DNA of 64,000 nt, taken from an uncultured Spartobacteria bacterium. GTDB taxonomy: Bacteria; Verrucomicrobiota; Verrucomicrobiia; Chthoniobacterales; Chthoniobacteraceae. Positions 1-64,000 of this stretch are shown piece after piece. Where the stretch lies: the NCBI GenBank assembly GCA_903882875.1, contig CAIRYQ010000084.1, positions 1 to 64,000 of the forward strand. The letters are read 5' to 3'. Numbering within the stretch: the stretch's first letter is position 1; each line of letters starts with the position of its first letter. The notes under the pieces were generated by a model. It was not told the origin of the DNA and made no database searches. It was given only the letters and a program-made list of their open reading frames with translations. A program made the position numbers and the translations under genes.

Positions 1-89
1 CGGACATCATCCGCACGGCGGCTTTGGCTCCGGCTGATCCTGGTGAGTTCACGTCGTTCCGGCGGACTCAAACGAAAGGGTGCTGGCAT
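1..89 (-). CDS. IS630-like transposase, N-terminal fragment (runs off left edge)
   Basis: An ATG on the minus strand at 89 opens a frame that continues past the window edge. The 29 visible residues begin MPAPFRLSPPERRELTR and go on with a Ser/Arg-rich helix. This resembles the N-terminal helix-turn-helix start of IS630-family transposases, which typically begin with a LS-x-x-ER-x-EL segment. The catalytic DDE domain is outside the window, so the assignment rests only on this short match. It lies 24 bp downstream of the minor-pilin operon and points the same way. It could also be an unrelated helix-turn-helix protein. Confidence 0.4.
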   Translation of the reverse strand, partial: MPAPFRLSPPERRELTRISRSQSRRADDV

Positions 90-113
90 GAATCCAATCA
101 TACACCAATACCG

Positions 114-1163
114 TCACATCTCAACGTTACACTGCACTAGGACCGTCACAGTCTGAGTTTTTGTGCCGCTGACGGTCACCTGATTCACGGAGACTTTGAG
201 AGATGCCTGGTTGTAAAAGCGAAATTTCGCGATGGCCGCTGGGTCGCTGAAGCCGTTCACTGGCTTCTTGATTAGTTCGCGATAGCCGTCGTCCGTGTTC
301 GGATTGCCGCTGTTGGTGGTAAAGGCGTTGCGCATGTCCTCCCCCGCGGGCTCGAGCCGGCCCGTCTGGCTGAGCTGCGTCGCCTGCGACACTCCATACG
401 TTGGCGGCTGCCAGTTAGCCATGTTATAACCGGTCGCCGAGGGAGGCTGCGGGTAATAGTTGAAGTTCTGATTATAGGAGACATAACTGTTAAAGGTAAG
501 TCCCTGCCCCACGAGACCCGCCGCATAAAGGTTTTGGTTGGTGATCACCGGACCGTTGATCGTCATCGCCTCGCCGGGATGCAGTTCAAGATTTCCCTCG
601 TAGTAAATCGCCGCCTGAAAAATCGGCGCGTCCGCCTTTGTGAAAGTGCGCCCTATTTCCACCACCACACTGCGCGAGATGGTGGGCATCGCGACTGCGA
701 CGCGCACGTCGTACATCGTGTTGACTGAATACAGCCCCTTGAACCCCGGCAGCACGCCGAGGCTGGTGATGTTCTGATTTGCGGGGACGGAATTGCCGAA
801 GCAATCCACCTCGGTCATGTAATGCGCCGATTGGCCCTGATACGTGGAAAGAAAGGTCGCGCCCGCAAAGTTGGGGTTCACGCTGGTGGGCAGAGGAATC
901 GGCTGCACGATCGCGTCGAGATCGGACTGCTGCGCCTTGGCACCCAGCGGGAGCGTTTTCACGAGCGTCTTCCATGCGCCGTAAAGCCGGTCCAGTTCGC
1001 CGTCCGCGACGGCGATCGCGCTGGTCAATGCCCGCGTGTCCCGCGCCTGCCGCCCGCCATGCTGGGTGAACAGGACCGCCGCGCAGATGAACGTCGAGAG
1101 CACCAGCACGAGAATCATCGTCGGCACGATCATGTGGCCTGAATTGGCGGAACGGTTGCGCAT
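114..1163 (-). CDS. Membrane-anchored minor-pilin operon protein (third gene)
   Basis: This protein of 349 residues starts [10 protein letters not shown] and has one N-terminal hydrophobic segment (about residues 12-33, [15 protein letters not shown]), followed by a long polar region. It lies 7 bp after the PT-tailed pseudopilin and follows a second pseudopilin, so it probably belongs to the same secretion or pilus assembly operon. PilX-like or GspK-like proteins often hold this position, but I see no diagnostic motif. The frame stays open upstream of 1163 only because the neighbouring hexanucleotide repeat is open in every frame. I therefore start at the ATG just before the membrane helix. 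Confidence 0.7.
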
Positions 1164-1170
1164 GGGTCGG

Positions 1171-2448
1171 TCAGTCAATGACGGGAGCGGGTGTTGGCGT
1201 CGGCGTCGGAGCAGGGGTCGGGGTCGGGGTGGGTACCGGTGTTGGTGTGGGCGTCGGCGTCGGCACGGGCGTGGGCGTGGGAGGAGGCGTCGGCGTTGCT
1301 GCGGGCGTCGGCGTGGGCACCGGGGTCGGGGTCGGGAACTGGGTCGGGGTCGGGAACGGGGTCGGTGTCGGCACTGGCGTCGGCGTGGGAGGGGGTGTGG
1401 GTGTGGGAGGAGGTGTCGGCGTCGGCGTCGGCGTGGGGGCTGGCGTCGGCGTCGGCGCGGGCGTCGGTGTGGCAATCGGGATGGTGTCCGTGCTCGCGAA
1501 ATTCAGATGCGGCGCGCTCTTCCATGAGACGGCCGAATTCACGGAAAACGTCGAGACGAAGGATGCCATGTTGCGCTTGTCATAGTCCCTCATCTTGATT
1601 TGCAGGTTCACGCGCACCGCGCGGTAATCCGGGTCGCGCACGAGCACGGACGCGGTGGGGTCGCCCGCGAAGGAAAACGGAAGGTTCCCGCCGTTGTCAG
1701 CACGCAGGCGGGTCGAGACACTCACATAGTTCGCCGGGTTGTTGAACGCCGCCGCCCCATTCGTTCCCACGCTCATGGCCACCGGGTAATAGCGCAATTC
1801 CGCGGCAGTCGTCCCGGCAATCGGCACCGCGACGAACATCGAAGTCCGCGTCACCGACACCGGCGTGTTCATCGGCACAAAGGCGGTCGCCGGCGCCTTG
1901 GTCTGTTTTGGGACTGCCAGATTGCCCAGCGTGTCGGAAAACTGGAGTTGCCAGTTAGCACCCGACGCCACTGCACCCACCACGGACGTTGAGATGGTCG
2001 GGTAAGGAATCGTCACGTTATCCCCCGGCATCAAAGCCGTATTGTTGCCGCCGACGAGCAGTGCCGTGTCCGTCCATTGGCCGTCCTGCACGACCGGCTG
2101 CGCAGGCCCCAGGCCGATGCAGAATTTCACGCCCGCGGCCGGCATCCAGTTTTCCGCGACTGTTGCAACTCCGTCTCCATTTGCATCAACCGCCGGAAGA
2201 TCATTGCCATTCACATCGGTGAGAGTCGGCTGCTGCACCGCCTGATAGACGTTTGTGCTGATGGTTTGCATCGCCATGCGCGCCGCCTGCTGAGCGCCGG
2301 ACACCTGGAAAATTTTCGCATACAGCACGGTCCCGCCAGTGAGCATGATGTAGATGACACCCCCGAGCAGTGCGACGATGCCCACAGACACCATCACCTC
2401 GACGAGAGTGGCGGCGCGGTCGCGCGGAAAATGACGGGTGGCATTCAT
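1171..2448 (-). CDS. Type IV pilin-like (PilW/GspJ-type) protein with Thr-Pro repeat tail
   Basis: This protein of 425 residues starts [21 protein letters not shown]. The segment [17 protein letters not shown] (about residues 14-30) is a prepilin-type N-terminal methylation helix, with the conserved Glu five residues into it, although the residue before the cleavage point is Ala rather than Gly. Residues of about 40-320 resemble the globular part of PilW/GspJ minor pilins. The last 100 or so residues are almost pure Thr-Pro with occasional Ala, Val or Phe. The start at 2448 was preferred to an upstream in-frame Met because it puts the methylation motif at the usual distance. It lies 7 bp after the preceding pseudopilin gene. 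Confidence 0.8.
1186..1476 (-). repeat. Hexanucleotide repeat array encoding a Thr-Pro tail
   Basis: About 48 imperfect copies of a 6-bp unit (GGCGTC or GGGGTC on the plus strand) encode alternating Thr-Pro dipeptides at the C-terminus of the PilW-like protein. The unit length is a multiple of three, so slippage would change tail length without shifting frame. The array also keeps all other frames open and creates several long false ORFs here. Confidence 0.9.
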
Positions 2449-2455
2449 CTCGGCA

Positions 2456-3022
2456 TCAGTCCATCGCACGGACCGTCGAGAGCATCTGCGAGTAAGCCTT
2501 CCCGTCATAGGTATAATCCAGCCGCATCGCCACCCACAGCACGCTCGTGCTTCCAGTCACGAATTGCACTTTGCGATAAAGCGCGCCGTTGACGTTCTTC
2601 GTGGGATCCATCTGGTCGCTGTAAACCGGCACCGCCGCCATCGTGCTCGTGTCATCCGCCTCACTGTAAGGATTCCATTGGTTCCAGCCGGCCGCCGTCG
2701 CATCAAACGAACCGTCCCCGGTCGTGATCGTCGGCATGAGGATGCCGCTGGGCGGCGTCGAATCGTTCCAGCCGCGCGTGAGCGCCTGATCAATGGCATT
2801 GCGCAGAATGATGAGCCCGTTTGTGTAATTCCGGTTGTCCACCGCATTGCGGTTCAGCCGCGCCAGCGACGTGAAAATCGTGGCGCTCAGAATCGCGAGG
2901 ATCGCCGCCGCCACCATCAGCTCGACAAGGCTGAATCCTCCGCGTCTCCCTTGCGGGCGCAGAGGACACTCCGTTTTGTTCGCTGGCGACTGCATAAGTC
3001 CGGGATATTTAGCATTCCCCAT
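2456..3022 (-). CDS. Type IV pilin-like (PilV/GspI-type) pseudopilin
   Basis: This protein of 188 residues has an Arg-rich leader followed by [21 protein letters not shown] at residues of about 25-45. That is a canonical prepilin peptidase site (Gly before Phe, Glu at mature position 5) and a hydrophobic helix. The leader is long (about 28 residues), and a second Met at residue 10 (position 2995) could be the true start. It is the first gene of a three-gene minus-strand operon with spacings of 7 bp. PilV or GspI is the closest role by order and size. Products would sit in the inner membrane or at the tip of a pseudopilus. Confidence 0.8.
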
Positions 3023-3191
3023 GCCCGTGATTTGCCAACGCCGGGCCGGGGCTCACCAGCGGCGGAAAACGCTCCCCCTCCCCCAAGCCTTCGTTCCCCG
3101 CAATCCCTGCTCGCTGAAATCCGTGTCCGGCTTCGCCAGAACGGCGTGTCGCGAAGATCGACATCGGCGAAGCCAGCGGCGACATTGCGCC

Positions 3192-4082
3192 ATGCCGAAA
3201 CCCATCACCGTGCGCGAGCCTGCGCCGCTGCTCGCCACGCTTTTTGCCGAATGGCCGCAGGAGAAGAAAAAGCAGATCCGCACCTGGCTGAAATTCCAGG
3301 CGGTGACGGTGAACGGGCGGCCCGAATCGCAATTCGATCATCCGCTGAAGCGCGGCGACGTGGTGACGGTTCGCACGGATCGTTTCGCGGTGCCGAAGAC
3401 GAAGCTCGGCGGCGGGATGAAGATTTTTTTCGAGGACGCTCACCTCATCGTGATTGATAAGCCGTCGGGCCTGCTGAGCATCGCGAGCGAGGCGGAGCCG
3501 GAGAAGACGGCCTACTACCAGCTCACGGAATATCTGCGCCACGGCAACCCGCGCGCGAAGGAACGCGTGTGGATCGTCCACCGGCTCGACCGCGAGACTT
3601 CGGGGCTGATGGTCTTTGCGAAGACGCCGCTGGTGAAGGAGACGCTGCAAAAATCGTGGGACACTTTCGAGAAGCGCTACGAGGCCGTCGTGGAGGGCAG
3701 ACTGCCAGGGGAGAATGGCACATTTGAGTCGGACCTCGATGAGTCGAATCCCTACCGCGTTCACAGCGCGACGCGCAGCGACCTGACGCGGCACGCGGTG
3801 ACGCACTGGCGCGTGATTGCGAGGAGCACCTGGCGATCGCTCGTGGAACTGACGCTCGAAACGGGGCGGCGTCACCAAATCCGCGTGCAGCTCGCGGACG
3901 CAGGATGCCCGATCGTAGGCGACGAGAAATACGGCGCGAAGAGCGATCCCGCGGGCCGGCTCGGGCTGCACTCGTGCATGTTAAAATTTTCGCACCCCGT
4001 CACGCGCGAGGCGATGCGTTTCGAGTCGCCGCTGCCGAAGGATCTCGCGGCGCTCGTGCGCGCGCCACGGCCCTCGGACTGA
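3192..4082 (+). CDS. RluA-family rRNA/tRNA pseudouridine synthase
   Basis: This protein of 296 residues has an S4-like RNA-binding region at about residues 10-65 and then the RluA catalytic core. HLIVIDKPSGLL lies at about 84-95, and the signature HRLDRETSGLM lies at 130-140 with catalytic Asp133. The segment LETGRRHQIRVQLADAGCPIVGDEKYG is the conserved second motif. It isomerises specific uridines in rRNA or tRNA to pseudouridine in the cytoplasm; which site cannot be told. The frame is open well upstream, but ATG 3192 gives the normal family length. It is divergent from the pilin operon, about 170 bp away. Confidence 0.93.
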   Translation: MPKPITVREPAPLLATLFAEWPQEKKKQIRTWLKFQAVTVNGRPESQFDHPLKRGDVVTVRTDRFAVPKTKLGGGMKIFFEDAHLIVIDKPSGLLSIASEAEPEKTAYYQLTEYLRHGNPRAKERVWIVHRLDRETSGLMVFAKTPLVKETLQKSWDTFEKRYEAVVEGRLPGENGTFESDLDESNPYRVHSATRSDLTRHAVTHWRVIARSTWRSLVELTLETGRRHQIRVQLADAGCPIVGDEKYGAKSDPAGRLGLHSCMLKFSHPVTREAMRFESPLPKDLAALVRAPRPSD

Positions 4083-4142
4083 CGCGCCTGCCCGCAGTTT
4101 TCCTGCTCGACAGCGCCCGCTTGCGGACTCGATCACACGCGC

Positions 4143-5204
4143 ATGGATCTCCTGCCCATCCTGCATCTCAAGCGTGCCGCGGCCGACGGCCGGATCGAGG
4201 CGCGCATCCATGCACAAATCGAATCGCTCACGCGCAAGGACACGCGCGAGGGCAAGCCGTTCTACGCCGCGGTGCTCGCCGACGCGGGGGCAAAGCTCAC
4301 GCTGCGCGCGTGGAGCGACGGTCCGGCGTTTGAATTTTGCGAGCAAGCAAAGGCGGGCGCATTCGTGGAGGTCGCTGGCGAATTCACGATGAGCCCCGGC
4401 TTCGGTTTGGATTCAAAACGCTGGACGATCCGCGAACTGAACCCCGACGAACTCGCCGAGCTGCTCGACGGCCCGCCGGACATCCGCGGCAAGCAGGCTG
4501 CGGATTATGCGTTTCTGGATCAGACAGTGCGTGGCCTCGCAGACCCGCGGCTTGTGGCGCTGTGCGGACTTTTTCTCGACGATTTCGGCGACCGCTTCCG
4601 TCGCGCCGCCGCCGCGCGGAACAATCACCACGCACGACGCGGCGGGCTCGTCGAGCATGTCGCGCAGATGATGCGCTCTGCGTTGGCGATTGCTTCCGCG
4701 TACCCGGCGCTGAACCGCGACCTGCTCGCCGCGGGCGTGCTTTTTCACGACTGCGGGAAGCTGTGGGAAAACCAGATGCCCGTGGACGGTTTCATGATGC
4801 CGTTCGACGAGCGCGGCGAACTGCTCGGGCACATCACCATCGGCATCGAAGTCGTGAACACGCTCTGGCGACGGCTTCAGCAAAAGCCCGAATGGGCCGG
4901 ATGGCTGCCGCTCGATCCGGCGTGCGAGGACGTGCGGCTGCACCTGCTGCACCTGCTCGCGAGCCATCACGGGGAGCTGCAATTCGGCAGCCCCGTCGTG
5001 CCGAAGACACCCGAGGCGTGGGCGCTGCATTACGTGGACAATCTCGATGCAAAAATGGAGATGATGTCGGCTGGCTACGCGGGCTCGAAGCATCTCGCCG
5101 CGCGCATTCAGGAAAAAGTGTGGCCGCTGCCGGGCAATCTCGTCGAACCGCTCGGGCACTTTCACCCTGCTCCGTCCGCGCCGGAATCCACGACCGGCGC
5201 GTGA
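4143..5204 (+). CDS. OB-fold/HD-domain 3'-5' exoribonuclease, YhaM-like
   Basis: This protein of 353 residues opens with an OB-like nucleic-acid-binding region of about 120 residues. It is followed by an HD-type metal-dependent phosphohydrolase domain: HHARRGGLVEHV near residue 160, FHDCGK near 200, SHHGELQFG near 280 and a downstream Asp in HYVDNLDAKMEMM. The OB plus HD arrangement is that of YhaM/CbfA-type 3'-5' exoribonucleases, which act in RNA turnover in the cytoplasm. It starts 60 bp after the RluA gene on the same strand, so two RNA-processing enzymes are neighbours. The length agrees with the roughly 310-350 residues typical of the family. Confidence 0.87.
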   Translation: MDLLPILHLKRAAADGRIEARIHAQIESLTRKDTREGKPFYAAVLADAGAKLTLRAWSDGPAFEFCEQAKAGAFVEVAGEFTMSPGFGLDSKRWTIRELNPDELAELLDGPPDIRGKQAADYAFLDQTVRGLADPRLVALCGLFLDDFGDRFRRAAAARNNHHARRGGLVEHVAQMMRSALAIASAYPALNRDLLAAGVLFHDCGKLWENQMPVDGFMMPFDERGELLGHITIGIEVVNTLWRRLQQKPEWAGWLPLDPACEDVRLHLLHLLASHHGELQFGSPVVPKTPEAWALHYVDNLDAKMEMMSAGYAGSKHLAARIQEKVWPLPGNLVEPLGHFHPAPSAPESTTGA

Positions 5205-5280
5205 TGCTCGGCAGATGACGGGAAAAAATCCTAATGCCACGGGCGCGCGGCAGTAGTCAGCGCGCACCTTTCAATAAGCC

Positions 5281-6129
5281 ATGATGCGTCCCCATTCCCT
5301 CGCCCTTGTCACCGCGTCGCTCATCGCCGCTTCCGCCTGCATCCACGCCGCCGATGCGCCGGAAAAAAAAGCGCCCGAGCCGAAAAAGGAAAATCTCGCG
5401 CCGGGCGGGAAGTGGAAGCACGGTGACATGAGCCGCCCGCGCCCGCGCGTGCTCACGCCGCCGGGCTGGGGTTCGCAGGCTGCGCCGGGAAGCGCGCCCT
5501 CGGATGCGATCGTGCTTTTCGACGGCACAGATCTCTCGAAGTGGAAACGCGACAAGCCCACTGCCGACGGCGACGACAAAGCTCCGTGGAAAGTCGAGGA
5601 CGGCTATTTTGAAGTCGTGCCGAAGACCGGCTACCTGCGCACTCGTGAGAAAATCAAAGGCGACTCGCAGTGGCACATCGAGTGGGCCACGCCGAGCGAA
5701 GTGAAAGGCAACAGCCAGGGCCGCGGCAACAGCGGCGTATTCATCGGCGGATTCCCCGAGGTGCAGGTGCTCGATTCGTATGAAAATGACACGTATCCCG
5801 ACGGGCAGGCCGCGGGGCTTTACCACAACTATCCGCCGCTAGTGAACGCCTCGCGCAAGCCGGGCGAGTGGCAGACTTACGACATCACCATTGAGCGCCA
5901 GCAGAAGGACGACGCGGGCAAGGTGATCAAAAAGGCGCGCATCTCGGTGATTCACAACGGCATCGTCGTGCAGTGGGGCCGCGAGTTTGATTCCGCCGAT
6001 CAGAGCGGCGATCTCGCGCTACAGGATCACGGAAATCCCGTGCGCTACCGGAACATCTGGGTGCGCCCGATCAACCTCACCGACCCGGACAGCGAGGGCA
6101 CGCCGCCGCCGGCTGCGGAGAAAAAATAG
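5281..6129 (+). CDS. Secreted DUF1080 (3-keto-disaccharide hydrolase-like) protein
   Basis: This protein of 282 residues has an N-terminal signal peptide (about residues 1-24, ending CIHAAD) and a Lys/Pro-rich linker. From about residue 75 there is a DUF1080 domain, seen in AIVLFDGTDLSKW, GYLRTREKIKGDSQWHIEW, GNSGVFIGG and EVQVLDSYEN. This is a concanavalin-like jelly roll that Pfam calls 3-keto-disaccharide hydrolase, expanded in Verrucomicrobiota and Planctomycetota. It probably acts outside the inner membrane on oxidised glycosides. The cupredoxin and DUF7133-like dehydrogenase downstream suggest a sugar-oxidation module. The substrate is not visible from sequence. Confidence 0.87.
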   Translation: MMRPHSLALVTASLIAASACIHAADAPEKKAPEPKKENLAPGGKWKHGDMSRPRPRVLTPPGWGSQAAPGSAPSDAIVLFDGTDLSKWKRDKPTADGDDKAPWKVEDGYFEVVPKTGYLRTREKIKGDSQWHIEWATPSEVKGNSQGRGNSGVFIGGFPEVQVLDSYENDTYPDGQAAGLYHNYPPLVNASRKPGEWQTYDITIERQQKDDAGKVIKKARISVIHNGIVVQWGREFDSADQSGDLALQDHGNPVRYRNIWVRPINLTDPDSEGTPPPAAEKK

Positions 6130-6130
6130 T

Positions 6131-6185
6131 CAGCGTTCAGTGCGCAGCAGTCCGTCTCCTTGATGGAGACAAACGCTGAACGCTG
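6131..6185 (+). repeat. Nested inverted repeats after the DUF1080 gene
   Basis: A perfect 10-bp inverted repeat (CAGCGTTCAG at 6131-6140, CTGAACGCTG at 6176-6185) encloses a second hairpin, GTCTCC-TTGAT-GGAGAC. It starts 2 bp after the stop codon. It could stabilise or end the upstream transcript, but there is no following T-run, so it is not a canonical intrinsic terminator. The CGCTGAA unit is also repeated directly. Confidence 0.6.
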
Positions 6186-6277
6186 AACGCTCATCCTCAA
6201 AGAATCCCCGCTCACCGACAAACCGCAGCCGCCCCAAGACTCCGCGCCTTTTTCCGCAGACCCCGATTTTTCCAAAC

Positions 6278-7900
6278 ATGAAAATGATCCACCGCTCGCT
6301 CCCTGCGCTCGCCACGGCGCTGTTCGCCTCCGCCTCATTCGGCGCGGAGGTCGAGACCATCACCATCAAGACGCTCCGCGCGCAGATGCGCTACGACGTG
6401 ACGGAGTTCGACGTGAAGCCGGGGCAGAAGGTGAAGCTCGTCTTCCAGAACGACGACGACATGCCACACAATCTCTGCTTTTTCCAGCCGGGCACGGACG
6501 TGATCGCCGCGGCGAACAAGCAAATGGAAAAGCCCGAGGAGGCGCTCAAGCGCAACTGGATCCCCGATGACCCGCGCATGTGGGCGCACTCGAAGCCGCT
6601 GAACCCGAAGGAAAGCGACGAGGTAAATTTCACCGCGCCGGAGAAGCCGGGCGTGTATCCGTTCGTCTGCACATTCCCCGGACACGCGGCGATCATGCAG
6701 GGAAAAATGACGGTCGGCGAGACAGGGCAGCGGTTGCCAGGACTGACGGAGCTGAAATTTGAACTCTTCCTCGGCAACTGGAAGAGCCTGCCGGACTTTG
6801 CCAAACTGAAGGCGCACCGTGAGGGCGACGTGAAGGACAATCTTGTGCAGATCAACGTGGACGACTACAAGAATGAGTTCGGCCTCGTCTTCACCGGCAA
6901 ACTCGATGTGCCGAAGGACGGCGAGTATTCATTTTTCATCGCATCGGACGGCGGCGGACGAATCTATGTGGACGGAAGGCGCGTCGTGGAAAATGACGGC
7001 ATCCATCCCGCGGACAAAGTTCGCGAAGGCAAGGCAAAGCTGAAGAAGGGCGCGCATGTGTTCCGCCTCGAATATTTTCAGGCGGCCGGTGGCGCGGAGC
7101 TTTACACCGCGTGGGGCGGGCAGGGTTTTGTAACCACTCATCTCTCGAAGCTGGAGCACCCGGACATGAAGTCGGCAGGCAAGCCGAAGAAGAACAAGAA
7201 CGAGAACACGGGCATGCCGCTCGTCGTCGCGCAGGAGCCGATCATCTACCGCAATTTCATCACCGGCGCGGGCAACCGCGCCATCGGCGTCGGCTATCCC
7301 GGCAACGCGAGCATCGCATGGAGCGCAGAGGCGATGAACCTCGCGATCGCATGGCGCGGCGCGTTCATTGACGCCGCGCGCCACTGGAACGGACGCGGCG
7401 GCGGACAGCAGCCGCCGCTCGGCTTCGATGTCTTCCGCGCAACAGAACTCTCACAGCCCTTCGCAGTCCTCGCCGAGGGCGCGACGTGGCCCGCGCTTGA
7501 AAAAGGTGCGCGCCCCGCAGGCTACACTTGGCGCGGCTACGAACTCGATGCGAAGCGCATCCCGACCTTCCGCTACGAGTGGGAAGGCGTGAAAGTGAGC
7601 GAGCGATACGAGGTCGCGGGCGACGCGCTCACGGGCGACGGCAAACTCGTGCGGACGCTGAAGCTCGATGGAAAGATCCCCGCCGGCGCGCTCTTCCGCG
7701 TCGCGAGCGCGCCGAAGATCACACCGCAAGGTGCGGTCTTCCTCGTGGAAGACGGCCGCGTCGTCCCGGAGATCGCCACCGAGTCGAAATTCCTCGTCAC
7801 CGCCGAGGGCGCGAAGCTCACAGGCAAGGATCTCACGCTGCCCGCGCGCGTTGAAATCAAGGTAACCTATTCGTGGCCGAGTCTGCTCGGCACCCACTGA
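6278..7900 (+). CDS. Secreted cupredoxin-PA14 fusion protein
   Basis: This protein of 540 residues has a signal peptide (1-23, ending SFGAE). Residues 25-147 form an azurin/plastocyanin-like cupredoxin. The likely type 1 copper ligands are His64 (MPHNL), Cys131, His136 and Met140, and the C-x4-H-x3-M spacing matches azurins. A PA14-like beta-barrel follows (about 155-290, with GEYSFFIASDGGGRIYVDG), then a C-terminal domain of about 230 residues of unknown role. It would carry electrons in the periplasm and bind carbohydrate through PA14. The gene lies 21 bp upstream of a beta-propeller dehydrogenase, a plausible electron donor. Such fusions are common in PVC bacteria, but their partners are largely unknown. 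Confidence 0.82.
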   Translation: MKMIHRSLPALATALFASASFGAEVETITIKTLRAQMRYDVTEFDVKPGQKVKLVFQNDDDMPHNLCFFQPGTDVIAAANKQMEKPEEALKRNWIPDDPRMWAHSKPLNPKESDEVNFTAPEKPGVYPFVCTFPGHAAIMQGKMTVGETGQRLPGLTELKFELFLGNWKSLPDFAKLKAHREGDVKDNLVQINVDDYKNEFGLVFTGKLDVPKDGEYSFFIASDGGGRIYVDGRRVVENDGIHPADKVREGKAKLKKGAHVFRLEYFQAAGGAELYTAWGGQGFVTTHLSKLEHPDMKSAGKPKKNKNENTGMPLVVAQEPIIYRNFITGAGNRAIGVGYPGNASIAWSAEAMNLAIAWRGAFIDAARHWNGRGGGQQPPLGFDVFRATELSQPFAVLAEGATWPALEKGARPAGYTWRGYELDAKRIPTFRYEWEGVKVSERYEVAGDALTGDGKLVRTLKLDGKIPAGALFRVASAPKITPQGAVFLVEDGRVVPEIATESKFLVTAEGAKLTGKDLTLPARVEIKVTYSWPSLLGTH

Positions 7901-7920
7901 GCACTTTATTTTTTCCACAC

Positions 7921-9417
7921 ATGAAAACTCTCCGCATCCTCATCGGCCTCATCCTCGCGACCGCAGTCCTGCGCGCCGCCGATCCGCAGGAATCCGACTA
8001 CTACAAGATCACCACATTCGACACGCCGCCCGGCACCGCGCTCGAAGTCGGATCGATCGAGCTGCTGCCCGACGGCAAGCTCGCGCTCGGCACACGCCGC
8101 GGCGAAGTCTGGACCGTGAGCAACGCGGACAGCGATCCCGCGAACGTGAAATACCAGATCTTCGCCTCAGGCCAGCACGAGATCCTCGGCCTCGCCTACA
8201 AGGACAAGTCGCTCACCATCACGAACCGCTACGAGGTCGCGCGGCTCACCGACACGGACGGCGACGGGCGCGCGGACAAATTCGAGACCGTGTGCGACCA
8301 GTGGGGCGTGAGCGGCGACTATCACGAGTATTCGTTCGGCTCGCGCTTCGACAAGGATGGCGACCTTTGGGTGGTGCTGTGCCTCACGGGATCGTTCACG
8401 AGCCAGGTGCCCTTCCGCGGCTGGTGCGTGCGCGTGAAGCCCGACGGTACGATGGTGCCGACATGCAGCGGCATCCGCTCGCCCGGAGGCATCGTCGTGA
8501 ACTACGACAACGAAGTCTATTACACCGACAACCAGGGTCCGTGGCACGGCGCGTGTACGCTGCAACACCTCATCCCCGGCACATTCCAGGGCCATCCCGG
8601 CGGCAACAAGTGGTATGACCTCGCGCCGAACATGGGCCCACGTCCGGTCGATCCGATCCCCGAGGCATTTCAACAGGGACACAAAAAAGGAACCCCCGAT
8701 CCCGATCGCATGGACGCCGAGCGCAAGCGCATCAAGGAACTCGTGCCGCCCGTCGTGTACATGGTGCATGGGAAAATCGGCAATTCGTCTTCCTTCATCG
8801 TGCCCGATCTCAGCGACGGAAAGTTCGGCCCGTTTTCAAAGCAGATGTTCATCGCCGACCAGAGCCACTCGAACATCTCCCGCGTCTTCATCGAGGAAGT
8901 GAACGGCATCAAGCAGGGCGTCGTCTTCCCGTTCCGCAAGGGCTTCAAGTCCGGCCTCATCGGCGGGCGCATGAATGAAAAGGGCCAGCTCTTCGCCGGC
9001 GGCAGCGACCGCGGCTGGGGCGCGAAAGGCGGCCAGCCATTTTCATTCGAGCGCCTCGACTGGACGGGCAAGGTGCCCTTCGAAGTCCACGAGATGCACG
9101 CGAAGCCCGACGGCTTCGAGCTGACCTTCACCGAGCCCGTGGACGAAAAGACCGCCGGCGATCCCGCGAGCTACTCCGCGCGCGAATTCATCTATGCCTA
9201 CCGCGAGGAATACGGCGGCGGCGAAGTGGACGACAAGTTCCCGAAAGTGACGAAGGCCGTCGTGAGCGCCGACAAAAAATCCGTGCGCCTCACGCTGGAA
9301 AAACTTACGCAGGGCGACATCCACGAGCTGCACTTCGACGGCGTGCGCTCCGCCGACGGCCGCCCCGTGCTGCACCCGATCGGCTACTACACGCTGAACG
9401 AAATCCCGGCGAAGTAG
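7921..9417 (+). CDS. Secreted DUF7133-like beta-propeller (sorbosone/glucose dehydrogenase-type) protein
   Basis: This protein of 498 residues has a signal peptide (MKTLRILIGLILATAVLRAAD). It has propeller-like repeats (EVGSIELLPDGKLALGTRRGEVW, LTDTDGDGRADKFETVCDQWG, WHGACTLQHLIPGTFQGHPGG). This is the DUF7133 or soluble quinoprotein glucose-dehydrogenase-like family of PVC bacteria. Many relatives carry a C-terminal CxxCH cytochrome, but none is visible here, so the upstream cupredoxin may do the electron transfer. The ATG at 7921 was chosen over the longer open frame because it begins the signal peptide. It lies 20 bp after the cupredoxin gene, so co-transcription is likely. Substrate and cofactor are not provable from sequence. 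Confidence 0.78.
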   Translation: MKTLRILIGLILATAVLRAADPQESDYYKITTFDTPPGTALEVGSIELLPDGKLALGTRRGEVWTVSNADSDPANVKYQIFASGQHEILGLAYKDKSLTITNRYEVARLTDTDGDGRADKFETVCDQWGVSGDYHEYSFGSRFDKDGDLWVVLCLTGSFTSQVPFRGWCVRVKPDGTMVPTCSGIRSPGGIVVNYDNEVYYTDNQGPWHGACTLQHLIPGTFQGHPGGNKWYDLAPNMGPRPVDPIPEAFQQGHKKGTPDPDRMDAERKRIKELVPPVVYMVHGKIGNSSSFIVPDLSDGKFGPFSKQMFIADQSHSNISRVFIEEVNGIKQGVVFPFRKGFKSGLIGGRMNEKGQLFAGGSDRGWGAKGGQPFSFERLDWTGKVPFEVHEMHAKPDGFELTFTEPVDEKTAGDPASYSAREFIYAYREEYGGGEVDDKFPKVTKAVVSADKKSVRLTLEKLTQGDIHELHFDGVRSADGRPVLHPIGYYTLNEIPAK

Positions 9418-9470
9418 CAAGCGACCCGCGGAGTTTGACCTCAACCCAAGTATCCCGTAATGAATCGGCC

Positions 9471-10064
9471 ATGAAACTCTCCGCACTTGCGCTCGTTTTT
9501 CTCGGCGGCCTCGCTCTGCACGCGGGAGCCGCAATCAGCCCCATCCACGTTGACATCGAGGAGCACGCATCGTCGAAGCCGCCCAAAGCGACTCCGGGGC
9601 ATCCTGCGCTGAGCAACATTGCACAGCACCGCTCGCTGACGATCAAACTCACGAACAACTCGTCGGAGGCGCTCGGCGACATCGTGGTGAAATATTTCTT
9701 CATCGGCCACGACATGAAGGATCACAAACTGAAGGTGCTCCAGCACGGCGAACGGAAAGCTTCCCTCCCGCCGCAGAGGACGGCGACCGTCGAGAGCGAG
9801 GGCGCCGTGAATACTTACACCGAAGCGCACACGGAGATCGCAAAACCGAAGGGCAAATCGAAAGGCAGACCCAGGACGACCAAAGTCGCGGCATCCGGAC
9901 AGAAAGTGGTCGGCTACGCGGTGCAGGTCTTCAGCGGCACAAAGCTGGAGGAGGAGAAATACACCGCGCCGGACTACAAGCAGATCGTCGCTGAAAGCAG
10001 CCCGAGCCTGATGCAGCAGCCCGACGAAAAGAAGCCTTCGAAAAAATCGCCGAAGAAAAATTAG
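9471..10064 (+). CDS. Small secreted protein of unknown function
   Basis: This protein of 197 residues has a signal peptide (MKLSALALVFLGGLALHAGAA). The centre is beta-rich (RSLTIKLTNNSSEALGDIVVKYFFIGHDMKDHKLKVL), and the C-terminal tail is very basic (KKPSKKSPKKN). The central strand pattern suggests an immunoglobulin-like sandwich, but I do not recognise a family. ATG 9471 starts the signal peptide; the frame is open only a little further. It follows the dehydrogenase by about 50 bp on the same strand and may belong to that secreted module. No catalytic motif is seen. Confidence 0.7.
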   Translation: MKLSALALVFLGGLALHAGAAISPIHVDIEEHASSKPPKATPGHPALSNIAQHRSLTIKLTNNSSEALGDIVVKYFFIGHDMKDHKLKVLQHGERKASLPPQRTATVESEGAVNTYTEAHTEIAKPKGKSKGRPRTTKVAASGQKVVGYAVQVFSGTKLEEEKYTAPDYKQIVAESSPSLMQQPDEKKPSKKSPKKN

Positions 10065-10165
10065 GGTTTCCCCGGCGGATGCGGGCCGGGCTTCAAAATC
10101 CGCATGGAGCGACGCGCGGAAAACCCGCTCGCATTGTGGCCCTTTCTGCGTAGTGTCCGCGCCCG

Positions 10166-11578
10166 ATGCCGCTCGATCTCAAGAACCTCATCACCACCCG
10201 CCTCGGCGAAAACTACCAGCTCCACGAGCAGCACCTGAATTCCACGCTCGTCTCCGTGCAGCGGATCATCGGCTTTGATCACGTCTATGCGCAGGCGCGC
10301 GGCTGCTATCTTTACGACCTCGACGGGCACGACTACCTCGACTTCCTCAGCGGCTACAGCGTCTTCAACATCGGGCGCAACCACCCCGCCGTGCAGCAGG
10401 CCATCCGCGATGTGCTGGAAATGGATTTGCCGAACATGGTGCAGATGGATTGCTCGCTGCTCAGCGGCCTGCTCGCCGAGGCGCTGCTGAAAAAATTGCC
10501 ATCGCATTTGAACGCAGTGTTCTTTTGCAACTCGGGCACCGAGGCGATGGAGGGCGCGATCAAATTTGCGCGCGCAGCGACGGGACGCACGGGCCTCGTC
10601 TCGATGGACAAGGCATTTCACGGCCTCTCGAACGGCTCGCTGTCCGTGATGGGCGACGTGCATTTCCAGGAAGGCTTCGGCCCGCTGCTCGACAACTGCT
10701 CGCGCGTCGCGCTGGGCGACATCACGGCGCTGAAGGCGAAGCTCGAAAAACGCGACATCGCCGCGTTCATCATCGAGCCCGTGCAAGGCAAGGGCGTGCA
10801 GTTTCCGGGCGATGACTTCTACGCGAAGGCGCAGCAGCTCTGCCGCGAGACGGGGACGCTGTTCATCTGCGACGAAGTGCAGACCGGTCTTGGCCGCACG
10901 GGGCGCTGGTGGGGCTTCGAGCATTGGAATTTGGAGCCTGACATCATCACCGTCGCAAAATCGCTGAGCGGCGGCTACGTGCCGTGCGCGGCCATCGTTG
11001 CGCGACGCGAAGTGTATCAGAAGACTTTCAGTCGGCTGGACCGCTGCGTGGTGCATTCGTCCACGTTTGGCCGCAACAACCTCGCGATGGCGTGCGGCCT
11101 CGCGACGCTGCAGGTGATGGACGACGAGAATCTCGTCGAGCAGTCGCGTGCGAACGGCGAGGAACTGCGCCGCCGCATCGAGGCGCTGAAGGAAAAGCAT
11201 TCGCTGATCAAGGAAGTGCGCGGCCTCGGCATGATGATCGCGATCGAGTTCCAGAAGCCGAAGGAGTTCGCCGCGAAGATGGGTTGGAAGCTCCTGCACA
11301 TGGTCGAGTCCGAGCTGTTCGCGCAGATGATCGTGACGACGCTTTTCCGCAAGCACCGCATCCTCACGCAAATCGCCGGGCACGGCATGGACGTGGTGAA
11401 AATCCTCCCGCCGCTTGTCACGGGCGAAAAGGAAATCGAGCGGTTCGTGGGCGCGCTCGACTCGGTGCTCGCGGAATGCCGGAAGTTCCCCGGTCCGATC
11501 TGGGATTTCGGCTCGCAGCTCGTGAAGCACTCACTGCGCAGGAAGTCGCCGAAGGTCACGGCGACGGCGAAAGCGTAG
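10166..11578 (+). CDS. Class III PLP-dependent aminotransferase
   Basis: This protein of 470 residues shows the class III fold. GCYLYDLDGHDYLDFLSGYSVFNIGRNHP is at the N-terminus, FFCNSGTEAMEGAIKFAR is the PLP phosphate loop, FICDEVQTGLGRTGR holds the conserved Asp, and Lys265 in AKSLSGGYVP is the likely Schiff-base lysine. It transfers an amino group to a keto acid or aldehyde. Candidates are the ornithine, putrescine, 4-aminobutyrate or acetylornithine type, or HpnO-like enzymes of hopanoid clusters. No hopanoid genes lie nearby. The C-terminus after about residue 445 is basic and probably flexible. The neighbours do not name a pathway. Confidence 0.85.
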   Translation: MPLDLKNLITTRLGENYQLHEQHLNSTLVSVQRIIGFDHVYAQARGCYLYDLDGHDYLDFLSGYSVFNIGRNHPAVQQAIRDVLEMDLPNMVQMDCSLLSGLLAEALLKKLPSHLNAVFFCNSGTEAMEGAIKFARAATGRTGLVSMDKAFHGLSNGSLSVMGDVHFQEGFGPLLDNCSRVALGDITALKAKLEKRDIAAFIIEPVQGKGVQFPGDDFYAKAQQLCRETGTLFICDEVQTGLGRTGRWWGFEHWNLEPDIITVAKSLSGGYVPCAAIVARREVYQKTFSRLDRCVVHSSTFGRNNLAMACGLATLQVMDDENLVEQSRANGEELRRRIEALKEKHSLIKEVRGLGMMIAIEFQKPKEFAAKMGWKLLHMVESELFAQMIVTTLFRKHRILTQIAGHGMDVVKILPPLVTGEKEIERFVGALDSVLAECRKFPGPIWDFGSQLVKHSLRRKSPKVTATAKA

Positions 11579-11696
11579 CGGGACGAGGTGCAGAACCCGG
11601 TGCCGGCTGTCCACGGCGCGTGCGACAATTCTTTTACAAACTCCGCACTGCGGCCTGACACGGCGCGCTCCGGCGCACATAGTGTGAGGCGCAACG

Positions 11697-14696
11697 ATGA
11701 AGAAGAACGTCTGGATTTTCCTGTTTGCGGTGCTGCTGCCGAGCGTGGTGCTCGGCTGGCTGGCTTTGCGCAGCGCGGAGGAACAGCAGATCGTCTTCGA
11801 GCGCAGGACGGCGGAACTTTACCAGAAGGAGACGGATTCGCTCGCGGTAACCGTGCGCGACACGGTGGATGCGGAGCGGCGCGCATTCGGCGAGACGGTC
11901 CACCGGCTGCTCGCACGCGGCGACGCGGAGGCGCTCGCGCGGGATTTTACAAATACGCTCGCGGATGCGTGGGAGGTGAAGGCCGTGGGTTTCGCGATCA
12001 ACCGCGACGGGAAACTCGCGTCGCCGTCCGTCGCGTCCGCGTCGAAGCAGCCGGAGCTTCAGCGGTTTCTCATCGGGAACGGCAGCTTCCTCACGAGCAC
12101 CGAGCCGGCGATCGTCTACAACTCGGCCGGCGACAATAACGCACTGCGGAACCCGAAGAATGAATATGGAAAAGGCCGCGCATTCGCGGGGCAGGCCGCG
12201 GGCAATGCGTATGCGAACACGGCGAACGCCGCGCCCGCGTCCGGAAATGGGACGAAGGATGCCGCGCAAGCTGCCGATGGAAAGACCGCTGGAAATGAGG
12301 TCGTGCTCCTCAACGATCGGGGCATCGGATCCGGAAACAGCATGATGAATCTTGGGAACCAACCGAACGATCCCGCCGGACTCCCAGGGCTGAAACAAAT
12401 CCAGCCGCAGGCTCCGATGAATCTCGGCACGACGATCGGGCCGACGGAAACGCAGACGCTCATGCTCAACAACATCGCGCAAAGTGTCTGCCAGATCATC
12501 CCAAACGCCGGCGCATTTGACTTCACCGGCCTCGTGTCCGCGCAGCCTGCACAGACGCTCGCGGCGCCGCTGAACGGAATGCCCCCGCCAAACATCATGC
12601 CGGGGAGCACGACGACGCTCAATTTTTCGTCACAAGGATTTGGCAGCGTGCAGCGGAAGGAAGCAGCCGGTTCTGCACCCGCGCCGGTCGTCCAGCCGGG
12701 TTTGTCCGCTGCGCCGATGGATACTGGCAAAAAGGAAACTCCTTCGTCGGCTGCGCCTTCGCCCACACTCGCAGCCGGAGGAGGGATCGCCGACGATCCG
12801 GTTCAGCGGAGGGCTCGTGAATTGAAGCTCGCGGAGAAGGAGTCCGCAAAATCAGGCATCGCTCCGGCAGGAAAGCCGGGTGGACTCCCGCTGGAGGTTG
12901 CGACGATGAAAATGAAATCTGCACAACCGACCGCGAGCGATGCGCTCCAAAAAGCCGCTGACGCCGAAAAAGGAGATCATCTGCTGCGAGACGCGCAGGC
13001 GTCGAAAGCGATGCCTTCCGCGGCACCCGTCCCGCAAGAAACCGAGGACCGCCCGACTTTGCCAAAAGCCGAAATGCTGCGCGCACAACCTGATCCCGCG
13101 GGTGCGGACAAGAAGCGCGACGTGCCTGCTCCCATGCCTCCGGGTGCCGCAGCACCGGCGCAGGCGCCGCTCCCGATGGGCCCGTCGTCCCCCGCATCAC
13201 GTGTCGCAGAAGATCAGGCGCGGAATTTTCCGGTGGCAAAAGCGCAGGCGGCGCCGCAGGGCGCATCACGGATTTTCCGCAAAGCCGACGCGCCGGCGGG
13301 CGCGCGGCCTGCGGACGAGGCGCCTGCGGAATCGCCACCGCTCGCAAAAAACGCGCTCGCGCTGAACCTCGCAAACAACGTCACGAGGCAGGTCGAGCCG
13401 CAGCAGATGCTCGGGCAGCAGAGCGCCGCGGTGTCCTCGATCATCCCGGAGACGGCGGAATTTCGCAGCCTCACCGAGGAGGGCGACGAAGGGCTCGTCG
13501 CGCGCTTCGTGCAGGACAAACTGAACCTCATCTTCTGGGTGCGCCCGCCCGAGGCGCCGGAGATGATCTTCGGATGCCTCGTCGAGGCCGCGCATTTTCC
13601 CGACCTGTGGAAGGACGTGCTCGATCGGCACGCCGCATCATCGCGCGGTTCGCGGGCGTCGCTGGAACCGAAGCCGGAGTTTGTCCTCGCGCTGCTCGAT
13701 GATCGCGGCAAGCCCGTCGCGACCCAGCCCGCGGACGCGGACGCGCGCGACTGGAAGCGGCCCTTCGTCGCGAGCGAAATCGGCGAGGCGCTGCCGCACT
13801 GGGAGGCGGCGCTCTATCTCGCAAGCCCGACGGCGCTCGCGGAAAGTGCGCGCGGACTGTGGCGCACGCTCGCATTCACCATCGCGGGCGCGGTGGCGCT
13901 CATCGCATTTGGCGGATGGCTCGTCGTCGCGGATGCGCGCAGGCAGCTCGCACTCGCGCAGCAGAAGACGGACTTCGTCTCGAACGTCTCACACGAACTC
14001 AAGACGCCGCTCACGAGCATTCGCATGTTCGCGGAGCTGATGCACGACCGACCGCAGCCCGCGGAAAAACAGAATCAGTATTTGCGCATTATCACCGTCG
14101 AGGCCGAGCGGCTCACGCGACTGATCAACAACGTGCTCGATTTTGCAAAAATCGGCCGCAAGCAGAAGCGGATCGAAAAGAAGCCGCTCGATCTTCATGC
14201 ACTCACCGCCCGCGTGTGGGAAGGACAGGAGATGCACCTGCGAGACGCAGGATTCACCACGCGCTGGGAGGCCGCACCGGGACCGTATCCCGTGCTCGGC
14301 GACGACGACGCGCTCGCCCAGGTGCTCGTGAACCTGCTCTCGAATGCGGAAAAATATTCGAACGGAAACAAGGATGTGGAGCTTCACACCTGGCTCGACG
14401 ACGGCCATGTGAACGTCTCCGTGCTGGACCGCGGCATGGGCGTGCCGAATGGCGATGACAAAAAAATCTTCGAGGCATTTTACCGCGCGCACGATTCGCT
14501 CGCGAGCGGCATCCAGGGCAGCGGCCTCGGCCTCACGCTCGCGCAGCGCATCGCGCACGAGCACGGCGGGGAGATTCGGTTTGAGCGTCGCGAGGGCGGC
14601 GGGTGCAGGTTCACATTGCGCGTGCCGCTGGCAAACGCGCAGGAGTCAGGAATCAAAGATCCGGGGGCAGAAAAAAGCTGGTCGCCTGACTCCTGA
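11697..14696 (+). CDS. Sensor histidine kinase with very long Ala/Pro-rich periplasmic region
   Basis: This protein of 999 residues has a first membrane helix at about 5-24 and a second at about 724-746. That leaves nearly 700 residues outside the membrane. Of these, about 150-600 are low-complexity Ala, Pro, Lys and Gly sequence. The first part (about 28-145) looks helical and the part before the second helix (about 600-720) looks folded. The cytoplasmic kinase is complete: His766 in FVSNVSHELKTP, the N box near 875 (VLVNLLSNAEKYS), and the G box near 941 (GSGLGLTLAQRIA). It would autophosphorylate and pass phosphate to the regulator encoded 44 bp downstream. Typical kinases are 350-600 residues, so the disordered insert is extreme. 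The signal is unknown. Confidence 0.9.
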   Translation: MKKNVWIFLFAVLLPSVVLGWLALRSAEEQQIVFERRTAELYQKETDSLAVTVRDTVDAERRAFGETVHRLLARGDAEALARDFTNTLADAWEVKAVGFAINRDGKLASPSVASASKQPELQRFLIGNGSFLTSTEPAIVYNSAGDNNALRNPKNEYGKGRAFAGQAAGNAYANTANAAPASGNGTKDAAQAADGKTAGNEVVLLNDRGIGSGNSMMNLGNQPNDPAGLPGLKQIQPQAPMNLGTTIGPTETQTLMLNNIAQSVCQIIPNAGAFDFTGLVSAQPAQTLAAPLNGMPPPNIMPGSTTTLNFSSQGFGSVQRKEAAGSAPAPVVQPGLSAAPMDTGKKETPSSAAPSPTLAAGGGIADDPVQRRARELKLAEKESAKSGIAPAGKPGGLPLEVATMKMKSAQPTASDALQKAADAEKGDHLLRDAQASKAMPSAAPVPQETEDRPTLPKAEMLRAQPDPAGADKKRDVPAPMPPGAAAPAQAPLPMGPSSPASRVAEDQARNFPVAKAQAAPQGASRIFRKADAPAGARPADEAPAESPPLAKNALALNLANNVTRQVEPQQMLGQQSAAVSSIIPETAEFRSLTEEGDEGLVARFVQDKLNLIFWVRPPEAPEMIFGCLVEAAHFPDLWKDVLDRHAASSRGSRASLEPKPEFVLALLDDRGKPVATQPADADARDWKRPFVASEIGEALPHWEAALYLASPTALAESARGLWRTLAFTIAGAVALIAFGGWLVVADARRQLALAQQKTDFVSNVSHELKTPLTSIRMFAELMHDRPQPAEKQNQYLRIITVEAERLTRLINNVLDFAKIGRKQKRIEKKPLDLHALTARVWEGQEMHLRDAGFTTRWEAAPGPYPVLGDDDALAQVLVNLLSNAEKYSNGNKDVELHTWLDDGHVNVSVLDRGMGVPNGDDKKIFEAFYRAHDSLASGIQGSGLGLTLAQRIAHEHGGEIRFERREGGGCRFTLRVPLANAQESGIKDPGAEKSWSPDS

Positions 14697-14712
14697 TTCC
14701 TGCTCTGACTCC
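14640..14712 (+). promoter_or_regulatory. Overlapping alternative hairpins between kinase and regulator genes
   Basis: CAGGAGTCAGG at 14640-14650 is perfectly complemented by CCTGACTCCTG at 14685-14695. CAGGAATCA at 14647-14655 is complemented by TGATTCCTG at 14694-14702. The two pairings share bases, so only one can form at a time. The element overlaps the last codons of the kinase gene and ends about 30 bp before the regulator start. It could tune regulator expression, but it could also be a repeated intergenic sequence that entered the gene end. Confidence 0.4.
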
Positions 14713-14740
14713 TCGCAACGCAGCGAGCAAAATTTTCAAA

Positions 14741-15436
14741 ATGAAAAAACACATCCTGATCGTCGAGGACGACGCCCACATCCGGCTCGGGCTGTGCGAG
14801 GCATTGCGCGCGGAGGGCTACGAGGTCACCGACTCCAGCTCGGGCACCGAGGCACTCCCGCTTTTCAAGCAACGCAAGCCCGATCTCGTCGTGCTCGACA
14901 TCATGCTGCCCGGCAAGAGCGGTTACGACATTTGCCGCGAGATCCGCGCGACGAAGAGTCGCGTGCCCATCCTCATGCTCAGCGCGAAAGGGCAGGAGGT
15001 GGACAAGGTCGTCGGCCTCGAACTCGGTGCGGACGACTACGTGACGAAGCCCTTTTCGCTCCGCGAATTCCTCGCGCGCGTACAGGCGCTGCTGCGGCGT
15101 TCGGACTTCACCGCCGAGCCCGCGGGCGATCTGCCGGAGGAGATCAAATTCGGAAAAGTACGCATCGAGACGAAGGCGCTGCGCGGCGTGCGCGGGAAGG
15201 AAAAATTCGAGCTGACGCCGCGCGAACTGAACGTGCTCGCGCTGCTTTTCCGCGAACGCGGCAACGCCGTCTCGCGCGACAAGATCCTGAACGAAATCTG
15301 GGGCATCGAATACTACGGCACGACGCGCACGCTCGATCAGCTCATCGTGAAGCTGCGCCAGAAAATCGAGGACGAGCCCGGCGAGCCTGTGCATCTGCTC
15401 ACCGTCCACGGCCTCGGCTACCGGCTCGACGCGTAG
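14741..15436 (+). CDS. OmpR/PhoB-family response regulator
   Basis: This protein of 231 residues has an N-terminal receiver domain with acidic pair Asp10-Asp11, phosphoacceptor Asp53 in VVLDIMLPG, and Lys103 in YVTKPFS. A C-terminal winged-helix domain follows (about 130-230), with ELTPRELNVLALLFRERGNAVSRDKIL and TVHGLGYRLDA. It binds DNA and controls transcription when phosphorylated by the kinase just upstream. The two genes form a kinase-first pair, 44 bp apart. Targets are not visible. All key residues are present. Confidence 0.94.
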   Translation: MKKHILIVEDDAHIRLGLCEALRAEGYEVTDSSSGTEALPLFKQRKPDLVVLDIMLPGKSGYDICREIRATKSRVPILMLSAKGQEVDKVVGLELGADDYVTKPFSLREFLARVQALLRRSDFTAEPAGDLPEEIKFGKVRIETKALRGVRGKEKFELTPRELNVLALLFRERGNAVSRDKILNEIWGIEYYGTTRTLDQLIVKLRQKIEDEPGEPVHLLTVHGLGYRLDA

Positions 15437-15505
15437 CTTCGCGCGGAATCCCGCAGTTTCATTCTGCTTGGCCTGCCGTCGAAGGAATGCTGAAACAGAC
15501 ACCCT

Positions 15506-17221
15506 ATGAAACCCCCATTAGGGCTCGTCCTGTCATTGGTGTTGTCTTTCGTCGCGAGTGCGGAGGAGGGAACCGCGAGCGCCGCACGGCTCCTGCCTCC
15601 GGAGACGGTGATGTTCGCGGAGTTGCACGACCTGCCGCGCACGGTCGAGCGGTTCAGGAATACGTGCTGGGCCGAGATCGCCCGCGAACCGGAGATGCGG
15701 GATTTTTTCAAGAACCTGGGCCCAATGCTTGAAAAGCAGACGCCCGAGATAACGCGCGGCATCCTGGATGCAATCGCCAAGGCGGGGCCGGCCGCCGGTT
15801 TTTTCGCCCTGACCGAAATGCCGACACCCAAAGTGACGCGGGTGCCAAAAATGATCCTCGGAATTTCCTATCGAGGCGAGGCGCTGCACGCGCAGGCCCT
15901 GCTTGAAAAATTCCGCGACGCAATCCTCGCCGGCTCCCATGCGAAGGTGAAGTCCTCGAAGGAAACGATCGAAGGCACCGAGGTCGAAACTTTTGCCAAC
16001 AGCAAGTCCTCGCTCTCAGTCGTCCACGCAGACAAGTAAATCCTCGTGGCGACGGACAGGCAGCTCATGCTCGATGCGCTCGCGCGCAAGGCTGGGCACG
16101 GACCAGCTTCCCTCGCGCAGACCGACGCATGGAAAGCCGCGGCGAAGGAGGCTGTCGCCGAGCCGGACATGACGGCCTTTCTTGATTGCCAGAGCATGAT
16201 GAAGAAGCTCATGGAGGCCGGTGGCAGGGACACCGCGGTACTGACGGCGTTCCAGTCTTTCCTGCCGGAATTTGTGTCCGTCTCGACGAAATTTGACGGA
16301 CGCCTCATGCGCGAGCGGGCCTACGCGCAATTCAAAATGGTGCTGCCCCGTTCCGAGTCCAAGCATCGCTCGCTGGCATTCACCGGTGAGGACACTTTTG
16401 CCTACGTGGAAACCAACGTCGCGGGTGCCGTGGCGGCTGTGGAAAAAATCGCCGAGTTCGAACCGTCCATCAAGGACAGCAGCGAGCTGGGGCAATTCGG
16501 ACTCAGCTTCGACGACATTCCGAAAACGTTCGGTTCGGAAATCGCGATCGTCTCGGACTGGGAGTCCGGTGCGCTGGCGTTCCCGACGCTGTTCGCGTCC
16601 GTCGAACTGAAGGACGCGGAGAAGGGACGCAAGTTTGGCGGGCTGATCACCAGCGCGATGGGCTCCGGTGGCGAAGTGATCCAGAAGGATTATCACGGGA
16701 CGATGCTCTGGAGCCTGAAGGGCCCGATCCCGCTTTTTCAACCGACCCTCGCGGTGACCGACACGCATCTGATGTTCGGCATCAATCAGGGATCGGTCAC
16801 AGCGGCCCTCGATCACGCGAAGGATGGCAAGTCCATCGCCGGATCCGCACCCTTCGTCGCTGCGATGAAAACCGTGGCCGATTCCAATGACGGACTCGCG
16901 TACGTGGATTGCGGGCGGCTCGTCGAACGGCTTTACGAACGCGCCCGCCCGTTCATCACGGATGCCATTGCCCACAGCCCGGAGCTGGCGAAGCATTTCG
17001 ATGTGTCGCTGCTGCCGAAGATTGAGACCTTGAAGCGAAACATGCCGTCGTTTCTCGCAGGCTTCCAAGCTGGCGAGCACGGTTATGTCATCGAGAGCAC
17101 CGGACCGGTCACCTACCTCTCGGGAGTGGGCGGCGCGGCGTTTCTGGGGGGATTTTTCACATTCAAACGACAGGCTGCGCACGCAGCCGAGGAAGCCGCG
17201 CGCGCACAGAAAGACAGGTAG
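15506..17221 (+). pseudogene. Secreted protein of unknown family, interrupted by an in-frame stop
   Basis: A signal peptide (MKPPLGLVLSLVLSFVASAEE) starts at 15506. The frame runs to a TAA at 16037-16039 inside VHADK-stop-ILVATDRQLMLDA, then continues in the same frame to 17221. Together this would be about 571 residues. The ILVATD strand after the stop belongs with the sequence before it, so this reads as one gene with a nonsense change, not two genes. A GTG at 16046 could restart translation but would lack a signal peptide and has no clear ribosome site. I do not know the function. The pattern, repeated AGPAAGFFAL and LLVATD segments and a C-terminal helix, resembles DUF3352-like secreted proteins. 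Read mapping would separate a true pseudogene from an assembly error. Confidence 0.75.
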
Positions 17222-17374
17222 CGGCGCTCGCCGGGGTGCAATTGGATTCTGATGCTTCGACGGGATCGGGGAGAAAGTCCTCGGCCCCCGCAGGCGTGTG
17301 GACGAGGCGACTTTCGCCCTTGCCTCGCAAGGGCGCATGGGTAGCCTCCGCGCCCTCTCAAACTTCCTCGACTC

Positions 17375-18409
<1,035 letters not shown>

Positions 18410-18724
18410 GTTCTCCGACGCGGTTTTCTACGGACTGCACGGACGAGAGGCCACGGCGGAAATTGTTCTTCCGCGGCAGCGTGATCGGGAACATCAATTT
18501 GAATGCGGAGGGAAGCCCTTCTCCCGTTCTGCGTGCTTCTCTTTCCAAACTCTGCGCCCTCGTCCCAATGAGGATCCAGTCAACCGTCTGAAAAATAATC
18601 TGGGCCATCCGTGCGAGCTTCTTCCTCCTCGGCACCCAAGTTTCCGCATTGGTTTCGGACTGTCTAAGCAGCGCCCCGTGCGGCAGGTTGACCTCCGCAT
18701 TCCCCAAAATCCGAAACGCGCCCT
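18410..18724. other. Gene-free stretch before the PSCyt/DUF1592 operon
   Basis: About 315 bp without a believable gene. Short frames here lack codon bias and family resemblance. I see no strong hairpin or tRNA. It probably holds the promoter of the downstream tandem of PSCyt/DUF1592 and DUF1552 genes, but no clear -35/-10 pair can be picked. Confidence 0.5.
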
Positions 18725-21256
18725 GTGAAACTTGCTCTCCCACTTTTTGCCGCCCTGCTGCTCTGCTCGACCGACATGCTCCATGCGCAGAAGGCGAAGA
18801 CCGCCGCCGCTGCGGTGCGTCCATCGCAGGACATTCTCAAGCCGTTCATGGAGACGCATTGCACGGATTGCCACGGCGCGGACACGCAGAAGGCGGGACT
18901 GCGGCTCGACAACCTGGCCGCTGATTTTCGCAATGAAAAGGCTGCGGAGGCGTGGACGCGTGTATTCGACAAACTCGTCGCCGGCGAGATGCCGCCGAAG
19001 AAGCGCGAGCGTCCGCCGCAGGCCGATCTCAATGCCACGCTGCGGCTCGTGGGCACGCAGCTCTACGCGGCGTCGCTGGAGCATCAGCAGAAAAAGGGGC
19101 GCGTGATCGTGCGGCGGCTGAACGGCACCGAGTATGAGAACACGATCCGCGATCTGCTCGGCACGCGCGTCGCGCTGAAGGACATGCTGCCCGGAGACAG
19201 TTCGGCGGCGGGCTTTGACAATGTGAGCACCGCGCTCGATCTCTCGGCCACGCACATGCTGCTTTACCAGGAGGCGGCGGAGAAGGCGATCCTGTCGGCG
19301 ATTCCGGTGCATCCGCCGATTCCCTTCAGCGACACGCGCACCGGGCTGGAGATGACGAAGAAGGGGCCGAACTTCCAGCAGGCACTCACCCGCAGTTGCA
19401 AGATTGATGGCGACGCCCTGGTCTTCTACAGCAAGCTCCCGCGCTACGGACTGTGCTCGACCACCTCGGCGCCGTCGGCGGGGCGCTACCGAGTGCAGAT
19501 GAAGGCGTGCGCCGTCGGCGGCGGCGGCAAGCCGATCCCGGTCGGCTATTTCACCGTCGAGCAGAGCGGCCCGGAGCCGCCGGTGCTGCGCGAGGTGCAT
19601 GAGATTCCGCCGGGCGAACCGAAGGTCATCGAGTTTGAGTTCGACCTCGCGCGCGGACAGGCGTTCGTCCTGAATCTGCTCACACTTTGGGACATTCGGA
19701 CGTTCAAGAAACCGATCGAGGAATACACGGGCCTCGGTGTGAAAGTCGAATACCTGAAACTCGAAGGGCCGATCGAGGCGTTTCCGCCGCCAAGCTACGC
19801 GAAAATTTTTTCTGGCGTGCCGTTGAAAGCGCGATCCATCGCGAAAGCTCTCGCTGCAAAAACGCGCGCACCCTCGCACCCGGACAACCGTTCCGCGACG
19901 GTGTGGCATTCCGATCCGCTCGTGCCGGTTTCGGAAAATCCGAAGCAGGATGCCGAGCGACTGATCCGCGATTTTCTACCGCGCGCCTTCCGCAGGCCCG
20001 TGAGCGAGGCGACGCAGAAGCATTTCGTCGGCAAGGTGCTCGCGAAGCTCGATGAGAACTACACGTTCTTCGACGCGATGATGTTCGGCTACAAACTCAT
20101 CCTGTCGTCGCCGGATTTCCTGTTCCTCATGGATTCGCCCGCGTCCGCGGCGAATGCTGGCGGTGACCTGCCCTCGCCGAAGCTCGACGAGTATTCGCTG
20201 GCCGAACGGCTCTCTTATTTTCTGTGGTCCACGATGCCCGACGACGAACTGCTCGCCGTCGCGCGCAAAGGCGAACTGAGCAAACCCGCGACGCTGCACG
20301 CGCAGGTCGAGCGGATGCTGAAGTCGCCCAAGGCGCAGCGTTTCACGGAAAATTTCGAGGGCCAGTGGCTCGATTTGCGGAAGATTGACGCGACCATTCC
20401 CGACCCGCAGCTCTACGGCGATTTCGACTACCTGCTGCTCTGGGCGATGCCGCGCGAGACGGAGCTGTTCTTCGACGAGGTGCTGAAAAACGATCTGAGC
20501 TTGCTCAGCTTCGTACACTCGGACTGGACGATTCTCAACGAGCGCCTCGCCACGCTTTACGGAATCCCCGGCGTCGAGGGCAACGGCTTCCGCAAGGTCA
20601 AGCTGCCGCCCGGCTCGCATCGCGGCGGCGTGATGACGCAGGCGAGCATCTGCAAAGTCACCGCCGACGGCACGCGCACCTCGCCGGTGCTGCGCGGAAA
20701 ATGGATCCTTGAGCGCATCATCGGCAAGCCGCCGCAGCCGCCGCCGCCCGATGCGCCGGCGATCGATCCCGACATCCGCGGCGCGACGACGATCCGCCAG
20801 CAGCTCGACAAGCACCGCAACACGCCCGCGTGCGCGACGTGTCACATTCACATAGACCCGCCGGGCTTCGCGCTGGAGACCTTCGATCCCATCGGCAACT
20901 GGCGCGACTTTTACCGCGTCTCCGTGCGGCCCGGCGGCCGCGCGATGCCGATTGACATCCACGCCTTCAACCAGCGCCCGGTGTATCGCGGGCTGGATGT
21001 CGAGAAGGGCGACAAGACGCCGGAGGGCCGCGCATTCGCCGACATTGACGACTACAAAAAAATCCTGCTCGAAGACAAAGACCAGCTCGCACGTAATCTC
21101 ACGCAAAAGCTGATCGTCTATGCGACCGGCGCGGACATCCAGTTTGCCGACCGTGAAGTCGTCGAGCAGATCATCGCGAAGATCCGTGCGAAGAACTACG
21201 GCTTCCGATCTTTGATCCACGAAGTCGTCGCGAGCCGGGTTTTCCTGAACAAGTAG
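18725..21256 (+). CDS. PSCyt/DUF1592-family secreted cytochrome-like protein 1
   Basis: This protein of 843 residues has a GTG start and a signal peptide (1-21, ending LHAQ). A haem c motif CTDCH is at residues 46-50. The DUF1587-1595-1592-1588-1585 block then follows: RRLNGTEYENTIRDLLG, FLPRAFRRPVSEAT, LAERLSYFLWSTMPDDELL, SHRGGVMTQASICKVTADGTRTSPVLRGKWILERI, and CATCHIHIDPPGFALETFDPIGNWRD with a second CxxCH. This architecture is almost confined to PVC bacteria and is presumed to act in periplasmic redox, possibly coupled to polymer breakdown. It is followed by a paralogue (18 bp) and two DUF1552 proteins, the usual partners. Biochemical function is unproven. Confidence 0.9.
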   Translation: MKLALPLFAALLLCSTDMLHAQKAKTAAAAVRPSQDILKPFMETHCTDCHGADTQKAGLRLDNLAADFRNEKAAEAWTRVFDKLVAGEMPPKKRERPPQADLNATLRLVGTQLYAASLEHQQKKGRVIVRRLNGTEYENTIRDLLGTRVALKDMLPGDSSAAGFDNVSTALDLSATHMLLYQEAAEKAILSAIPVHPPIPFSDTRTGLEMTKKGPNFQQALTRSCKIDGDALVFYSKLPRYGLCSTTSAPSAGRYRVQMKACAVGGGGKPIPVGYFTVEQSGPEPPVLREVHEIPPGEPKVIEFEFDLARGQAFVLNLLTLWDIRTFKKPIEEYTGLGVKVEYLKLEGPIEAFPPPSYAKIFSGVPLKARSIAKALAAKTRAPSHPDNRSATVWHSDPLVPVSENPKQDAERLIRDFLPRAFRRPVSEATQKHFVGKVLAKLDENYTFFDAMMFGYKLILSSPDFLFLMDSPASAANAGGDLPSPKLDEYSLAERLSYFLWSTMPDDELLAVARKGELSKPATLHAQVERMLKSPKAQRFTENFEGQWLDLRKIDATIPDPQLYGDFDYLLLWAMPRETELFFDEVLKNDLSLLSFVHSDWTILNERLATLYGIPGVEGNGFRKVKLPPGSHRGGVMTQASICKVTADGTRTSPVLRGKWILERIIGKPPQPPPPDAPAIDPDIRGATTIRQQLDKHRNTPACATCHIHIDPPGFALETFDPIGNWRDFYRVSVRPGGRAMPIDIHAFNQRPVYRGLDVEKGDKTPEGRAFADIDDYKKILLEDKDQLARNLTQKLIVYATGADIQFADREVVEQIIAKIRAKNYGFRSLIHEVVASRVFLNK

Positions 21257-21274
21257 CTCCGCAGAAATCGCCCC

Positions 21275-23665
21275 ATGAACCACGCACGCCGCATCATCTA
21301 TCTGATCGGCATGTTCGCGGGAATGCTGCTCCGCGCGCACGCGGCGGATGCGAATTTCCACGGCTTCTTCGAGCGGCACTGCGTGAAATGTCACAGCGGC
21401 GAGAAGCCGAAGGGCGATCTTGTGCTCGACAATCTCACGGCGGATTTCGCGGGAAAGGCGAGCCGTGAACGCTGGGATCGCGTCTTGGAACAGCTCACAT
21501 CGGGCGATATGCCGCCAAAAGACAAGCCGCGTCCGCCTGCGGAGGAGGTGAAGGCGCTGGCCGACTGGATTGGCGGGCGCGTGGCTTCGGCTGAGACCGC
21601 GCGGAGAAGCGCTGAAGGACGCGTGGTGATGCGTCGGCTGAACCGCGCGGAGTATGCAAACACGGTGCGCGATCTTCTCGGTGTCGAGGTGGATTTGTCC
21701 GACCTGCTGCCGCCGGACACCTCGACGAGCGGTTTCGACAACAGCGCCGAACTGCTGCACACGTCCTCGTATCTCATGCGCAGCTACCTCGATGCCGCGA
21801 GCCGCATGCTCGATGAGGCGATCGTGAACACGCAGAAGCCGTGGCTGCTCAAGAAGCGATTCGACGTCCGCGAAGAACGCTCCGTGAAAGCGAAGGGCAG
21901 CGTGTATCGCCATGTGGACGACGGCGTGGCGATTTTCGCCGTGTGGGAGTCGGCGAACATCCGCGTGACGATGTGGAATTTTCGCAGCCATGTGCGCGGG
22001 AAATACCGCTTCCGCATTTCGGGTTACGGCTTTCAGAGCGAGGGAAAGCCCGTCAATTTTCACGTCAACGCCGGCACGTTCAAGGAGGTGACGGAAGAGA
22101 GGTTGATTGATTATTTCGCAGTGCCCGCGAACACGGCGAAGGTCATCGAATTCACCGAGCAACTCGAGCCCGAGAACCGCGTCCGCATCATCGCCGACGG
22201 CCTGCCCGCACTGCCGCCCACTGTGGAGAAGATCGGCGCGGACAAATACACCGGTCCGGGCCTTGTGATTCAGTGGATGGATGTCGAAGGCCCGCTGCTG
22301 GAGTCGTGGCCGCCGCCGAGCCACAAGGCGATCTTCGGCGACCTGAAGCAGGAGCGCGTGCCGGGCACCGGCGACAGTGCGCGGTTCGAGGTGGTATCGC
22401 CGCAACCGGTCGCGGACGCGGAGCGCATTCTGCGTGATTTTGCTCGCCGCGCATTTCGACGTCCCGTGACGGACGAGGACATCCGGCCCTTCCTCGCACG
22501 AGTGAAGGCGCGGCTCGATCAGAAGTATTCGTTCGAGCAAGCGGTGCGCGTCGGACTGCGCGCGATCCTCGTCTCGCCGGATTTTCTTTTCCTGCGGGAA
22601 CAGGCGAATGCGCTCGATGATTTTGCCCTCGCGAGCCGGCTCTCGTATTTTCTGTGGAGTTCGATGCCCGACGAGCCGCTCTTGAAATTGGCCGCGGAGA
22701 AAAGGCTGCACGAGCCGTCCGTGCTGCACGCACAGGTCGAGCGCATGTTGGGCGATGCGAAGGCGAAGGCGTTCACCGCGAATTTCACCGGCCAGTGGCT
22801 GAGCCTCCGCGCGATTGATGCGACGTTGCCGGACCGCACGCTCTATCCCGAATACGACGACATGCTGAAGACCGCGATGCTCAAGGAGACCTCGCTGTTC
22901 TTCGACGAAGTCCTCGCGCGCGATCTGCCGCTCACGAATTTCGTCTCGTCGGATTTCACATTCCTGAATGCGCGCCTCGCGAAGCACTACGGCATCCCCG
23001 GCATCGAGGGCACGGAGATGCGCAAGGTGACGCTGCCGCCCGGCACTCACCGCGGCGGCGTGCTCACGATGGGCAGCGTGCTGAAGGTGACGGCAAACGG
23101 CACTACGACATCGCCCGTCATTCGCGGCGCGTGGGTGCTGGAGCGCATCCTGGGGACGCCGCCGCCGAAACCCCCGGCGGATGTCGAGGCCATCGAGCCG
23201 GACATCCGCGGCGCGACGACGATCCGAGAGCAACTCGCGAAGCATCGCAAGGTCGCGAGCTGTGCGAAGTGCCACACGAAGATTGATCCGCCGGGATTCG
23301 CGCTGGAGAGCTTCGATGTGATCGGCGGATGGCGCGAAAATTACCGGGCCCTCAGCAACAACGGTGAGAAGGACGCCAAGGGTCGCCGCGTGCGTCAAGG
23401 CCCGGCCGTGGATCCCGGCGATGCACTGCCGGACGGACGGCACTTCCACGACGTGGACGAATACAAAAAACTGATCCTCGAAGACAAAGATCAGCTTGCC
23501 CGCTGCCTCGCGGAAAAATTGCTCGCCTACTCGACCGGCGCGTCGCCGACGAAATCGGACAAGCCTCACATCGAAACGATCGTCCGCAACCTCCACGACA
23601 AGAACTACGGCTTCCGCTCGCTGATCCACGAGGTCGTGTGCAGCCCCGTTTTCCAAAGCAAATAA
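21275..23665 (+). CDS. PSCyt/DUF1592-family secreted cytochrome-like protein 2
   Basis: This protein of 796 residues has a signal peptide (1-24, RAHAAD), a haem motif CVKCH at 36-40, and the same block as its neighbour. The block is seen in RRLNRAEYANTVRDLLGV, FARRAFRRPVTDEDIRPFLARV, LASRLSYFLWSSMPDEPLL, GTHRGGVLTMGSVLKVTANGTTTSPVIRG, and CAKCHTKIDPPGFALESFDVIGGWREN. The two paralogues are clearly diverged in their central part, so the tandem is not a recent duplication. It is 6 bp upstream of the first DUF1552 gene. It is likely periplasmic or outer-membrane associated and co-transcribed. Confidence 0.9.
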   Translation: MNHARRIIYLIGMFAGMLLRAHAADANFHGFFERHCVKCHSGEKPKGDLVLDNLTADFAGKASRERWDRVLEQLTSGDMPPKDKPRPPAEEVKALADWIGGRVASAETARRSAEGRVVMRRLNRAEYANTVRDLLGVEVDLSDLLPPDTSTSGFDNSAELLHTSSYLMRSYLDAASRMLDEAIVNTQKPWLLKKRFDVREERSVKAKGSVYRHVDDGVAIFAVWESANIRVTMWNFRSHVRGKYRFRISGYGFQSEGKPVNFHVNAGTFKEVTEERLIDYFAVPANTAKVIEFTEQLEPENRVRIIADGLPALPPTVEKIGADKYTGPGLVIQWMDVEGPLLESWPPPSHKAIFGDLKQERVPGTGDSARFEVVSPQPVADAERILRDFARRAFRRPVTDEDIRPFLARVKARLDQKYSFEQAVRVGLRAILVSPDFLFLREQANALDDFALASRLSYFLWSSMPDEPLLKLAAEKRLHEPSVLHAQVERMLGDAKAKAFTANFTGQWLSLRAIDATLPDRTLYPEYDDMLKTAMLKETSLFFDEVLARDLPLTNFVSSDFTFLNARLAKHYGIPGIEGTEMRKVTLPPGTHRGGVLTMGSVLKVTANGTTTSPVIRGAWVLERILGTPPPKPPADVEAIEPDIRGATTIREQLAKHRKVASCAKCHTKIDPPGFALESFDVIGGWRENYRALSNNGEKDAKGRRVRQGPAVDPGDALPDGRHFHDVDEYKKLILEDKDQLARCLAEKLLAYSTGASPTKSDKPHIETIVRNLHDKNYGFRSLIHEVVCSPVFQSK

Positions 23666-23671
23666 ACTCCG

Positions 23672-24943
23672 ATGAAAATCCCACGCCGCACCTTTCTCCG
23701 CACCGCAGGCATCTCGCTCGCCCTGCCGTGGCTCGACGCTTTTGCCGCCGACCCGAAGCGCCCCTCGGCTGATGCGGTGCCGCGCCGCATGATCTGCATC
23801 TGCGCGCCGCTCGGATTGCATCCCGACAATTTTTTCCCGCAGAAAACCGGCAGAGACTACGATCTGTCGCCCTACCTCGAAATCCTCGGCGAGTTCCGCG
23901 ATGACATGACGGTGATCTCGGGACTCCAGCACGCCGGCATGGGATCCAGCTTCGCGCACCAGGCGTCCGCGAGTTTTCTCACCGGCGTCCCCGGCGCGGG
24001 CAGGCCGGGATTTCGCAACGCGATTTCGCTCGATCAGTTTGCCGCCGAACAGATCGGCACGAAGACGCGGTTTCCCAGCCTCGCGCTTTCCGGCGAGGGC
24101 GCAGGTGGTCTCTCGTGGACGCGCACGGGCGCGCTCATCCCCGCGGACAATGCGCCGTCGAAAGTCTTCGCGCGCCTCTTCCTCGAAGGCCGCGCCGACG
24201 AAGTGCAGGAGCAGATGCGACGCCTCGATGATGGCCGGAGCATTCTTGATGATGTCAGCGTGCAGGCGAAATCCATGCGCTCCACCCTCGGCAGCGAAGA
24301 CCGCGACAAGCTCGACGAATACCTCACCAGCGTCCGCGAACTCGAACAGCGCATGGTCACCGACGAAAGCTGGGCGAAGAAGCCGAAGCCGAAAGTCAGC
24401 GTGAAGCCGCCCACCGACATTACGAACGCCGCCGACCTCATCGGCCGCACGCGCCTGCTCTTCGACCTCACGCACCTCGCGCTTCAGACGGATTCCACGC
24501 GGCTCATCACGATCATGCTCGCGGGTTCCTCGTTTGCGCCGCCGATCCCCGGCGTCACGCTCGGGCACCACGACCTCTCGCATCACGGCAAAGATCCGCG
24601 CAAGCTCGAGCAGCTCAAGATAGTCGAAATCGAAACGATGAAGACCGTCCGCGATTTGCTCGCAAAGCTCCGGCAGTCGAAGGAGGACAGTTCCACGCTG
24701 CTCGACCGCACCACTGTTTTCCTCGGCAGCAATCTCGGCGAAAGCAGCAGCCACTCCACGAAAAATCTCCCCGTCCTCCTCGCGGGCGGCGGCTTCCGGC
24801 ACGGGCAGCACCTGCCATTCGATCCGCAGAATCCGCCGCCGCTGTGCAATCTTTTCGTGAGCATGTTGCAGCGCATGGGCATCGAGACCGCAAGATTCGG
24901 CACCAGCACCGGCATGCTCACCGGGCTCGACGCGAAGGCGTGA
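23672..24943 (+). CDS. DUF1552 protein, Tat-type signal, copy 1
   Basis: This protein of 423 residues begins MKIPRRTFLRTAGISLALPWLDA, a twin-arginine signal with the RRTFLR motif. The body is typical of DUF1552, with PLGLHPDNFFPQKTGRDYDLSPYLEIL, HQASASFLTGV, ISLDQFAAEQIG, LGHHDLSHHG and FLGSNLGESSSHSTKNLPVLLAGG. DUF1552 proteins belong to the alkaline-phosphatase or DUF1501 superfamily in structure, and almost always sit beside PSCyt/DUF1592 genes. Being Tat-exported suggests folding or a cofactor before export. It would act outside the cytoplasm with the two upstream cytochrome proteins. Substrate unknown. Confidence 0.9.
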   Translation: MKIPRRTFLRTAGISLALPWLDAFAADPKRPSADAVPRRMICICAPLGLHPDNFFPQKTGRDYDLSPYLEILGEFRDDMTVISGLQHAGMGSSFAHQASASFLTGVPGAGRPGFRNAISLDQFAAEQIGTKTRFPSLALSGEGAGGLSWTRTGALIPADNAPSKVFARLFLEGRADEVQEQMRRLDDGRSILDDVSVQAKSMRSTLGSEDRDKLDEYLTSVRELEQRMVTDESWAKKPKPKVSVKPPTDITNAADLIGRTRLLFDLTHLALQTDSTRLITIMLAGSSFAPPIPGVTLGHHDLSHHGKDPRKLEQLKIVEIETMKTVRDLLAKLRQSKEDSSTLLDRTTVFLGSNLGESSSHSTKNLPVLLAGGGFRHGQHLPFDPQNPPPLCNLFVSMLQRMGIETARFGTSTGMLTGLDAKA

Positions 24944-25018
24944 TGCCGTGATGCGCCCTAAGGATTCGACCGAGACAGACACAATTCCAACAGCTACCCT
25001 CACCGCCAAACTGCTCCC

Positions 25019-26272
25019 ATGATCCCGCAACGCATTGACCGCCGAACTTTCCTGCGCGCCTCGGGCGTCGCCATCGCGCTCCCATTCCTGGACTCACTGC
25101 TGACGGCTGCCGAATCCAAAAAGGCCGCAGGCCGCCCGCCGCGGATGGTCCTCATCGGGCAGCCGCTCGGGATGTACGCGGAGAATTTTTTCCCGGAGAA
25201 AGGTGGGCGCGATTACGAGCCGAGCCGTTACCTGAAACTCCTCCAGCCGCTGCGCGACAAGTTCACCGCCTTCTCGGGCATGTCGCATCGCTACGCGGCG
25301 GGGCACTTCGCCGAGGTCGGGCTCATGACCGGCGTCGCGCCGGAATTCATCCGCGACAAGGACATCAAGAACGGCATCTCGCTCGACCAGGAAGTCGCCT
25401 CGCACATCGGGAACCAGACGCGCTATTCCTCGCTCGTCCTCGGCGGCGGCACCATCGCGTGGAACCGCCGCGGCGTCCGCATTCCCTCCGAGCAGCGCGC
25501 CACGCAGGTCTTCCGGAAGCTCTTCATCGCTGGCACGCCCGAGGAGGAGACGCGCGAACTCCAGCGCGTCCGCGACGGCCAGAGCATCCTCGACGATGTG
25601 CGCGGCCAGATCAAAACCATCAGCAACAAGGTGAGCACCGACGACCGCAACCGGCTCGACCTTTTCCTCACCTCCGTGCGCGAGGCCGAGCAGCACCTCC
25701 AGCAGGACGAGCACTGGGGCCTCACCCCAAAGCCCAAGGTGGAAATGAAGACGCCCACGAGCGACTTCGGCGGCGCGGCCCTCATCGAGCGCAGCCGGCA
25801 GTGGTACGACATCGTGCATCTCGCCTTGCAGACGGATTCCACGCGCGTCGTCTCGCTTTTCCTCGGCACGCAGGAGAGGCCCGAGATCGAGGGCGTGAAG
25901 CTCGGGCATCACGACGCCTCGCACCACGGCCAGGATCCCGCGAAGCTCGAACAGCTCGCGCTCATCGAGGAGGCGGAGATCAAGGTCTTCGGCGAATTTC
26001 TTGAAAAGCTCAAGGCCAGCACCGAGGGCGACGGCACGCTGCTCGACCACACCGCCGTATTCTACACGAGCAACCTCGGCAACTCCTCCTCGCACGACAA
26101 TCACAACCTGCCGATTCTCCTCGCAGGCGGCACGTTCAAGCACCTGGGCCACGTCGCCTTCGACCGCAAGAACAACACGCTGCTCTCGAATCTCTTCGTC
26201 CGCATGATGCACCACATGGGCATCGAGGCGAAGTCCTTCGGCGCGAGCACGGGGATCATCAGCGAAGTGTAG
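25019..26272 (+). CDS. DUF1552 protein, Tat-type signal, copy 2
   Basis: This protein of 417 residues starts MIPQRIDRRTFLRASGVAIALPFLDS, again a twin-arginine signal. It shares GMYAENFFPEKGGRDYEPSRYLK, SHRYAAGHFAEVGLMTGVAP, LGHHDASHHGQDP and YTSNLGNSSSHDNHNLPILLAGG with its upstream neighbour. It ends the four-gene group of two PSCyt/DUF1592 and two DUF1552 genes. The order suggests duplicated partners, one for each cytochrome protein. The gap of 75 bp before it could carry a second promoter, but I see no clear signal. Confidence 0.88.
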   Translation: MIPQRIDRRTFLRASGVAIALPFLDSLLTAAESKKAAGRPPRMVLIGQPLGMYAENFFPEKGGRDYEPSRYLKLLQPLRDKFTAFSGMSHRYAAGHFAEVGLMTGVAPEFIRDKDIKNGISLDQEVASHIGNQTRYSSLVLGGGTIAWNRRGVRIPSEQRATQVFRKLFIAGTPEEETRELQRVRDGQSILDDVRGQIKTISNKVSTDDRNRLDLFLTSVREAEQHLQQDEHWGLTPKPKVEMKTPTSDFGGAALIERSRQWYDIVHLALQTDSTRVVSLFLGTQERPEIEGVKLGHHDASHHGQDPAKLEQLALIEEAEIKVFGEFLEKLKASTEGDGTLLDHTAVFYTSNLGNSSSHDNHNLPILLAGGTFKHLGHVAFDRKNNTLLSNLFVRMMHHMGIEAKSFGASTGIISEV

Positions 26273-26507
26273 CCGCCGAGCCATGCCTGCCAAAGCGGAG
26301 CGGATGCCAATGCTCTAAGCTCAACGCTTGAGCGCATGAATCTCCCCGCAACTAAGCTTCACACTTGGAAATCCGGCTCGCGGAGCAGCACCGGAAACCA
26401 GCTTCATCGTTCCCCAACCCTTCGCTCCTGCGGTATGTCTTCACTCGCCGACGCCGGTTCGCGTTTCAGGCCGGCCACGGTGCGGCGGGTGCGAATGCGA
26501 ATTCCTT

Positions 26508-26724
26508 GCAGCCGTGACCGAGGACGACGCCACCGCGCCGACCGTCACCGACCTGTGGGCCACCGCCGACTGGCACGAGCGCGAAGTCTTCGACATGATG
26601 GACATCCGGTTCACCGGCCATCCCGACCTGCGCCGCATCCTCATGTGGGAAGGCTACCCGTTCCATCCGCTGCGAAAGGACTTCCCGCTCCCCAGCAAGG
26701 ACAGCGACACGCAGGACCGCGAAC
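26508..26724 (+). pseudogene. nuoC: NADH dehydrogenase subunit C (NuoC) C-terminal fragment
   Basis: The frame reads [47 protein letters not shown] and then HPLRKDFPL. This is the conserved C-terminal region of NuoC of respiratory complex I, including the WHEREVFD signature. The N-terminal half is absent and no other nuo gene is near. The fragment is followed by unrelated coding remains in another frame. It is a gene remnant carried here by rearrangement, not a working subunit. Its left limit is uncertain because upstream sequence does not resemble NuoC. Confidence 0.85.
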
Positions 26725-26725
26725 T

Positions 26726-26794
26726 GCGCTCGCCAAGGCGCAAAACGAGGCGGCTGCGCTGTTGCGAAAGCAGTTCCCAATCACCAAACACTGA
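26726..26794 (+). pseudogene. 3' end remnant of a lost sulfatase gene
   Basis: The frame [22 protein letters not shown]-stop is nearly identical to the last residues of the sulfatase ending at 28310 ([22 protein letters not shown]). The DNA differs at many third positions, so this is a diverged paralogue tail rather than a fresh copy. It abuts the nuoC fragment in a different frame and lies 12 bp before the next sulfatase start. A tandem sulfatase gene has probably been deleted here, leaving only its end. Confidence 0.85.
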
Positions 26795-26806
26795 ACCCAT
26801 CCCAAC

Positions 26807-28310
26807 ATGCGCCACATTTTTCTCGCACTCCTCGCGATTCTCCTCTCACTCGCAGCCTGCGAGATGTCCGCATCCGCCGCACAGCAGCCGAATGTCCTCT
26901 TCATCGTCGCCGACGACTTCCGCGCGGAACTCGCAAGCTACGGCTCGCCCGCACACACGCCGAACTTGGACCGCCTCGCGAAACGCTCGCTGCAATTCGA
27001 CTCCGCCTACGCGCAGCAGGCCGTCTGCAATCCGTCTCGCTCATCGTTCCTCACCGGGCGGCGGCCGGACACGCTGAAGGTGCTGGAACAACAGCACGCA
27101 CTTCCGCGACGGCGCCGCCGGGCCGGACGTGATGACGCTGCCGCTGTGGTTTAAGGAGCACGGTTACGACACGCGCTGCGTCGGGAAAATCTTCCACAAC
27201 TGGCACACGAAGGTCCACGGTGACCCGCGCTCGTGGAGCGCGCCGGAGTTTCTTTACTACGCCAATCACGGCGACGACGACGCGCAGGTGAAAGGCGAGT
27301 TGCCGCCGAATCTCGCGAAGACGACGACGGGATTTGGCTACGCGAAGAACGGCATCTGCGAGTGCCGCGACGTGCCGGACGAGGCGTATTACGACGGGCG
27401 CGTCGCCGCCGAGGCTGTGCGCGTGCTTGGCGAACTGAAGTCCAAGGTCGAGCCGTTCTTCCTCGCCGTCGGATTCTGGAAGCCGCACGCGCCGTTCAAC
27501 GCGCCGAAAAAATACTGGGATTTGTACGACCGCGCAAAGCTCCCGCCGCTCGACGAACACAATGCGCCCCGCCCCGTCGGCGCGCCGGACATCGCCTTTC
27601 ACAACAGCAGCGAAGTCCTCGGCCCGCCCGACAAGCGCGCGCCGCTCACGCCCGCCGCCGCCGCGGAAATGCGCCACGGCTACTTTGCAAACATCAGCTA
27701 TATGGATGCGCAGCTCGGCAAGGTGCTCGACGCGCTCGATGCCAGCGGCATCGCGGACCGCACCGTCGTCGTCTTCACCGCCGACCACGGCTACCACATC
27801 GGCGAGCACACGCTGTGGGGCAAGACTTCGAACTTCGAGCTGGATGCGCGCGTGCCGTTCTTCCTCGCCGCGCCCGGCATGAAGGCCGCAGGCAAACGCA
27901 CCGCCTCGCCCACCGAGCTGCTCGATCTTTTCCCCACGTTCACCGAGCTGTGCGGCCTCCCGCGTCCCGACGGACTCGAAGGCACGAGCCTCGCGCCGCT
28001 GCTCGCCGATCCTTCGCTGCGGCTGAAGCCCGCCTCATTCACCCAGCACCCGCGCCCCGCCTACTACGACCGTGAGCCGGGTGGCCAGCCGTCCGTCATG
28101 GGCGTGAGCATCCGCACCGCCCGCGTGCGCTACACGGAATGGCGCGATTGGAAGACCGGCGAGCCCGTCGCCCGCGAACTCTACGACGGCATCGGCGACC
28201 CGAACGAAATGCGCAATGTCGTGGATGCCGTGGACTCCCCCGCGCTCGCCGCCGCGCAAGCCGAAGCCGCCGCGCTGCTCAGGAAGCAATTTCCCATCAC
28301 CCGGCACTGA
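26807..28310 (+). pseudogene. Iduronate-2-sulfatase-like lipoprotein sulfatase with a frameshift
   Basis: The gene starts at ATG 26807 with a signal peptide ending in a lipobox (LSLAAC, Cys18). It keeps the sulfatase metal site (Asp36-Asp37 in VADDF), and the formylglycine motif CNPSR is at residues 74-78. After GRRPDTLKV an extra C at about 27083 shifts the frame. [22 protein letters not shown] then resumes in the +1 frame and runs to 28310, with HNGYHIGEHTLW-type and DLFPTFTELCGLP segments intact. Without the shift it would be about 500 residues, normal for iduronate-2-sulfatase-like enzymes that remove sulfate from polysaccharides. It is either a recent pseudogene or a single-base assembly error. 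The ATG 27129 could not make a working enzyme, because the active-site Cys lies upstream. Confidence 0.9.
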
Positions 28311-28329
28311 CCGGACTCCGCTCCCTCAC

Positions 28330-28551
28330 GTCGCGAACGAGGCAATCCGCGACGCGAACGAGGCAATCCGCGTCGTGAACGAGGCAATCCGCGTCGTGAA
28401 CGAGGCAATCCGCGTCGTGAACGAGACCGTCGGCGACGTGAACGAGGCAATCCGCATCGCGGACGAGGCAATCCGAGGCGCGGACGAGGCAATCCGCGAC
28501 GCAAACGAGACAATCCACGACGTGAACGAGGCAATCCGCGACGCGGATTAA
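28330..28551 (+). repeat. Ten 21-bp tandem repeats, NEAIR heptapeptide in one frame
   Basis: About ten units of 21 bp (core AACGAGGCAATCCGC) follow the sulfatase stop. In one frame they read VNEAIRV or ADEAIRD heptads and end at a TAA at 28549. The unit is seven codons, so all six frames stay open across the array. It lies outside any convincing gene. The heptad pattern could be the remnant of a coiled-coil protein or a plain minisatellite. Units 5 and 9 are the most diverged. Confidence 0.85.
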
Positions 28552-28645
28552 AGCCTCTTTTTTGCCAAAAAGGCCGAAAACAGGGGCTTTCCCTTCTTTT
28601 CCGGGTTGTTGACAACGCAGGCAGTAAGGATTCGCGGTTTTTGAA

Positions 28646-28786
28646 AATAGCCCAGCGCTTCAGCGCTGGGAACCGGGCGCCCTCTTGGGCAAAGTCCCGC
28701 AAGGGACGGCAGAAAGGCTCTTCCGTCCCTTGCGGGACTTTGGCCGTCTCGAGGCATTCGTCCCAGCACTGAAGTGCTGGGCTATT
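28646..28786. repeat. Nested palindromic element with compensatory arm changes
   Basis: The outer arms at 28646-28671 and 28761-28786 are complementary at 24 of 26 positions. Each arm is itself a hairpin, CCCAGCGCT-TC-AGCGCTGGG on the left and CCCAGCACT-GA-AGTGCTGGG on the right. The inner arms at 28691-28709 and 28723-28741 (AAAGTCCCGCAAGGGACGG and its complement) match perfectly over 19 bp. The GC-to-AT differences between the two outer hairpins keep each one paired. This resembles REP or BIME-like elements, which are often moved by RAYT-type transposases. No RAYT gene is in the window. Confidence 0.85.
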
Positions 28787-28909
28787 GTCGGAAACCTTTC
28801 GGAGTCTTCCTCCAGTGGGAGCCAGCGCCGCAGCGCAGCAGCAATTTGCCTTTGCCGATTTCGCCTTTTCCTGAAAGACTTTCGCCCATGGCTTCCCTTT
28901 CCACCCCAT

Positions 28910-28932
28910 CCGTCCCTGTCCGGGACGGTTTT
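28910..28932 (+). terminator. Intrinsic terminator-like hairpin
   Basis: The stem CCGTCCC / GGGACGG (28910-28916 with 28922-28928, loop TGTCC) is followed directly by TTTTA. The T-run is short. It could end plus-strand transcripts before the orphan genes at 29030. The stem core matches the inner arms of the nested palindrome upstream, so it may instead be a related repeat copy. Confidence 0.4.
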
Positions 28933-28953
28933 ATACGAACCCACGGCAGCTCC

Positions 28954-28973
28954 TTTCGTTTTGCAAAACGAAA
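28954..28973. repeat. Perfect 20-bp palindrome
   Basis: TTTCGTTTTGCAAAACGAAA is its own reverse complement. It lies 21 bp before an attC-type core site and could be a protein-binding site or the stem tip of a folded recombination site. No partner gene is evident. Confidence 0.6.
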
Positions 28974-28993
28974 CGCACTTGCGTCTATTTCGC

Positions 28994-29000
28994 GTTAGGC
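28994..29000 (+). other. attC-type core site (GTTAGGC) before an orphan gene
   Basis: GTTAGGC fits the GTTRRRY consensus of the simple core site at the right end of integron attC sites. An ORF starts 30 bp later, the usual spacing of cassette genes. The left half of this presumed attC is not clear, so the call depends on the second, longer attC-like site at 29570. Confidence 0.35.
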
Positions 29001-29029
29001 CACTCAGACGCTCTCACGAACAAGAACCC

Positions 29030-29575
29030 ATGACACGAATCAGCCCAGAGCAATTTAGAAACGCCTTTCTTCAGGTTGTCTCCGCTACTCAGGCCGAGTG
29101 CTTGGCGCGGTGGGATACCCGGCGCCCCTATACAGCTCACATGCGTGAGACCATTCTTCCGGGCATCGCACCAGTGCTCGGCGTGCAGGTTTGCCCGTGG
29201 GATTATTACACGCTCGACTGCGTCTATTTCGCCGAGCGAGACACCGAGTCGTTCGGCCCGCAGTCCAACTATGCCAAGTGCTTTAGCGTCGCGCTCGAGC
29301 ACGAGAACGACATCAGCGGCACAGCCGTCGAGATGAACAAGCTCCAATTGTTCAACGCGCCTCTGAAGGTTCTTATCACGTATGCCGATACCGAAGCGCA
29401 GCGCGCCTATTACCTTGAGTGCTATGCAAGGATTGTTCGGGAGGCGGACATCTTCGGCGACTTCACTACGCTTCGGCGGCAACTCGTCATCTTCGGCAGC
29501 CGCGACGACTGCAACGCCTACTGGCACTTTTACACGTTCGAGGAGGACGGATTTCGTGAACTCAAAGTGGCCTAA
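29030..29575 (+). CDS. Orphan protein of unknown function, cassette-like
   Basis: This protein of 181 residues starts MTRISPEQFRNAFLQVV. I do not recognise a family. It is soluble, rich in aromatic residues and Cys (VQVCPWDYYTLDCVYFAERDTESF, CYARIVREADIFGDFTTLRRQLVIFGSRDDCNAYWHFYTFEEDGF), with no signal peptide or membrane helix. A longer frame starting at 28685 crosses the repeat-rich stretch and is not credible. The gene begins 30 bp after a GTTAGGC core and ends inside an attC-like inverted repeat, so it looks like an integron cassette. Codon use is less GC3-biased than in neighbouring genes, which fits transfer. Confidence 0.7.
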   Translation: MTRISPEQFRNAFLQVVSATQAECLARWDTRRPYTAHMRETILPGIAPVLGVQVCPWDYYTLDCVYFAERDTESFGPQSNYAKCFSVALEHENDISGTAVEMNKLQLFNAPLKVLITYADTEAQRAYYLECYARIVREADIFGDFTTLRRQLVIFGSRDDCNAYWHFYTFEEDGFRELKVA

Positions 29576-29690
29576 TGCGCTGCAGCGAACCGCTCCGTGC
29601 GTCACGGCACCTGCTTCCGCCGCCGCCTTGCCACACACCATGCAGGTGCCGCGCCGTGCTCCACGGTCGCTGAGCTTGAGGTCGGCGACT
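29570..29690 (+). other. attC-like imperfect inverted repeat
   Basis: GCCTAAT (29570-29576, one base from the RYYYAAC core) overlaps the stop of the upstream gene. GCGCTGCAGCGAACCG (29577-29592) can pair with CGGTCGCTGAGC (29664-29675) with unpaired bases. CACGGCACCTGC (29603-29614) pairs with GCAGGTGCCGCGCCGTG (29642-29658). A length of about 120 bp with two imperfect arm sets is the shape of a long attC. The right-hand core is degenerate, so the site may be inactive. Confidence 0.4.
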
Positions 29691-29742
29691 GCGCACGCCC
29701 CGAGTAGCCAACACCAAAAACCAGAACCACGAAACACCAGTT

Positions 29743-30009
29743 ATGATTATCAAGTGTCGAACCTGCGGCCATTCTGAAACGACAAATAAGGACTTTTGGT
29801 GGAAGATAGTTGGAGGCGCAATGCCCGTCGGAGGGTTTTGGGCTTGGGTTGCATACTTACTGGCGGGCACGGGCCTGGCGCTGCCTATTGTTATTGCCAT
29901 GATCGGAGGCGGAGTTGGGATTCTTGTACTCAAGGACAAGATTGTCCAATTTATCGTGAACCGTGGATACAAGTGTCCGGAGTGTGGCAAGGTTGACTGG
30001 GAAGCATAA
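29743..30009 (+). CDS. Small membrane protein with split zinc ribbon
   Basis: This protein of 88 residues starts MIIKCRTCGHSETTNKDFWWK. It has CxxC near the N-terminus (Cys5, Cys8), two adjacent hydrophobic segments (about 22-65, rich in Gly, Ala, Ile and Val) and a second CxxC near the end (CPECGK). The two Cys pairs could jointly bind one zinc if both ends face the cytoplasm, which two membrane passes would allow. It starts about 50 bp after the attC-like site and may be a second cassette. Function unknown. Lower GC than its surroundings is consistent with transfer. Confidence 0.75.
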   Translation: MIIKCRTCGHSETTNKDFWWKIVGGAMPVGGFWAWVAYLLAGTGLALPIVIAMIGGGVGILVLKDKIVQFIVNRGYKCPECGKVDWEA

Positions 30010-30132
30010 CGCGATTTTCCCTCAATGAAGCCAACGTCGCCTATCCGCTGCAGACCCTGAAATAATCCAGAAACAAGACTTGCACACCTCCTCCGGCATC
30101 CGGTGGAATGCGCGGACTTCCCCTTTCTCCCC

Positions 30133-30873
30133 ATGCCGTATTTCGATGAGCCCGGCGTCCGTTTCGATGATCCTTTGATCCGTTTCGATGATCCCCGCAC
30201 CTATCAGCAAATCCTCCAACAACAAATCCAACCACCCATGTTCACCGTCGCCGTAGGTATCTCCACCCTCACCCCCACGAAGCTCCTCGATCGCGCCACC
30301 GCCATCAGCGCGGGCATCGCCGGGCGGCCCGTCTTCGCCAGCCTCGCGCCGAAGCTCACCGCGCTCAACACGCTCATCGGCACGCTCACCACAAAGCAGG
30401 GTGCCATCGCCACCACCGCCGCCGCCGCGAAAAACGCCGTGACCGAGCGCGACTCCGCCGAGACCGACGTGATCGCCGCGCTCAACGGGCTCGGCATCGA
30501 TGTCGGCCAGCTCGCCACGAGCGAGGAGGACGTGACCGCCACGACCATGCACGTCGCCGGCGCCGTACCGCCAAAGCCCCAGGCCGCTGCCGCCAAGCCA
30601 GACAGCCTCGCCATCACCATCGGCGACCATCCCGGCGCGATCTCCGGCCACTGCCACGGCCAGCCCGGCAGGGTGGATTATTACGAAATCCGAATCACCA
30701 CCGGCGACCCGACCCTCCCCGCGACCACGTGGCCCTTCACCGAGACGAGCAAGAAGAGCAGCTTCGAGATGGACGGCCTGCCCAGCGGCCAGATCATCTG
30801 GGCGGAAATGCGCGCCTGCAATTCCCACGGCAAGAGCCCGTGGTCCGACCCCGCGACCGTGCGCGTGCCGTGA
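30133..30873 (+). CDS. Fibronectin III-like protein of verrucomicrobial type
   Basis: This protein of 246 residues opens with repeated short motifs (VRFDDPLIRFDDPRTYQQIL), typical of a set of Verrucomicrobia proteins with MPYFD-type starts. A helical Ala/Thr-rich region follows (about 45-150, coiled-coil-like). The C-terminal part (about 160-246) looks like a fibronectin III beta-sandwich, with ISGHCHGQPGRVDYYEIRI and FEMDGLPSGQIIWAEMRACNSHGKSPWSDPATVRV. There is no signal peptide. The ATG 30133 was chosen over ATG 30103 because it begins the repeated motif. Its stop overlaps the GTG of the next gene, so they are translationally coupled. Possibly involved in binding or assembly; the role is unknown. 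Confidence 0.75.
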   Translation: MPYFDEPGVRFDDPLIRFDDPRTYQQILQQQIQPPMFTVAVGISTLTPTKLLDRATAISAGIAGRPVFASLAPKLTALNTLIGTLTTKQGAIATTAAAAKNAVTERDSAETDVIAALNGLGIDVGQLATSEEDVTATTMHVAGAVPPKPQAAAAKPDSLAITIGDHPGAISGHCHGQPGRVDYYEIRITTGDPTLPATTWPFTETSKKSSFEMDGLPSGQIIWAEMRACNSHGKSPWSDPATVRVP

Positions 30874-32642
30874 GCGCGCGATTCGTCGCGATCCTCCTCG
30901 CGCTGCTCGCCTCCAGGATTTCCGCGCCAGCCGCCGCGGATGCGAAGCGCCCGAATGTCGTCGTGCTGCTCGCGGACGATCAGGGCTGGGGCGATCTGAG
31001 CTTCAACGGCAACACGAACATCTCGACGCCGAACATTGATTCGCTCGGGAAGAACGGCGCGGTGCTGGAGCATTTCTATGTGTGCCCGGTGTGCTCGCCG
31101 ACGCGCGCGGAATTCCTCACCGGGCGCTGGCATCCGCGCGGCGGCGTGTGGAATGTCTCGCAGGGCGGCGAGCGGCTGAATCTCGATGAGAAGACGATCG
31201 CGGATACTTTCACGGCGGCGGGCTACCGGACGGCGGCGTTCGGGAAATGGCACAACGGGATGCAGTATCCGTATCACCCGCGCGGGCGCGGCTTCGGCGA
31301 ATACTACGGCTTCTGCTCGGGGCACTGGGGCGATTACTTCGACGCGCCGCTGGAGCACAACGGCGTGCTGGTGAAGGGCGACGGCTACATCGCGGACGAC
31401 TTCACGAACCACGCGCTGAAGTTCATCGAGGAAAACAAGGAGCGTCCGTTTTTCTGCTACGTGCCCTACAACACGCCGCACTGGCCGCCGCAGGCGCCGG
31501 ACGAGTTCTACGCGCCATTCGCGAATGCGGATATCCGGATGCGCGCGCGCAACCCGAAGCAGGAGAACATCGCCGACACGCGCGCGTCGCTCGCGATGAC
31601 GGCGAATCTCGACTGGAACGTGGGCCGCATCCTCAGGCAGCTCGACGAGCTGAAGCTCGCGGAGGACACCATCGTGATTTACTTCAGCGACAACGGCCCG
31701 AACACCTGGCGCTGGAATGGCGGAATGAAAGGAAAGAAGGCGAGCACCGACGAGGGCGGCGTGCGCGCGTCCTTTTTCATCCGCTGGCCGGGCAAAATCG
31801 CCGAGGGCAAACGCATGACGCCCATCGCGGGAGCCGTGGACTTGCTGCCGACGCTCGCGGACCTCTGCGGCGTGCCGATCGTTTCGACAAAGCCGCTTGA
31901 TGGTGTCTCGCTCAAGCCGTTGCTCACAGGATTGCCGAAAGTGGAATGGACAGACCGGATGATTTTCTCGCACTGGGGCGGCAACGTCAGCGTCCGCACG
32001 CAGAACTATCGCCTCGATAACATGGGACACTTTTTCGACATGCTCGCCGACCCCGGACAGGATCACGACATTTCCAAGGATCAGCCGGAAGTCACCAAAC
32101 GACTCGCGAAGGCCGTCGCCGATTACCGCGCGGAAGTGCTGCCCGGCATCGCGGACAAGGAACTGAAGCCGTTCACCGTCGGGTATCCCGAGTTCCCCAT
32201 CACGCAGCTCCCCGCGCGCGACGGCCTCCCGCATGGCGGCATCCAGCGCAGCTCGAAGGCGCCAAATTGCTCGTTCTTCACGCACTGGACGAAGGCGGAG
32301 GACAGCATCACATGGGACATCGAGGTAGCGACCGCGGGGAAATACGAGGCGGTCGTCTATTACACCTGCCCCGCCGCGGATGTGGGATCGAAAGTGGAGC
32401 TGAGCTTCAACGGCGCGCTCTCCGAGGCGACGGTGAGCGAGGCATGGGACCCGCCGCTGCACGGCATGGAGCACGACCGTTCGCCGCGCGAGGCGGAGTC
32501 CTTTGTGAAGGAGTTCAAGCCGCTCAAATTCGGCACGCTCGAACTCAAGCCCGGTCGCGGCCAGCTCACGCTCAAGGCGCTGAATGTGCCCGGAAAGTCG
32601 GTCATGGATGTGCGGCTGATCTTCGTGACGCTGGTGAAGTGA
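30870..32642 (+). CDS. Secreted type I sulfatase with C-terminal carbohydrate-binding-like domain
   Basis: This protein of 590 residues has a GTG start overlapping the previous stop (GTGA) and a signal peptide (1-24). The N-terminal sulfatase domain has metal Asp residues in LLADDQGWGD (about 35-42) and the formylglycine site CSPTR at 75-79, with GRWHPRGGVW and SDNGPNTWRWNGGMKGKK after it. The last 140 residues (FTHWTKAEDSITWDIEVATAGKYEAVVYYTCP) look like a beta-sandwich such as a CBM or DUF-type domain. It would remove sulfate from a polysaccharide outside the cell or in the periplasm. It needs a formylglycine-generating enzyme, and the FGE-fold protein at 58763 lacks clear catalytic cysteines, so the activator is probably elsewhere. 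It is the intact counterpart of the damaged sulfatase at 26807. Confidence 0.9.
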   Translation: MSARFVAILLALLASRISAPAAADAKRPNVVVLLADDQGWGDLSFNGNTNISTPNIDSLGKNGAVLEHFYVCPVCSPTRAEFLTGRWHPRGGVWNVSQGGERLNLDEKTIADTFTAAGYRTAAFGKWHNGMQYPYHPRGRGFGEYYGFCSGHWGDYFDAPLEHNGVLVKGDGYIADDFTNHALKFIEENKERPFFCYVPYNTPHWPPQAPDEFYAPFANADIRMRARNPKQENIADTRASLAMTANLDWNVGRILRQLDELKLAEDTIVIYFSDNGPNTWRWNGGMKGKKASTDEGGVRASFFIRWPGKIAEGKRMTPIAGAVDLLPTLADLCGVPIVSTKPLDGVSLKPLLTGLPKVEWTDRMIFSHWGGNVSVRTQNYRLDNMGHFFDMLADPGQDHDISKDQPEVTKRLAKAVADYRAEVLPGIADKELKPFTVGYPEFPITQLPARDGLPHGGIQRSSKAPNCSFFTHWTKAEDSITWDIEVATAGKYEAVVYYTCPAADVGSKVELSFNGALSEATVSEAWDPPLHGMEHDRSPREAESFVKEFKPLKFGTLELKPGRGQLTLKALNVPGKSVMDVRLIFVTLVK

Positions 32643-32781
32643 TGTGCGGTAGTGATGTGCGAATATCCAAGGATATCGTCCTCATTCCCCGCAATCGTCC
32701 ATCCCTGCCAAGAAGGCTGCGCGATTACTAAAAACGTCTGATGGCCAGCCGCGTTTCAGGAGCGGGGATGCCACGCGCCGC

Positions 32782-34185
32782 TCACGGCATCCTGCGGAGC
32801 TGGATGCTGTCGAAACGATCCTGCCCGGCGAAAATGTCGCTCACGATCACGAGATGGTCGCCGCTCTTCACGATGCCCTTCGCCAAAAGATAGCGCTCCG
32901 CGGATGCGATCGTTTTTTCCGGCGTGATTTCGAACGGCATGTAGATCGGCTCGACGGCGCGGTGCAGGCTGAGCTTGCGGCACAGCTCCCACGTCGGCGT
33001 GAACGCAAAGATCGGCGCGTAGAGCGGGCGCTGCCCGGCGACGAATGCGGCCATCGTCCCGCGGCGCGTGAAGATGACGATCTTCGAGTCGGGAATGCTG
33101 TTCGCGAGGACGACGGCGCTGTGCACGGTCTTCTCGCGGTCCGTTTCCAGAACCGCGTTTTCCGCATAGCCGAGGCCGCCCGCGTGCTCGATGCGCGCGG
33201 CTACTTTGTCGAGCACCTTCACGCAATGGATCGGATATTTGCCCGTGGTTGTCTCGCCGCTGAGCATGATCGCATCGGCCTGCTCGAAGCATGCGTTCGC
33301 GACATCCGTGACCTCGGCGCGCGTCGGCACGGGATTCGTGATCATGCTTTCGAGCATGTGCGTGGCGACGATGACGGGCTTTCCGAGTTCGAGGCAGCGC
33401 TTCACGATCCGGCGCTGGATGATGGGCAGTTCCTCCATCGGGCATTCGATGCCGAGGTCTCCGCGTGCGACCATGATCACATCGGTGGCATCAATGATGG
33501 ATGCGATGTTTTTCACCGCGAGCTGATCCTCGATTTTTGCAACGATGCGCGCGTCGCTGCCGTGCTCGTTGAGCACCTTGCGCAGCACCGCCACGTCGTT
33601 CGCCTCGCGGCAAAAGCTCAGCGCGACAAAGTCCACGCCGAGCTGCGCACCGAGATCCACGTCCGCGAGATCCTTTTCCGTGAGCGGCGGGAGGTTCACT
33701 TTCACGCCAGGAAGATTGATGTGCCGACGCGAACCCATGACGCCTTCGGTGAGCACCTCGCAGCGCAGCCGGTGTCCGAGTTTTTCGAGCACCTTCATGT
33801 GGATGACGCCGTTGTCCACGAGCACCGTGTCGCCGACGCCGACGTCCTCGATCAGCCCGTCGTAGTTCACGTCCACGCTGTAATGCTCCTCGCTCTTCTC
33901 GCCGCGCACGGTGAACTCGAAGATGTCGCCCGGCTTGAGATTCAGCTTGGTCGGCAGGTCGCCCGTGCGGATGGCCGGCCCCTGCGTGTCCATGAGAATG
34001 CCGACGATTTTTCCCGTCTCGCGCGCGGCGTTGCGGATGCGCGGCACGATGGCGCGGACCCAATCGTGCGGTGCGTGGCTCATATTCAGCCGGAAGCAGT
34101 TCACTCCCGTCTCGATGAGGATGCGGAGCATCTCGGGTGATTCCGTGGCCGGTCCGAGTGTGGCGATGATTTTTGTTTTGCGCAT
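32782..34185 (-). CDS. pyk: Pyruvate kinase
   Basis: This protein of 467 residues starts MRKTKIIATLGPATESPEML. The start at 34185 was chosen because the first helix matches the family start. The classic signature is present: NMSHAPHDW, TQGPAIRTGD, the FREANDVAVLRKVL barrel segment, and IEDQLAVKNIASIIDATDVIMVARGDLGIECPMEELP with the metal-binding Glu/Asp. RRGTMAAFVAGQRP lies in the C-terminal domain. It makes pyruvate and ATP from phosphoenolpyruvate and ADP in the cytoplasm. A core gene here sets a limit for the mobile region, because 32.8-34.2 kb is unlikely to be island DNA. Nothing looks missing. Confidence 0.95.
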   Translation of the reverse strand: MRKTKIIATLGPATESPEMLRILIETGVNCFRLNMSHAPHDWVRAIVPRIRNAARETGKIVGILMDTQGPAIRTGDLPTKLNLKPGDIFEFTVRGEKSEEHYSVDVNYDGLIEDVGVGDTVLVDNGVIHMKVLEKLGHRLRCEVLTEGVMGSRRHINLPGVKVNLPPLTEKDLADVDLGAQLGVDFVALSFCREANDVAVLRKVLNEHGSDARIVAKIEDQLAVKNIASIIDATDVIMVARGDLGIECPMEELPIIQRRIVKRCLELGKPVIVATHMLESMITNPVPTRAEVTDVANACFEQADAIMLSGETTTGKYPIHCVKVLDKVAARIEHAGGLGYAENAVLETDREKTVHSAVVLANSIPDSKIVIFTRRGTMAAFVAGQRPLYAPIFAFTPTWELCRKLSLHRAVEPIYMPFEITPEKTIASAERYLLAKGIVKSGDHLVIVSDIFAGQDRFDSIQLRRMP

Positions 34186-34381
34186 GAAAGTGTCCCTGAA
34201 AATTCCCTGCAATCGCGTCATTCGCGATGACGCTCGCGACGGTGCGCGGTGCGTGTGCGTTCGTCAAGACCGCCGCTTTGCCGCGGCAATTTTTCGTGTG
34301 AAAATCCGCTGGGAAAACTCGCCGCACTGCATGTGACAAAAGGCATTGCCGGACGGCGGGGCTGCTGCGAGGAAATACGCC

Positions 34382-35245
34382 ATGCCGCCCTCCCGGACTC
34401 GCCGTCATTTCACCGCGCTGCTTCTTTCCGCCGCTCCCGCGACGCTGCTCGCCGGAGCCGCACCGCCACCCGCTGCGGGAAGGAAGCTCGACATCCAAAT
34501 CGGCGAGGGGTTCGAGGCCCGCGAGGCCGACATCCGCGCGGTGCTCCTCTCGGCGGGCGATGCGCTCTGGAAACACTGCCCGAACACGCGCTGGGAGGTG
34601 CCGGGCTTTTTCATTTTCCACAGCCAGGAAAGCCCGATCACCGTGTACGATCACCGTGCCGACGGACGCGTCGCCATCGGCGTGACGACGAAGGGGAACT
34701 TCTGGTCGCAGTTTGCATTTCAGTTCGCGCACGAGTTCTGCCACGCGCTGGCCGGGCACTCGAACGACTGGAAAAAACTGTGGATCAAGGGACGCAAGGC
34801 GAACCACTGGCTCGAGGAGTCGCTGTGCGAAACGGCGTCGCTCTTTGCGATGCGCGCAATGGGCGAGACGTGGAAGACTGCGCCGCCATTTCAAAACTGG
34901 AAATTCTACGCCGGTTCGCTCACGAAGTACGCAACGGATCGGATCGAGAAGGCCGCGGCGGATTTGACTGCGGACACGGCGTTCAGGGACTGGTTCCGCG
35001 CGAACGAGGCCGCGATGCGCGAGAAGGCCACTGTGCGTGAGAAGAACAACATCGTGGCGATCCAACTCCTGCCGATCTTCGAGGCGCAGCCGTCCGGCTG
35101 GGAGGCGATCACCTCCGTGAACCTCGCGAAACGCGATCCGGAAAAGACGCTCGCAGCGCATTTCGCCGACTGGCGCGAAGTCGCACCGTCCGTCCAGCGG
35201 GCGTTCATCAGCAAACTTGCGGCGGTGTTCGGCATTGTAGCGTAG
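34382..35245 (+). CDS. Tat-exported HExxH metalloprotein of unknown specificity
   Basis: This protein of 287 residues has a twin-arginine-like leader (SRTRRHFTALLLSAAPATLLAG). A zinc-metallopeptidase motif HEFCH is at 117-121, and a likely third ligand Glu lies in NHWLEESLCETAS about 30 residues later. This HExxH plus downstream Glu arrangement is gluzincin-like. The domain runs over about residues 60-220, and a helical tail (about 220-287) follows. It is probably a periplasmic or outer-surface peptidase. Substrate unknown; no neighbour suggests a role. It lies divergent to pyruvate kinase, about 200 bp away. ATG 34382 was preferred to the longer frame since it starts the Tat leader. Confidence 0.75.
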   Translation: MPPSRTRRHFTALLLSAAPATLLAGAAPPPAAGRKLDIQIGEGFEAREADIRAVLLSAGDALWKHCPNTRWEVPGFFIFHSQESPITVYDHRADGRVAIGVTTKGNFWSQFAFQFAHEFCHALAGHSNDWKKLWIKGRKANHWLEESLCETASLFAMRAMGETWKTAPPFQNWKFYAGSLTKYATDRIEKAAADLTADTAFRDWFRANEAAMREKATVREKNNIVAIQLLPIFEAQPSGWEAITSVNLAKRDPEKTLAAHFADWREVAPSVQRAFISKLAAVFGIVA

Positions 35246-35297
35246 GCACGCCGTTCAGCGCGACGAATCCGCGGTTACCCGAGTCGCCGGTGTGATT

Positions 35298-35567
35298 ATG
35301 GATTCTCTCTTTGCCTCCGTGTGGAGGGCGGCGACGGAGCGATTCTGCTGGAAGGGCAATTCCAAATTCGCGATGCGCAAGTCAATGGTGCTGACCCTCA
35401 CCAAGCTCTGCATCGCCTATGATTGCGAGCCCGGCTTTTTCCTCTCGCCGGATGGCACGCTTCGCCATTGGTCGCTGACCGATGCCGATTTTCACGACTG
35501 GTACCGGTTCGGATTTGCGTGGCTGGCCGAAAAATATCGCGTTCCAGCCTGCAACGTCCCCTTCTGA
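35298..35567 (+). CDS. Small hypothetical protein
   Basis: This protein of 89 residues starts MDSLFASVWRAATERFCWKG. Its composition is protein-like (IAYDCEPGFFLSPDGTLRHWSLTDADFHDWYRFGFAWLAEKY), with many aromatic residues and three Cys, but I recognise no family. A GTG 6 bp upstream is an alternative start. The opposite strand also carries a frame here but with poorer composition. It borders the accessory segment before the NACHT gene. Moderately uncertain that it is expressed. Confidence 0.45.
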   Translation: MDSLFASVWRAATERFCWKGNSKFAMRKSMVLTLTKLCIAYDCEPGFFLSPDGTLRHWSLTDADFHDWYRFGFAWLAEKYRVPACNVPF

Positions 35568-35580
35568 GAATCGCGTTCGT

Positions 35581-35841
35581 TCAAGCCGCAACCACTTCCA
35601 CGCGCGGAGAAAAACCGAGTTGGTGGAGAAGATCCTCGCAGTCTTCCCACGCCAAACCGAATGCACGCACATCTGCCACACCAAGGCGGGCGATGACTTG
35701 CGAAAGCGTCTTGGAATCACTCTCGGCAAGCTCGCCGTCCATGAGCGCGGTCTCCGCCCAGTCCACCAATTGGGCGAGCGTCAGCTCGTGATGAAGATAC
35801 GCGGCGATTTTGTCGGCGACGGTTTGTTTCGTGATCGTCAT
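35581..35841 (-). CDS. Small helical protein, second gene of a two-gene module
   Basis: This protein of 86 residues starts MTITKQTVADKIAAYLHHELTLAQLVDWAETALMDGEL. It is almost all helical and acidic, with no signal. Proteins with this KIAAYLHHE-LV-WAE start occur widely beside another small gene, but the function is not established to my knowledge. It starts 9 bp after the stop of the gene at 35851-36087, so they are likely co-transcribed. The order, a small globular protein followed by a small acidic one, is compatible with a toxin-antitoxin pair, but no catalytic motif supports that. Confidence 0.7.
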   Translation of the reverse strand: MTITKQTVADKIAAYLHHELTLAQLVDWAETALMDGELAESDSKTLSQVIARLGVADVRAFGLAWEDCEDLLHQLGFSPRVEVVAA

Positions 35842-35850
35842 GGCGGAATC

Positions 35851-36087
35851 CTACACTTTATGGTGGCCTTTATCCACCGGGTATTTTTCGTGGATTTCCA
35901 TGAGGCGGTTTTGCTCGTCGTAAATCTCCTGCCAAAAGCGAAGCGTCGTCTCGCTCGTGTCCACCTCCTTGAGGTACCGAGCGCTCCAACCCTGTCGGCC
36001 CACGACATCCAGCCGGTAGCGGCGTCCACCGCCGGGCATGTCGTCCCATGCGCCGAATTTCGCCTCGTTTTGCGCGCGGATGCTCAT
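35851..36087 (-). CDS. Small conserved protein, first gene of a two-gene module
   Basis: This protein of 78 residues starts MSIRAQNEAKFGAWDDMPGGGRRYRLDVVGRQGW. A beta-strand-rich front half is followed by a helix (SETTLRFWQEIYDEQNRLMEIHEKYPVDKGHHKV). It lacks membrane segments. It precedes the KIAAYLHHE-type gene by 9 bp on the same strand. The shared ending EIHEKYPVDKGH recurs in homologues I have seen described only as hypothetical. It could be a regulator or toxin partner. No evidence points to a mechanism. Promoter expected in the hairpin-rich gap to its right. Confidence 0.7.
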   Translation of the reverse strand: MSIRAQNEAKFGAWDDMPGGGRRYRLDVVGRQGWSARYLKEVDTSETTLRFWQEIYDEQNRLMEIHEKYPVDKGHHKV

Positions 36088-36608
36088 GCGTGTGCGTCTT
36101 GCATGGATTTCATTTTCTCCAGCGTCAAGGCGTATAGCCAGGCGAGTGGATTTCCACGCGGGGCAGAATCTTCGTGAAAGGTCACTCTTTTCTCTCGAAA
36201 TCTCACTCGCTCTCTAGCCTGCGCGGCAATGAGCGCGCCGAAAACGCTCCCTTCGCTGTTCGGTGGCCTCTCCTTGCCTCTGAGGCCGCCGAACAGTGAA
36301 GCACTTTGTCCGGCGGGTGGCGTGCCGCAGAAATCATGACCGGCGCTGCGACGGGCGTGGTTTGTGCCCGGTGGGTCGACAGGGCTTTTCGGGAAGTTTG
36401 AATCGTCGGAGCTTCGCGGAGCGATTCAATCTTCGTGGCGGGTCTTCGGTATGCGGGGCAAAGTCTTCGGCCTTTGGAGCGCAGCGGAGTCGCGGGCCTA
36501 CGGGACGAAGCGGAGAGGAAAGGCCGAAGTCTTAGCCGTGGTTAAGCGGGGAATACCGGAACATGCAAATCGCGCCGCTCTGAGAAGCGGAAAGAGCTAG
36601 CTTTTCGA
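36088..36608. other. Gene-free stretch between the small module and the NACHT gene
   Basis: About 520 bp. Two short plus-strand frames exist but have poor composition and overlap repeats. A strong hairpin is at 36251-36301, and a weaker one (GAATCG / CGATTC) follows the AGTTTG at about 36400-36430. This gap should contain the promoter of the leftward small-gene module and the terminator of the leftward NACHT gene. Confidence 0.5.
36251..36301. repeat. 20-bp stem hairpin
   Basis: The left arm at 36251-36270 (CTTCGCTGTTCGGTGGCCTC) pairs with 36282-36301 over 20 bp, with two G-T wobbles and an 11-nt loop. It has no T-run. It could be an RNA structure, a transcription stop that needs other factors, or a mobile repeat copy. 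Confidence 0.6.
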
Positions 36609-39600
36609 CTATATTATCGATTCAGTTTTCACCGACTCGGTTGCCAGAGAAAATGATAGCTGAGGTGATTTCCATTCGAGCGTAAGACAGAAATGGTCTT
36701 CAAGCGCTTCGTATTTGGAGCGGACTTCTTCGGCAGTAAGGTTTAGGTGTTTAGCCGCTTCTTGTATCCGGGCTTCAGTTATTATTGCAGCTGGATCGAT
36801 CCAGTTCTGATCAGGGTCGAAATTCTCTGAAAGAAGCACCCGTTCGACATTATCGCGCAAAATAGCAAGATTCAACATGGCGTTGATGCGGTGATCAGCG
36901 TCTTCATCCTTGAGATATTTCTGCCAATTTAAAGTCAGACCGTGCTTTTGGAGATGACCGAGAATGCGAAATTCCTGGGAGTTTCCAGCCTGTGACCGTT
37001 GCGCAATCAATTCTTCAGTGAGGGAAATCGCCCGTGAATCCAATGCCCGCCCTAATAATAAGGCGCACCAGTAACGAGTTGGCATGTCGTTAGGATCGCT
37101 CCGCCTGTGGAGATCAGCGCATCGTGATGCAATAGCCGGTGAATTGACCCAATCCGGACTCGGGCGATTCATATTCAAGTGTCCGCCAGCCAGCCAGCCG
37201 AGCGCCCATACGCCTGCGAAAGCGACGGCGCTAGTCTGATTCAAAAACGCACACAATGCATTAACGAGCTTAGGGGTTGCGGAATGAGGCTGAACAAAGC
37301 TTGCCTGCATAACGGTCAGCGCAATACACACAGCATCTCTTTGGTCGGAAGATGGAAGTCGATTTTCCGCTTGCTGTAGCCATTGCGCACGTATCTCAGG
37401 AGTCTTGAGCAATCGGGCGTATTCAAACGTGCCTAGCAAAGAACCAGCTGATTCCTGTCTTGAGGTCACTCCAAGGAGAAACTCGTTAAGAAAGTGCTTG
37501 GTGAGGCGTTCGGCCCATGGGCCAAGAACATGTGCCATCACTGCGACTGCCAGTGTCGACCGACCCTCGCCCAGGCTATCAACATCCCTCAACTGCTTCA
37601 TCAAGGCAGCAAAAACGGCATCTGCCGCCGCCTCACTTACGTTTGGTTCATCCGCCAGGCAAAGAGTGGCAAGCACAGATCGAGGGCGAGCGATTTCTTC
37701 GGCCTTTTCAGACGGCAGAGGCTCTAGCACAGCCAGAATTGCATCATCTACATCATCGTCGCCGGCCGCTGCAATGCACAGACGAATGGTTTCGCGCCAA
37801 GCTTCAGTCACCTCACTTTCTCTGTGGAATTGGTTGTGGTCCAGTTGTCCCGCTAAGGGGGCGATCTGTTCAGCAAGTGAGCGCCCCTTTTGCCTATCGG
37901 GGTAGCGACCATCTACCAGTGCGCGTGCGGCAAGATATTCCTGAATGGTGAGATGGCGGAATTCATAAACTGCCTCAGCTTCACCTTTATTCCAAATGCC
38001 CCCTGCCTGAATTAGAATACTAGAACGGGCTTCAAGATCAGTGAGAAACTGTTCAGCAGTTCGACGTTTGATATCGCGGATGTTCGGATAGTCCACTCGC
38101 ACACGCTCCAGCAAATCAAGAACTTCACTCTTAGGCAGGCGCTGGACCCCACGGGAACACATCGCATAAGCAAGGTATTCGAGTTGTGGCACCGCTTCCC
38201 GTTCGTCGATTTGCGCGTAGATTAATGGATTCCAGTTCAAAAGAACGGGCACCGCTTCCCGGTAGAGATCGATCCGTCTATTCGGCAGGCGCCCGACCTT
38301 TCGCTCAACGAGCGCCATGGTTGTCAGTAGAAGAGGGTTACCGGTGAGTCTTTCGATTCGGTCGCTGCTGTGGATGGCGTCCGTAAGTTGTTTGATGCGA
38401 CGGGTTCGCTCGTCCTCAGGTTTGTGAGCCTCTGTGACAGTGATCCATCTCTCAGCAAAGTGGTTCTTTTCCTCCGGCACAAGCGGAGAGATGACGGTAT
38501 GTTCAAATCCGGCACCCATACGGAAGGGCATGTCACGATACCCGACGATGCGAGAGGTAACAAGAATCGGAAGGTCGGGGTATCGGACGCTTACCCGTTC
38601 AAGCTCTTGGCAAAACAGGGCGCGCGTGCGTGGGCTAGTAATCTCATCCAACCCATCCACGAGAAGTAAAGCCTTCCCACGAGCGATTGCGTCGAGAACG
38701 ACTGCATACATCACGTCAGCTTTGTCATCCGCAAGAATACTTTTCCGGAAATGTTGGCTCAAAAAATCCCGAAAACTACGACAAAGATCCTGTTCGCCGA
38801 GATCGCGGCATCGAATGAGAATTGGCAGCCATTCACGGTTCGGAAGGGTGGCAGTGTCGGGAAGGTGTGGATATGCTGGATCATTTTTGCGTCGCAGTAG
38901 ATATGCCGTGGCCATCCATCGAAGGAGAGTTGTCTTGCCGCCACCTGGATCGCCGAGGACGACAAGCCTGAGCGCTTCGCCCAATCTTGCACCGACTGGA
39001 TGGCGATTTTTATCGATCGCAGTAGTACTTTTTGCCTCGTCATTTGAAAGGCGGCCAGCATCGCGTCGCCGGGATTTTTCACGCCGAGATTCCAAGGCGT
39101 CTAGTTTCACAATTTCACCGTCCTCACCGCGGCTGGACTCAACATTGACACGGATGGGTACGTAAAGCTGGCGGAGCAGAGGTGCCTGCGTGGTAATTGC
39201 TACGTCACCCTCCGGCAAGTTGCTGAGATCGATAATGTCCCAGGCTTTTAGCGCCGTCTCACTGTAGTGTTCTAAAGCAGATTGTTGCTTCTCCTCCGTA
39301 TATTTTCCGGCTGCCTGTTCGGCCAAACTGCGAATGGTCGCGACTTGTTGGCGTAGGTAGTCGAGAGATCGCTGATGCCGCCAGGCTGCGAGGACCGGAT
39401 GAGCGAAGATGGCGCGTTCCACAGCGTCAAAATAGTGCTCCCGCACAAACGCGACATGCTCTGTTTCGGCGCCTCCCTCGGCAAGAGCGTGCGTCATTTC
39501 GGTAACGAGTTTATTGCGGAGTTCGGCAGCCTCCTCGATATCGCCAATCATGAGCCAATGAGTGAAATCGGCTTGAAACAGTGGATCGCTCAGAAGGTCG

Positions 39601-39836
39601 CGGAGCGGTTTGTCATTTTGCAAAGCAGGAAAATGCCCCATTGCCCTTGCAACGGAAATACATGCGCGACCGACTTCTTCGGGCAGACTTCGAAGCGATG
39701 TTAGCGCACCTTCCAAACTTTCTTTCTTTTCCAACGCAGCCCGCGCAGTTTTTTCACGCTCCGCTTGGTCGGTTTCCGAGACCCTATTGGTGATGTAGCC
39801 GAAAATGATGCCAGCGAAGATTTCAAAAAACGTCAT
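36609..39836 (-). CDS. Membrane-anchored NACHT NTPase, bacterial NLR-like
   Basis: This protein of 1075 residues starts MTFFEIFAGIIFGYITNRV, a single N-terminal membrane helix (1-17). A helical region (20-225) is followed by a NACHT P-loop NTPase. Walker A GDPGGGKTT is at 295-303, Walker B LLLVDGLDE at 390-398, a sensor-like LVTSR near 426-430, and a winged-helix-like segment after it. The C-terminal 500 residues are helical and probably form a sensor solenoid. Bacterial NACHT proteins (bNACHT) are known anti-phage proteins that bind a target and trigger an effector. No separate effector domain is visible here, so the membrane helix may act in that role. It lies back to back with a decayed integrase next to tRNA-Pro. 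An upstream TTG would add three residues, but ATG 39836 is better. Confidence 0.85.
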   Translation of the reverse strand: MTFFEIFAGIIFGYITNRVSETDQAEREKTARAALEKKESLEGALTSLRSLPEEVGRACISVARAMGHFPALQNDKPLRDLLSDPLFQADFTHWLMIGDIEEAAELRNKLVTEMTHALAEGGAETEHVAFVREHYFDAVERAIFAHPVLAAWRHQRSLDYLRQQVATIRSLAEQAAGKYTEEKQQSALEHYSETALKAWDIIDLSNLPEGDVAITTQAPLLRQLYVPIRVNVESSRGEDGEIVKLDALESRREKSRRRDAGRLSNDEAKSTTAIDKNRHPVGARLGEALRLVVLGDPGGGKTTLLRWMATAYLLRRKNDPAYPHLPDTATLPNREWLPILIRCRDLGEQDLCRSFRDFLSQHFRKSILADDKADVMYAVVLDAIARGKALLLVDGLDEITSPRTRALFCQELERVSVRYPDLPILVTSRIVGYRDMPFRMGAGFEHTVISPLVPEEKNHFAERWITVTEAHKPEDERTRRIKQLTDAIHSSDRIERLTGNPLLLTTMALVERKVGRLPNRRIDLYREAVPVLLNWNPLIYAQIDEREAVPQLEYLAYAMCSRGVQRLPKSEVLDLLERVRVDYPNIRDIKRRTAEQFLTDLEARSSILIQAGGIWNKGEAEAVYEFRHLTIQEYLAARALVDGRYPDRQKGRSLAEQIAPLAGQLDHNQFHRESEVTEAWRETIRLCIAAAGDDDVDDAILAVLEPLPSEKAEEIARPRSVLATLCLADEPNVSEAAADAVFAALMKQLRDVDSLGEGRSTLAVAVMAHVLGPWAERLTKHFLNEFLLGVTSRQESAGSLLGTFEYARLLKTPEIRAQWLQQAENRLPSSDQRDAVCIALTVMQASFVQPHSATPKLVNALCAFLNQTSAVAFAGVWALGWLAGGHLNMNRPSPDWVNSPAIASRCADLHRRSDPNDMPTRYWCALLLGRALDSRAISLTEELIAQRSQAGNSQEFRILGHLQKHGLTLNWQKYLKDEDADHRINAMLNLAILRDNVERVLLSENFDPDQNWIDPAAIITEARIQEAAKHLNLTAEEVRSKYEALEDHFCLTLEWKSPQLSFSLATESVKTESII

Positions 39837-39838
39837 AA

Positions 39839-41165
39839 TTGGCAAATGCGGTGGGAGTGAAACGGAGCGTGGTAAGGCAACACTGCGAAGTAAAGTGGAA
39901 GATTATCGGAAACCACTTTAGGTGGGTGCAGTTGGCGATTTTCTACGCGCGTCGGTGGAGCGGCACGGGGAGGCGGGACGGCAAGCCGACGGATGTGCCT
40001 TTGCGGACGACTGACAAGCAGGTCGCAAAGGCCCGCTTGGATCGGATCGTTCAAGAATTGGAACGGGAACGCGAGGGCATGGTCGCTCCGAAATCAATCC
40101 GCGTCGGTGCGCAAGTGCCGCTGGTGGATCAAATGAAGGAACATCTCGCAGAGCGGCTCCGACTCGGACGGAGGGAGCAATACGTGAACGGCTTGAGGGC
40201 ACACATTCTCACGCTCCTGAAGGACTGCGGCTGGCACGTTGCAAAGGATGTCACCCCGGAGAGCTTCCGTGCATGGCGGCAGCGGCAGACGAAATCGGTC
40301 AAGACGCTGAACGAATACTTCGCGGCGATTTCATCGTTGCTCAACTGGATGGAGCGTGCGGAACGCATTCTGAAAAATCCGCTGCATTGCGTCGATAAGA
40401 TCGAGAACCACGGCGAGCCGACTTTTCAGCGCCGTGCCCTCACGATCGAGGAGGCGCGCAGATTGATCGCGGTGGCCGGGCCGCGAAGGCCGACCTATCT
40501 GACGGCGCTCGAAACCGGGCTGCGCCGTGGGGAACTCGGAAAACTCGAATGGCGGGATGTTCAGCTCGACGGCCCGAATCCATTCCTCAACGTCCGTCGT
40601 TCGACGACGAAGAATCACAAGTCTGCGCCGACACCGATTGACGCCGAACTCGCTGCTGAATTGCGAAGCATCCGCCCGGAGAACGTGGACCCAAAATAAC
40701 GCGTATTTGCAGGGCGTATTCCGCGGATGAAACGGTTCCGCCTCGATCTCAAGGCCGCAAAAATCGAAGCCGTCGATCCCGCGGGCGGGCGTGTGGATTT
40801 TCACGCGTTGCGGATGTCGTTCCAAATGAATCTGACCCTGAGCGGCACCACGCCGCGCGTGGCGATGGAGCTGATGCGACACAGCGACATGAAGCTGACG
40901 ATGAAAACTTGCACGGACTCGGGGCTGCTCCCGACGGCGGCTGCGATTCAAAACCTGCCGTCCCTCGTGAATGGGCCGGATGCAAACACACCCGCCCAAA
41001 AGGCCGAATACACACCGCTGGACACACCCGTTTTAGGCCCGGAGGGGCATCCGGTGTCTCCGCATGGCACAGCGCCCAAAAATGATGATCGCCCTGGAAT
41101 GCTGATAAACAGAGGGGTCCGGCACGATATGGCACAGAATGTCCAGCCATGTCCCAAATGGGAAA
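39839..41165 (+). pseudogene. Tyrosine recombinase (integrase), inactivated
   Basis: A phage-type integrase reading rightward toward tRNA-Pro. It has an N-terminal arm-binding region, a SAM-like core-binding domain (LNEYFAAISSLLNWMERAERI), and a catalytic domain with ETGLRRGEL (Arg I), DFHALR (His-x-x-Arg) and MRHSDMKL. It is broken by an in-frame TAA at 40697-40699, after which the same frame continues RVFAGRIPRMKRFRLDLK. The catalytic Tyr is also lost: the usual MKxYTD reads MKTCTD, with TGC at 40910-40912. Two independent lesions argue for real decay. The frame runs on across the tRNA to 41494; that part is not gene. The true start is unsure, because 39839 is only 3 bp from the divergent NACHT start. 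Confidence 0.85.
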
Positions 41166-41242
41166 TGGTCGGGGCGACAGGATTTGAACCTGCGACCTCT
41201 TGGTCCCAAACCAAGCGCTCTACCAAGCTAAGCTACGCCCCG
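41166..41242 (-). tRNA. tRNA-Pro (UGG)
   Basis: On the minus strand the acceptor CGGGGCG pairs with CGCCCCG. The anticodon arm CTTGG-TTTGGGA-CCAAG gives anticodon TGG (Pro), and the TΨC arm carries GTTCAAATC. A 3'-CCA is encoded (41166-41168 on the plus strand), giving 77 nt. The tRNA 3' end faces the integrase pseudogene, the usual layout for an element inserted at a tRNA 3' end. Confidence 0.95.
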
Positions 41243-41331
41243 ATTGACGCGGGCATTCATAGCCCCGCTATTTTGAAACACAAGGGACTTCGCTCGGCGG
41301 TTGCGGCCGGGGTGAAAGCGCGGCGTGTGCG

Positions 41332-44103
41332 CTACTTTGCGGCAAATTCTTTTTGCGGCGGATCGAGGCTGAAGAGATTTTTTCCGCTCGCGGCATTCCA
41401 TGCGCGCAGCACGCTGTCCTGCCCGCCGCCGAGGATCGTCTGGCCGTCGGGCGTGATGACGGCGGAGAAGATGAAGCCCTTGCCGCCGGCGTAATCGCGC
41501 TGGGCGCTGCCGTCCTCCTTGAGCGTCCGCACTTTGGTGTCGCCGGACGTGGCGAGCATCTCGCCGCCGAGGCCGACGAAGCGGACGGACGTGACCTCCT
41601 TGCCGAAGCCCTCGATGGTCTTGAATTGCTCACCGGAGGGAAAACTCCAGAGCTTCACGACCTTGTCCGCGCCGCAGCTTGCGAGCGTGCGGCCGTCCGC
41701 GCGCCAGCTTACGCCGAAGACGTAGTGCGTGTGGCCGGCGAGCTGTTTCACGAGCTTGCCGGTGGCGCTGTCGAAAATCTTCACGAATTTGTCCGAGCTG
41801 GCCGTGGCGAGAAATTTGCCGTCGGGCGAAAAGGCGAGGCCGAAGACGGTGTCGCTGTGCGAGGGGAGGATTTCGCGGACGAGTGCGCTGTCGGCGGTGC
41901 GCCAAATCTTCAGTTCGCCGCTGCGCGAGGGAACGCCGCCACCGGTGGCGAGTAGTTTTCCGTCGGCGCTGAAGTCGAGCGCGAGGACGCGGCCTGCGAG
42001 CGGAGATTTTTCGTCGCCGGTGCCGATGGCGCGGGCGAGCGTCCAGTTCGGCCCGCTGCGCCAGACGACTGCGCCGTTTTTTGCGGAGCCGGAAATGAGG
42101 CGTCCGTCGGCGGTGTAGGCGAGTGCCTGCACGGGGCCGAGCTGGCTGGAGAAAGTGTCGAAGCCCGCACCGTCCTGCGCGCTCCAGGTGTGGACGATCT
42201 GGTCGTCGCCTGCGGTCGCGACGGTGAGATTTCCCGGCGCGAATGCCACGGCGCGCACGGGCTTCTCGCTGTCGGTCAGCGCCTTTTTCGCCGGCGCGAT
42301 TTCAGCCTCGGCTTTTTGCAAAAGTGCCTCGGCTTTTTCAGAGGCGGCCTTCGCATCGGCGACGGATTGCTCGGCTTGTTTCGCAGCAAGCTTCGCGGCT
42401 TCGAGTGCGGTTTCCGCTTTCTTCTTTGCGGACTCCGCGAATTTCACGGCGTCGTCGGCTGCGGGCTTGAGTTTGTCGTCCGTGACTTTTTCGCGCGCGG
42501 CTCTCTTCTCCGCGATGGTTTTCTCCGCAGCCGGGATCGCGTCCGCGGCTTTCTTCACAGCGTTCGCTTTTTCCGTCTGCGCTTTCATCGCTGCGTCCGA
42601 AGTCGTCTTCCAATACGCGACTTCACTCTTCGCAAACGCGAGCGCCGGCTCGCTCTGTGCGATGCGTGCGCGTGCGCGGTGATCGCCTTTCATTTCGCCG
42701 AGCGGCGCACCCTTGTCGGCGCTCCAAAGCCGCGCGGAATTCCCTCCGGCGGAGGCGAAGATTTTTCCGTTCGCCGAGACTGCGACTGAGAGCACGGGCG
42801 CGCCGTGATCCATCTGGCGCACCTGCTTCGCCGACTCGACGGACCAATGCCGCAATGAGCCGTCGCGGCTGCCGGAGAGCAGTTGTTTTCCGTCCGCGGG
42901 AAATGCTTCGAGGCTCGTGACCGGCTGCGTGTGGCCGGCGATGTCCTTGCCCGGCTTCAGCGCGCCGTCGGCCTGCGCGGGCAGTTGCCACTGGCGGATC
43001 ACGTTGTCGCCGCCCGCCGTCGCGAGTTGCTTCCCGCCGAGCGTCCATGCGAGTGCGCTGACTTCATCTGCGGTTTCCGTTTGCGCGAAATTTTCCCCCG
43101 CAGCGATGTCCCACACGCGGATCGTTTTGTCCGCGGAGCCGGATGCGAGCTTCGCGCTGTCGGGTGAAAACTTGAGGCAGCTCACGGCGGCGGTGTGGCC
43201 GGGGAGTTCCTTCGCCTGCTTTCCGGTCGCGGCGTCCCAGATTCGGATCACGTTGTCCTTCGCGGCAGTCGCGATCCATTTTCCATCGGCGCTCGTGGCC
43301 ATCGCGGAAACGGGGTCGGCACCGAGCGTGAATTGCGGGAGATACGGCTCCCGCTGCCAGAGCTTCACCATGCGATACTCGCCGGACGCGAGGACGAGGC
43401 CGTCGGGACTGAACGCGAGCGACTGCACGAAGTCGCGCTGCGCCGAACTGCGGTAGCCGCTGCGGCCCGTTTTTTCCGCGAGCTTCGGATCGGTGAGGCG
43501 CGCGACGATTTGGCCGGTCGGGATGTGGTAGATGAAAATCTGATTGGCACGTCCGCAGGCGGCAAACTGCCCGTCGCCCGTGACTGCGACCGCGAGGATC
43601 GGATGGAGCCCCGGCGGCAGCGGCTTCCATACGACGGGCTTTGCCTTCGCGGTGACGGTGCCCGTCGCGCCCTGATCGATCCACGCCTTGAGCAGCGCGA
43701 GTTCGTCCGGCTTCAGCGCCTCCGCGCCGACTTTGTTGTCCTTCGGCGGCATGAAGGGCTTGGCTTCCTTCGCGCTGGATTTGAGCAGCGAGCTCTCCTG
43801 CGATTTTCGCGGCACGACCACCGCGCCGCTTTCGCCGCCCTTCAAAATCGTCGCGGGCGTCTCCATCACGAGGTCGCCCTTCGCATCGGTCGCGTTGTGG
43901 CACGCGAGGCAGTTTCGTTTGAAAATCGGCAGGATCTGCGTCTCGAAATCCACCTTCTTCTGCTGCGCCGGGATCGCGGCGGGAGCGGCGCTTTTGGGAG
44001 CCGGCGTTTCCGCGGCGGACAAATGCGGCAGTGCCATCGAGAACAAGACTGCAGAAAGCATCCGAAAAATCCCCGGCAATCGCGTTTCCAAAAAGCGGGT
44101 CAT
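41332..44103 (-). CDS. Cytochrome c-WD40 fusion protein with coiled-coil insert
   Basis: This protein of 923 residues has a signal peptide (about residues 10-31, FSMALPHLSAAE). A PSCyt1-type haem domain has CLACH at 65-69 (FETQILPIFKRNCLACHN). WD40 repeats follow, with GH-x-x-x-V and IWD or LWS ends. They are split by a 120-residue Ala/Lys/Glu coiled coil (AMKAQTEKANAVKKAADAIPAAEK), after which more WD40 repeats follow to the C-terminus. Such planctomycetal-type cytochrome-WD40 proteins are typical of PVC bacteria and act outside the cytoplasm. It is divergent from the DUF1549/DUF1553 gene across 144 bp, a pairing often seen. ATG 44061 (internal Met) is an alternative start; the much longer open frame to 44859 is antisense to the neighbour. 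Confidence 0.87.
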   Translation of the reverse strand: MTRFLETRLPGIFRMLSAVLFSMALPHLSAAETPAPKSAAPAAIPAQQKKVDFETQILPIFKRNCLACHNATDAKGDLVMETPATILKGGESGAVVVPRKSQESSLLKSSAKEAKPFMPPKDNKVGAEALKPDELALLKAWIDQGATGTVTAKAKPVVWKPLPPGLHPILAVAVTGDGQFAACGRANQIFIYHIPTGQIVARLTDPKLAEKTGRSGYRSSAQRDFVQSLAFSPDGLVLASGEYRMVKLWQREPYLPQFTLGADPVSAMATSADGKWIATAAKDNVIRIWDAATGKQAKELPGHTAAVSCLKFSPDSAKLASGSADKTIRVWDIAAGENFAQTETADEVSALAWTLGGKQLATAGGDNVIRQWQLPAQADGALKPGKDIAGHTQPVTSLEAFPADGKQLLSGSRDGSLRHWSVESAKQVRQMDHGAPVLSVAVSANGKIFASAGGNSARLWSADKGAPLGEMKGDHRARARIAQSEPALAFAKSEVAYWKTTSDAAMKAQTEKANAVKKAADAIPAAEKTIAEKRAAREKVTDDKLKPAADDAVKFAESAKKKAETALEAAKLAAKQAEQSVADAKAASEKAEALLQKAEAEIAPAKKALTDSEKPVRAVAFAPGNLTVATAGDDQIVHTWSAQDGAGFDTFSSQLGPVQALAYTADGRLISGSAKNGAVVWRSGPNWTLARAIGTGDEKSPLAGRVLALDFSADGKLLATGGGVPSRSGELKIWRTADSALVREILPSHSDTVFGLAFSPDGKFLATASSDKFVKIFDSATGKLVKQLAGHTHYVFGVSWRADGRTLASCGADKVVKLWSFPSGEQFKTIEGFGKEVTSVRFVGLGGEMLATSGDTKVRTLKEDGSAQRDYAGGKGFIFSAVITPDGQTILGGGQDSVLRAWNAASGKNLFSLDPPQKEFAAK

Positions 44104-44247
44104 CTGAAAAATCTGTCGTCTAAGGAAAGGGGCGGGATTCACTCGTTGAAGGGACATGTTTTGCCAACCGCTCACCAACCCTCCGCCTTTCGTGCGGGAG
44201 AACTTTTGCGCGAGCGATGCGCCACGATAAGAGCCGCCTTTTGTTTC
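44104..44247. promoter_or_regulatory. Divergent promoter region
   Basis: 144 bp lie between the starts of the leftward cytochrome-WD40 gene and the rightward DUF1549/DUF1553 gene. Both promoters should be here, so joint control is likely. I cannot assign clear -35/-10 boxes or an operator. Confidence 0.35.
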
Positions 44248-46725
44248 ATGCTTAGACGTTCGATTTATTTTGCGATGCTGGCCTCGGCCGCGTCGGTCGG
44301 TTTTGCGGTGGATGCGCCGCGCATTTCGGAAGTGATCGTCGAGCCTGCGGAGATCGTGCTCACGGACGCCGACCAGTCGGTGCAATTTCTCGTCACGCTC
44401 AAGATGAGCGACGGCACCCTGCGCGACGGCACGCGGCAGGCGGAGTATGCGATTCAGCTCGCGGAAGGCAGCGGCGCGCCGGAGAGCGTCGCGGCGGTTG
44501 AGCACGGGCGGCTCGTGCCGAAGGGCGACGGCGCGGTGATGGTCGTGACGACGGTGACGGATCCGGTTTCGGGCAAAAAAGCGGGCGCTTCGGCGAAGGC
44601 GACGGTGCAGAATTTCGCCGTCGAGCGTGAGCTGCATTTCGTGAACGACATCGAGCCCATCCTCACGAAGACCGGATGCAATGCGGGCGGCTGCCACGGC
44701 AAGCAGTCCGGGCAAAACGGATTCAAGCTCTCGCTCTTCGCATTCGAGCCGAAGTTCGACTACGACGCGCTGGTGAACGAAGCGCACGGACGCCGCGTTT
44801 TTCCCGCCTCGCCCGAGGAGTCGCTGCTGCTGAAAAAATCCACCGGCGCGACGGTGCATGGCGGCGGTTCACGCTTCGATGAAAAGTCGGAGTCCTACAA
44901 ATTACTTGCGCGCTGGATCGCGCAGGGCGTGCCTTACGGCGACGAGAAGGCGCCGACGGTTGCGCGCATCGAGGTGCTGCCGCGCGAACGCCTGCTCGCC
45001 GGAGTCGGCGAACAGCAACTCCGCGTGATCGCGCATTTCACCGACGGCGCGGCGCACGACGTGACGCGGCAGGCGGAATACAAGGCGCAGCAGCCGGACA
45101 TTTTGAAAGTCGAGCCCACCGGCCTCGTGACCACGCTCGGCCACACCGGCGAAGGCGCGGTGATGGTGCGCTACATGGGCCAGGTGGATGTCGCGCGCGT
45201 CGCGGTGCCGTTTAGCCGCGGGCTGCCGGAGTCGGCCTACGCGCAGTTTGAGCCGAAGAATTTCGTGGACAATCTGGTCGCCGAAAAATGGCGCAAGCTC
45301 GGCATCGCGCCGAGCGCGGTGTGCTCGGATGCGGAGTTCCTGCGCCGCGCGAGCCTCGATGCGATCGGCACTTTGCCGACGCCCGAGGAGACGCAGAAAT
45401 TTCTCGCCGACACCGCGCCGGACAAACGCGACCGGCTGATCGACAGCCTTCTCGAACGCAACGAATACGCGAGCTATTGGGCGAACCAGTGGGGTGACCT
45501 TCTGCGCGTGAAACGCGGCGGCAACAACGAGCTAAAGGCCGGCACTTTCGCCTTCTCGGGCTGGCTGCGGAATGCCTTCGCGCAAAACATGCCCTACGAT
45601 CAGTTCGTGCGCGCCATCCTCACCGCGCAGGGCGAGTCCGCGGAAAATCCGCCGATCAACTGGTATCGCCACGTGCGCAACACGGTCGCGATGGTGAACG
45701 ACACGAGTCAGCTTTTCATGGGCACGCGCATCTCGTGCGCGAACTGCCACAACCATCCCTACGAGCGCATCACGCAGGACGACTACTGGGGCTTCGGCGC
45801 GTTCTTCGGGCGGCTTTCGTTCAAGCGCGGGCTTGGCAACGAACAGGCGGTCATCGTGAAAAAGGACGGCGGCGTGAACCAGCCGCGCACCGGCCAGAGC
45901 ATGAAGCCGAAGGGCCTCGGCGGGCCGGAATACGAATACGTCCGCGGCGAAGACCCGCGGCAGAAACTCGCCGACTGGCTGACCGAGCCGGGCAATCCGT
46001 ATTTTGCAAAGGCGATCGTCAATCGCACATGGGCGCACTTCATGGGCGTCGGTCTCGTCGAGGCCGTGGACGACATGCGCGTGACGAATCCGCCGAGCAA
46101 CCCGCAGCTCCTCGATGCGCTCGCGAAAGATTTCACCGACTACCGCTACGACCTGAAGCACCTCGTCGCTACGATCATGAAGTCGCGCGCATATAGCCTC
46201 AGCTCCGAGCCGACGGAATTCAACAAGACCGACCGGCAGAACTACGCGCGCTACACGCCGAAGCGCCTCTCCGCCGAGACACTGCTGGACGCGATCGGCA
46301 ATGTCACCGGCACGCAGGAAAAATTCGCCGGCCTGCCGCTCGGCACGCGCGCGATCGATCTGCCCGACGAATCCGTCCCGAGCTATTTCCTGAAAGTCTT
46401 CGGCCGCTCGATGCGCGAGAGTGCGTGCGAATGTGAACGCAGCTACGCGCCGAACCTCTCGCAGATTTTGCACCTGATGAATTCACCCGAGGTGCAGGAC
46501 AAAATCGCCAGCGACAAGGGCCGGCTCGCCGCGATGCTCAAGGACAAGAAACCGGACGATCAGATTCTCACCGAGTTTTACCTGCGCGCATTTGGCCGCA
46601 CCCCGAAGCCCGACGAACTCAAGGACGCCACGGCGATGCTCGCGTCCGCGAAGGATCGCAAGAGCGCACTTGAGGACTTCGAGTGGATGTTTCTGAACTC
46701 GAAGGAATTTCTTTTTAACCACTAA
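44248..46725 (+). CDS. DUF1549/DUF1553 PSCyt-type secreted protein
   Basis: This protein of 825 residues has a signal peptide (1-20). A Big2-like domain comes first (about 25-125). A CNAGGCH site at 144-150 of the PSCyt1-related type (KTGCNAGGCHG) is followed by a second Big2-like domain. DUF1549 follows (FVDNLVAEKWRKLGIAPS, DDYWGFGAFFGRLS) with a CANCHNHP site. DUF1553 is C-terminal (FAKAIVNRTWAHFMGVGLVE, APNLSQILHLMNSPEVQDKI). The family is typical of PVC bacteria and always neighbours a DUF1501 gene, which here starts 18 bp after the stop. ATG 44248 begins the signal peptide; a longer frame upstream is antisense to the WD40 gene. Redox role presumed, substrate unknown. Confidence 0.9.
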   Translation: MLRRSIYFAMLASAASVGFAVDAPRISEVIVEPAEIVLTDADQSVQFLVTLKMSDGTLRDGTRQAEYAIQLAEGSGAPESVAAVEHGRLVPKGDGAVMVVTTVTDPVSGKKAGASAKATVQNFAVERELHFVNDIEPILTKTGCNAGGCHGKQSGQNGFKLSLFAFEPKFDYDALVNEAHGRRVFPASPEESLLLKKSTGATVHGGGSRFDEKSESYKLLARWIAQGVPYGDEKAPTVARIEVLPRERLLAGVGEQQLRVIAHFTDGAAHDVTRQAEYKAQQPDILKVEPTGLVTTLGHTGEGAVMVRYMGQVDVARVAVPFSRGLPESAYAQFEPKNFVDNLVAEKWRKLGIAPSAVCSDAEFLRRASLDAIGTLPTPEETQKFLADTAPDKRDRLIDSLLERNEYASYWANQWGDLLRVKRGGNNELKAGTFAFSGWLRNAFAQNMPYDQFVRAILTAQGESAENPPINWYRHVRNTVAMVNDTSQLFMGTRISCANCHNHPYERITQDDYWGFGAFFGRLSFKRGLGNEQAVIVKKDGGVNQPRTGQSMKPKGLGGPEYEYVRGEDPRQKLADWLTEPGNPYFAKAIVNRTWAHFMGVGLVEAVDDMRVTNPPSNPQLLDALAKDFTDYRYDLKHLVATIMKSRAYSLSSEPTEFNKTDRQNYARYTPKRLSAETLLDAIGNVTGTQEKFAGLPLGTRAIDLPDESVPSYFLKVFGRSMRESACECERSYAPNLSQILHLMNSPEVQDKIASDKGRLAAMLKDKKPDDQILTEFYLRAFGRTPKPDELKDATAMLASAKDRKSALEDFEWMFLNSKEFLFNH

Positions 46726-46743
46726 CCACAGCACGCACACCTT

Positions 46744-48075
46744 ATGAAAATCGACATCCACAGCGGAGCCTATCGTTGCTGCGACGGCATCAAGCGCCGC
46801 AGTTTCCTCCGCACCGGCGCACTCATGCTCGGCGGACTTTCGCTCGCAGGATTGTTGCGCCGTCAGGCGATGGCCGCAGCGGCGGGCCAGGCGAAGAAGG
46901 ACATCAGCGTGATTCTTTTCTGGCAGGGTGGCGGGCCGAGCCAGCTCGACATGTGGGACCTGAAACCCGACGCGCCGTCGGAATTCCGCGGCTCGTTCAA
47001 TCCGATCAACACGAACCTCGACGGCCTGCAAGTCTGCGAGCACATGCCGCGCATCGCGAAGGTCTGCGACAAGCTCACGCTGCTCCGCTCCGTCACGCAC
47101 GGCGACGCCGGTCACGAATCCGCGACGCACACGCTGCTCACCGGCTACAAGCCGACGAACGACATTCCCGCAAACGAGGCTCCATCCTACGGCAGCGTCG
47201 TCGCGAAGGAAATGGGACCGCGCGTGGACGGCTTCCCGGCCTACGTGACCGTGCCGACCGCGCCGAAAAGTTCCGCCGCCGCGTATCTCGGCGTCGCCTA
47301 CAATCCGTTCGAGACGCAGGGCGATCCGAACGCCGAAAACTTCAGCGTGCAAAATCTGAAAATCCCCGGCGGCCTCACGCTTGACCGCCTCGAAAACCGC
47401 CGCGCGGTGCTGAAGCACTTCGACACGCTGCGCCGCGACATTGACGGCTCCGGGCTTATCAGCGGCATGGATACTTTCGCGCAGCAGGCGTATGAAATCG
47501 TCACGTCGCCGAAAGTGCAGACCGCCTTCGACATCAGCAAAGAGGACGCGAAGACACGCGACATGTATGGCCGCACGACGTGGGGCCAGAACACGTTGCT
47601 CGCGCGCCGCCTGATTGAATCCGGCGTGCGCTTTGTGACCGTGAATGTCGGCGGCTGGGACACGCACGCGAACAACTTTGAGGAGCTGAAAAACAAGAAG
47701 CTCCCGCAATACGATCAGGCATTCGCCGCGCTCATCGAGGATCTCGCGCAGCGCGGTCAGCTCGACAGCACACTCGTCCTGAGCTGGGGCGAATTCGGCC
47801 GCACGCCGCGCATCAACAAGGACGCGGGCCGCGATCACTGGTCGAATGTTTTCTCCGTCGCGATGGCCGGCGGCGGCCTGAAGAAGGGCTTCGTGCTCGG
47901 CGAGAGCGACGCGCGCGCGGAGTTCCCCAAGGAGCGCCCCGTGTCGCCGCAGGACGTGCTCTCGACGATGTATCACCTGCTCGGCATCAACCAGGCCAAG
48001 GAATACATGAACGAAGCCCAGCGCCCGTCGCCGATTCTCAACTACGGCGAACCGATCAAGGAAATCATCGCGTGA
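46744..48075 (+). CDS. DUF1501 protein, Tat-type signal
   Basis: This protein of 443 residues has a twin-arginine-type signal (IKRRSFLRTGALMLGGLSLAGLL). DUF1501 landmarks follow: ILFWQGGGPSQLDMWDLKP, HTLLTGYKPTND, VTVNVGGWDTHANNFE, LSWGEFGRTPRINKDAGRDHW and VSPQDVLSTMYHLLGI. DUF1501 has an alkaline phosphatase/sulfatase-like fold with metal-binding Asp and His residues, but lacks a known substrate. It is the standard partner of the DUF1549/DUF1553 gene upstream. Its stop overlaps the GTG of the next gene (GTGA), so a rhamnogalacturonan lyase is translationally coupled to it. Confidence 0.9.
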   Translation: MKIDIHSGAYRCCDGIKRRSFLRTGALMLGGLSLAGLLRRQAMAAAAGQAKKDISVILFWQGGGPSQLDMWDLKPDAPSEFRGSFNPINTNLDGLQVCEHMPRIAKVCDKLTLLRSVTHGDAGHESATHTLLTGYKPTNDIPANEAPSYGSVVAKEMGPRVDGFPAYVTVPTAPKSSAAAYLGVAYNPFETQGDPNAENFSVQNLKIPGGLTLDRLENRRAVLKHFDTLRRDIDGSGLISGMDTFAQQAYEIVTSPKVQTAFDISKEDAKTRDMYGRTTWGQNTLLARRLIESGVRFVTVNVGGWDTHANNFEELKNKKLPQYDQAFAALIEDLAQRGQLDSTLVLSWGEFGRTPRINKDAGRDHWSNVFSVAMAGGGLKKGFVLGESDARAEFPKERPVSPQDVLSTMYHLLGINQAKEYMNEAQRPSPILNYGEPIKEIIA

Positions 48076-51062
48076 CGTGGATCTCCGGCCGCAAGGCTGG
48101 CCTGAGCTTCCTCCTTTCGCTCGCAGGCTTTCTCTGCTCTGCCTTCGCCAACATGGCTGGCGGCGGCACGGGAAAAGGGCCGGATGTGACGCTGATGGAC
48201 AATGGCGACGGCAGCGTGACGATGAGCAATGGCATCGCGGCGATCGTCATCGTGACGAAGACCGCGCGGCTAAACTCGGTCACCCTGACGAGCACCGAGG
48301 GCGGCGTGACGAAGACCACCGAGACGCTCAGCGGCAAGGGGCAATATTACTACGGCGGCTTTAGCCTGGGCAACGGCGTCTTCGAATACTCGCTCGCCAC
48401 CGACCCGGCAAAAAACGGCGGCGGTCTTGCTGACGTGAAGCTGCTTAGCAGCACGGAAAAGAACGGCATCATGGAAGTGCATTTTTCCATGCTGCGCGGG
48501 TCGCCGGGGTTTTATTCCACGGCAGCGATGACTCACCGAAAACAGGACGAGCGGTTCGAGGTCGGCGCGTGGGGCGTGGTGACTCGCGTGCCGCCTACGT
48601 TCAATTGGTTGAGCGCGGACGAGAAACGGAACTGGTTCATCGGCGTGCCGACAAAGAAAGGCGCGAAGGTGCCGGATTCGCCGCATGAAATCACTGTCTG
48701 TCTTGATGGGACGCGGGCAGGAAATTACGAGGACAAGTTCATTTACGGGCAGGATCACTCGGACTTGCGCGCGTGGGGCTGGAGCAGTGTCGGCGAGGGC
48801 GGCGAAAATGTCGGGCGATGGATGATGACGACGATGGAGTTTAGCAACGGCGGACCGTTGAAGCGCGACGTGTCGGCGTATCCGTACAGCGAATTGAACA
48901 ACTCGATTCTCACGGGCGAAGTCGGCATGGGCTCCGATGGTTACATGGACAACGGCGAGGAGTGGACGAAGACCTGCGGGCCGTGGTTCACTTATTTGAA
49001 CAGCGTGCCTGCGTCCGTGAAGGATGCGAAGACTGCGGCGCATCAGCTTTTCAAAGACGCGCAGGAACAGGCCGCAGCCGAGGCGAAAGCGTGGCCGTAT
49101 GCGTGGTTCAACGACGGTCACTTAGTTCCGGCATCCGGTCGGGGCGTGGTGAAGGGGAAGCTCGTCATCAATGACAGCGGCAATCCGAACGCGTCCGCCG
49201 CAGGCGCGTGGGTGGGACTGCAAAGGCAGTCGCAGACTTACAAAGGGTTTTATGACTTTCAAAAGTGGAGCAAGACGTATCAATGGTGGGTGAAGACGGA
49301 TGCCGACGGGAGCTTCACCATCCCGCATGTCATCGCGGGCGGGAAGTATTTGCTGTGGGCGTTCGGAGGCGGCACGTCGGGAACTTTTCTCTCGCAAAAA
49401 CTCGACGGCGGACAGCCGCCGTTTGAATGCGATTTGCCGGCGAAGGAATTTACCGTCGAGGTGAAGGCGGGCGAGACGGATCAACTCGGAACCATCGAAT
49501 GGAAGCCAGTCCGCGTGGGAGCGACCGTATTTGAATTGGGCACGCCGAACCGAAAGTCCGACGAGTTCCGCCACGGTGAGGACTACTGGGTGCCGGGCAC
49601 GCCGCCGAAGCTCGGCTTTCCCACGCCGGTGTGGGGCGGTCAGATGGAGTTCCCCTTGGACTTTCCAAACGGAATGAACTACGTCGTCGGCAAGAGCCAG
49701 TGGAACAGGGACTGGAATTACGTCCTGCCCGCCGCCGCTGATGCCGCAGGAAACTATCAGCCATGCACGGGCACGATCACTTTTGACCTCGCGAAACTGC
49801 CCGCGAACGGAGCAATGGCATCGCTTTATATCGCGCTTGCAGGCAACGATGGCGACAACGTGATCGTCAGCGTCAACGGTACCAACCTCGGCGACACCGC
49901 TGGAGTTACCGCCACGCCGCACACCATGTTGCCTGCGGGTTTTGCGCCCGCGTATTCGGACACCAGTAGCATCCACTTCAGTGACCACGGGCCATTCTGC
50001 GATCAGCGCATCACCTTTCCCGCATCACTGCTGCGCGCGGGCAGGAACACGCTCGGCATCACGATGGATTCGCGGAAGATGGTGTCCTATCTAATGGTGG
50101 ATTATCTGCGGCTGGAGTTGCCCGGTTACGTCCCGCCCGCGCCTGCGGAGGTGACGGCCTATGCTGGCAACCATCGCGTGCTGCTCCGCTGGCCGGCGGT
50201 GCCCGGAGCCACGGGCTACAACATTCTGCGATCGACGAAACGCGACTCAGGCTACGCGCCGATTGCGACCGGCGTCACCGGCCCGGTGTGTGGCAGCGGA
50301 AAAGGCGCGGCGACTTTCACCGACACAACCGCCGTGAATGGAACGCAGTATTTCTACGCAGTGCAGGCCGTGAATCCCGGCGGGCACAGCGTTGAATCTT
50401 CGCCCGGCGCGGGCGCTGCACCGACAACTCAACTTCCCGCGCACGCACCGGCTGCGCCGGCGGAATTGTCCATCGCGCACTCCGGGCATCACGAGGTCGC
50501 GCTGACTTGGAAATCCGCGCCGGGTGCGCACTCCTACAGCGTCTGGCGCACGACGCTCCACACGGATGGCGTGGGCGGCACCTATCCGCTCGGCACTATT
50601 TTGCTCGAAGAGGCGACGGCCATAAAATTCACGGATCATTCTCCGACCGACGGGCGGATTTACAGCTATCACATCATCGCCGCGAACGCCGCCGGCACGG
50701 GCGAAGCGTCGAACACCGTGACCGCCACCCCGCTGCCCGCAGCACCCGCGTCCGCGCCCGCTTCGTTCACCGGCGAGTGGAAAAAAACGCGCAACGGCTC
50801 GGCGATCACGTTGAGTTGGCCGGCGGTTCCCGGTGCGACGGGTTACGTCATCTACCGCTCGGCGGGAGCCAATCCGACATTCCAGTGGCCCGCCAATTTT
50901 CTCACCGCGCTCGTCGAGACCACTTACACCGACCAGGGCAACACTGACAAAGGCGCAAAAGTTAAGGGCCTCAACGCCAGCACGGACTACGACTATCAAG
51001 TAACCGCAGTGAACGCGGGCGGCATTTCGCCTTCAACCACGGTCAACGTACCTGCACCCTGA
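48072..51062 (+). CDS. Rhamnogalacturonan lyase-like (PL4) protein with fibronectin III repeats
   Basis: This protein of 996 residues has a signal peptide (FLLSLAGFLCSAFAN). The N-terminal domain resembles rhamnogalacturonan endolyase family PL4 (VTMSNGIAAIVIVTKTARLNSVTL, GQYYYGGFSLGN). A beta-sandwich like PL4 domain II spans about 355-440 (AGAWVGLQRQ...FTIPHVIAGGKYLLWAF), and a CBM-like PL4 domain III spans about 465-680 (WKPVRVGATVFELGTPNRKSDEFRHG). Three fibronectin III-like repeats end it (690-996). Such enzymes cut the backbone of pectic rhamnogalacturonan I by beta-elimination outside the cell. GTG 48072 overlaps the DUF1501 stop. The genetic coupling of a lyase to the DUF1549/DUF1501 system is the best clue to what that system handles. 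Confidence 0.78.
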   Translation: MTWISGRKAGLSFLLSLAGFLCSAFANMAGGGTGKGPDVTLMDNGDGSVTMSNGIAAIVIVTKTARLNSVTLTSTEGGVTKTTETLSGKGQYYYGGFSLGNGVFEYSLATDPAKNGGGLADVKLLSSTEKNGIMEVHFSMLRGSPGFYSTAAMTHRKQDERFEVGAWGVVTRVPPTFNWLSADEKRNWFIGVPTKKGAKVPDSPHEITVCLDGTRAGNYEDKFIYGQDHSDLRAWGWSSVGEGGENVGRWMMTTMEFSNGGPLKRDVSAYPYSELNNSILTGEVGMGSDGYMDNGEEWTKTCGPWFTYLNSVPASVKDAKTAAHQLFKDAQEQAAAEAKAWPYAWFNDGHLVPASGRGVVKGKLVINDSGNPNASAAGAWVGLQRQSQTYKGFYDFQKWSKTYQWWVKTDADGSFTIPHVIAGGKYLLWAFGGGTSGTFLSQKLDGGQPPFECDLPAKEFTVEVKAGETDQLGTIEWKPVRVGATVFELGTPNRKSDEFRHGEDYWVPGTPPKLGFPTPVWGGQMEFPLDFPNGMNYVVGKSQWNRDWNYVLPAAADAAGNYQPCTGTITFDLAKLPANGAMASLYIALAGNDGDNVIVSVNGTNLGDTAGVTATPHTMLPAGFAPAYSDTSSIHFSDHGPFCDQRITFPASLLRAGRNTLGITMDSRKMVSYLMVDYLRLELPGYVPPAPAEVTAYAGNHRVLLRWPAVPGATGYNILRSTKRDSGYAPIATGVTGPVCGSGKGAATFTDTTAVNGTQYFYAVQAVNPGGHSVESSPGAGAAPTTQLPAHAPAAPAELSIAHSGHHEVALTWKSAPGAHSYSVWRTTLHTDGVGGTYPLGTILLEEATAIKFTDHSPTDGRIYSYHIIAANAAGTGEASNTVTATPLPAAPASAPASFTGEWKKTRNGSAITLSWPAVPGATGYVIYRSAGANPTFQWPANFLTALVETTYTDQGNTDKGAKVKGLNASTDYDYQVTAVNAGGISPSTTVNVPAP

Positions 51063-51073
51063 AACGCCCGAAC

Positions 51074-53272
51074 ATGAGAAGACACCCTATTTTCTCGCCC
51101 GCATTCGCCGGGTTTATTGTCACCCTCCAGTTCGCCTTTTTTGCGTCGCTTATTGTCCTCGCACCGGGCGACACGCACGCGCAGCAGCTCCCGATTCCGC
51201 AGCTCAAGAACGTCTTCCCGTGCGGCGCGCAGCAGGGAAAGACGGTTGAAGTCGAAGTCGGCGGCGCGAATCTCGACGAGACGAAGAAGCTCTACTTCAG
51301 CAATCCCGGCATCACCGCGGAACTGATCTCCGATCCCGCGAAGCCGCCCGCACGTTTCAAAGTCAGCGTCGCCGCGAATGTGCCGGTCGGCGATTACGAC
51401 GTGCGATCCATCGGCAAGCTCGGCATCAGCAACCCGCGCGCGTTCAGCGTCGGCGATTGTGAGGAAGTCAACGAAACCGAGCCGAACGACACGCGTGAAA
51501 AAGCCAACCGCGTCCCGCTCAACTGCGTCATCAACGGACGCATCAATCCGAGCGAGGACATTGACTGGTTCGTATTCCCCGCAAAGAAGGGCCAGCGCGT
51601 GCTCATCGAATGCCGCGCGTGGCGGATTGATTCGCGGCTCGACGGAATGCTCACGCTCTTCAACTCCGACGGCAAGGAACTCGTCACGAGCCAGGACGAA
51701 AACATCCGCGACCAGAAGCGCGACCCGTTCATTGATTTCGACGTGCCCGCCGACGGCGACTACTTCGTGAAGTTCACCGACTTCATGTACAACGGCGGCG
51801 CGGACAACTTCTACCGCCTCAGCATCGGCACGCGGCCGTATGTGGATTTCATCACGCCCACCGGAGCGAAGCCCGGCACGACCGCGGAGATCACTTTCTA
51901 CGGACGCAACCTGCCCGGCGGCGAAAAGACGGACGTGAAAGTGAACGGACGCCCGCTGGAAAAAGTCGTGCGCAAAATCGCGGTGCCCGGCGACGCGGAG
52001 ACGGCGACCAGTTTGCATTTCAGCGAACTGCTGCGCCCGTCCTCCTCGCGGCTCGACGGCATGGAAGTGCGAATCACCGGCGACACGGGAACGTCGAACG
52101 CACGGCTGCTCGTCTTCAGCGACGGCCCGGAGTTGCTGGAAAAGGAGCCGAACAATACCATCGCCGAAGCGCAGCGCCTCACCGTGCCATGCGCCGTCAC
52201 CGGGCAGTTTTCGGCGGCGAAGGACGCGGACCACTACACCTTCACCGCGAAGAAGGGCGAAAAATTCCTCATTGATGTTTCGTCCGAGCGCATCGGCTCA
52301 CCCGCCGATCCCGACATGGAAATTTCCGAGGCCGACGGCAAGATCATCAACAGCGTGCAGGACACCGGCGAAAACATCGGCCAGCTCCGTTTTCCCACGA
52401 GCACACGCGACATCGTGTATCCGTTCACCACGCCGAAGGACGCCGATTTCACGCTGCGGCTCGAACACGTTTACACCCAGGTGCAGGGCGGCGCGCAGTA
52501 CCAGTATCGTCTGGAAATCCAGCGTGAGCCGGCACCCGATTTCCGCCTCGTCTGCACGCCCACGCACGACATCCACATTGACACGCACGCCGTCTATCAG
52601 GGCGGACGCCAGCGGCTCGACATCCTCGTCTGGCGCATGAATGGACACGACGAACCGATCATCGTCGAGGCGCGCAACCTTCCGCCCGGCGTCACCGCCG
52701 AACCGATCATCATCGGTCCCGGCGTGAAATGGGGAACGCTCGTCGTCACCGCCGCGCCCGATGCACCAATCGGCGAGGGCGAATTTGAAATCATCGGCAC
52801 CAGCGAACGCGGCGCGGAGAAGCTCACCCGCAAGGCCCGCGGCGGCGTCATCGTGTGGGACACCGTGAACACGCCCGCCATCTGCCGCCTCACCCGCAGC
52901 ATCATGCTCGCCGTGCGCGAGACCGCGCCCTACGCCGTCACCGCGTCGTGCAAGGATCGCACGATCAAAGCTGGCGAATCGCTCAACGTGACCGTCACCG
53001 CCGCCCGCCGCGCCGACATGCCGAGCGCGATCCTGCTGAACGGCACCGGCATCGAACTCCCTCCCGGCCTCACCATTCCGACGACCACGATCAACCCCGG
53101 CCAGACCGAGGCGAAACTGCTCGTGACCACGACGGACAAAATCAAGCCGGGCACGTACAGCTTCATCATCAATTCCGAAACGCAGGTGCCGAACGGCACC
53201 GACAAAAAAACGCGCGTCATCTACCCGAGCAACCCGCTCCAGATCACCGTCGTCGCGAAGCCTGCAAAATAA
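51074..53272 (+). CDS. Secreted PPC-domain (pre-peptidase C-terminal) protein
   Basis: This protein of 732 residues has a signal peptide (about 1-36, GDTHAQQLP). An Ig-like domain (LKNVFPCGAQQGKTVEVEVGGANL) is followed by pre-peptidase C-terminal-type domains around EVNETEPNDTREKANRVPLNCVINGRI and LEKEPNNTIAEAQRLTVPCAVTGQF, each with the DxDWF or DADHYTF motif. More beta domains finish the protein. No enzymatic site is seen. PPC domains usually bind substrate or assist secretion. These proteins are often encoded with DUF1549/DUF1553 and DUF1501 genes. The gene starts 11 bp after the PL4 stop, in the same operon. Confidence 0.83.
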   Translation: MRRHPIFSPAFAGFIVTLQFAFFASLIVLAPGDTHAQQLPIPQLKNVFPCGAQQGKTVEVEVGGANLDETKKLYFSNPGITAELISDPAKPPARFKVSVAANVPVGDYDVRSIGKLGISNPRAFSVGDCEEVNETEPNDTREKANRVPLNCVINGRINPSEDIDWFVFPAKKGQRVLIECRAWRIDSRLDGMLTLFNSDGKELVTSQDENIRDQKRDPFIDFDVPADGDYFVKFTDFMYNGGADNFYRLSIGTRPYVDFITPTGAKPGTTAEITFYGRNLPGGEKTDVKVNGRPLEKVVRKIAVPGDAETATSLHFSELLRPSSSRLDGMEVRITGDTGTSNARLLVFSDGPELLEKEPNNTIAEAQRLTVPCAVTGQFSAAKDADHYTFTAKKGEKFLIDVSSERIGSPADPDMEISEADGKIINSVQDTGENIGQLRFPTSTRDIVYPFTTPKDADFTLRLEHVYTQVQGGAQYQYRLEIQREPAPDFRLVCTPTHDIHIDTHAVYQGGRQRLDILVWRMNGHDEPIIVEARNLPPGVTAEPIIIGPGVKWGTLVVTAAPDAPIGEGEFEIIGTSERGAEKLTRKARGGVIVWDTVNTPAICRLTRSIMLAVRETAPYAVTASCKDRTIKAGESLNVTVTAARRADMPSAILLNGTGIELPPGLTIPTTTINPGQTEAKLLVTTTDKIKPGTYSFIINSETQVPNGTDKKTRVIYPSNPLQITVVAKPAK

Positions 53273-53288
53273 CCCTGCACATTTTCCT

Positions 53289-54278
53289 ATGAAAAAAATC
53301 ACCTCACTCCTCGTCGCATTCGCATTTTTTCCAACACTACTCACCGCAGCCGATCCCGCGCCTGCGGCTCCGGCGAAGCCCGTGCTGAAGATCAATCCGG
53401 GCCAGGTCATCGTGCCAACGGATGCGATGCGGCGGATCTGGGGCGAGCTGATCAGCATTGATTTTGCGACGCGCACCGGGAAGTTCCGCAAGGAGGGGAC
53501 GGACGAGGTGATGAGCTTCACGGTGCTGCCTTACGCGGAGCTGCTGCATCACGCGTCGTTCGGCGACCTGCAGGATTTCCGCATCGGCGTGCGCGCGATT
53601 TTCCGCATGCACGAGGCGGCGAATGGTGAGTGGACGTGGCTGACCTACATCCAGGATCAGATGAACATGATGAACGGCCACAAGGAGTATTTCTACGTGG
53701 ACGCGATTGACGCTGCGGCAGGCACGCTCAACTGCACTCAGGCGAACTTCGACAAGAGCTTCGTGCGCGAAAAGGGCATCGTGATTTCGACTGATGCGGA
53801 GACGAAGTATTGGAAGGACGGACAGCCGGCGAAATTTGCGGACATCAAGGTCGGCGACAAGCTGCGCACCGAGACGCACGGCGTCGGCAAGGGCAAGGTG
53901 CAGATGTGCTGGAACGTTTTTCTCGACGACGCGAGCCTCGTGAAATTCCAGGACGCGCAGAAGGCATTGCAATCCAAACGCATCGCCGAGGAAGGCGCGC
54001 CGGGCTATGTGGACAAGATCGAGGGCGGCTCGCTGGACCTCACGCTTTTCCAGGAGAGCGGCGAGATTTCGCGCGCGCTGAAGGCCGGGCAGAAAATCCG
54101 GATCGCGCCCGCCGGTGTGGATCGCAAGGCAATCGGCAGGCCGCTAGATGGAGTTGTCGCCACTGCGAAAATGGCGGGCAATCTCGGAAAGGTCACCGTC
54201 ACGCTCAATGCGCAGCCCGCCGGATTTCAGCCGGGTGCGGTGGCGAGGCTCTGGCTCGTGCGTCCTGCGGGAGAATGA
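53289..54278 (+). CDS. Secreted protein of unknown function at the operon end
   Basis: This protein of 329 residues has a signal peptide (ending PTLLTAADP). The middle is beta-rich (WGELISIDFATRTGKFRKEGTDEVMSFTVLPYAELLHHASFGDLQDF, YVDAIDAAAGTLNCTQANFDKSF). It resembles repeated SH3/OB-like modules of a kind seen in many Verrucomicrobia and Planctomycetota secreted proteins, but I recognise no named domain. It starts 16 bp after the PPC gene and probably ends the operon that began at 44248. No active site or membrane segment after the signal is visible. Confidence 0.78.
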   Translation: MKKITSLLVAFAFFPTLLTAADPAPAAPAKPVLKINPGQVIVPTDAMRRIWGELISIDFATRTGKFRKEGTDEVMSFTVLPYAELLHHASFGDLQDFRIGVRAIFRMHEAANGEWTWLTYIQDQMNMMNGHKEYFYVDAIDAAAGTLNCTQANFDKSFVREKGIVISTDAETKYWKDGQPAKFADIKVGDKLRTETHGVGKGKVQMCWNVFLDDASLVKFQDAQKALQSKRIAEEGAPGYVDKIEGGSLDLTLFQESGEISRALKAGQKIRIAPAGVDRKAIGRPLDGVVATAKMAGNLGKVTVTLNAQPAGFQPGAVARLWLVRPAGE

Positions 54279-54363
54279 TCTGACGCCATTTTTTCAAGAA
54301 CCGGCGGAGCGCAGGCGGAGCATGTGAACGGAAGAGCGGAGCATTGCTTGCGGATGCGCGATC

Positions 54364-54522
54364 CTGCGTTTTCCGCTGTGAGCCGTCGGTCTTGTCAAGG
54401 AGTTCCGCGTCTTCAAAGCCGGTCGCGGTCACACCGTTGATGTCCGAGATCGTGAAGTAGGTGTGCAGCGCCTCCTCGAATGGGAACGGCACGCCGGAGC
54501 GGTTTGTCACTTCGACATGTAG
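54364..54522 (-). pseudogene. Fragment of D-hexose-6-phosphate mutarotase (YeaD)-type gene
   Basis: On the minus strand the frame reads HVEVTNRSGVPFPFEEALHTYF then TISDINGVTATGFEDAELLDKTDGSQRKTQ. It matches the core of the YeaD-type glucose-6-phosphate 1-epimerase family, including PFPFEEALHTYF and the LDKTDG turn. A stop codon precedes it and the sequence diverges after KTQ, so only about 50 residues remain. No start or flanking epimerase sequence is present. It is a relic, probably brought or left by rearrangement. Confidence 0.8.
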
Positions 54523-54679
54523 GCTTCCCAGTCAATGAGACATTTGAGAACTAGAGGATTGGGGCTGGGATGGGTTGGTTGTGGTTTTGGGTTTGTTGTA
54601 GCGGCACGGAAAAGGGCGAAGTCCTTGCGGTGGCGGGCGCGGGCATGTTGGCGCTCAATCAAGCGGACTGGGCAGTGCC

Positions 54680-54904
54680 ATGACCGAAGACAATGAGCCC
54701 GCCGTGCAGCCCGACCTAGTGTCCGTGAAGCTGGATTTCGACGACCGCTTCGACTCGCTGATAAGGCGCTCGCTGACGGAGCGGTCGAATGATCCGGCGG
54801 TGCATGATGGCGGCGCTTGGCTCGCAAAGGATGCCGTGTCGAAACCGGAGCCGAACAATCTCATCGCACCGCAACCGGAGCCGAAGAAGAATCCGGAATT
54901 CTAA
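54680..54904 (+). CDS. Small acidic/polar ORF, possibly not real
   Basis: This ORF of 74 residues, MTEDNEPAVQPDLVSVKLDFDDRF, has a Pro/Glu/Asn-rich end. There is no recognised domain and no overlap with other genes. The region 54523-54971 otherwise contains nothing visible. It may be a remnant or a short regulator, and support is weak. Confidence 0.3.
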   Translation: MTEDNEPAVQPDLVSVKLDFDDRFDSLIRRSLTERSNDPAVHDGGAWLAKDAVSKPEPNNLIAPQPEPKKNPEF

Positions 54905-54971
54905 TAGGCGCGGAGGGGGTGGATTATCATGTTGTTAAAATGGCAATTCTCCACAAACCCGTTCACCCCCG

Positions 54972-57611
54972 ATGAACGCACCCAAGATTTTTTCGGCACG
55001 GTTCATTCGGCGGCTTTCGTCGGTCATGTTTCTCGGAGTCATATCGGCGGCGGCACTGGCTGTCAGCGTGACGGAGGATGGGAAGATGCCGCCCGGCTTC
55101 CGCGAGATCGCGCAGCCGTTCATCGAGAAGGGCTGTCTTGATTGCCACGGTGAGAAGAAGGCGAAGGCCGGGTTTCGGATTGATTTGCTCGGCACGGATT
55201 TTTCCGCGCCGAAAGTCGCGGAGCAGTGGAAGGAGGTCATTGACCGCATCAACGCGGGCGAGATGCCGCCGGAGGGAAAAGCGCGGCCGGATGTGAAGCA
55301 GGCGGCGGCGTTTGTCGGCTGGGTGAACGGGCAACTGCATGAAGTTGAGCTGGCGGCGAAGAAGGCCGGCGGGCGGATCCTGATGCGCCGGCTCAACCGG
55401 GACGAATACGCGAACACCGTCAGCGATTTGCTGTTCATTGACGAGAACAGCATCAGACCGATCGCCGAAGAACTGCCGGGCGACGGCAAAGCCGAGGGGT
55501 TTGACCGGCTGGGCGTCGCGCTCTTTTTCGACCAGACTCAGATGGAGCAGTGCATGGCGGCGGCGGAAAAAATCGCGCCGCTGGCGATCGTGACCGAGCC
55601 GCCCAAGACGAATAAATTCATCACCCATTTCGAGTCGCGAAAGATGAGGCCACCGCCGGAGAAGGTGCCGGCCTACGAATCTTCCAAAAATCTGATTCCG
55701 AGCGGGGCTCGCGAAGTTTTCGTCAGGCCCGATGGCGTCGAGTTTCTCCAGGCGTATGGTGACTATTACAAACAAGGCTGGGGCCAGATTGATGGCTTCC
55801 ACCTTGGGAAGGTGGTGACGCGCGACGGGTATTACCGCTTTCGCATCAAGGCGAAAGTGGACAACCGGAGCCGGACGATTCCCAACCAGTTCCGCCTCAA
55901 TTACGGGGAGAATTCACCGATCCGCCTTGAGAAGGACGTGCTGGTCGATCCATCGGGCACGACCGAGGCGACGGTCTTCCTGCGCGGTCCGGATGCGAGC
56001 GGCGAGGTGAAGGGGCCCCAGATGTTCCACCTCCGCTGGAACCACACCATGGACGTCATCATCAAGGAGCCGAACTACAAGAAGGCCTACGATGCCTTAA
56101 ACTTTGCGAGGAATGCCTTGCAAAATGCCGCGACCCGTTTCGCCCCGGAGGCGGAGATGGAGGCCCTGCGTAATAAACGGGAGGAAGCGATGAAGGTTCT
56201 CGATGCCTGGACCGGGCCGATGGAAATCTACAACCCGGCCTTGGACATCGAGAAGCTGCCTCGCATTTTCGTCGAATCAATCGAAGTCGAAGGCCCGATC
56301 GAAAAGGAATGGCCGCCCGCGAGTCACAAGGCCCTCTTCTTTGCCGGAAATGATCGCCAAGACATCGGCTACGCCCGCGAGATTTTCGCGCGGTTTCTGC
56401 CGCGTGCGTTCCGGCGGCCGGTGACGAAGGATGAAATCGAGGCCATCGTCGCGGTCGTGGAAAATGCCATGACGGCGGGCAAGCTGTCGTTCACTGACGC
56501 GATGCGCCAGGGCTTGCAGTGCGTGCTTTGCGCGCCGGGTTTCCTTTACCTCCAGGAGCCCGCGCCGCAGTCGCAGCCCCGCAAGTTGAACGATTATGAA
56601 CTGGCATCACGCCTGTCCTACTTCCTCTGGAGTTCGATGCCCGACGATACGCTGTTCAACTTCGCAGCCGCGGGAAAATTGCATGAACCGGCGGTGCTGT
56701 CGTCCCAAGTCCGGCGCATGCTGGCGGATCCCAAGTCGGAACACCTCGTGCGCAATTTTGCCGGGCAATGGCTGTCGGTTCGGAGCTTCGCGACCGTGCA
56801 ACCCGCCGCGGAGTATAGGAACTACGACAAGTTGCTTCAGGCGGCGGGAAGCGAGGAGCCTTACGCCTTTTTCAAGGAAGTGCTGTCGAGCCACCTGCCG
56901 ATCACCAGTTTCCTCGACAGCGATTTCCTGGTGATCAACGACCGGCTGGCGAAGCACTACGGCGTCGAAGGTGTGAGCGGGCCGGAGTTTCGCCGGGTGT
57001 CCATCAAGCCCGAGCATCATCGCGGCGGCGTCCTCGGCATGGCGGGGCTGATGACCTTCCTCGCCGACGGCACGCGCACGCTGCCGATGCGCCGCGGCAC
57101 TTGGGTGTTGCGCGAACTGCTGAACGACCCGCCGAACACTCCGCCGCCGAACGCCGGCGAAATCCAGCCGAACACCGGCGGAAAAAGTCTCACCGTGCGC
57201 GAACGGCTCGTCCTGCACCGCCGCGACGACATCTGCGCATCGTGCCACGCCAAGCTCGATCCCTTCGGCCTCGCGCTGGAGAACTATGACGCCATCGGCC
57301 AGTGGCGCGAGCGGTTCAACGGCGAAGGGTTCCGCGGCCCGAATGCGCCCGTGCTCGACGTGAGCGGGCAGTTTCCCGACGGGAAGAAATTTTCCTCGCT
57401 GGAGGAATACAAAGCCGGGCTGATGGCGCAGAAGGATAAGTTCGCGCGCGCCTTCAGCACGAAGCTGCTCACGTATGCGCTCGGCCGCCCCGTCGGCTAC
57501 ACTGACCATGAGGTCGTGGACTCGCTCGTCGCGGCCCTGAAGAAAAACGACTACCGCATCCAACCGCTCATCCAGGCGATCGTCACCAGCGAACCGTTTG
57601 AGACCAAGTAG
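54972..57611 (+). CDS. PSCyt/DUF1592-family secreted cytochrome-like protein 3
   Basis: This protein of 879 residues has a signal peptide (about 1-32), a haem motif CLDCH at 55-59 (FIEKGCLDCHGEKKAK), and the usual block. The block is seen in RRLNRDEYANTVSDLLFID, FLPRAFRRPVTKDEIEAIV, LASRLSYFLWSSMPDDTLF, EHHRGGVLGMAGLMTFLADGTRTLPMRRGTWVL and CASCHAKLDPFGLALENYDAIGQWRE with a second CxxCH. The middle has an insertion relative to the copies at 18.7-23.7 kb, with more helix around AYDALNFARNALQNAATRF. It is followed by an SGNH-like gene, an FGE-fold gene and a DUF1552 gene with frameshifts, so its DUF1552 partner may be broken. Confidence 0.9.
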   Translation: MNAPKIFSARFIRRLSSVMFLGVISAAALAVSVTEDGKMPPGFREIAQPFIEKGCLDCHGEKKAKAGFRIDLLGTDFSAPKVAEQWKEVIDRINAGEMPPEGKARPDVKQAAAFVGWVNGQLHEVELAAKKAGGRILMRRLNRDEYANTVSDLLFIDENSIRPIAEELPGDGKAEGFDRLGVALFFDQTQMEQCMAAAEKIAPLAIVTEPPKTNKFITHFESRKMRPPPEKVPAYESSKNLIPSGAREVFVRPDGVEFLQAYGDYYKQGWGQIDGFHLGKVVTRDGYYRFRIKAKVDNRSRTIPNQFRLNYGENSPIRLEKDVLVDPSGTTEATVFLRGPDASGEVKGPQMFHLRWNHTMDVIIKEPNYKKAYDALNFARNALQNAATRFAPEAEMEALRNKREEAMKVLDAWTGPMEIYNPALDIEKLPRIFVESIEVEGPIEKEWPPASHKALFFAGNDRQDIGYAREIFARFLPRAFRRPVTKDEIEAIVAVVENAMTAGKLSFTDAMRQGLQCVLCAPGFLYLQEPAPQSQPRKLNDYELASRLSYFLWSSMPDDTLFNFAAAGKLHEPAVLSSQVRRMLADPKSEHLVRNFAGQWLSVRSFATVQPAAEYRNYDKLLQAAGSEEPYAFFKEVLSSHLPITSFLDSDFLVINDRLAKHYGVEGVSGPEFRRVSIKPEHHRGGVLGMAGLMTFLADGTRTLPMRRGTWVLRELLNDPPNTPPPNAGEIQPNTGGKSLTVRERLVLHRRDDICASCHAKLDPFGLALENYDAIGQWRERFNGEGFRGPNAPVLDVSGQFPDGKKFSSLEEYKAGLMAQKDKFARAFSTKLLTYALGRPVGYTDHEVVDSLVAALKKNDYRIQPLIQAIVTSEPFETK

Positions 57612-57752
57612 GAGGAAAAAATATGCGCATCCGCTAAGTCCTCCAAGTCCCCGGTGACGCAAGCTGGCCCGGCTTGATGCGATTGCCGCACCATGCAGCC
57701 CTGCTCGCCAACTAATTATTCGATGCAAATCTCCCAAATAAAGCACGCCAAC

Positions 57753-58712
57753 ATGAAACAAAACACCATGCAAAAACTAATCCTAGCCATGGTGCTCACG
57801 GTTCTCAGCGCCCTGAGTGTGCAGGCTGAGGAAAATAAGCGAGCACCAAACAAACTCCGCATTTACACTGCCGGGAACAGCTTTCACATGTGGCTGCCGA
57901 CTTGGCTCACGGCCATCGAAAAGGCAGCCAATGTCGCCCTGCATGAGCAAATCGGCGTGTCTTACATGGCTTCTGCCTGGGTGAAGGAGCACTTGGGTAA
58001 GATTGACGCCACTCACCAGGCGAGGCCGGTGATCGAGTCGGGCAATCTCGATGTGTTGACCCTGGGCGGCATGCACACGCCTGACGACGGCATTGATACC
58101 TTCGCCACCACCGGCATCGAGCATAACCCGAAGCTCATCGTCACTTATCAGGAGTTCTGGCTGCCGTACGACCGGCTGGATTATCCGCTGACGAGGAAAA
58201 ACTTTTTTGGCGACTTGGCAATCTCACTGCGGACTTGGAAGGACGCGACAGACACGACCAAGACACCCAAGGACACGTCCAACTTTGACATCCCCACGGC
58301 AGACCAGTTGGAGAAGCTGCACGAGCCTTACTTCCAAGGAATCAACACCTACATTGGTGACCTGAACAGGAAACTCGGCAGAAACGTCATCCGCGTCGTG
58401 CCCGTCGGCCAGGCGGTGCTTGCGCTCCGCCGGAAAGTCGTCGCGGGCGAGGTTCCAGGGGTTTCAAAACAATCGGAACTGTTTCAGGACAACCTCGGCC
58501 ATCCAAGCGATGCGATTCGCGCGCTCGCGGGCTATTGCCATTTCATCGTGCTCCATCAAAAGGACCCGCGCGGGCTCACGTTGCCCTTGTTCCCTTTCAC
58601 CAAGCGGGACAATCCGTTCAAGCAGGATTGCAATTTAATCTTGGAGGAGGTGGCTTGGAAAGCCGTCACCGAGCATCCGCTCAGTGGATTCTATCAGGGG
58701 AAGCCAAACTAA
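57753..58712 (+). CDS. SGNH-like secreted protein of unknown function
   Basis: This protein of 319 residues from ATG 57753 has a signal peptide (LILAMVLTVLSALSVQAEE). Near its start is IYTAGNSFHMWL, with Ser43 in a GNSF motif as in SGNH/GDSL-type and DUF4886-like hydrolases. The C-terminal NLGHPSDAI might supply the catalytic His. The expected Asp/His pair is not certain, so the family call is an inference. ATG 57768 (internal MQKLIL) is another start. It lies between a DUF1592 gene and an FGE-fold gene and may be part of the same secreted cluster. Confidence 0.65.
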   Translation: MKQNTMQKLILAMVLTVLSALSVQAEENKRAPNKLRIYTAGNSFHMWLPTWLTAIEKAANVALHEQIGVSYMASAWVKEHLGKIDATHQARPVIESGNLDVLTLGGMHTPDDGIDTFATTGIEHNPKLIVTYQEFWLPYDRLDYPLTRKNFFGDLAISLRTWKDATDTTKTPKDTSNFDIPTADQLEKLHEPYFQGINTYIGDLNRKLGRNVIRVVPVGQAVLALRRKVVAGEVPGVSKQSELFQDNLGHPSDAIRALAGYCHFIVLHQKDPRGLTLPLFPFTKRDNPFKQDCNLILEEVAWKAVTEHPLSGFYQGKPN

Positions 58713-58762
58713 CCCACCGCTCACAAATAAGTAAATCTAGACAGCCAGCACAAAACAACACC

Positions 58763-59716
58763 ATGAAGAAATCACTCATTACTGGATTCATCGGCATTGC
58801 CCTCACATGGTTTGCCCTTCCATCCCCGTCGGGAATAGCCGCTGACGGCGGCGAAACCGCAGGGAAAATCAAGGCCTTCACCGTCAAAGGTGTCAGCTTC
58901 AACATGGTCTGGTGCCCGCCCGGCACCTTCATGATGGGCAGCACGCCGGAGCAGCAGGCTGAAGCATTGAAAAAAGGGGCGTGGCCGTGGGCCGTCAAGT
59001 GCGAGACACTGCACAAGGTCACCCTCACCAAGGGCTTTTGGATGCTCGATACCCAGGTAAGTCAGGAACTTTACAAGGCGGTGACAGGGGAACTCCCCAA
59101 GCAGTTCACTGACCCCAACGCCAAATCTGTCTTCTCGGGCGACAAGGTGCCGGTGCATTACGTCAATTTTTCCGACGTGACTAATTTTTGCACCCTCTTA
59201 TCAAAGGAACTCAATGTAAACTTCCGCCTCCCCACCGAAGCGGAATGGGAATACGCTGCCCGTGCCGGCACACAGACCATCTTCCCGAATGGCGATGCGC
59301 TGGATGGTAACCAGGGCAATATCAATGGCTCCCAGCCATACGGCACCTCTGTGAGAGTGCCCGGGCGCAATAAGATCATTGATGGGAAGTCATTCAAACC
59401 AAATAAATGGGGCGTCTATGACATCCCTGGCCAGCTTCATGAATGGTGCCTTGACCACTGCAAGCGGGAGTTTGGTCCCGACGGAAAACCTGTGACCATG
59501 GTCGTGACCGATACCTATGTTGACGGCATCGTCGATCCGTTTTGCAGCGTCGGTGACGAGAAAAAATATCGCATCTGCCGCAACGAGGGCTTCCCCTTCG
59601 GCGGTGTTTTCTGCCGGGTCGCGTTCCGGGAAGTCATGGAGGAAAGGATGAAAATCTTTAATCTCGGCTTCCGTTTCGTCCAAGCTGACCCCATCGAGGA
59701 CAAAGCAGCGAAATAA
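58763..59716 (+). CDS. FGE-sulfatase fold (SUMF1-like) secreted protein
   Basis: This protein of 317 residues has a signal peptide (about 1-27, SPSGIAAD). The formylglycine-generating-enzyme fold is seen in FNMVWCPPGTFMMGSTPEQQ, NVNFRLPTEAEWEYAARAGTQTIFP, WGVYDIPGQLHEWCLDHC and NLGFRFVQ. In true FGE enzymes a pair of catalytic cysteines lies just before the last motif. Here the segment YRICRNEGFPFGGVFCRVAFREV lacks the usual paired spacing, so I doubt formylglycine synthesis. Such FGE-fold proteins often have other roles, such as binding or ergothioneine-like chemistry. Two sulfatases in the window need an FGE, but this is not a safe candidate. Confidence 0.8.
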   Translation: MKKSLITGFIGIALTWFALPSPSGIAADGGETAGKIKAFTVKGVSFNMVWCPPGTFMMGSTPEQQAEALKKGAWPWAVKCETLHKVTLTKGFWMLDTQVSQELYKAVTGELPKQFTDPNAKSVFSGDKVPVHYVNFSDVTNFCTLLSKELNVNFRLPTEAEWEYAARAGTQTIFPNGDALDGNQGNINGSQPYGTSVRVPGRNKIIDGKSFKPNKWGVYDIPGQLHEWCLDHCKREFGPDGKPVTMVVTDTYVDGIVDPFCSVGDEKKYRICRNEGFPFGGVFCRVAFREVMEERMKIFNLGFRFVQADPIEDKAAK

Positions 59717-59786
59717 GTTCGTCCGCAGCAGTTCGTCCTCCCCGCCCAACGAAGAACCAAGAACTAAGACCGAGGAACCATCTCCC

Positions 59787-61051
59787 ATGAACATCATCCA
59801 TCATCCCAAGCCCATGCCCCGCCGCACCTTTTTGAAAGGCGCCGGCATTTCGCTGGCCCTTCCGTGGCTCGATGCCATGAGCGTGCATGCCGATTCGCTC
59901 ACCAAGGCCGGCTCGATCGGCGCGGGCGAAACGGCGCGGCGATCCGTTTTCGCGTTCTACGGGCTGGGCATCAATGGGCGCGACTTCACGCCCGCCAACA
60001 CCGGGCCGGATTACACCGTCACGCCCATCCTCAAGCCGCTGGAAAAGTTGAAGAAAGACTTCACCGTCATCTCCGGAATGAAGCTCACCTACGGCGGTGG
60101 GCACGCCTCCGACCGCACCTTCCTGACCGGCACCAACGTCCGCTCGGCTGGGTGCAAATTCCGCATCTCCTGCGATCAGGAGCTGGCCGCTGCGATCGGC
60201 GGGACCACACGCTTTCCTGGAGTGCCAATGGGATTCCGATCCCCTCGGAAAACCGTCCGCACGTGCTGTTCGATCAGCTTTTTCGCCCCGACACCGCGGA
60301 GACGCTGAACCCGCGCGAAGCGGAATTCCTCCGCCGCGCCAGCGTGCTCGACTCGCTTCGGCAGCAGGCAAAAAAACTCAGCGGCTCGCTCGGCGTGGAG
60401 GACCGGCACAAGCTCGACGAATATCTCACCAGCATCCGCGATCTCGAACGCCGGATGCAGAATGAAAAGGAGTGGCTGCGCCAGCCGAAGCCCCAAGTCG
60501 AGGCGCTCCAGTTCGGGAAATTAGAAGGCCTCGACCCGGAGAAAGCCGGCTCATGTTTGACACCATCACCCTTGCCCTGCAAACCGACAGCACGCGCGTC
60601 ATCGCCTACATGGCCCGCATGGACGGCGTGGACGCGCACCGGCACCTGGAAAGAAATGGGCAACCCCTACAACTACCACGAAATGACCCACCACGGCGAA
60701 GATCCCGACAAGCTCAGGTGGTTCACCAAAGCCGACACCTATTTCATGGAAGAATGGGCCTACTTTCTCAACAAGCTGAAAGCCGTCAAAGAGGGCGACG
60801 GCACGCTGCTCGACCACACCCTTGTCGCCTACGGCAGCAGCGGCGGATCCATCAACGCCCACCACAATCACCATCTGCCCACGATGATCGCCGGTGGCTC
60901 GCGCCTCGGCGTGAAACATCAGGGCCACATCATCAAGGAAGACATGCGTCTCGGGAATCTCTGGCGCACGATGTTCGAGCCGATGGGCGTGCCGATGCCT
61001 GCAAATTTCCAGGGCGGCGAGTCGGACGGGATCGTCAAGGAGATCGTCTGA
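59787..61051 (+). pseudogene. DUF1552 protein gene with several frameshifts
   Basis: It starts MNIIHHPKPMPRRTFLKGAGISLALPWLDA, a Tat-type signal, and follows DUF1552 through YGGGHASDRTFLTGTN and SCDQELAAAIGGTTRF. Then the frame breaks near 60213-60222, where the coding signal moves to a second frame (WSANGIPIPSENRPHVLFDQLF). It breaks again near 60548 into a third frame (MFDTITLALQTDSTRVIAYMARMDGVDA), and near 60636 it returns to the second (TWKEMGNPYNYHEMTHHGEDP) through to 61051. The last break looks like one extra base. At least three lesions argue for decay, or for poor assembly here. It is the missing partner of the PSCyt/DUF1592 gene at 54972. Confidence 0.9.
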
Positions 61052-61100
61052 GGAGCATAGACCCAAGATTGAGCTGAAAAATTCCACATGGGAGAAATAG

Positions 61101-61955
61101 GGGTCAGGCGACAATGCACATTCGTCAGCCCCATACGCGGTTTATCATTTTCTCACCAATCGAATCTACATCGGCATCATGTCGTGGAACGGCGAAGTGT
61201 TTGAAGGAAAATACAAACCGCTCGTCTCTCCTGAACTTTTCCGAAAGGTTCAGGCGGCTCTCAAAAGGCGGGAGAGGCCGAGGAAACACCGCGACGGACA
61301 CCAGTTCCCGTTTTGCGGCACGTTCCGGTGCTCGTGCGGAGCGATGATGTCCGCTCAATGGGCCAAAGGCCACGGCGGGCTTTACCGATACAGCCGTTGC
61401 ACTCGCAAAGGAGCCAGCCCGTGCCGCGAACCGTATGTGCTAGAGGATAGTGTTGCGCAGCAGAGCGTGAAAATTCTTTCTCCCCTCGCGATTTCGCGTG
61501 AGGAAGCGAGCGCCATCCGTGCGGCGATTGCACAAAAAGAAGTCGAGGAAGCGGGGCTGTGCGAACGCAGAATAAAAGAAGTCGAAAATCGCCTTGAGCC
61601 GGTGCAATCGAAGCTCCGCCGACTGACGCAAGGCTACCTCGACGAAATCATAGACGAGGACGATTACAAGAGCGCGAAGGAGGCGTTGCTTCTCGAAAAG
61701 ACCGCGCTCAAGTCCGAAAAGGAGCGGCTTCGTCGCACGCGCTCAGGCGCGTGGATCGAACCCGCGTTGGAAGTCATAAATCGGCTAGAAACAATGGGAA
61801 ATGAGACATTTCCAAAAACGTTTGCGGCCATTGCCGAACAGGTGCGAAAAATCGGGACGAACCCGTTCATCTCGGGCAAAACAGTGACGTTTTCGCTGGC
61901 CGAACCATACGTCTCCATCCCGTCATTGCTTGCTTCCGCGCGCGTTTCGCGATGA
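61101..61955 (+). pseudogene. Large serine recombinase, C-terminal fragment
   Basis: The coding part begins after a TAG at 61098-61100 and reads PYAVYHFLTNRIYIGIMSWNGEVFEGKYKPLVSPELFRKVQ. This is the recombinase domain of large serine recombinases. A zinc ribbon follows (FRCSCGAMMSAQWAKGHGGLYRYSRCTRKGASPCREPYV), then a long coiled coil. The N-terminal resolvase domain with the catalytic Ser (about 200-250 residues) is missing upstream. So it cannot recombine DNA. ATG 61179 begins an ORF inside this fragment. It lies 48 bp left of tRNA-Val, next to an intact tyrosine integrase. Confidence 0.85.
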
Positions 61956-62002
61956 GCGATGCTCGCGCATCGCTCACGGGGGAAGAACAATCATTTACAG
62001 AA

Positions 62003-62077
<75 letters not shown>

Positions 62078-62160
62078 GTCTCTGTTGGCTGTGCCCGCAT
62101 GGGCTTCCAAAGTCCCGTATTTTGCCTTTCCTGCTACAATTTTTCTGCTACATTCCGGGC

Positions 62161-63225
62161 ATGATTCAAACACACCGGAAAACGAGCGGGTCAAAACTGA
62201 AATCAGGACGGGCATCGGGAGCGCGAAAGGTTAAGGGGATTTTTCTGCGAGGCAAGACTTTTTGGCTTTCGTGTGTCGAAAACGGGCATCGCATCCAAAC
62301 CAGCCTGCAAACGGATGACGAGTCCGAAGCGGTGCGCAAGGCGCGGGAGATTCGCGGAAACCCGCTGTTGGCCGTCTGCGAGCCGCTACGGGGTGAAGTG
62401 GAAGCATTCATCGCTCACAAGCTCCGCGCGAACGAATACAGCCGGAACAGCGCGGAGTCGAAACGGCACTGCCTTTTGAAATTCGCGGATTTCACGAACA
62501 AAAACAATCCCGACGACATTGGGCCTGCCGACGTGCAACGGTTTTACGAGTCCTACGCGGGCAAGGTGGCAGACTCCACCCGCGAGGGCTACATGATGAC
62601 CCTGCGCAGCTTTTTCAATTTCCTGCGCGATCAAAACAAGACACGCCAGAACCCGGTTGACGGCGTGAAAATGGTTCGCGTTGACCGCAAGGGACGCGCG
62701 GAGTTTGCCACCCGTGAGGAGCGGGACAGGCTGATTGAGAACGCGCCAGATGATTCAATGCGCTTCATTCTCTTTTGCGGATTTCATGCGGGAATGCGGA
62801 AAGCGGAGATTATCGAAGCGCGCCCGGAATGGTTCAACTTGGAAGTTGGCACCGTCAAAATCGCGAGAACGGAAACCTTCCGCCCCAAGGACCGCGAGGA
62901 ACGCACGGTGCCGTTGACCGCTGCCTTCAAATCATTTCTTGCCAGCTACGGCTTGCCCGCGCCCTTCATGCTCAAACCCGAAGTGACGCACGCGGCTTGG
63001 CGTTATCGTTACGATTTCCGCAAGCCGTGGGATAATTATTTGAAAGCCCAAGGGTGCGAACGGATCACACCGCATATCATGCGCCACACCTTCGCGAGCC
63101 TGTTGGCGAGTGCGGGCGTGTCCATTTACAAGATTGCCGTCTGGCTGGGTGACGACGTGCGCGTTGTCCAACAGCACTATGCAAAACTGCTTCCGCAGGA
63201 TGGCGACATAGAACGCATGACCTAG
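62161..63225 (+). CDS. Tyrosine recombinase (phage-type integrase)
   Basis: This protein of 354 residues starts at ATG 62161. It has an N-terminal arm-type domain (KVKGIFLRGKTFWLSCVENGHRIQTSLQT), a SAM-like core-binding domain (KFADFTNKNNPDDIGPADVQRFYESYAG) and a catalytic domain with Arg213 (AGMRKAEI), His305 and Arg308 (HIMRH), Trp328 in the H/W position (VWLGD) and Tyr340 (QQHYAKL). All active-site residues are present, so it may be functional. It is adjacent to tRNA-Val and faces into a possible element that runs past 64000. A Met 13 codons upstream is in frame but lies in a longer leader, so 62161 fits the usual start better. Confidence 0.9.
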   Translation: MIQTHRKTSGSKLKSGRASGARKVKGIFLRGKTFWLSCVENGHRIQTSLQTDDESEAVRKAREIRGNPLLAVCEPLRGEVEAFIAHKLRANEYSRNSAESKRHCLLKFADFTNKNNPDDIGPADVQRFYESYAGKVADSTREGYMMTLRSFFNFLRDQNKTRQNPVDGVKMVRVDRKGRAEFATREERDRLIENAPDDSMRFILFCGFHAGMRKAEIIEARPEWFNLEVGTVKIARTETFRPKDREERTVPLTAAFKSFLASYGLPAPFMLKPEVTHAAWRYRYDFRKPWDNYLKAQGCERITPHIMRHTFASLLASAGVSIYKIAVWLGDDVRVVQQHYAKLLPQDGDIERMT

Positions 63226-63300
63226 AAAAAACGCTATCGGTGGGGTCAAAATCTCGACTAACTCATTGACGAATTCATTAGGGTGTCGGACTATGCGCCC

Positions 63301-63546
63301 ATGCGTTCTCAAGCAAAGTCAGCAAAGCTTAAAATCCCAGCGGGGCGTGTGCCGCTTGCCTCTAAGTTTGGGTATCGCCCCGATGAAGCTGCTGCGCTGA
63401 TTGGATCGCCGCAGTTGCTCGTGGAGATTGTGCAAGCGGGCTGGCTTAAACCAGTGATGCAACGGCACAAGCTGACACTATACGACGGCGCGGACATTGA
63501 GCGTTGCTGGACTCGCATTTGCGCTGGCGAACAACCGGCCCGCTGA
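63301..63546 (+). CDS. Small helix-turn-helix-like protein, possible excisionase
   Basis: This protein of 81 residues (ATG 63301; GTG 63283 is six codons earlier) includes FGYRPDEAAALIGSPQLLVEIVQAGWLKPVMQRHKLTLYDGADIERCW. The pattern, a helix-turn-helix followed by W-KP and a basic turn, resembles the winged-helix fold of excisionases and MerR-type domains in mobile elements. No catalytic motif is expected. It lies 75 bp after the integrase stop on the same strand, the usual place for a control protein of an integrated element. Identity is inferred from position and size. Confidence 0.6.
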   Translation: MRSQAKSAKLKIPAGRVPLASKFGYRPDEAAALIGSPQLLVEIVQAGWLKPVMQRHKLTLYDGADIERCWTRICAGEQPAR

Positions 63547-63570
63547 CGTAGCTCCAAAGTAGAAACAGTA

Positions 63571-63813
63571 ATGACGCTATGCCAACAACAAGCCCTGAGA
63601 GTCACGGCGGCCCTACTGGAAGCCCTCGGGGTGCCAAAGCAAGTAGGGTTGCCCACGGAAGTCTGCGTGGCTCGCCTGCTCGACGTGGAAGCGTTTATGC
63701 GCAGCAACGGCGCGGCAGTGGATACTCAGGACAGTATGGGGCGGACAAAAGACAAATTGCACCGCAAGCGGTCAAGTTTCTCGAAGACCGGCTCGCCGGA
63801 TACCACAAGCTGA
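63571..63813 (+). CDS. Element protein, early reading frame (frame A)
   Basis: 80 residues, MTLCQQQALRVTAALLEALGVPKQVGLPTEVCVARLLDVEAFMRSNG, with high GC3 and normal composition for the first 50 codons. After about 63730 the composition gets poor (HRKRSSFSKTGSPDTTS) and the frame ends. From about 63750 the coding signal moves to another frame, so this may be the first half of one frameshifted gene, or a real short gene overlapping the next. No family recognised. Confidence 0.45.
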   Translation: MTLCQQQALRVTAALLEALGVPKQVGLPTEVCVARLLDVEAFMRSNGAAVDTQDSMGRTKDKLHRKRSSFSKTGSPDTTS

Positions 63814-64000
63814 ACATCACTAAAAGGCGCGCAGTTTTTTTCGCCGCGCAAAAGCTTTCCCGATACCACCATAAAAACGGGGCGCGGCTTCGACAGGAGG
63901 ACTTTTCTTCGGGTGAGACAGGCAGGTGGATTCAAGAGGCCCTTTGGGAATCGGGATTGGCCTATTGCATAGACTGGAACTCTTGGAAGCCGACACATTT
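63579..64000 (+). CDS. Element protein, late reading frame, runs off right edge
   Basis: An open frame from ATG 63579 to the window end. The early part is Gly/Ser/Arg-rich and looks non-coding. From about 63750 it reads PQAVKFLEDRLAGYHKLNITKRRAVFFAAQKLSRYHHKNGARL and then RWIQEALWESGLAYCIDWNSW, with good composition, so this part is coding. It is offset by -1 from the frame A gene. It could be a separate overlapping gene with an unseen start, or the continuation of frame A after a frameshift. Helix-rich and basic; family unknown. The end of the gene is outside the window. Confidence 0.5.
   Translation, partial: MPTTSPESHGGPTGSPRGAKASRVAHGSLRGSPARRGSVYAQQRRGSGYSGQYGADKRQIAPQAVKFLEDRLAGYHKLNITKRRAVFFAAQKLSRYHHKNGARLRQEDFSSGETGRWIQEALWESGLAYCIDWNSWKPTH

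Follow-up and report, generated by a model that had tools for sequence, protein, structure and literature searches.

A family of Verrucomicrobiota histidine kinases with a long, length-variable loop in a predicted dCache-like sensor domain

Background

Sensor kinases of the Cache type respond to a ligand or partner through the folded lobes of the extracytoplasmic domain, and the resulting change travels via the N-terminal helix and the second transmembrane helix (TM2) into the HisKA domain. The predicted sensor described in the present work resembles those of Tlp3 (4xmq), LuxQ (3c38) and KinD (4jgq), which we take to belong to the dCache class, in that it lies between two transmembrane helices and has two alpha/beta lobes after a long N-terminal helix. 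It differs from them in its sequence, which is 8-11% identical to theirs, and in that the first lobe appears throughout its family to be interrupted by a loop of about 5 to 422 residues.

Large insertions in Cache domains have been mentioned before, as outliers in a plot of domain length (PMC4822843); in the accessible portion of that article this is a remark on the plot, while the present analysis concerns one family and gives its fixed insertion site, range of lengths and evolutionary rates. A described case in which a disordered region meets a sensor kinase is that of PodJ and PleC, where, according to the accessible portion of the source, the disordered region is cytoplasmic, belongs to a separate scaffold protein and binds the PAS domains of the kinase (PMC8980812). 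Among the titles and openings of abstracts that were listed in a literature search, none describes a kinase family with a loop of the present kind.

The closest known counterparts of the catalytic machinery are kinases of the PhoR, WalK and PnpS type and regulators of the PhoB and YycF type. Among the best 25 NCBIfam models listed for each protein, every score was below its cut-off: the kinase core scored highest against PnpS (179 bits, cut-off 400), WalK (178, cut-off 725) and PhoR (162.5, cut-off 334), and its regulator against YycF (220 bits, cut-off 340), RpaB, MtrA and PhoB. The sensor is without a family match.

Results

Architecture of the kinase and its partner gene

The window, which is the whole stretch of 64,000 nucleotides that was analysed (contig CAIRYQ010000084.1), encodes at 11697-14696 on the forward strand a HisKA histidine kinase of 999 amino acids, in a frame that is open throughout. 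The features of this gene and of the one that follows it are listed here.

11697..12119, forward strand: N-terminal part, residues 1-141, with the first transmembrane helix (about 5-24), a long helix and the first strands and helices of the distal lobe of the predicted dCache-like sensor (conserved block A4)
12120..13385, forward strand: predicted disordered Ala/Pro/polar loop, residues 142-563, 422 amino acids (composition, Pfam, AlphaFold2, relatives)
12282..12656, forward strand: sub-insert rich in Met, Asn, Pro and Thr, residues 196-320 (search of 10 genomes of the genus, Pfam)
13386..13862, forward strand: second part of the predicted dCache-like sensor, residues 564-722, starting with an RxVxP motif (conserved block A3)
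13866..13934, forward strand: TM2, residues about 724-746, running into HisKA (hydropathy)
13962..14156, forward strand: HisKA dimerisation and phosphoacceptor domain with SHELKTP (H766) (Pfam PF00512)
14298..14633, forward strand: HATPase_c catalytic domain with N, G1 and G2 box motifs (Pfam PF02518)
14741..15436, forward strand: OmpR-family response regulator with receiver and Trans_reg_C domains, 231 amino acids (Pfam PF00072, PF00486)

The protein is assigned to the HisKA sensor histidine kinases on three features: a HisKA domain (residues 756-820, E 4.1e-22) in which the SHELKTP motif at 765 supplies a phosphoacceptor histidine that is invariant in all 14 aligned members, a HATPase_c domain (residues 868-979, E 1.8e-24) with motifs at 879, 911 and 941 that we take to be the N, G1 and G2 boxes, and an adjacent response regulator gene. 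A further match to HATPase_c_2 is below threshold, and neither HAMP nor PAS is among the Pfam matches of the kinase. Kyte-Doolittle hydropathy in 19-residue windows exceeds 1.6 only within residues 1-27 and 720-747, and these two peaks place about 700 residues outside the inner membrane, as a first-pass annotation of this DNA had proposed. In the same genome, the open frames at 42 HisKA hits range from 270 to 1382 amino acids, lengths in which the periplasmic part and extra domains are mixed.

The response regulator gene begins 44 bases past the kinase stop codon. A match to this regulator lies downstream of the kinase in the same orientation in 32 of the 33 other loci, at nearly full length in 29 and in part in three (33 amino acids in G033, and 153 in G384 and 107 in G072, both of which are cut near an end of the DNA examined); in the remaining locus, G180, none was found within the 2.2 kb examined. 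The OmpR-family regulator is the probable cognate partner of the kinase. When seven neighbouring genes of the window were used as queries against the 33 other loci, the regulator was the only one found beside the kinase in most of them; an aminotransferase, together with part of the gene preceding it, was matched beside the kinase in G004 alone within the stretches examined, and among the window genes compared there was no linked gene pointing to the envelope.

Predicted fold of the extracytoplasmic domain and site of the insertion

The fold was modelled with AlphaFold2 on the sensor of a short-loop member (genome G006, locus L014, 369 amino acids, 14 sequences). The mean pLDDT of the model used is 71, the five models scoring 71, 69, 56, 55 and 55, so that two of the five exceed 65. 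The model consists of a helix at 2-74 and two groups of strands, with block means of pLDDT of 82-93 over residues 41-140, of 80-92 over 211-270 and then of 55-84 up to TM2; the only run below 50 is at 148-209, between a strand at 139-145 and a strand at 213-215.

The top PDB matches to this model in Foldseek come from the extracytoplasmic sensors of kinases and chemoreceptors and are weak, with a best E of 1.8e-3 at an rmsd of 11.6 and an rmsd of about 9-13 among the first ten. Alignment with VIA-align, in rows that cover model residues 26-338, placed Tlp3 near the top of its ranking (Z 10.3, rmsd 5.7 over 203 residues), with LuxQ (Z 9.9, rmsd 3.6 over 189) and KinD (Z 9.9, rmsd 4.6 over 186) at similar scores. 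The outer part of the kinase thus models as a dCache-like fold: hydropathy puts it in the extracytoplasmic position between two transmembrane helices, and the model, at moderate confidence, shows a pair of PAS-like lobes preceded by the long helix. A Pfam search with the window protein (E up to 0.1) gave no Cache family, and the two lone matches obtained when the 14 sensors were compared with Pfam at E up to 1 (E 0.17-0.2) are to other families, nor did any PDB chain match the sensor by sequence at E up to 1; given the lack of a Pfam Cache match, the domain is called dCache-like in fold here and is not assigned to any named Cache family.

In the model of the short relative the loop leaves and re-enters the same lobe, which suggests that it lies at the surface of the distal (first) lobe and is not in series between the domain and the membrane.

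Composition and predicted disorder of the insert

The first-pass annotation described roughly 450 residues of Ala/Pro-rich low complexity; an insert of this kind is present, with 32% Ala+Pro, and at 422 amino acids between the conserved flanks it is slightly shorter than was stated. Its content of WFYILVC is 15%, compared to 28% in the sensor flanks, and across the 14 members the inserts hold 20-35% Ala+Pro and 11-19% WFYILVC, compared to 27-30% WFYILVC in the flanks. The disorder that had been proposed for the insert is also predicted by AlphaFold2: in a model of the full window protein (14 sequences) there is no helix of four or more or strand of three or more residues over 134-588, the gap being bracketed by helices at 119-133 and 589-593, and block means of pLDDT are 27-45 over 141-580. 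The mean over the whole of this model is 50, and at that level it supports disorder of the insert without proving it. A charge-hydropathy analysis (Uversky line) divides the inserts evenly, with seven of 14 on the disordered side and seven, including that of the window (G000), on the folded side.

The composition of the inserts was also compared to the expectation from the base frequencies at the four-fold sites of each gene. Relative to this null, every one of the 14 inserts is rich in Lys and Gln/Glu/Asp/Asn and poor in Arg and Trp+Cys; Ala+Pro is above it in only six of the 14, and order-promoting residues are above it in eight, so they are not depleted as a class. A null formed by shuffling the insert's own codon positions gave a mixed result. 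The richness in Ala and Pro is about what drift in GC-rich DNA would be expected to produce, which fits tolerance and not design. Since coding DNA generally departs from the four-fold-site null, the bias is weak evidence of constraint, at which the charge and Trp/Cys pattern weakly hints.

The Met/Asn/Pro patch which the first-pass annotation had singled out as lacking a known domain spans about residues 196-320 (125 amino acids), and Pfam, searched at E up to 10, has no match for it or for the remainder of the insert. Among 10 genomes of the genus that were searched, its one convincing match is in G004 (48% identity, E 3.2e-28), the others having E of 0.17-0.6. That distribution, together with the result from Pfam, led to the rejection of a mobile or shared domain as the source of the insert; an origin from tandem repeats of DNA is likewise unsupported, as the gene contains just two such arrays, one of 21 bases and one of 16.

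Length and sequence turnover of the loop among relatives

Fourteen members, including that of the window, were extracted from the same family of genomes and aligned. Their inserts measure, in amino acids, 422 (G000), 416 (G004), 274 (G008), 253 (G001), 252 (G007), 165 (G014), 161 (G023), 129 (G024), 126 (G033), 108 (G028), 99 (G009), 79 (G018), 54 (G002) and 51 (G006). The N-terminal flank, in contrast to this range of 51-422, is 141-142 amino acids long in all 14, and the second part of the sensor, measured from the start of RxVxP to a D[AV]RRQ motif, differs in length among them by roughly a dozen residues. The flanks also align well in sequence: leaving G004 aside, the window protein is 52-76% identical to the 12 other orthologues in block A4 (96% to G004) and 53-67% in block A3. 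Alignable flanks around a variable insert are the outcome that had been set beforehand as a test of the first-pass description.

The comparison of insert lengths which that description called for was extended to the class, where 21 further members with both blocks in one frame have 14-356 residues between the blocks, and to G412 of the same order, whose loop of about 5 amino acids has an end extrapolated over 12 unaligned profile positions. All 36 measured members carry the loop at one site, with lengths of about 5 to 422 amino acids and a median of about 95. In some members, G412 included, between 4 and 23 leading positions of the second block were unaligned, as were the last positions of the first block in G192; in all of these the end of the loop was extrapolated. 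The table of 36 omits the partial genes of G005 and G462 (whose loops would be 251 and 73), the partial frame of 236 amino acids in G302, and G620, G633, G779 and G722, which are weak relatives outside the class and were kept in the tree; L044 (Algoriphagus), with 32% identity confined to the kinase, was excluded.

When 384 genomes drawn from the class were searched with a profile of the second block, 29 gave a match (22 of 171 genera), with one match each, and in the order 21 of 213 did so. In a search of the phylum the profile matched six of 387 genomes; four of these are outside the class, with weak E of 2e-9 to 5e-8, and in those four the first block was unrecognised. Five named relatives of the locus are all Verrucomicrobiota, two being labelled Chthoniobacteraceae, one Spartobacteria and one Prosthecobacter, and the window presumably belongs near them.

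The similarity of loop sequences was measured as the z score of a local alignment compared to 100 shuffles. It is high in close pairs (z 65 for G000 and G004, 79 for G007 and G001) and absent between the loop of the window and those of G008 (z -0.8), G007 (1.2), G006 (-0.7) and G009 (1.3), with a value of 2.1 for G008 and G007, despite flanks that are still 65-76% identical between G000 and G008 or G007. Three wider pairs, G000 with G014, G033 with G024 and G018 with G023, have z of 3.6-4.1, and some loop sequence may be common to them; the only one of these pairs that was retested, G033 with G024, dropped to 1.5 when 25 residues were trimmed from each end. Loop sequence is thus mostly unrecognisable beyond the closest species pairs.

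In a tree built from the folded parts, the genus clade of the window, with loops of 252-422 amino acids (support 94/89), has as its sister a group of G006 and G002 (51-54 amino acids) with G009 (99 amino acids). G180, with a loop of 356 amino acids, lies far from this clade, beside G072 with 137 (support 95/86). Several deep forks are unsettled, and the separate position of G180 is most simply explained if very long loops arose at least twice.

Reading frame and evolutionary rate

An insert of this size which is unlike known domains, in a draft assembly of 129 contigs, raises the question of whether it was created by a frameshift, a chimera or an error of assembly. The relevant comparison is with G004, the nearest relative, from a different assembly (corresponding public record BJFP01000123.1), which has a homologous insert of 416 in-frame residues at the same site; in both genomes a single frame runs through the flanks, the insert and the kinase. 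Where they can be aligned the two inserts are 50% identical, compared to 96% in both sensor flanks, and their differences fall in excess at third codon positions (203, compared to 141 and 108 at first and second positions). The dN/dS of this pair is 0.36 in the insert (bootstrap range 0.27-0.47) and 0.07 in the sensor flanks (0.04-0.11), and the pair G007/G001 gives a similar result, with 0.42 (0.31-0.61) in the insert and 0.04 (0.02-0.07) in the flanks. The values for G006/G002, 0.19 in the insert and 0.13 in the flanks, have overlapping ranges and do not separate the two regions.

The in-frame relative, the third-position excess and the dN/dS indicate that the insert is translated and constrained, far less so than its flanks. 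An artefact, such as the frameshift that the first-pass annotation had raised, is already refuted and has practically no chance of being the explanation, unless both assemblies err alike. A dN/dS well below 1, taken with the low Arg and Trp+Cys and the high Lys and Gln/Glu/Asp/Asn, indicates that the loop is not wholly free to change and may have a job.

Discussion

It is probable that sensing and signalling in this kinase reside in the conserved folded domain, and that the loop, an appendage at the surface, is tolerated under weak constraint and at most modulates the signal. A ligand or partner would bind the conserved dCache-like sensor, and binding would shift the long N-terminal helix and the C-terminal helix with TM2; these helices would run without a HAMP domain into HisKA and would pass the signal there, after which phosphate would be transferred from H766 to the OmpR-type regulator and transcription would change. 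The insert of 422 residues would be a surface loop of the distal lobe at an insertion-tolerant site, where rapid change in sequence and length is accepted, and would at most shield the distal lobe or modulate access to it. We infer this direction of signalling, and the absence of an essential role for the loop, from the architecture and the comparison of relatives: a mechanism common to the family is unlikely to depend on a loop whose length may be about 5 or 422 residues, although the loop may modulate it. The loop is probably not the sensor, and in the long-loop members it may have a lineage-specific role.

The first-pass annotation had suggested that the insert flexibly probes the cell surface or works as a spring under envelope stress, and the present data give no support to either role. 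Were a probe or spring common to the whole family, some smallest reach or some motif should be retained; the loop shrinks almost to nothing in G412, and little of its sequence is common beyond close relatives. It is unlikely, in particular, that the long loop crosses the periplasm to touch peptidoglycan, the outer membrane or a partner and so localises the kinase or reports contact with the envelope. The 422 residues in the window protein, the purifying constraint on its insert and the probable repeated origin of long loops speak for such a tether, and the accessible portion of the work on PodJ and PleC offers a precedent for a disordered region that binds a kinase, at its PAS domain (PMC8980812). 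Half of the 36 members, however, have loops below 95 amino acids, which, as polymer scaling would suggest, are probably too short to reach far; the insert has no Pfam domain, and little sequence is common beyond the closest pairs. The same loop could instead act entropically, its volume following osmotic or mechanical change in the periplasm and straining the lobe that holds both of its ends. The model, in which both ends are in one lobe on which expansion could pull, and the recurrence of a polar, order-poor composition across the class are compatible with this. Length, which would set the entropic force, is nevertheless unconserved, the loop appears to lie outside the path from domain to membrane, and the window genes compared include no linked gene related to the envelope, so that a spring or crowding sensor is very unlikely.

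Disordered exposed segments are typical substrates of proteases, and the loop's freedom of length and sequence is compatible with a segment that is cut in the periplasm, so that the distal lobe is nicked or set free and the kinase is switched; with a nearly loop-less member in the family, this is highly improbable. A further proposal makes the loop a functional disordered gate, in which selection keeps a polar loop, with Lys over Arg and poor in Trp and Cys, at a single place in the distal lobe; its length could be tuned and would set the threshold of the kinase by excluding large molecules or by reading periplasmic crowding. We regard such a gate as distinctly unlikely; if it were true, lineages would tune sensitivity by the length of the loop and not by altering the binding domain.

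Conclusions

The kinase is a two-component sensor of ordinary type with one striking variation: the folded domain, which probably does the sensing, carries an unusually long and variable loop. What appears to be new is the kinase family itself, the fixed site of its insertion, and the measured contrast in length and rate between the loop and its flanks. The family marks a dCache-like sensor of Verrucomicrobiota that Pfam profiles miss. It also supplies, in an otherwise conserved sensor kinase, natural loop variants with lengths of about 5, 14, 19, 42 and so on up to 422 residues, which allow a test of whether a disordered insertion in a sensory domain alters signalling. Should the loop prove neutral, the family would still illustrate cleanly how a dCache-like lobe can tolerate insertions at one point.

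Other reading frames of the window

The DUF3352-like gene downstream of the histidine kinase, at window positions 15506-17221, is interrupted by one in-frame stop (16037-16039), and its 177-aa and 391-aa parts share one frame; the split gene is either a real pseudogene or the product of a sequencing error. Ala/Pro-rich, low-order runs also occur within two further ORFs, putative genes, of the window:

41335-44859, minus strand, ORF with a run of 187 residues
1174-2508, minus strand, ORF with a run of 136 residues

Distribution of the sensor and extremes of loop length

Among the 10 genomes of the genus, G003 is the only one in which a whole-genome profile search did not detect the second sensor block, the conserved part of the sensor that follows the loop, and this lack may be a gap, because the assembly is in 790 contigs. 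Four kinases from outside the class (L109-L112) each have a related second sensor block, with a short Ala/Pro/Arg/Ser-rich stretch which, judged by eye, lies at about the same place as the loop. At kinase locus L016 of G033, the downstream response regulator match (about 3582-3680) spans only 33 residues; the regulator gene may carry a frameshift or be disrupted in the G033 assembly.

A separate long loop, of 356 aa, is found in the kinase of G180 (L075), for which no response regulator match was found within 2.2 kb downstream. In the tree built from the folded parts, this gene clusters with that of G072, whose loop has 137 aa, and apart from G176 and G265, which share its family label (f39); this placement may stem from gene transfer, from copies having been lost or from an error in the position of the branch. 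The loop is almost absent, at about 5 aa, from the kinase of G412 (L108), a genome of the window's own taxonomic order; this kinase is a natural near-deletion of the loop, usable as a control.
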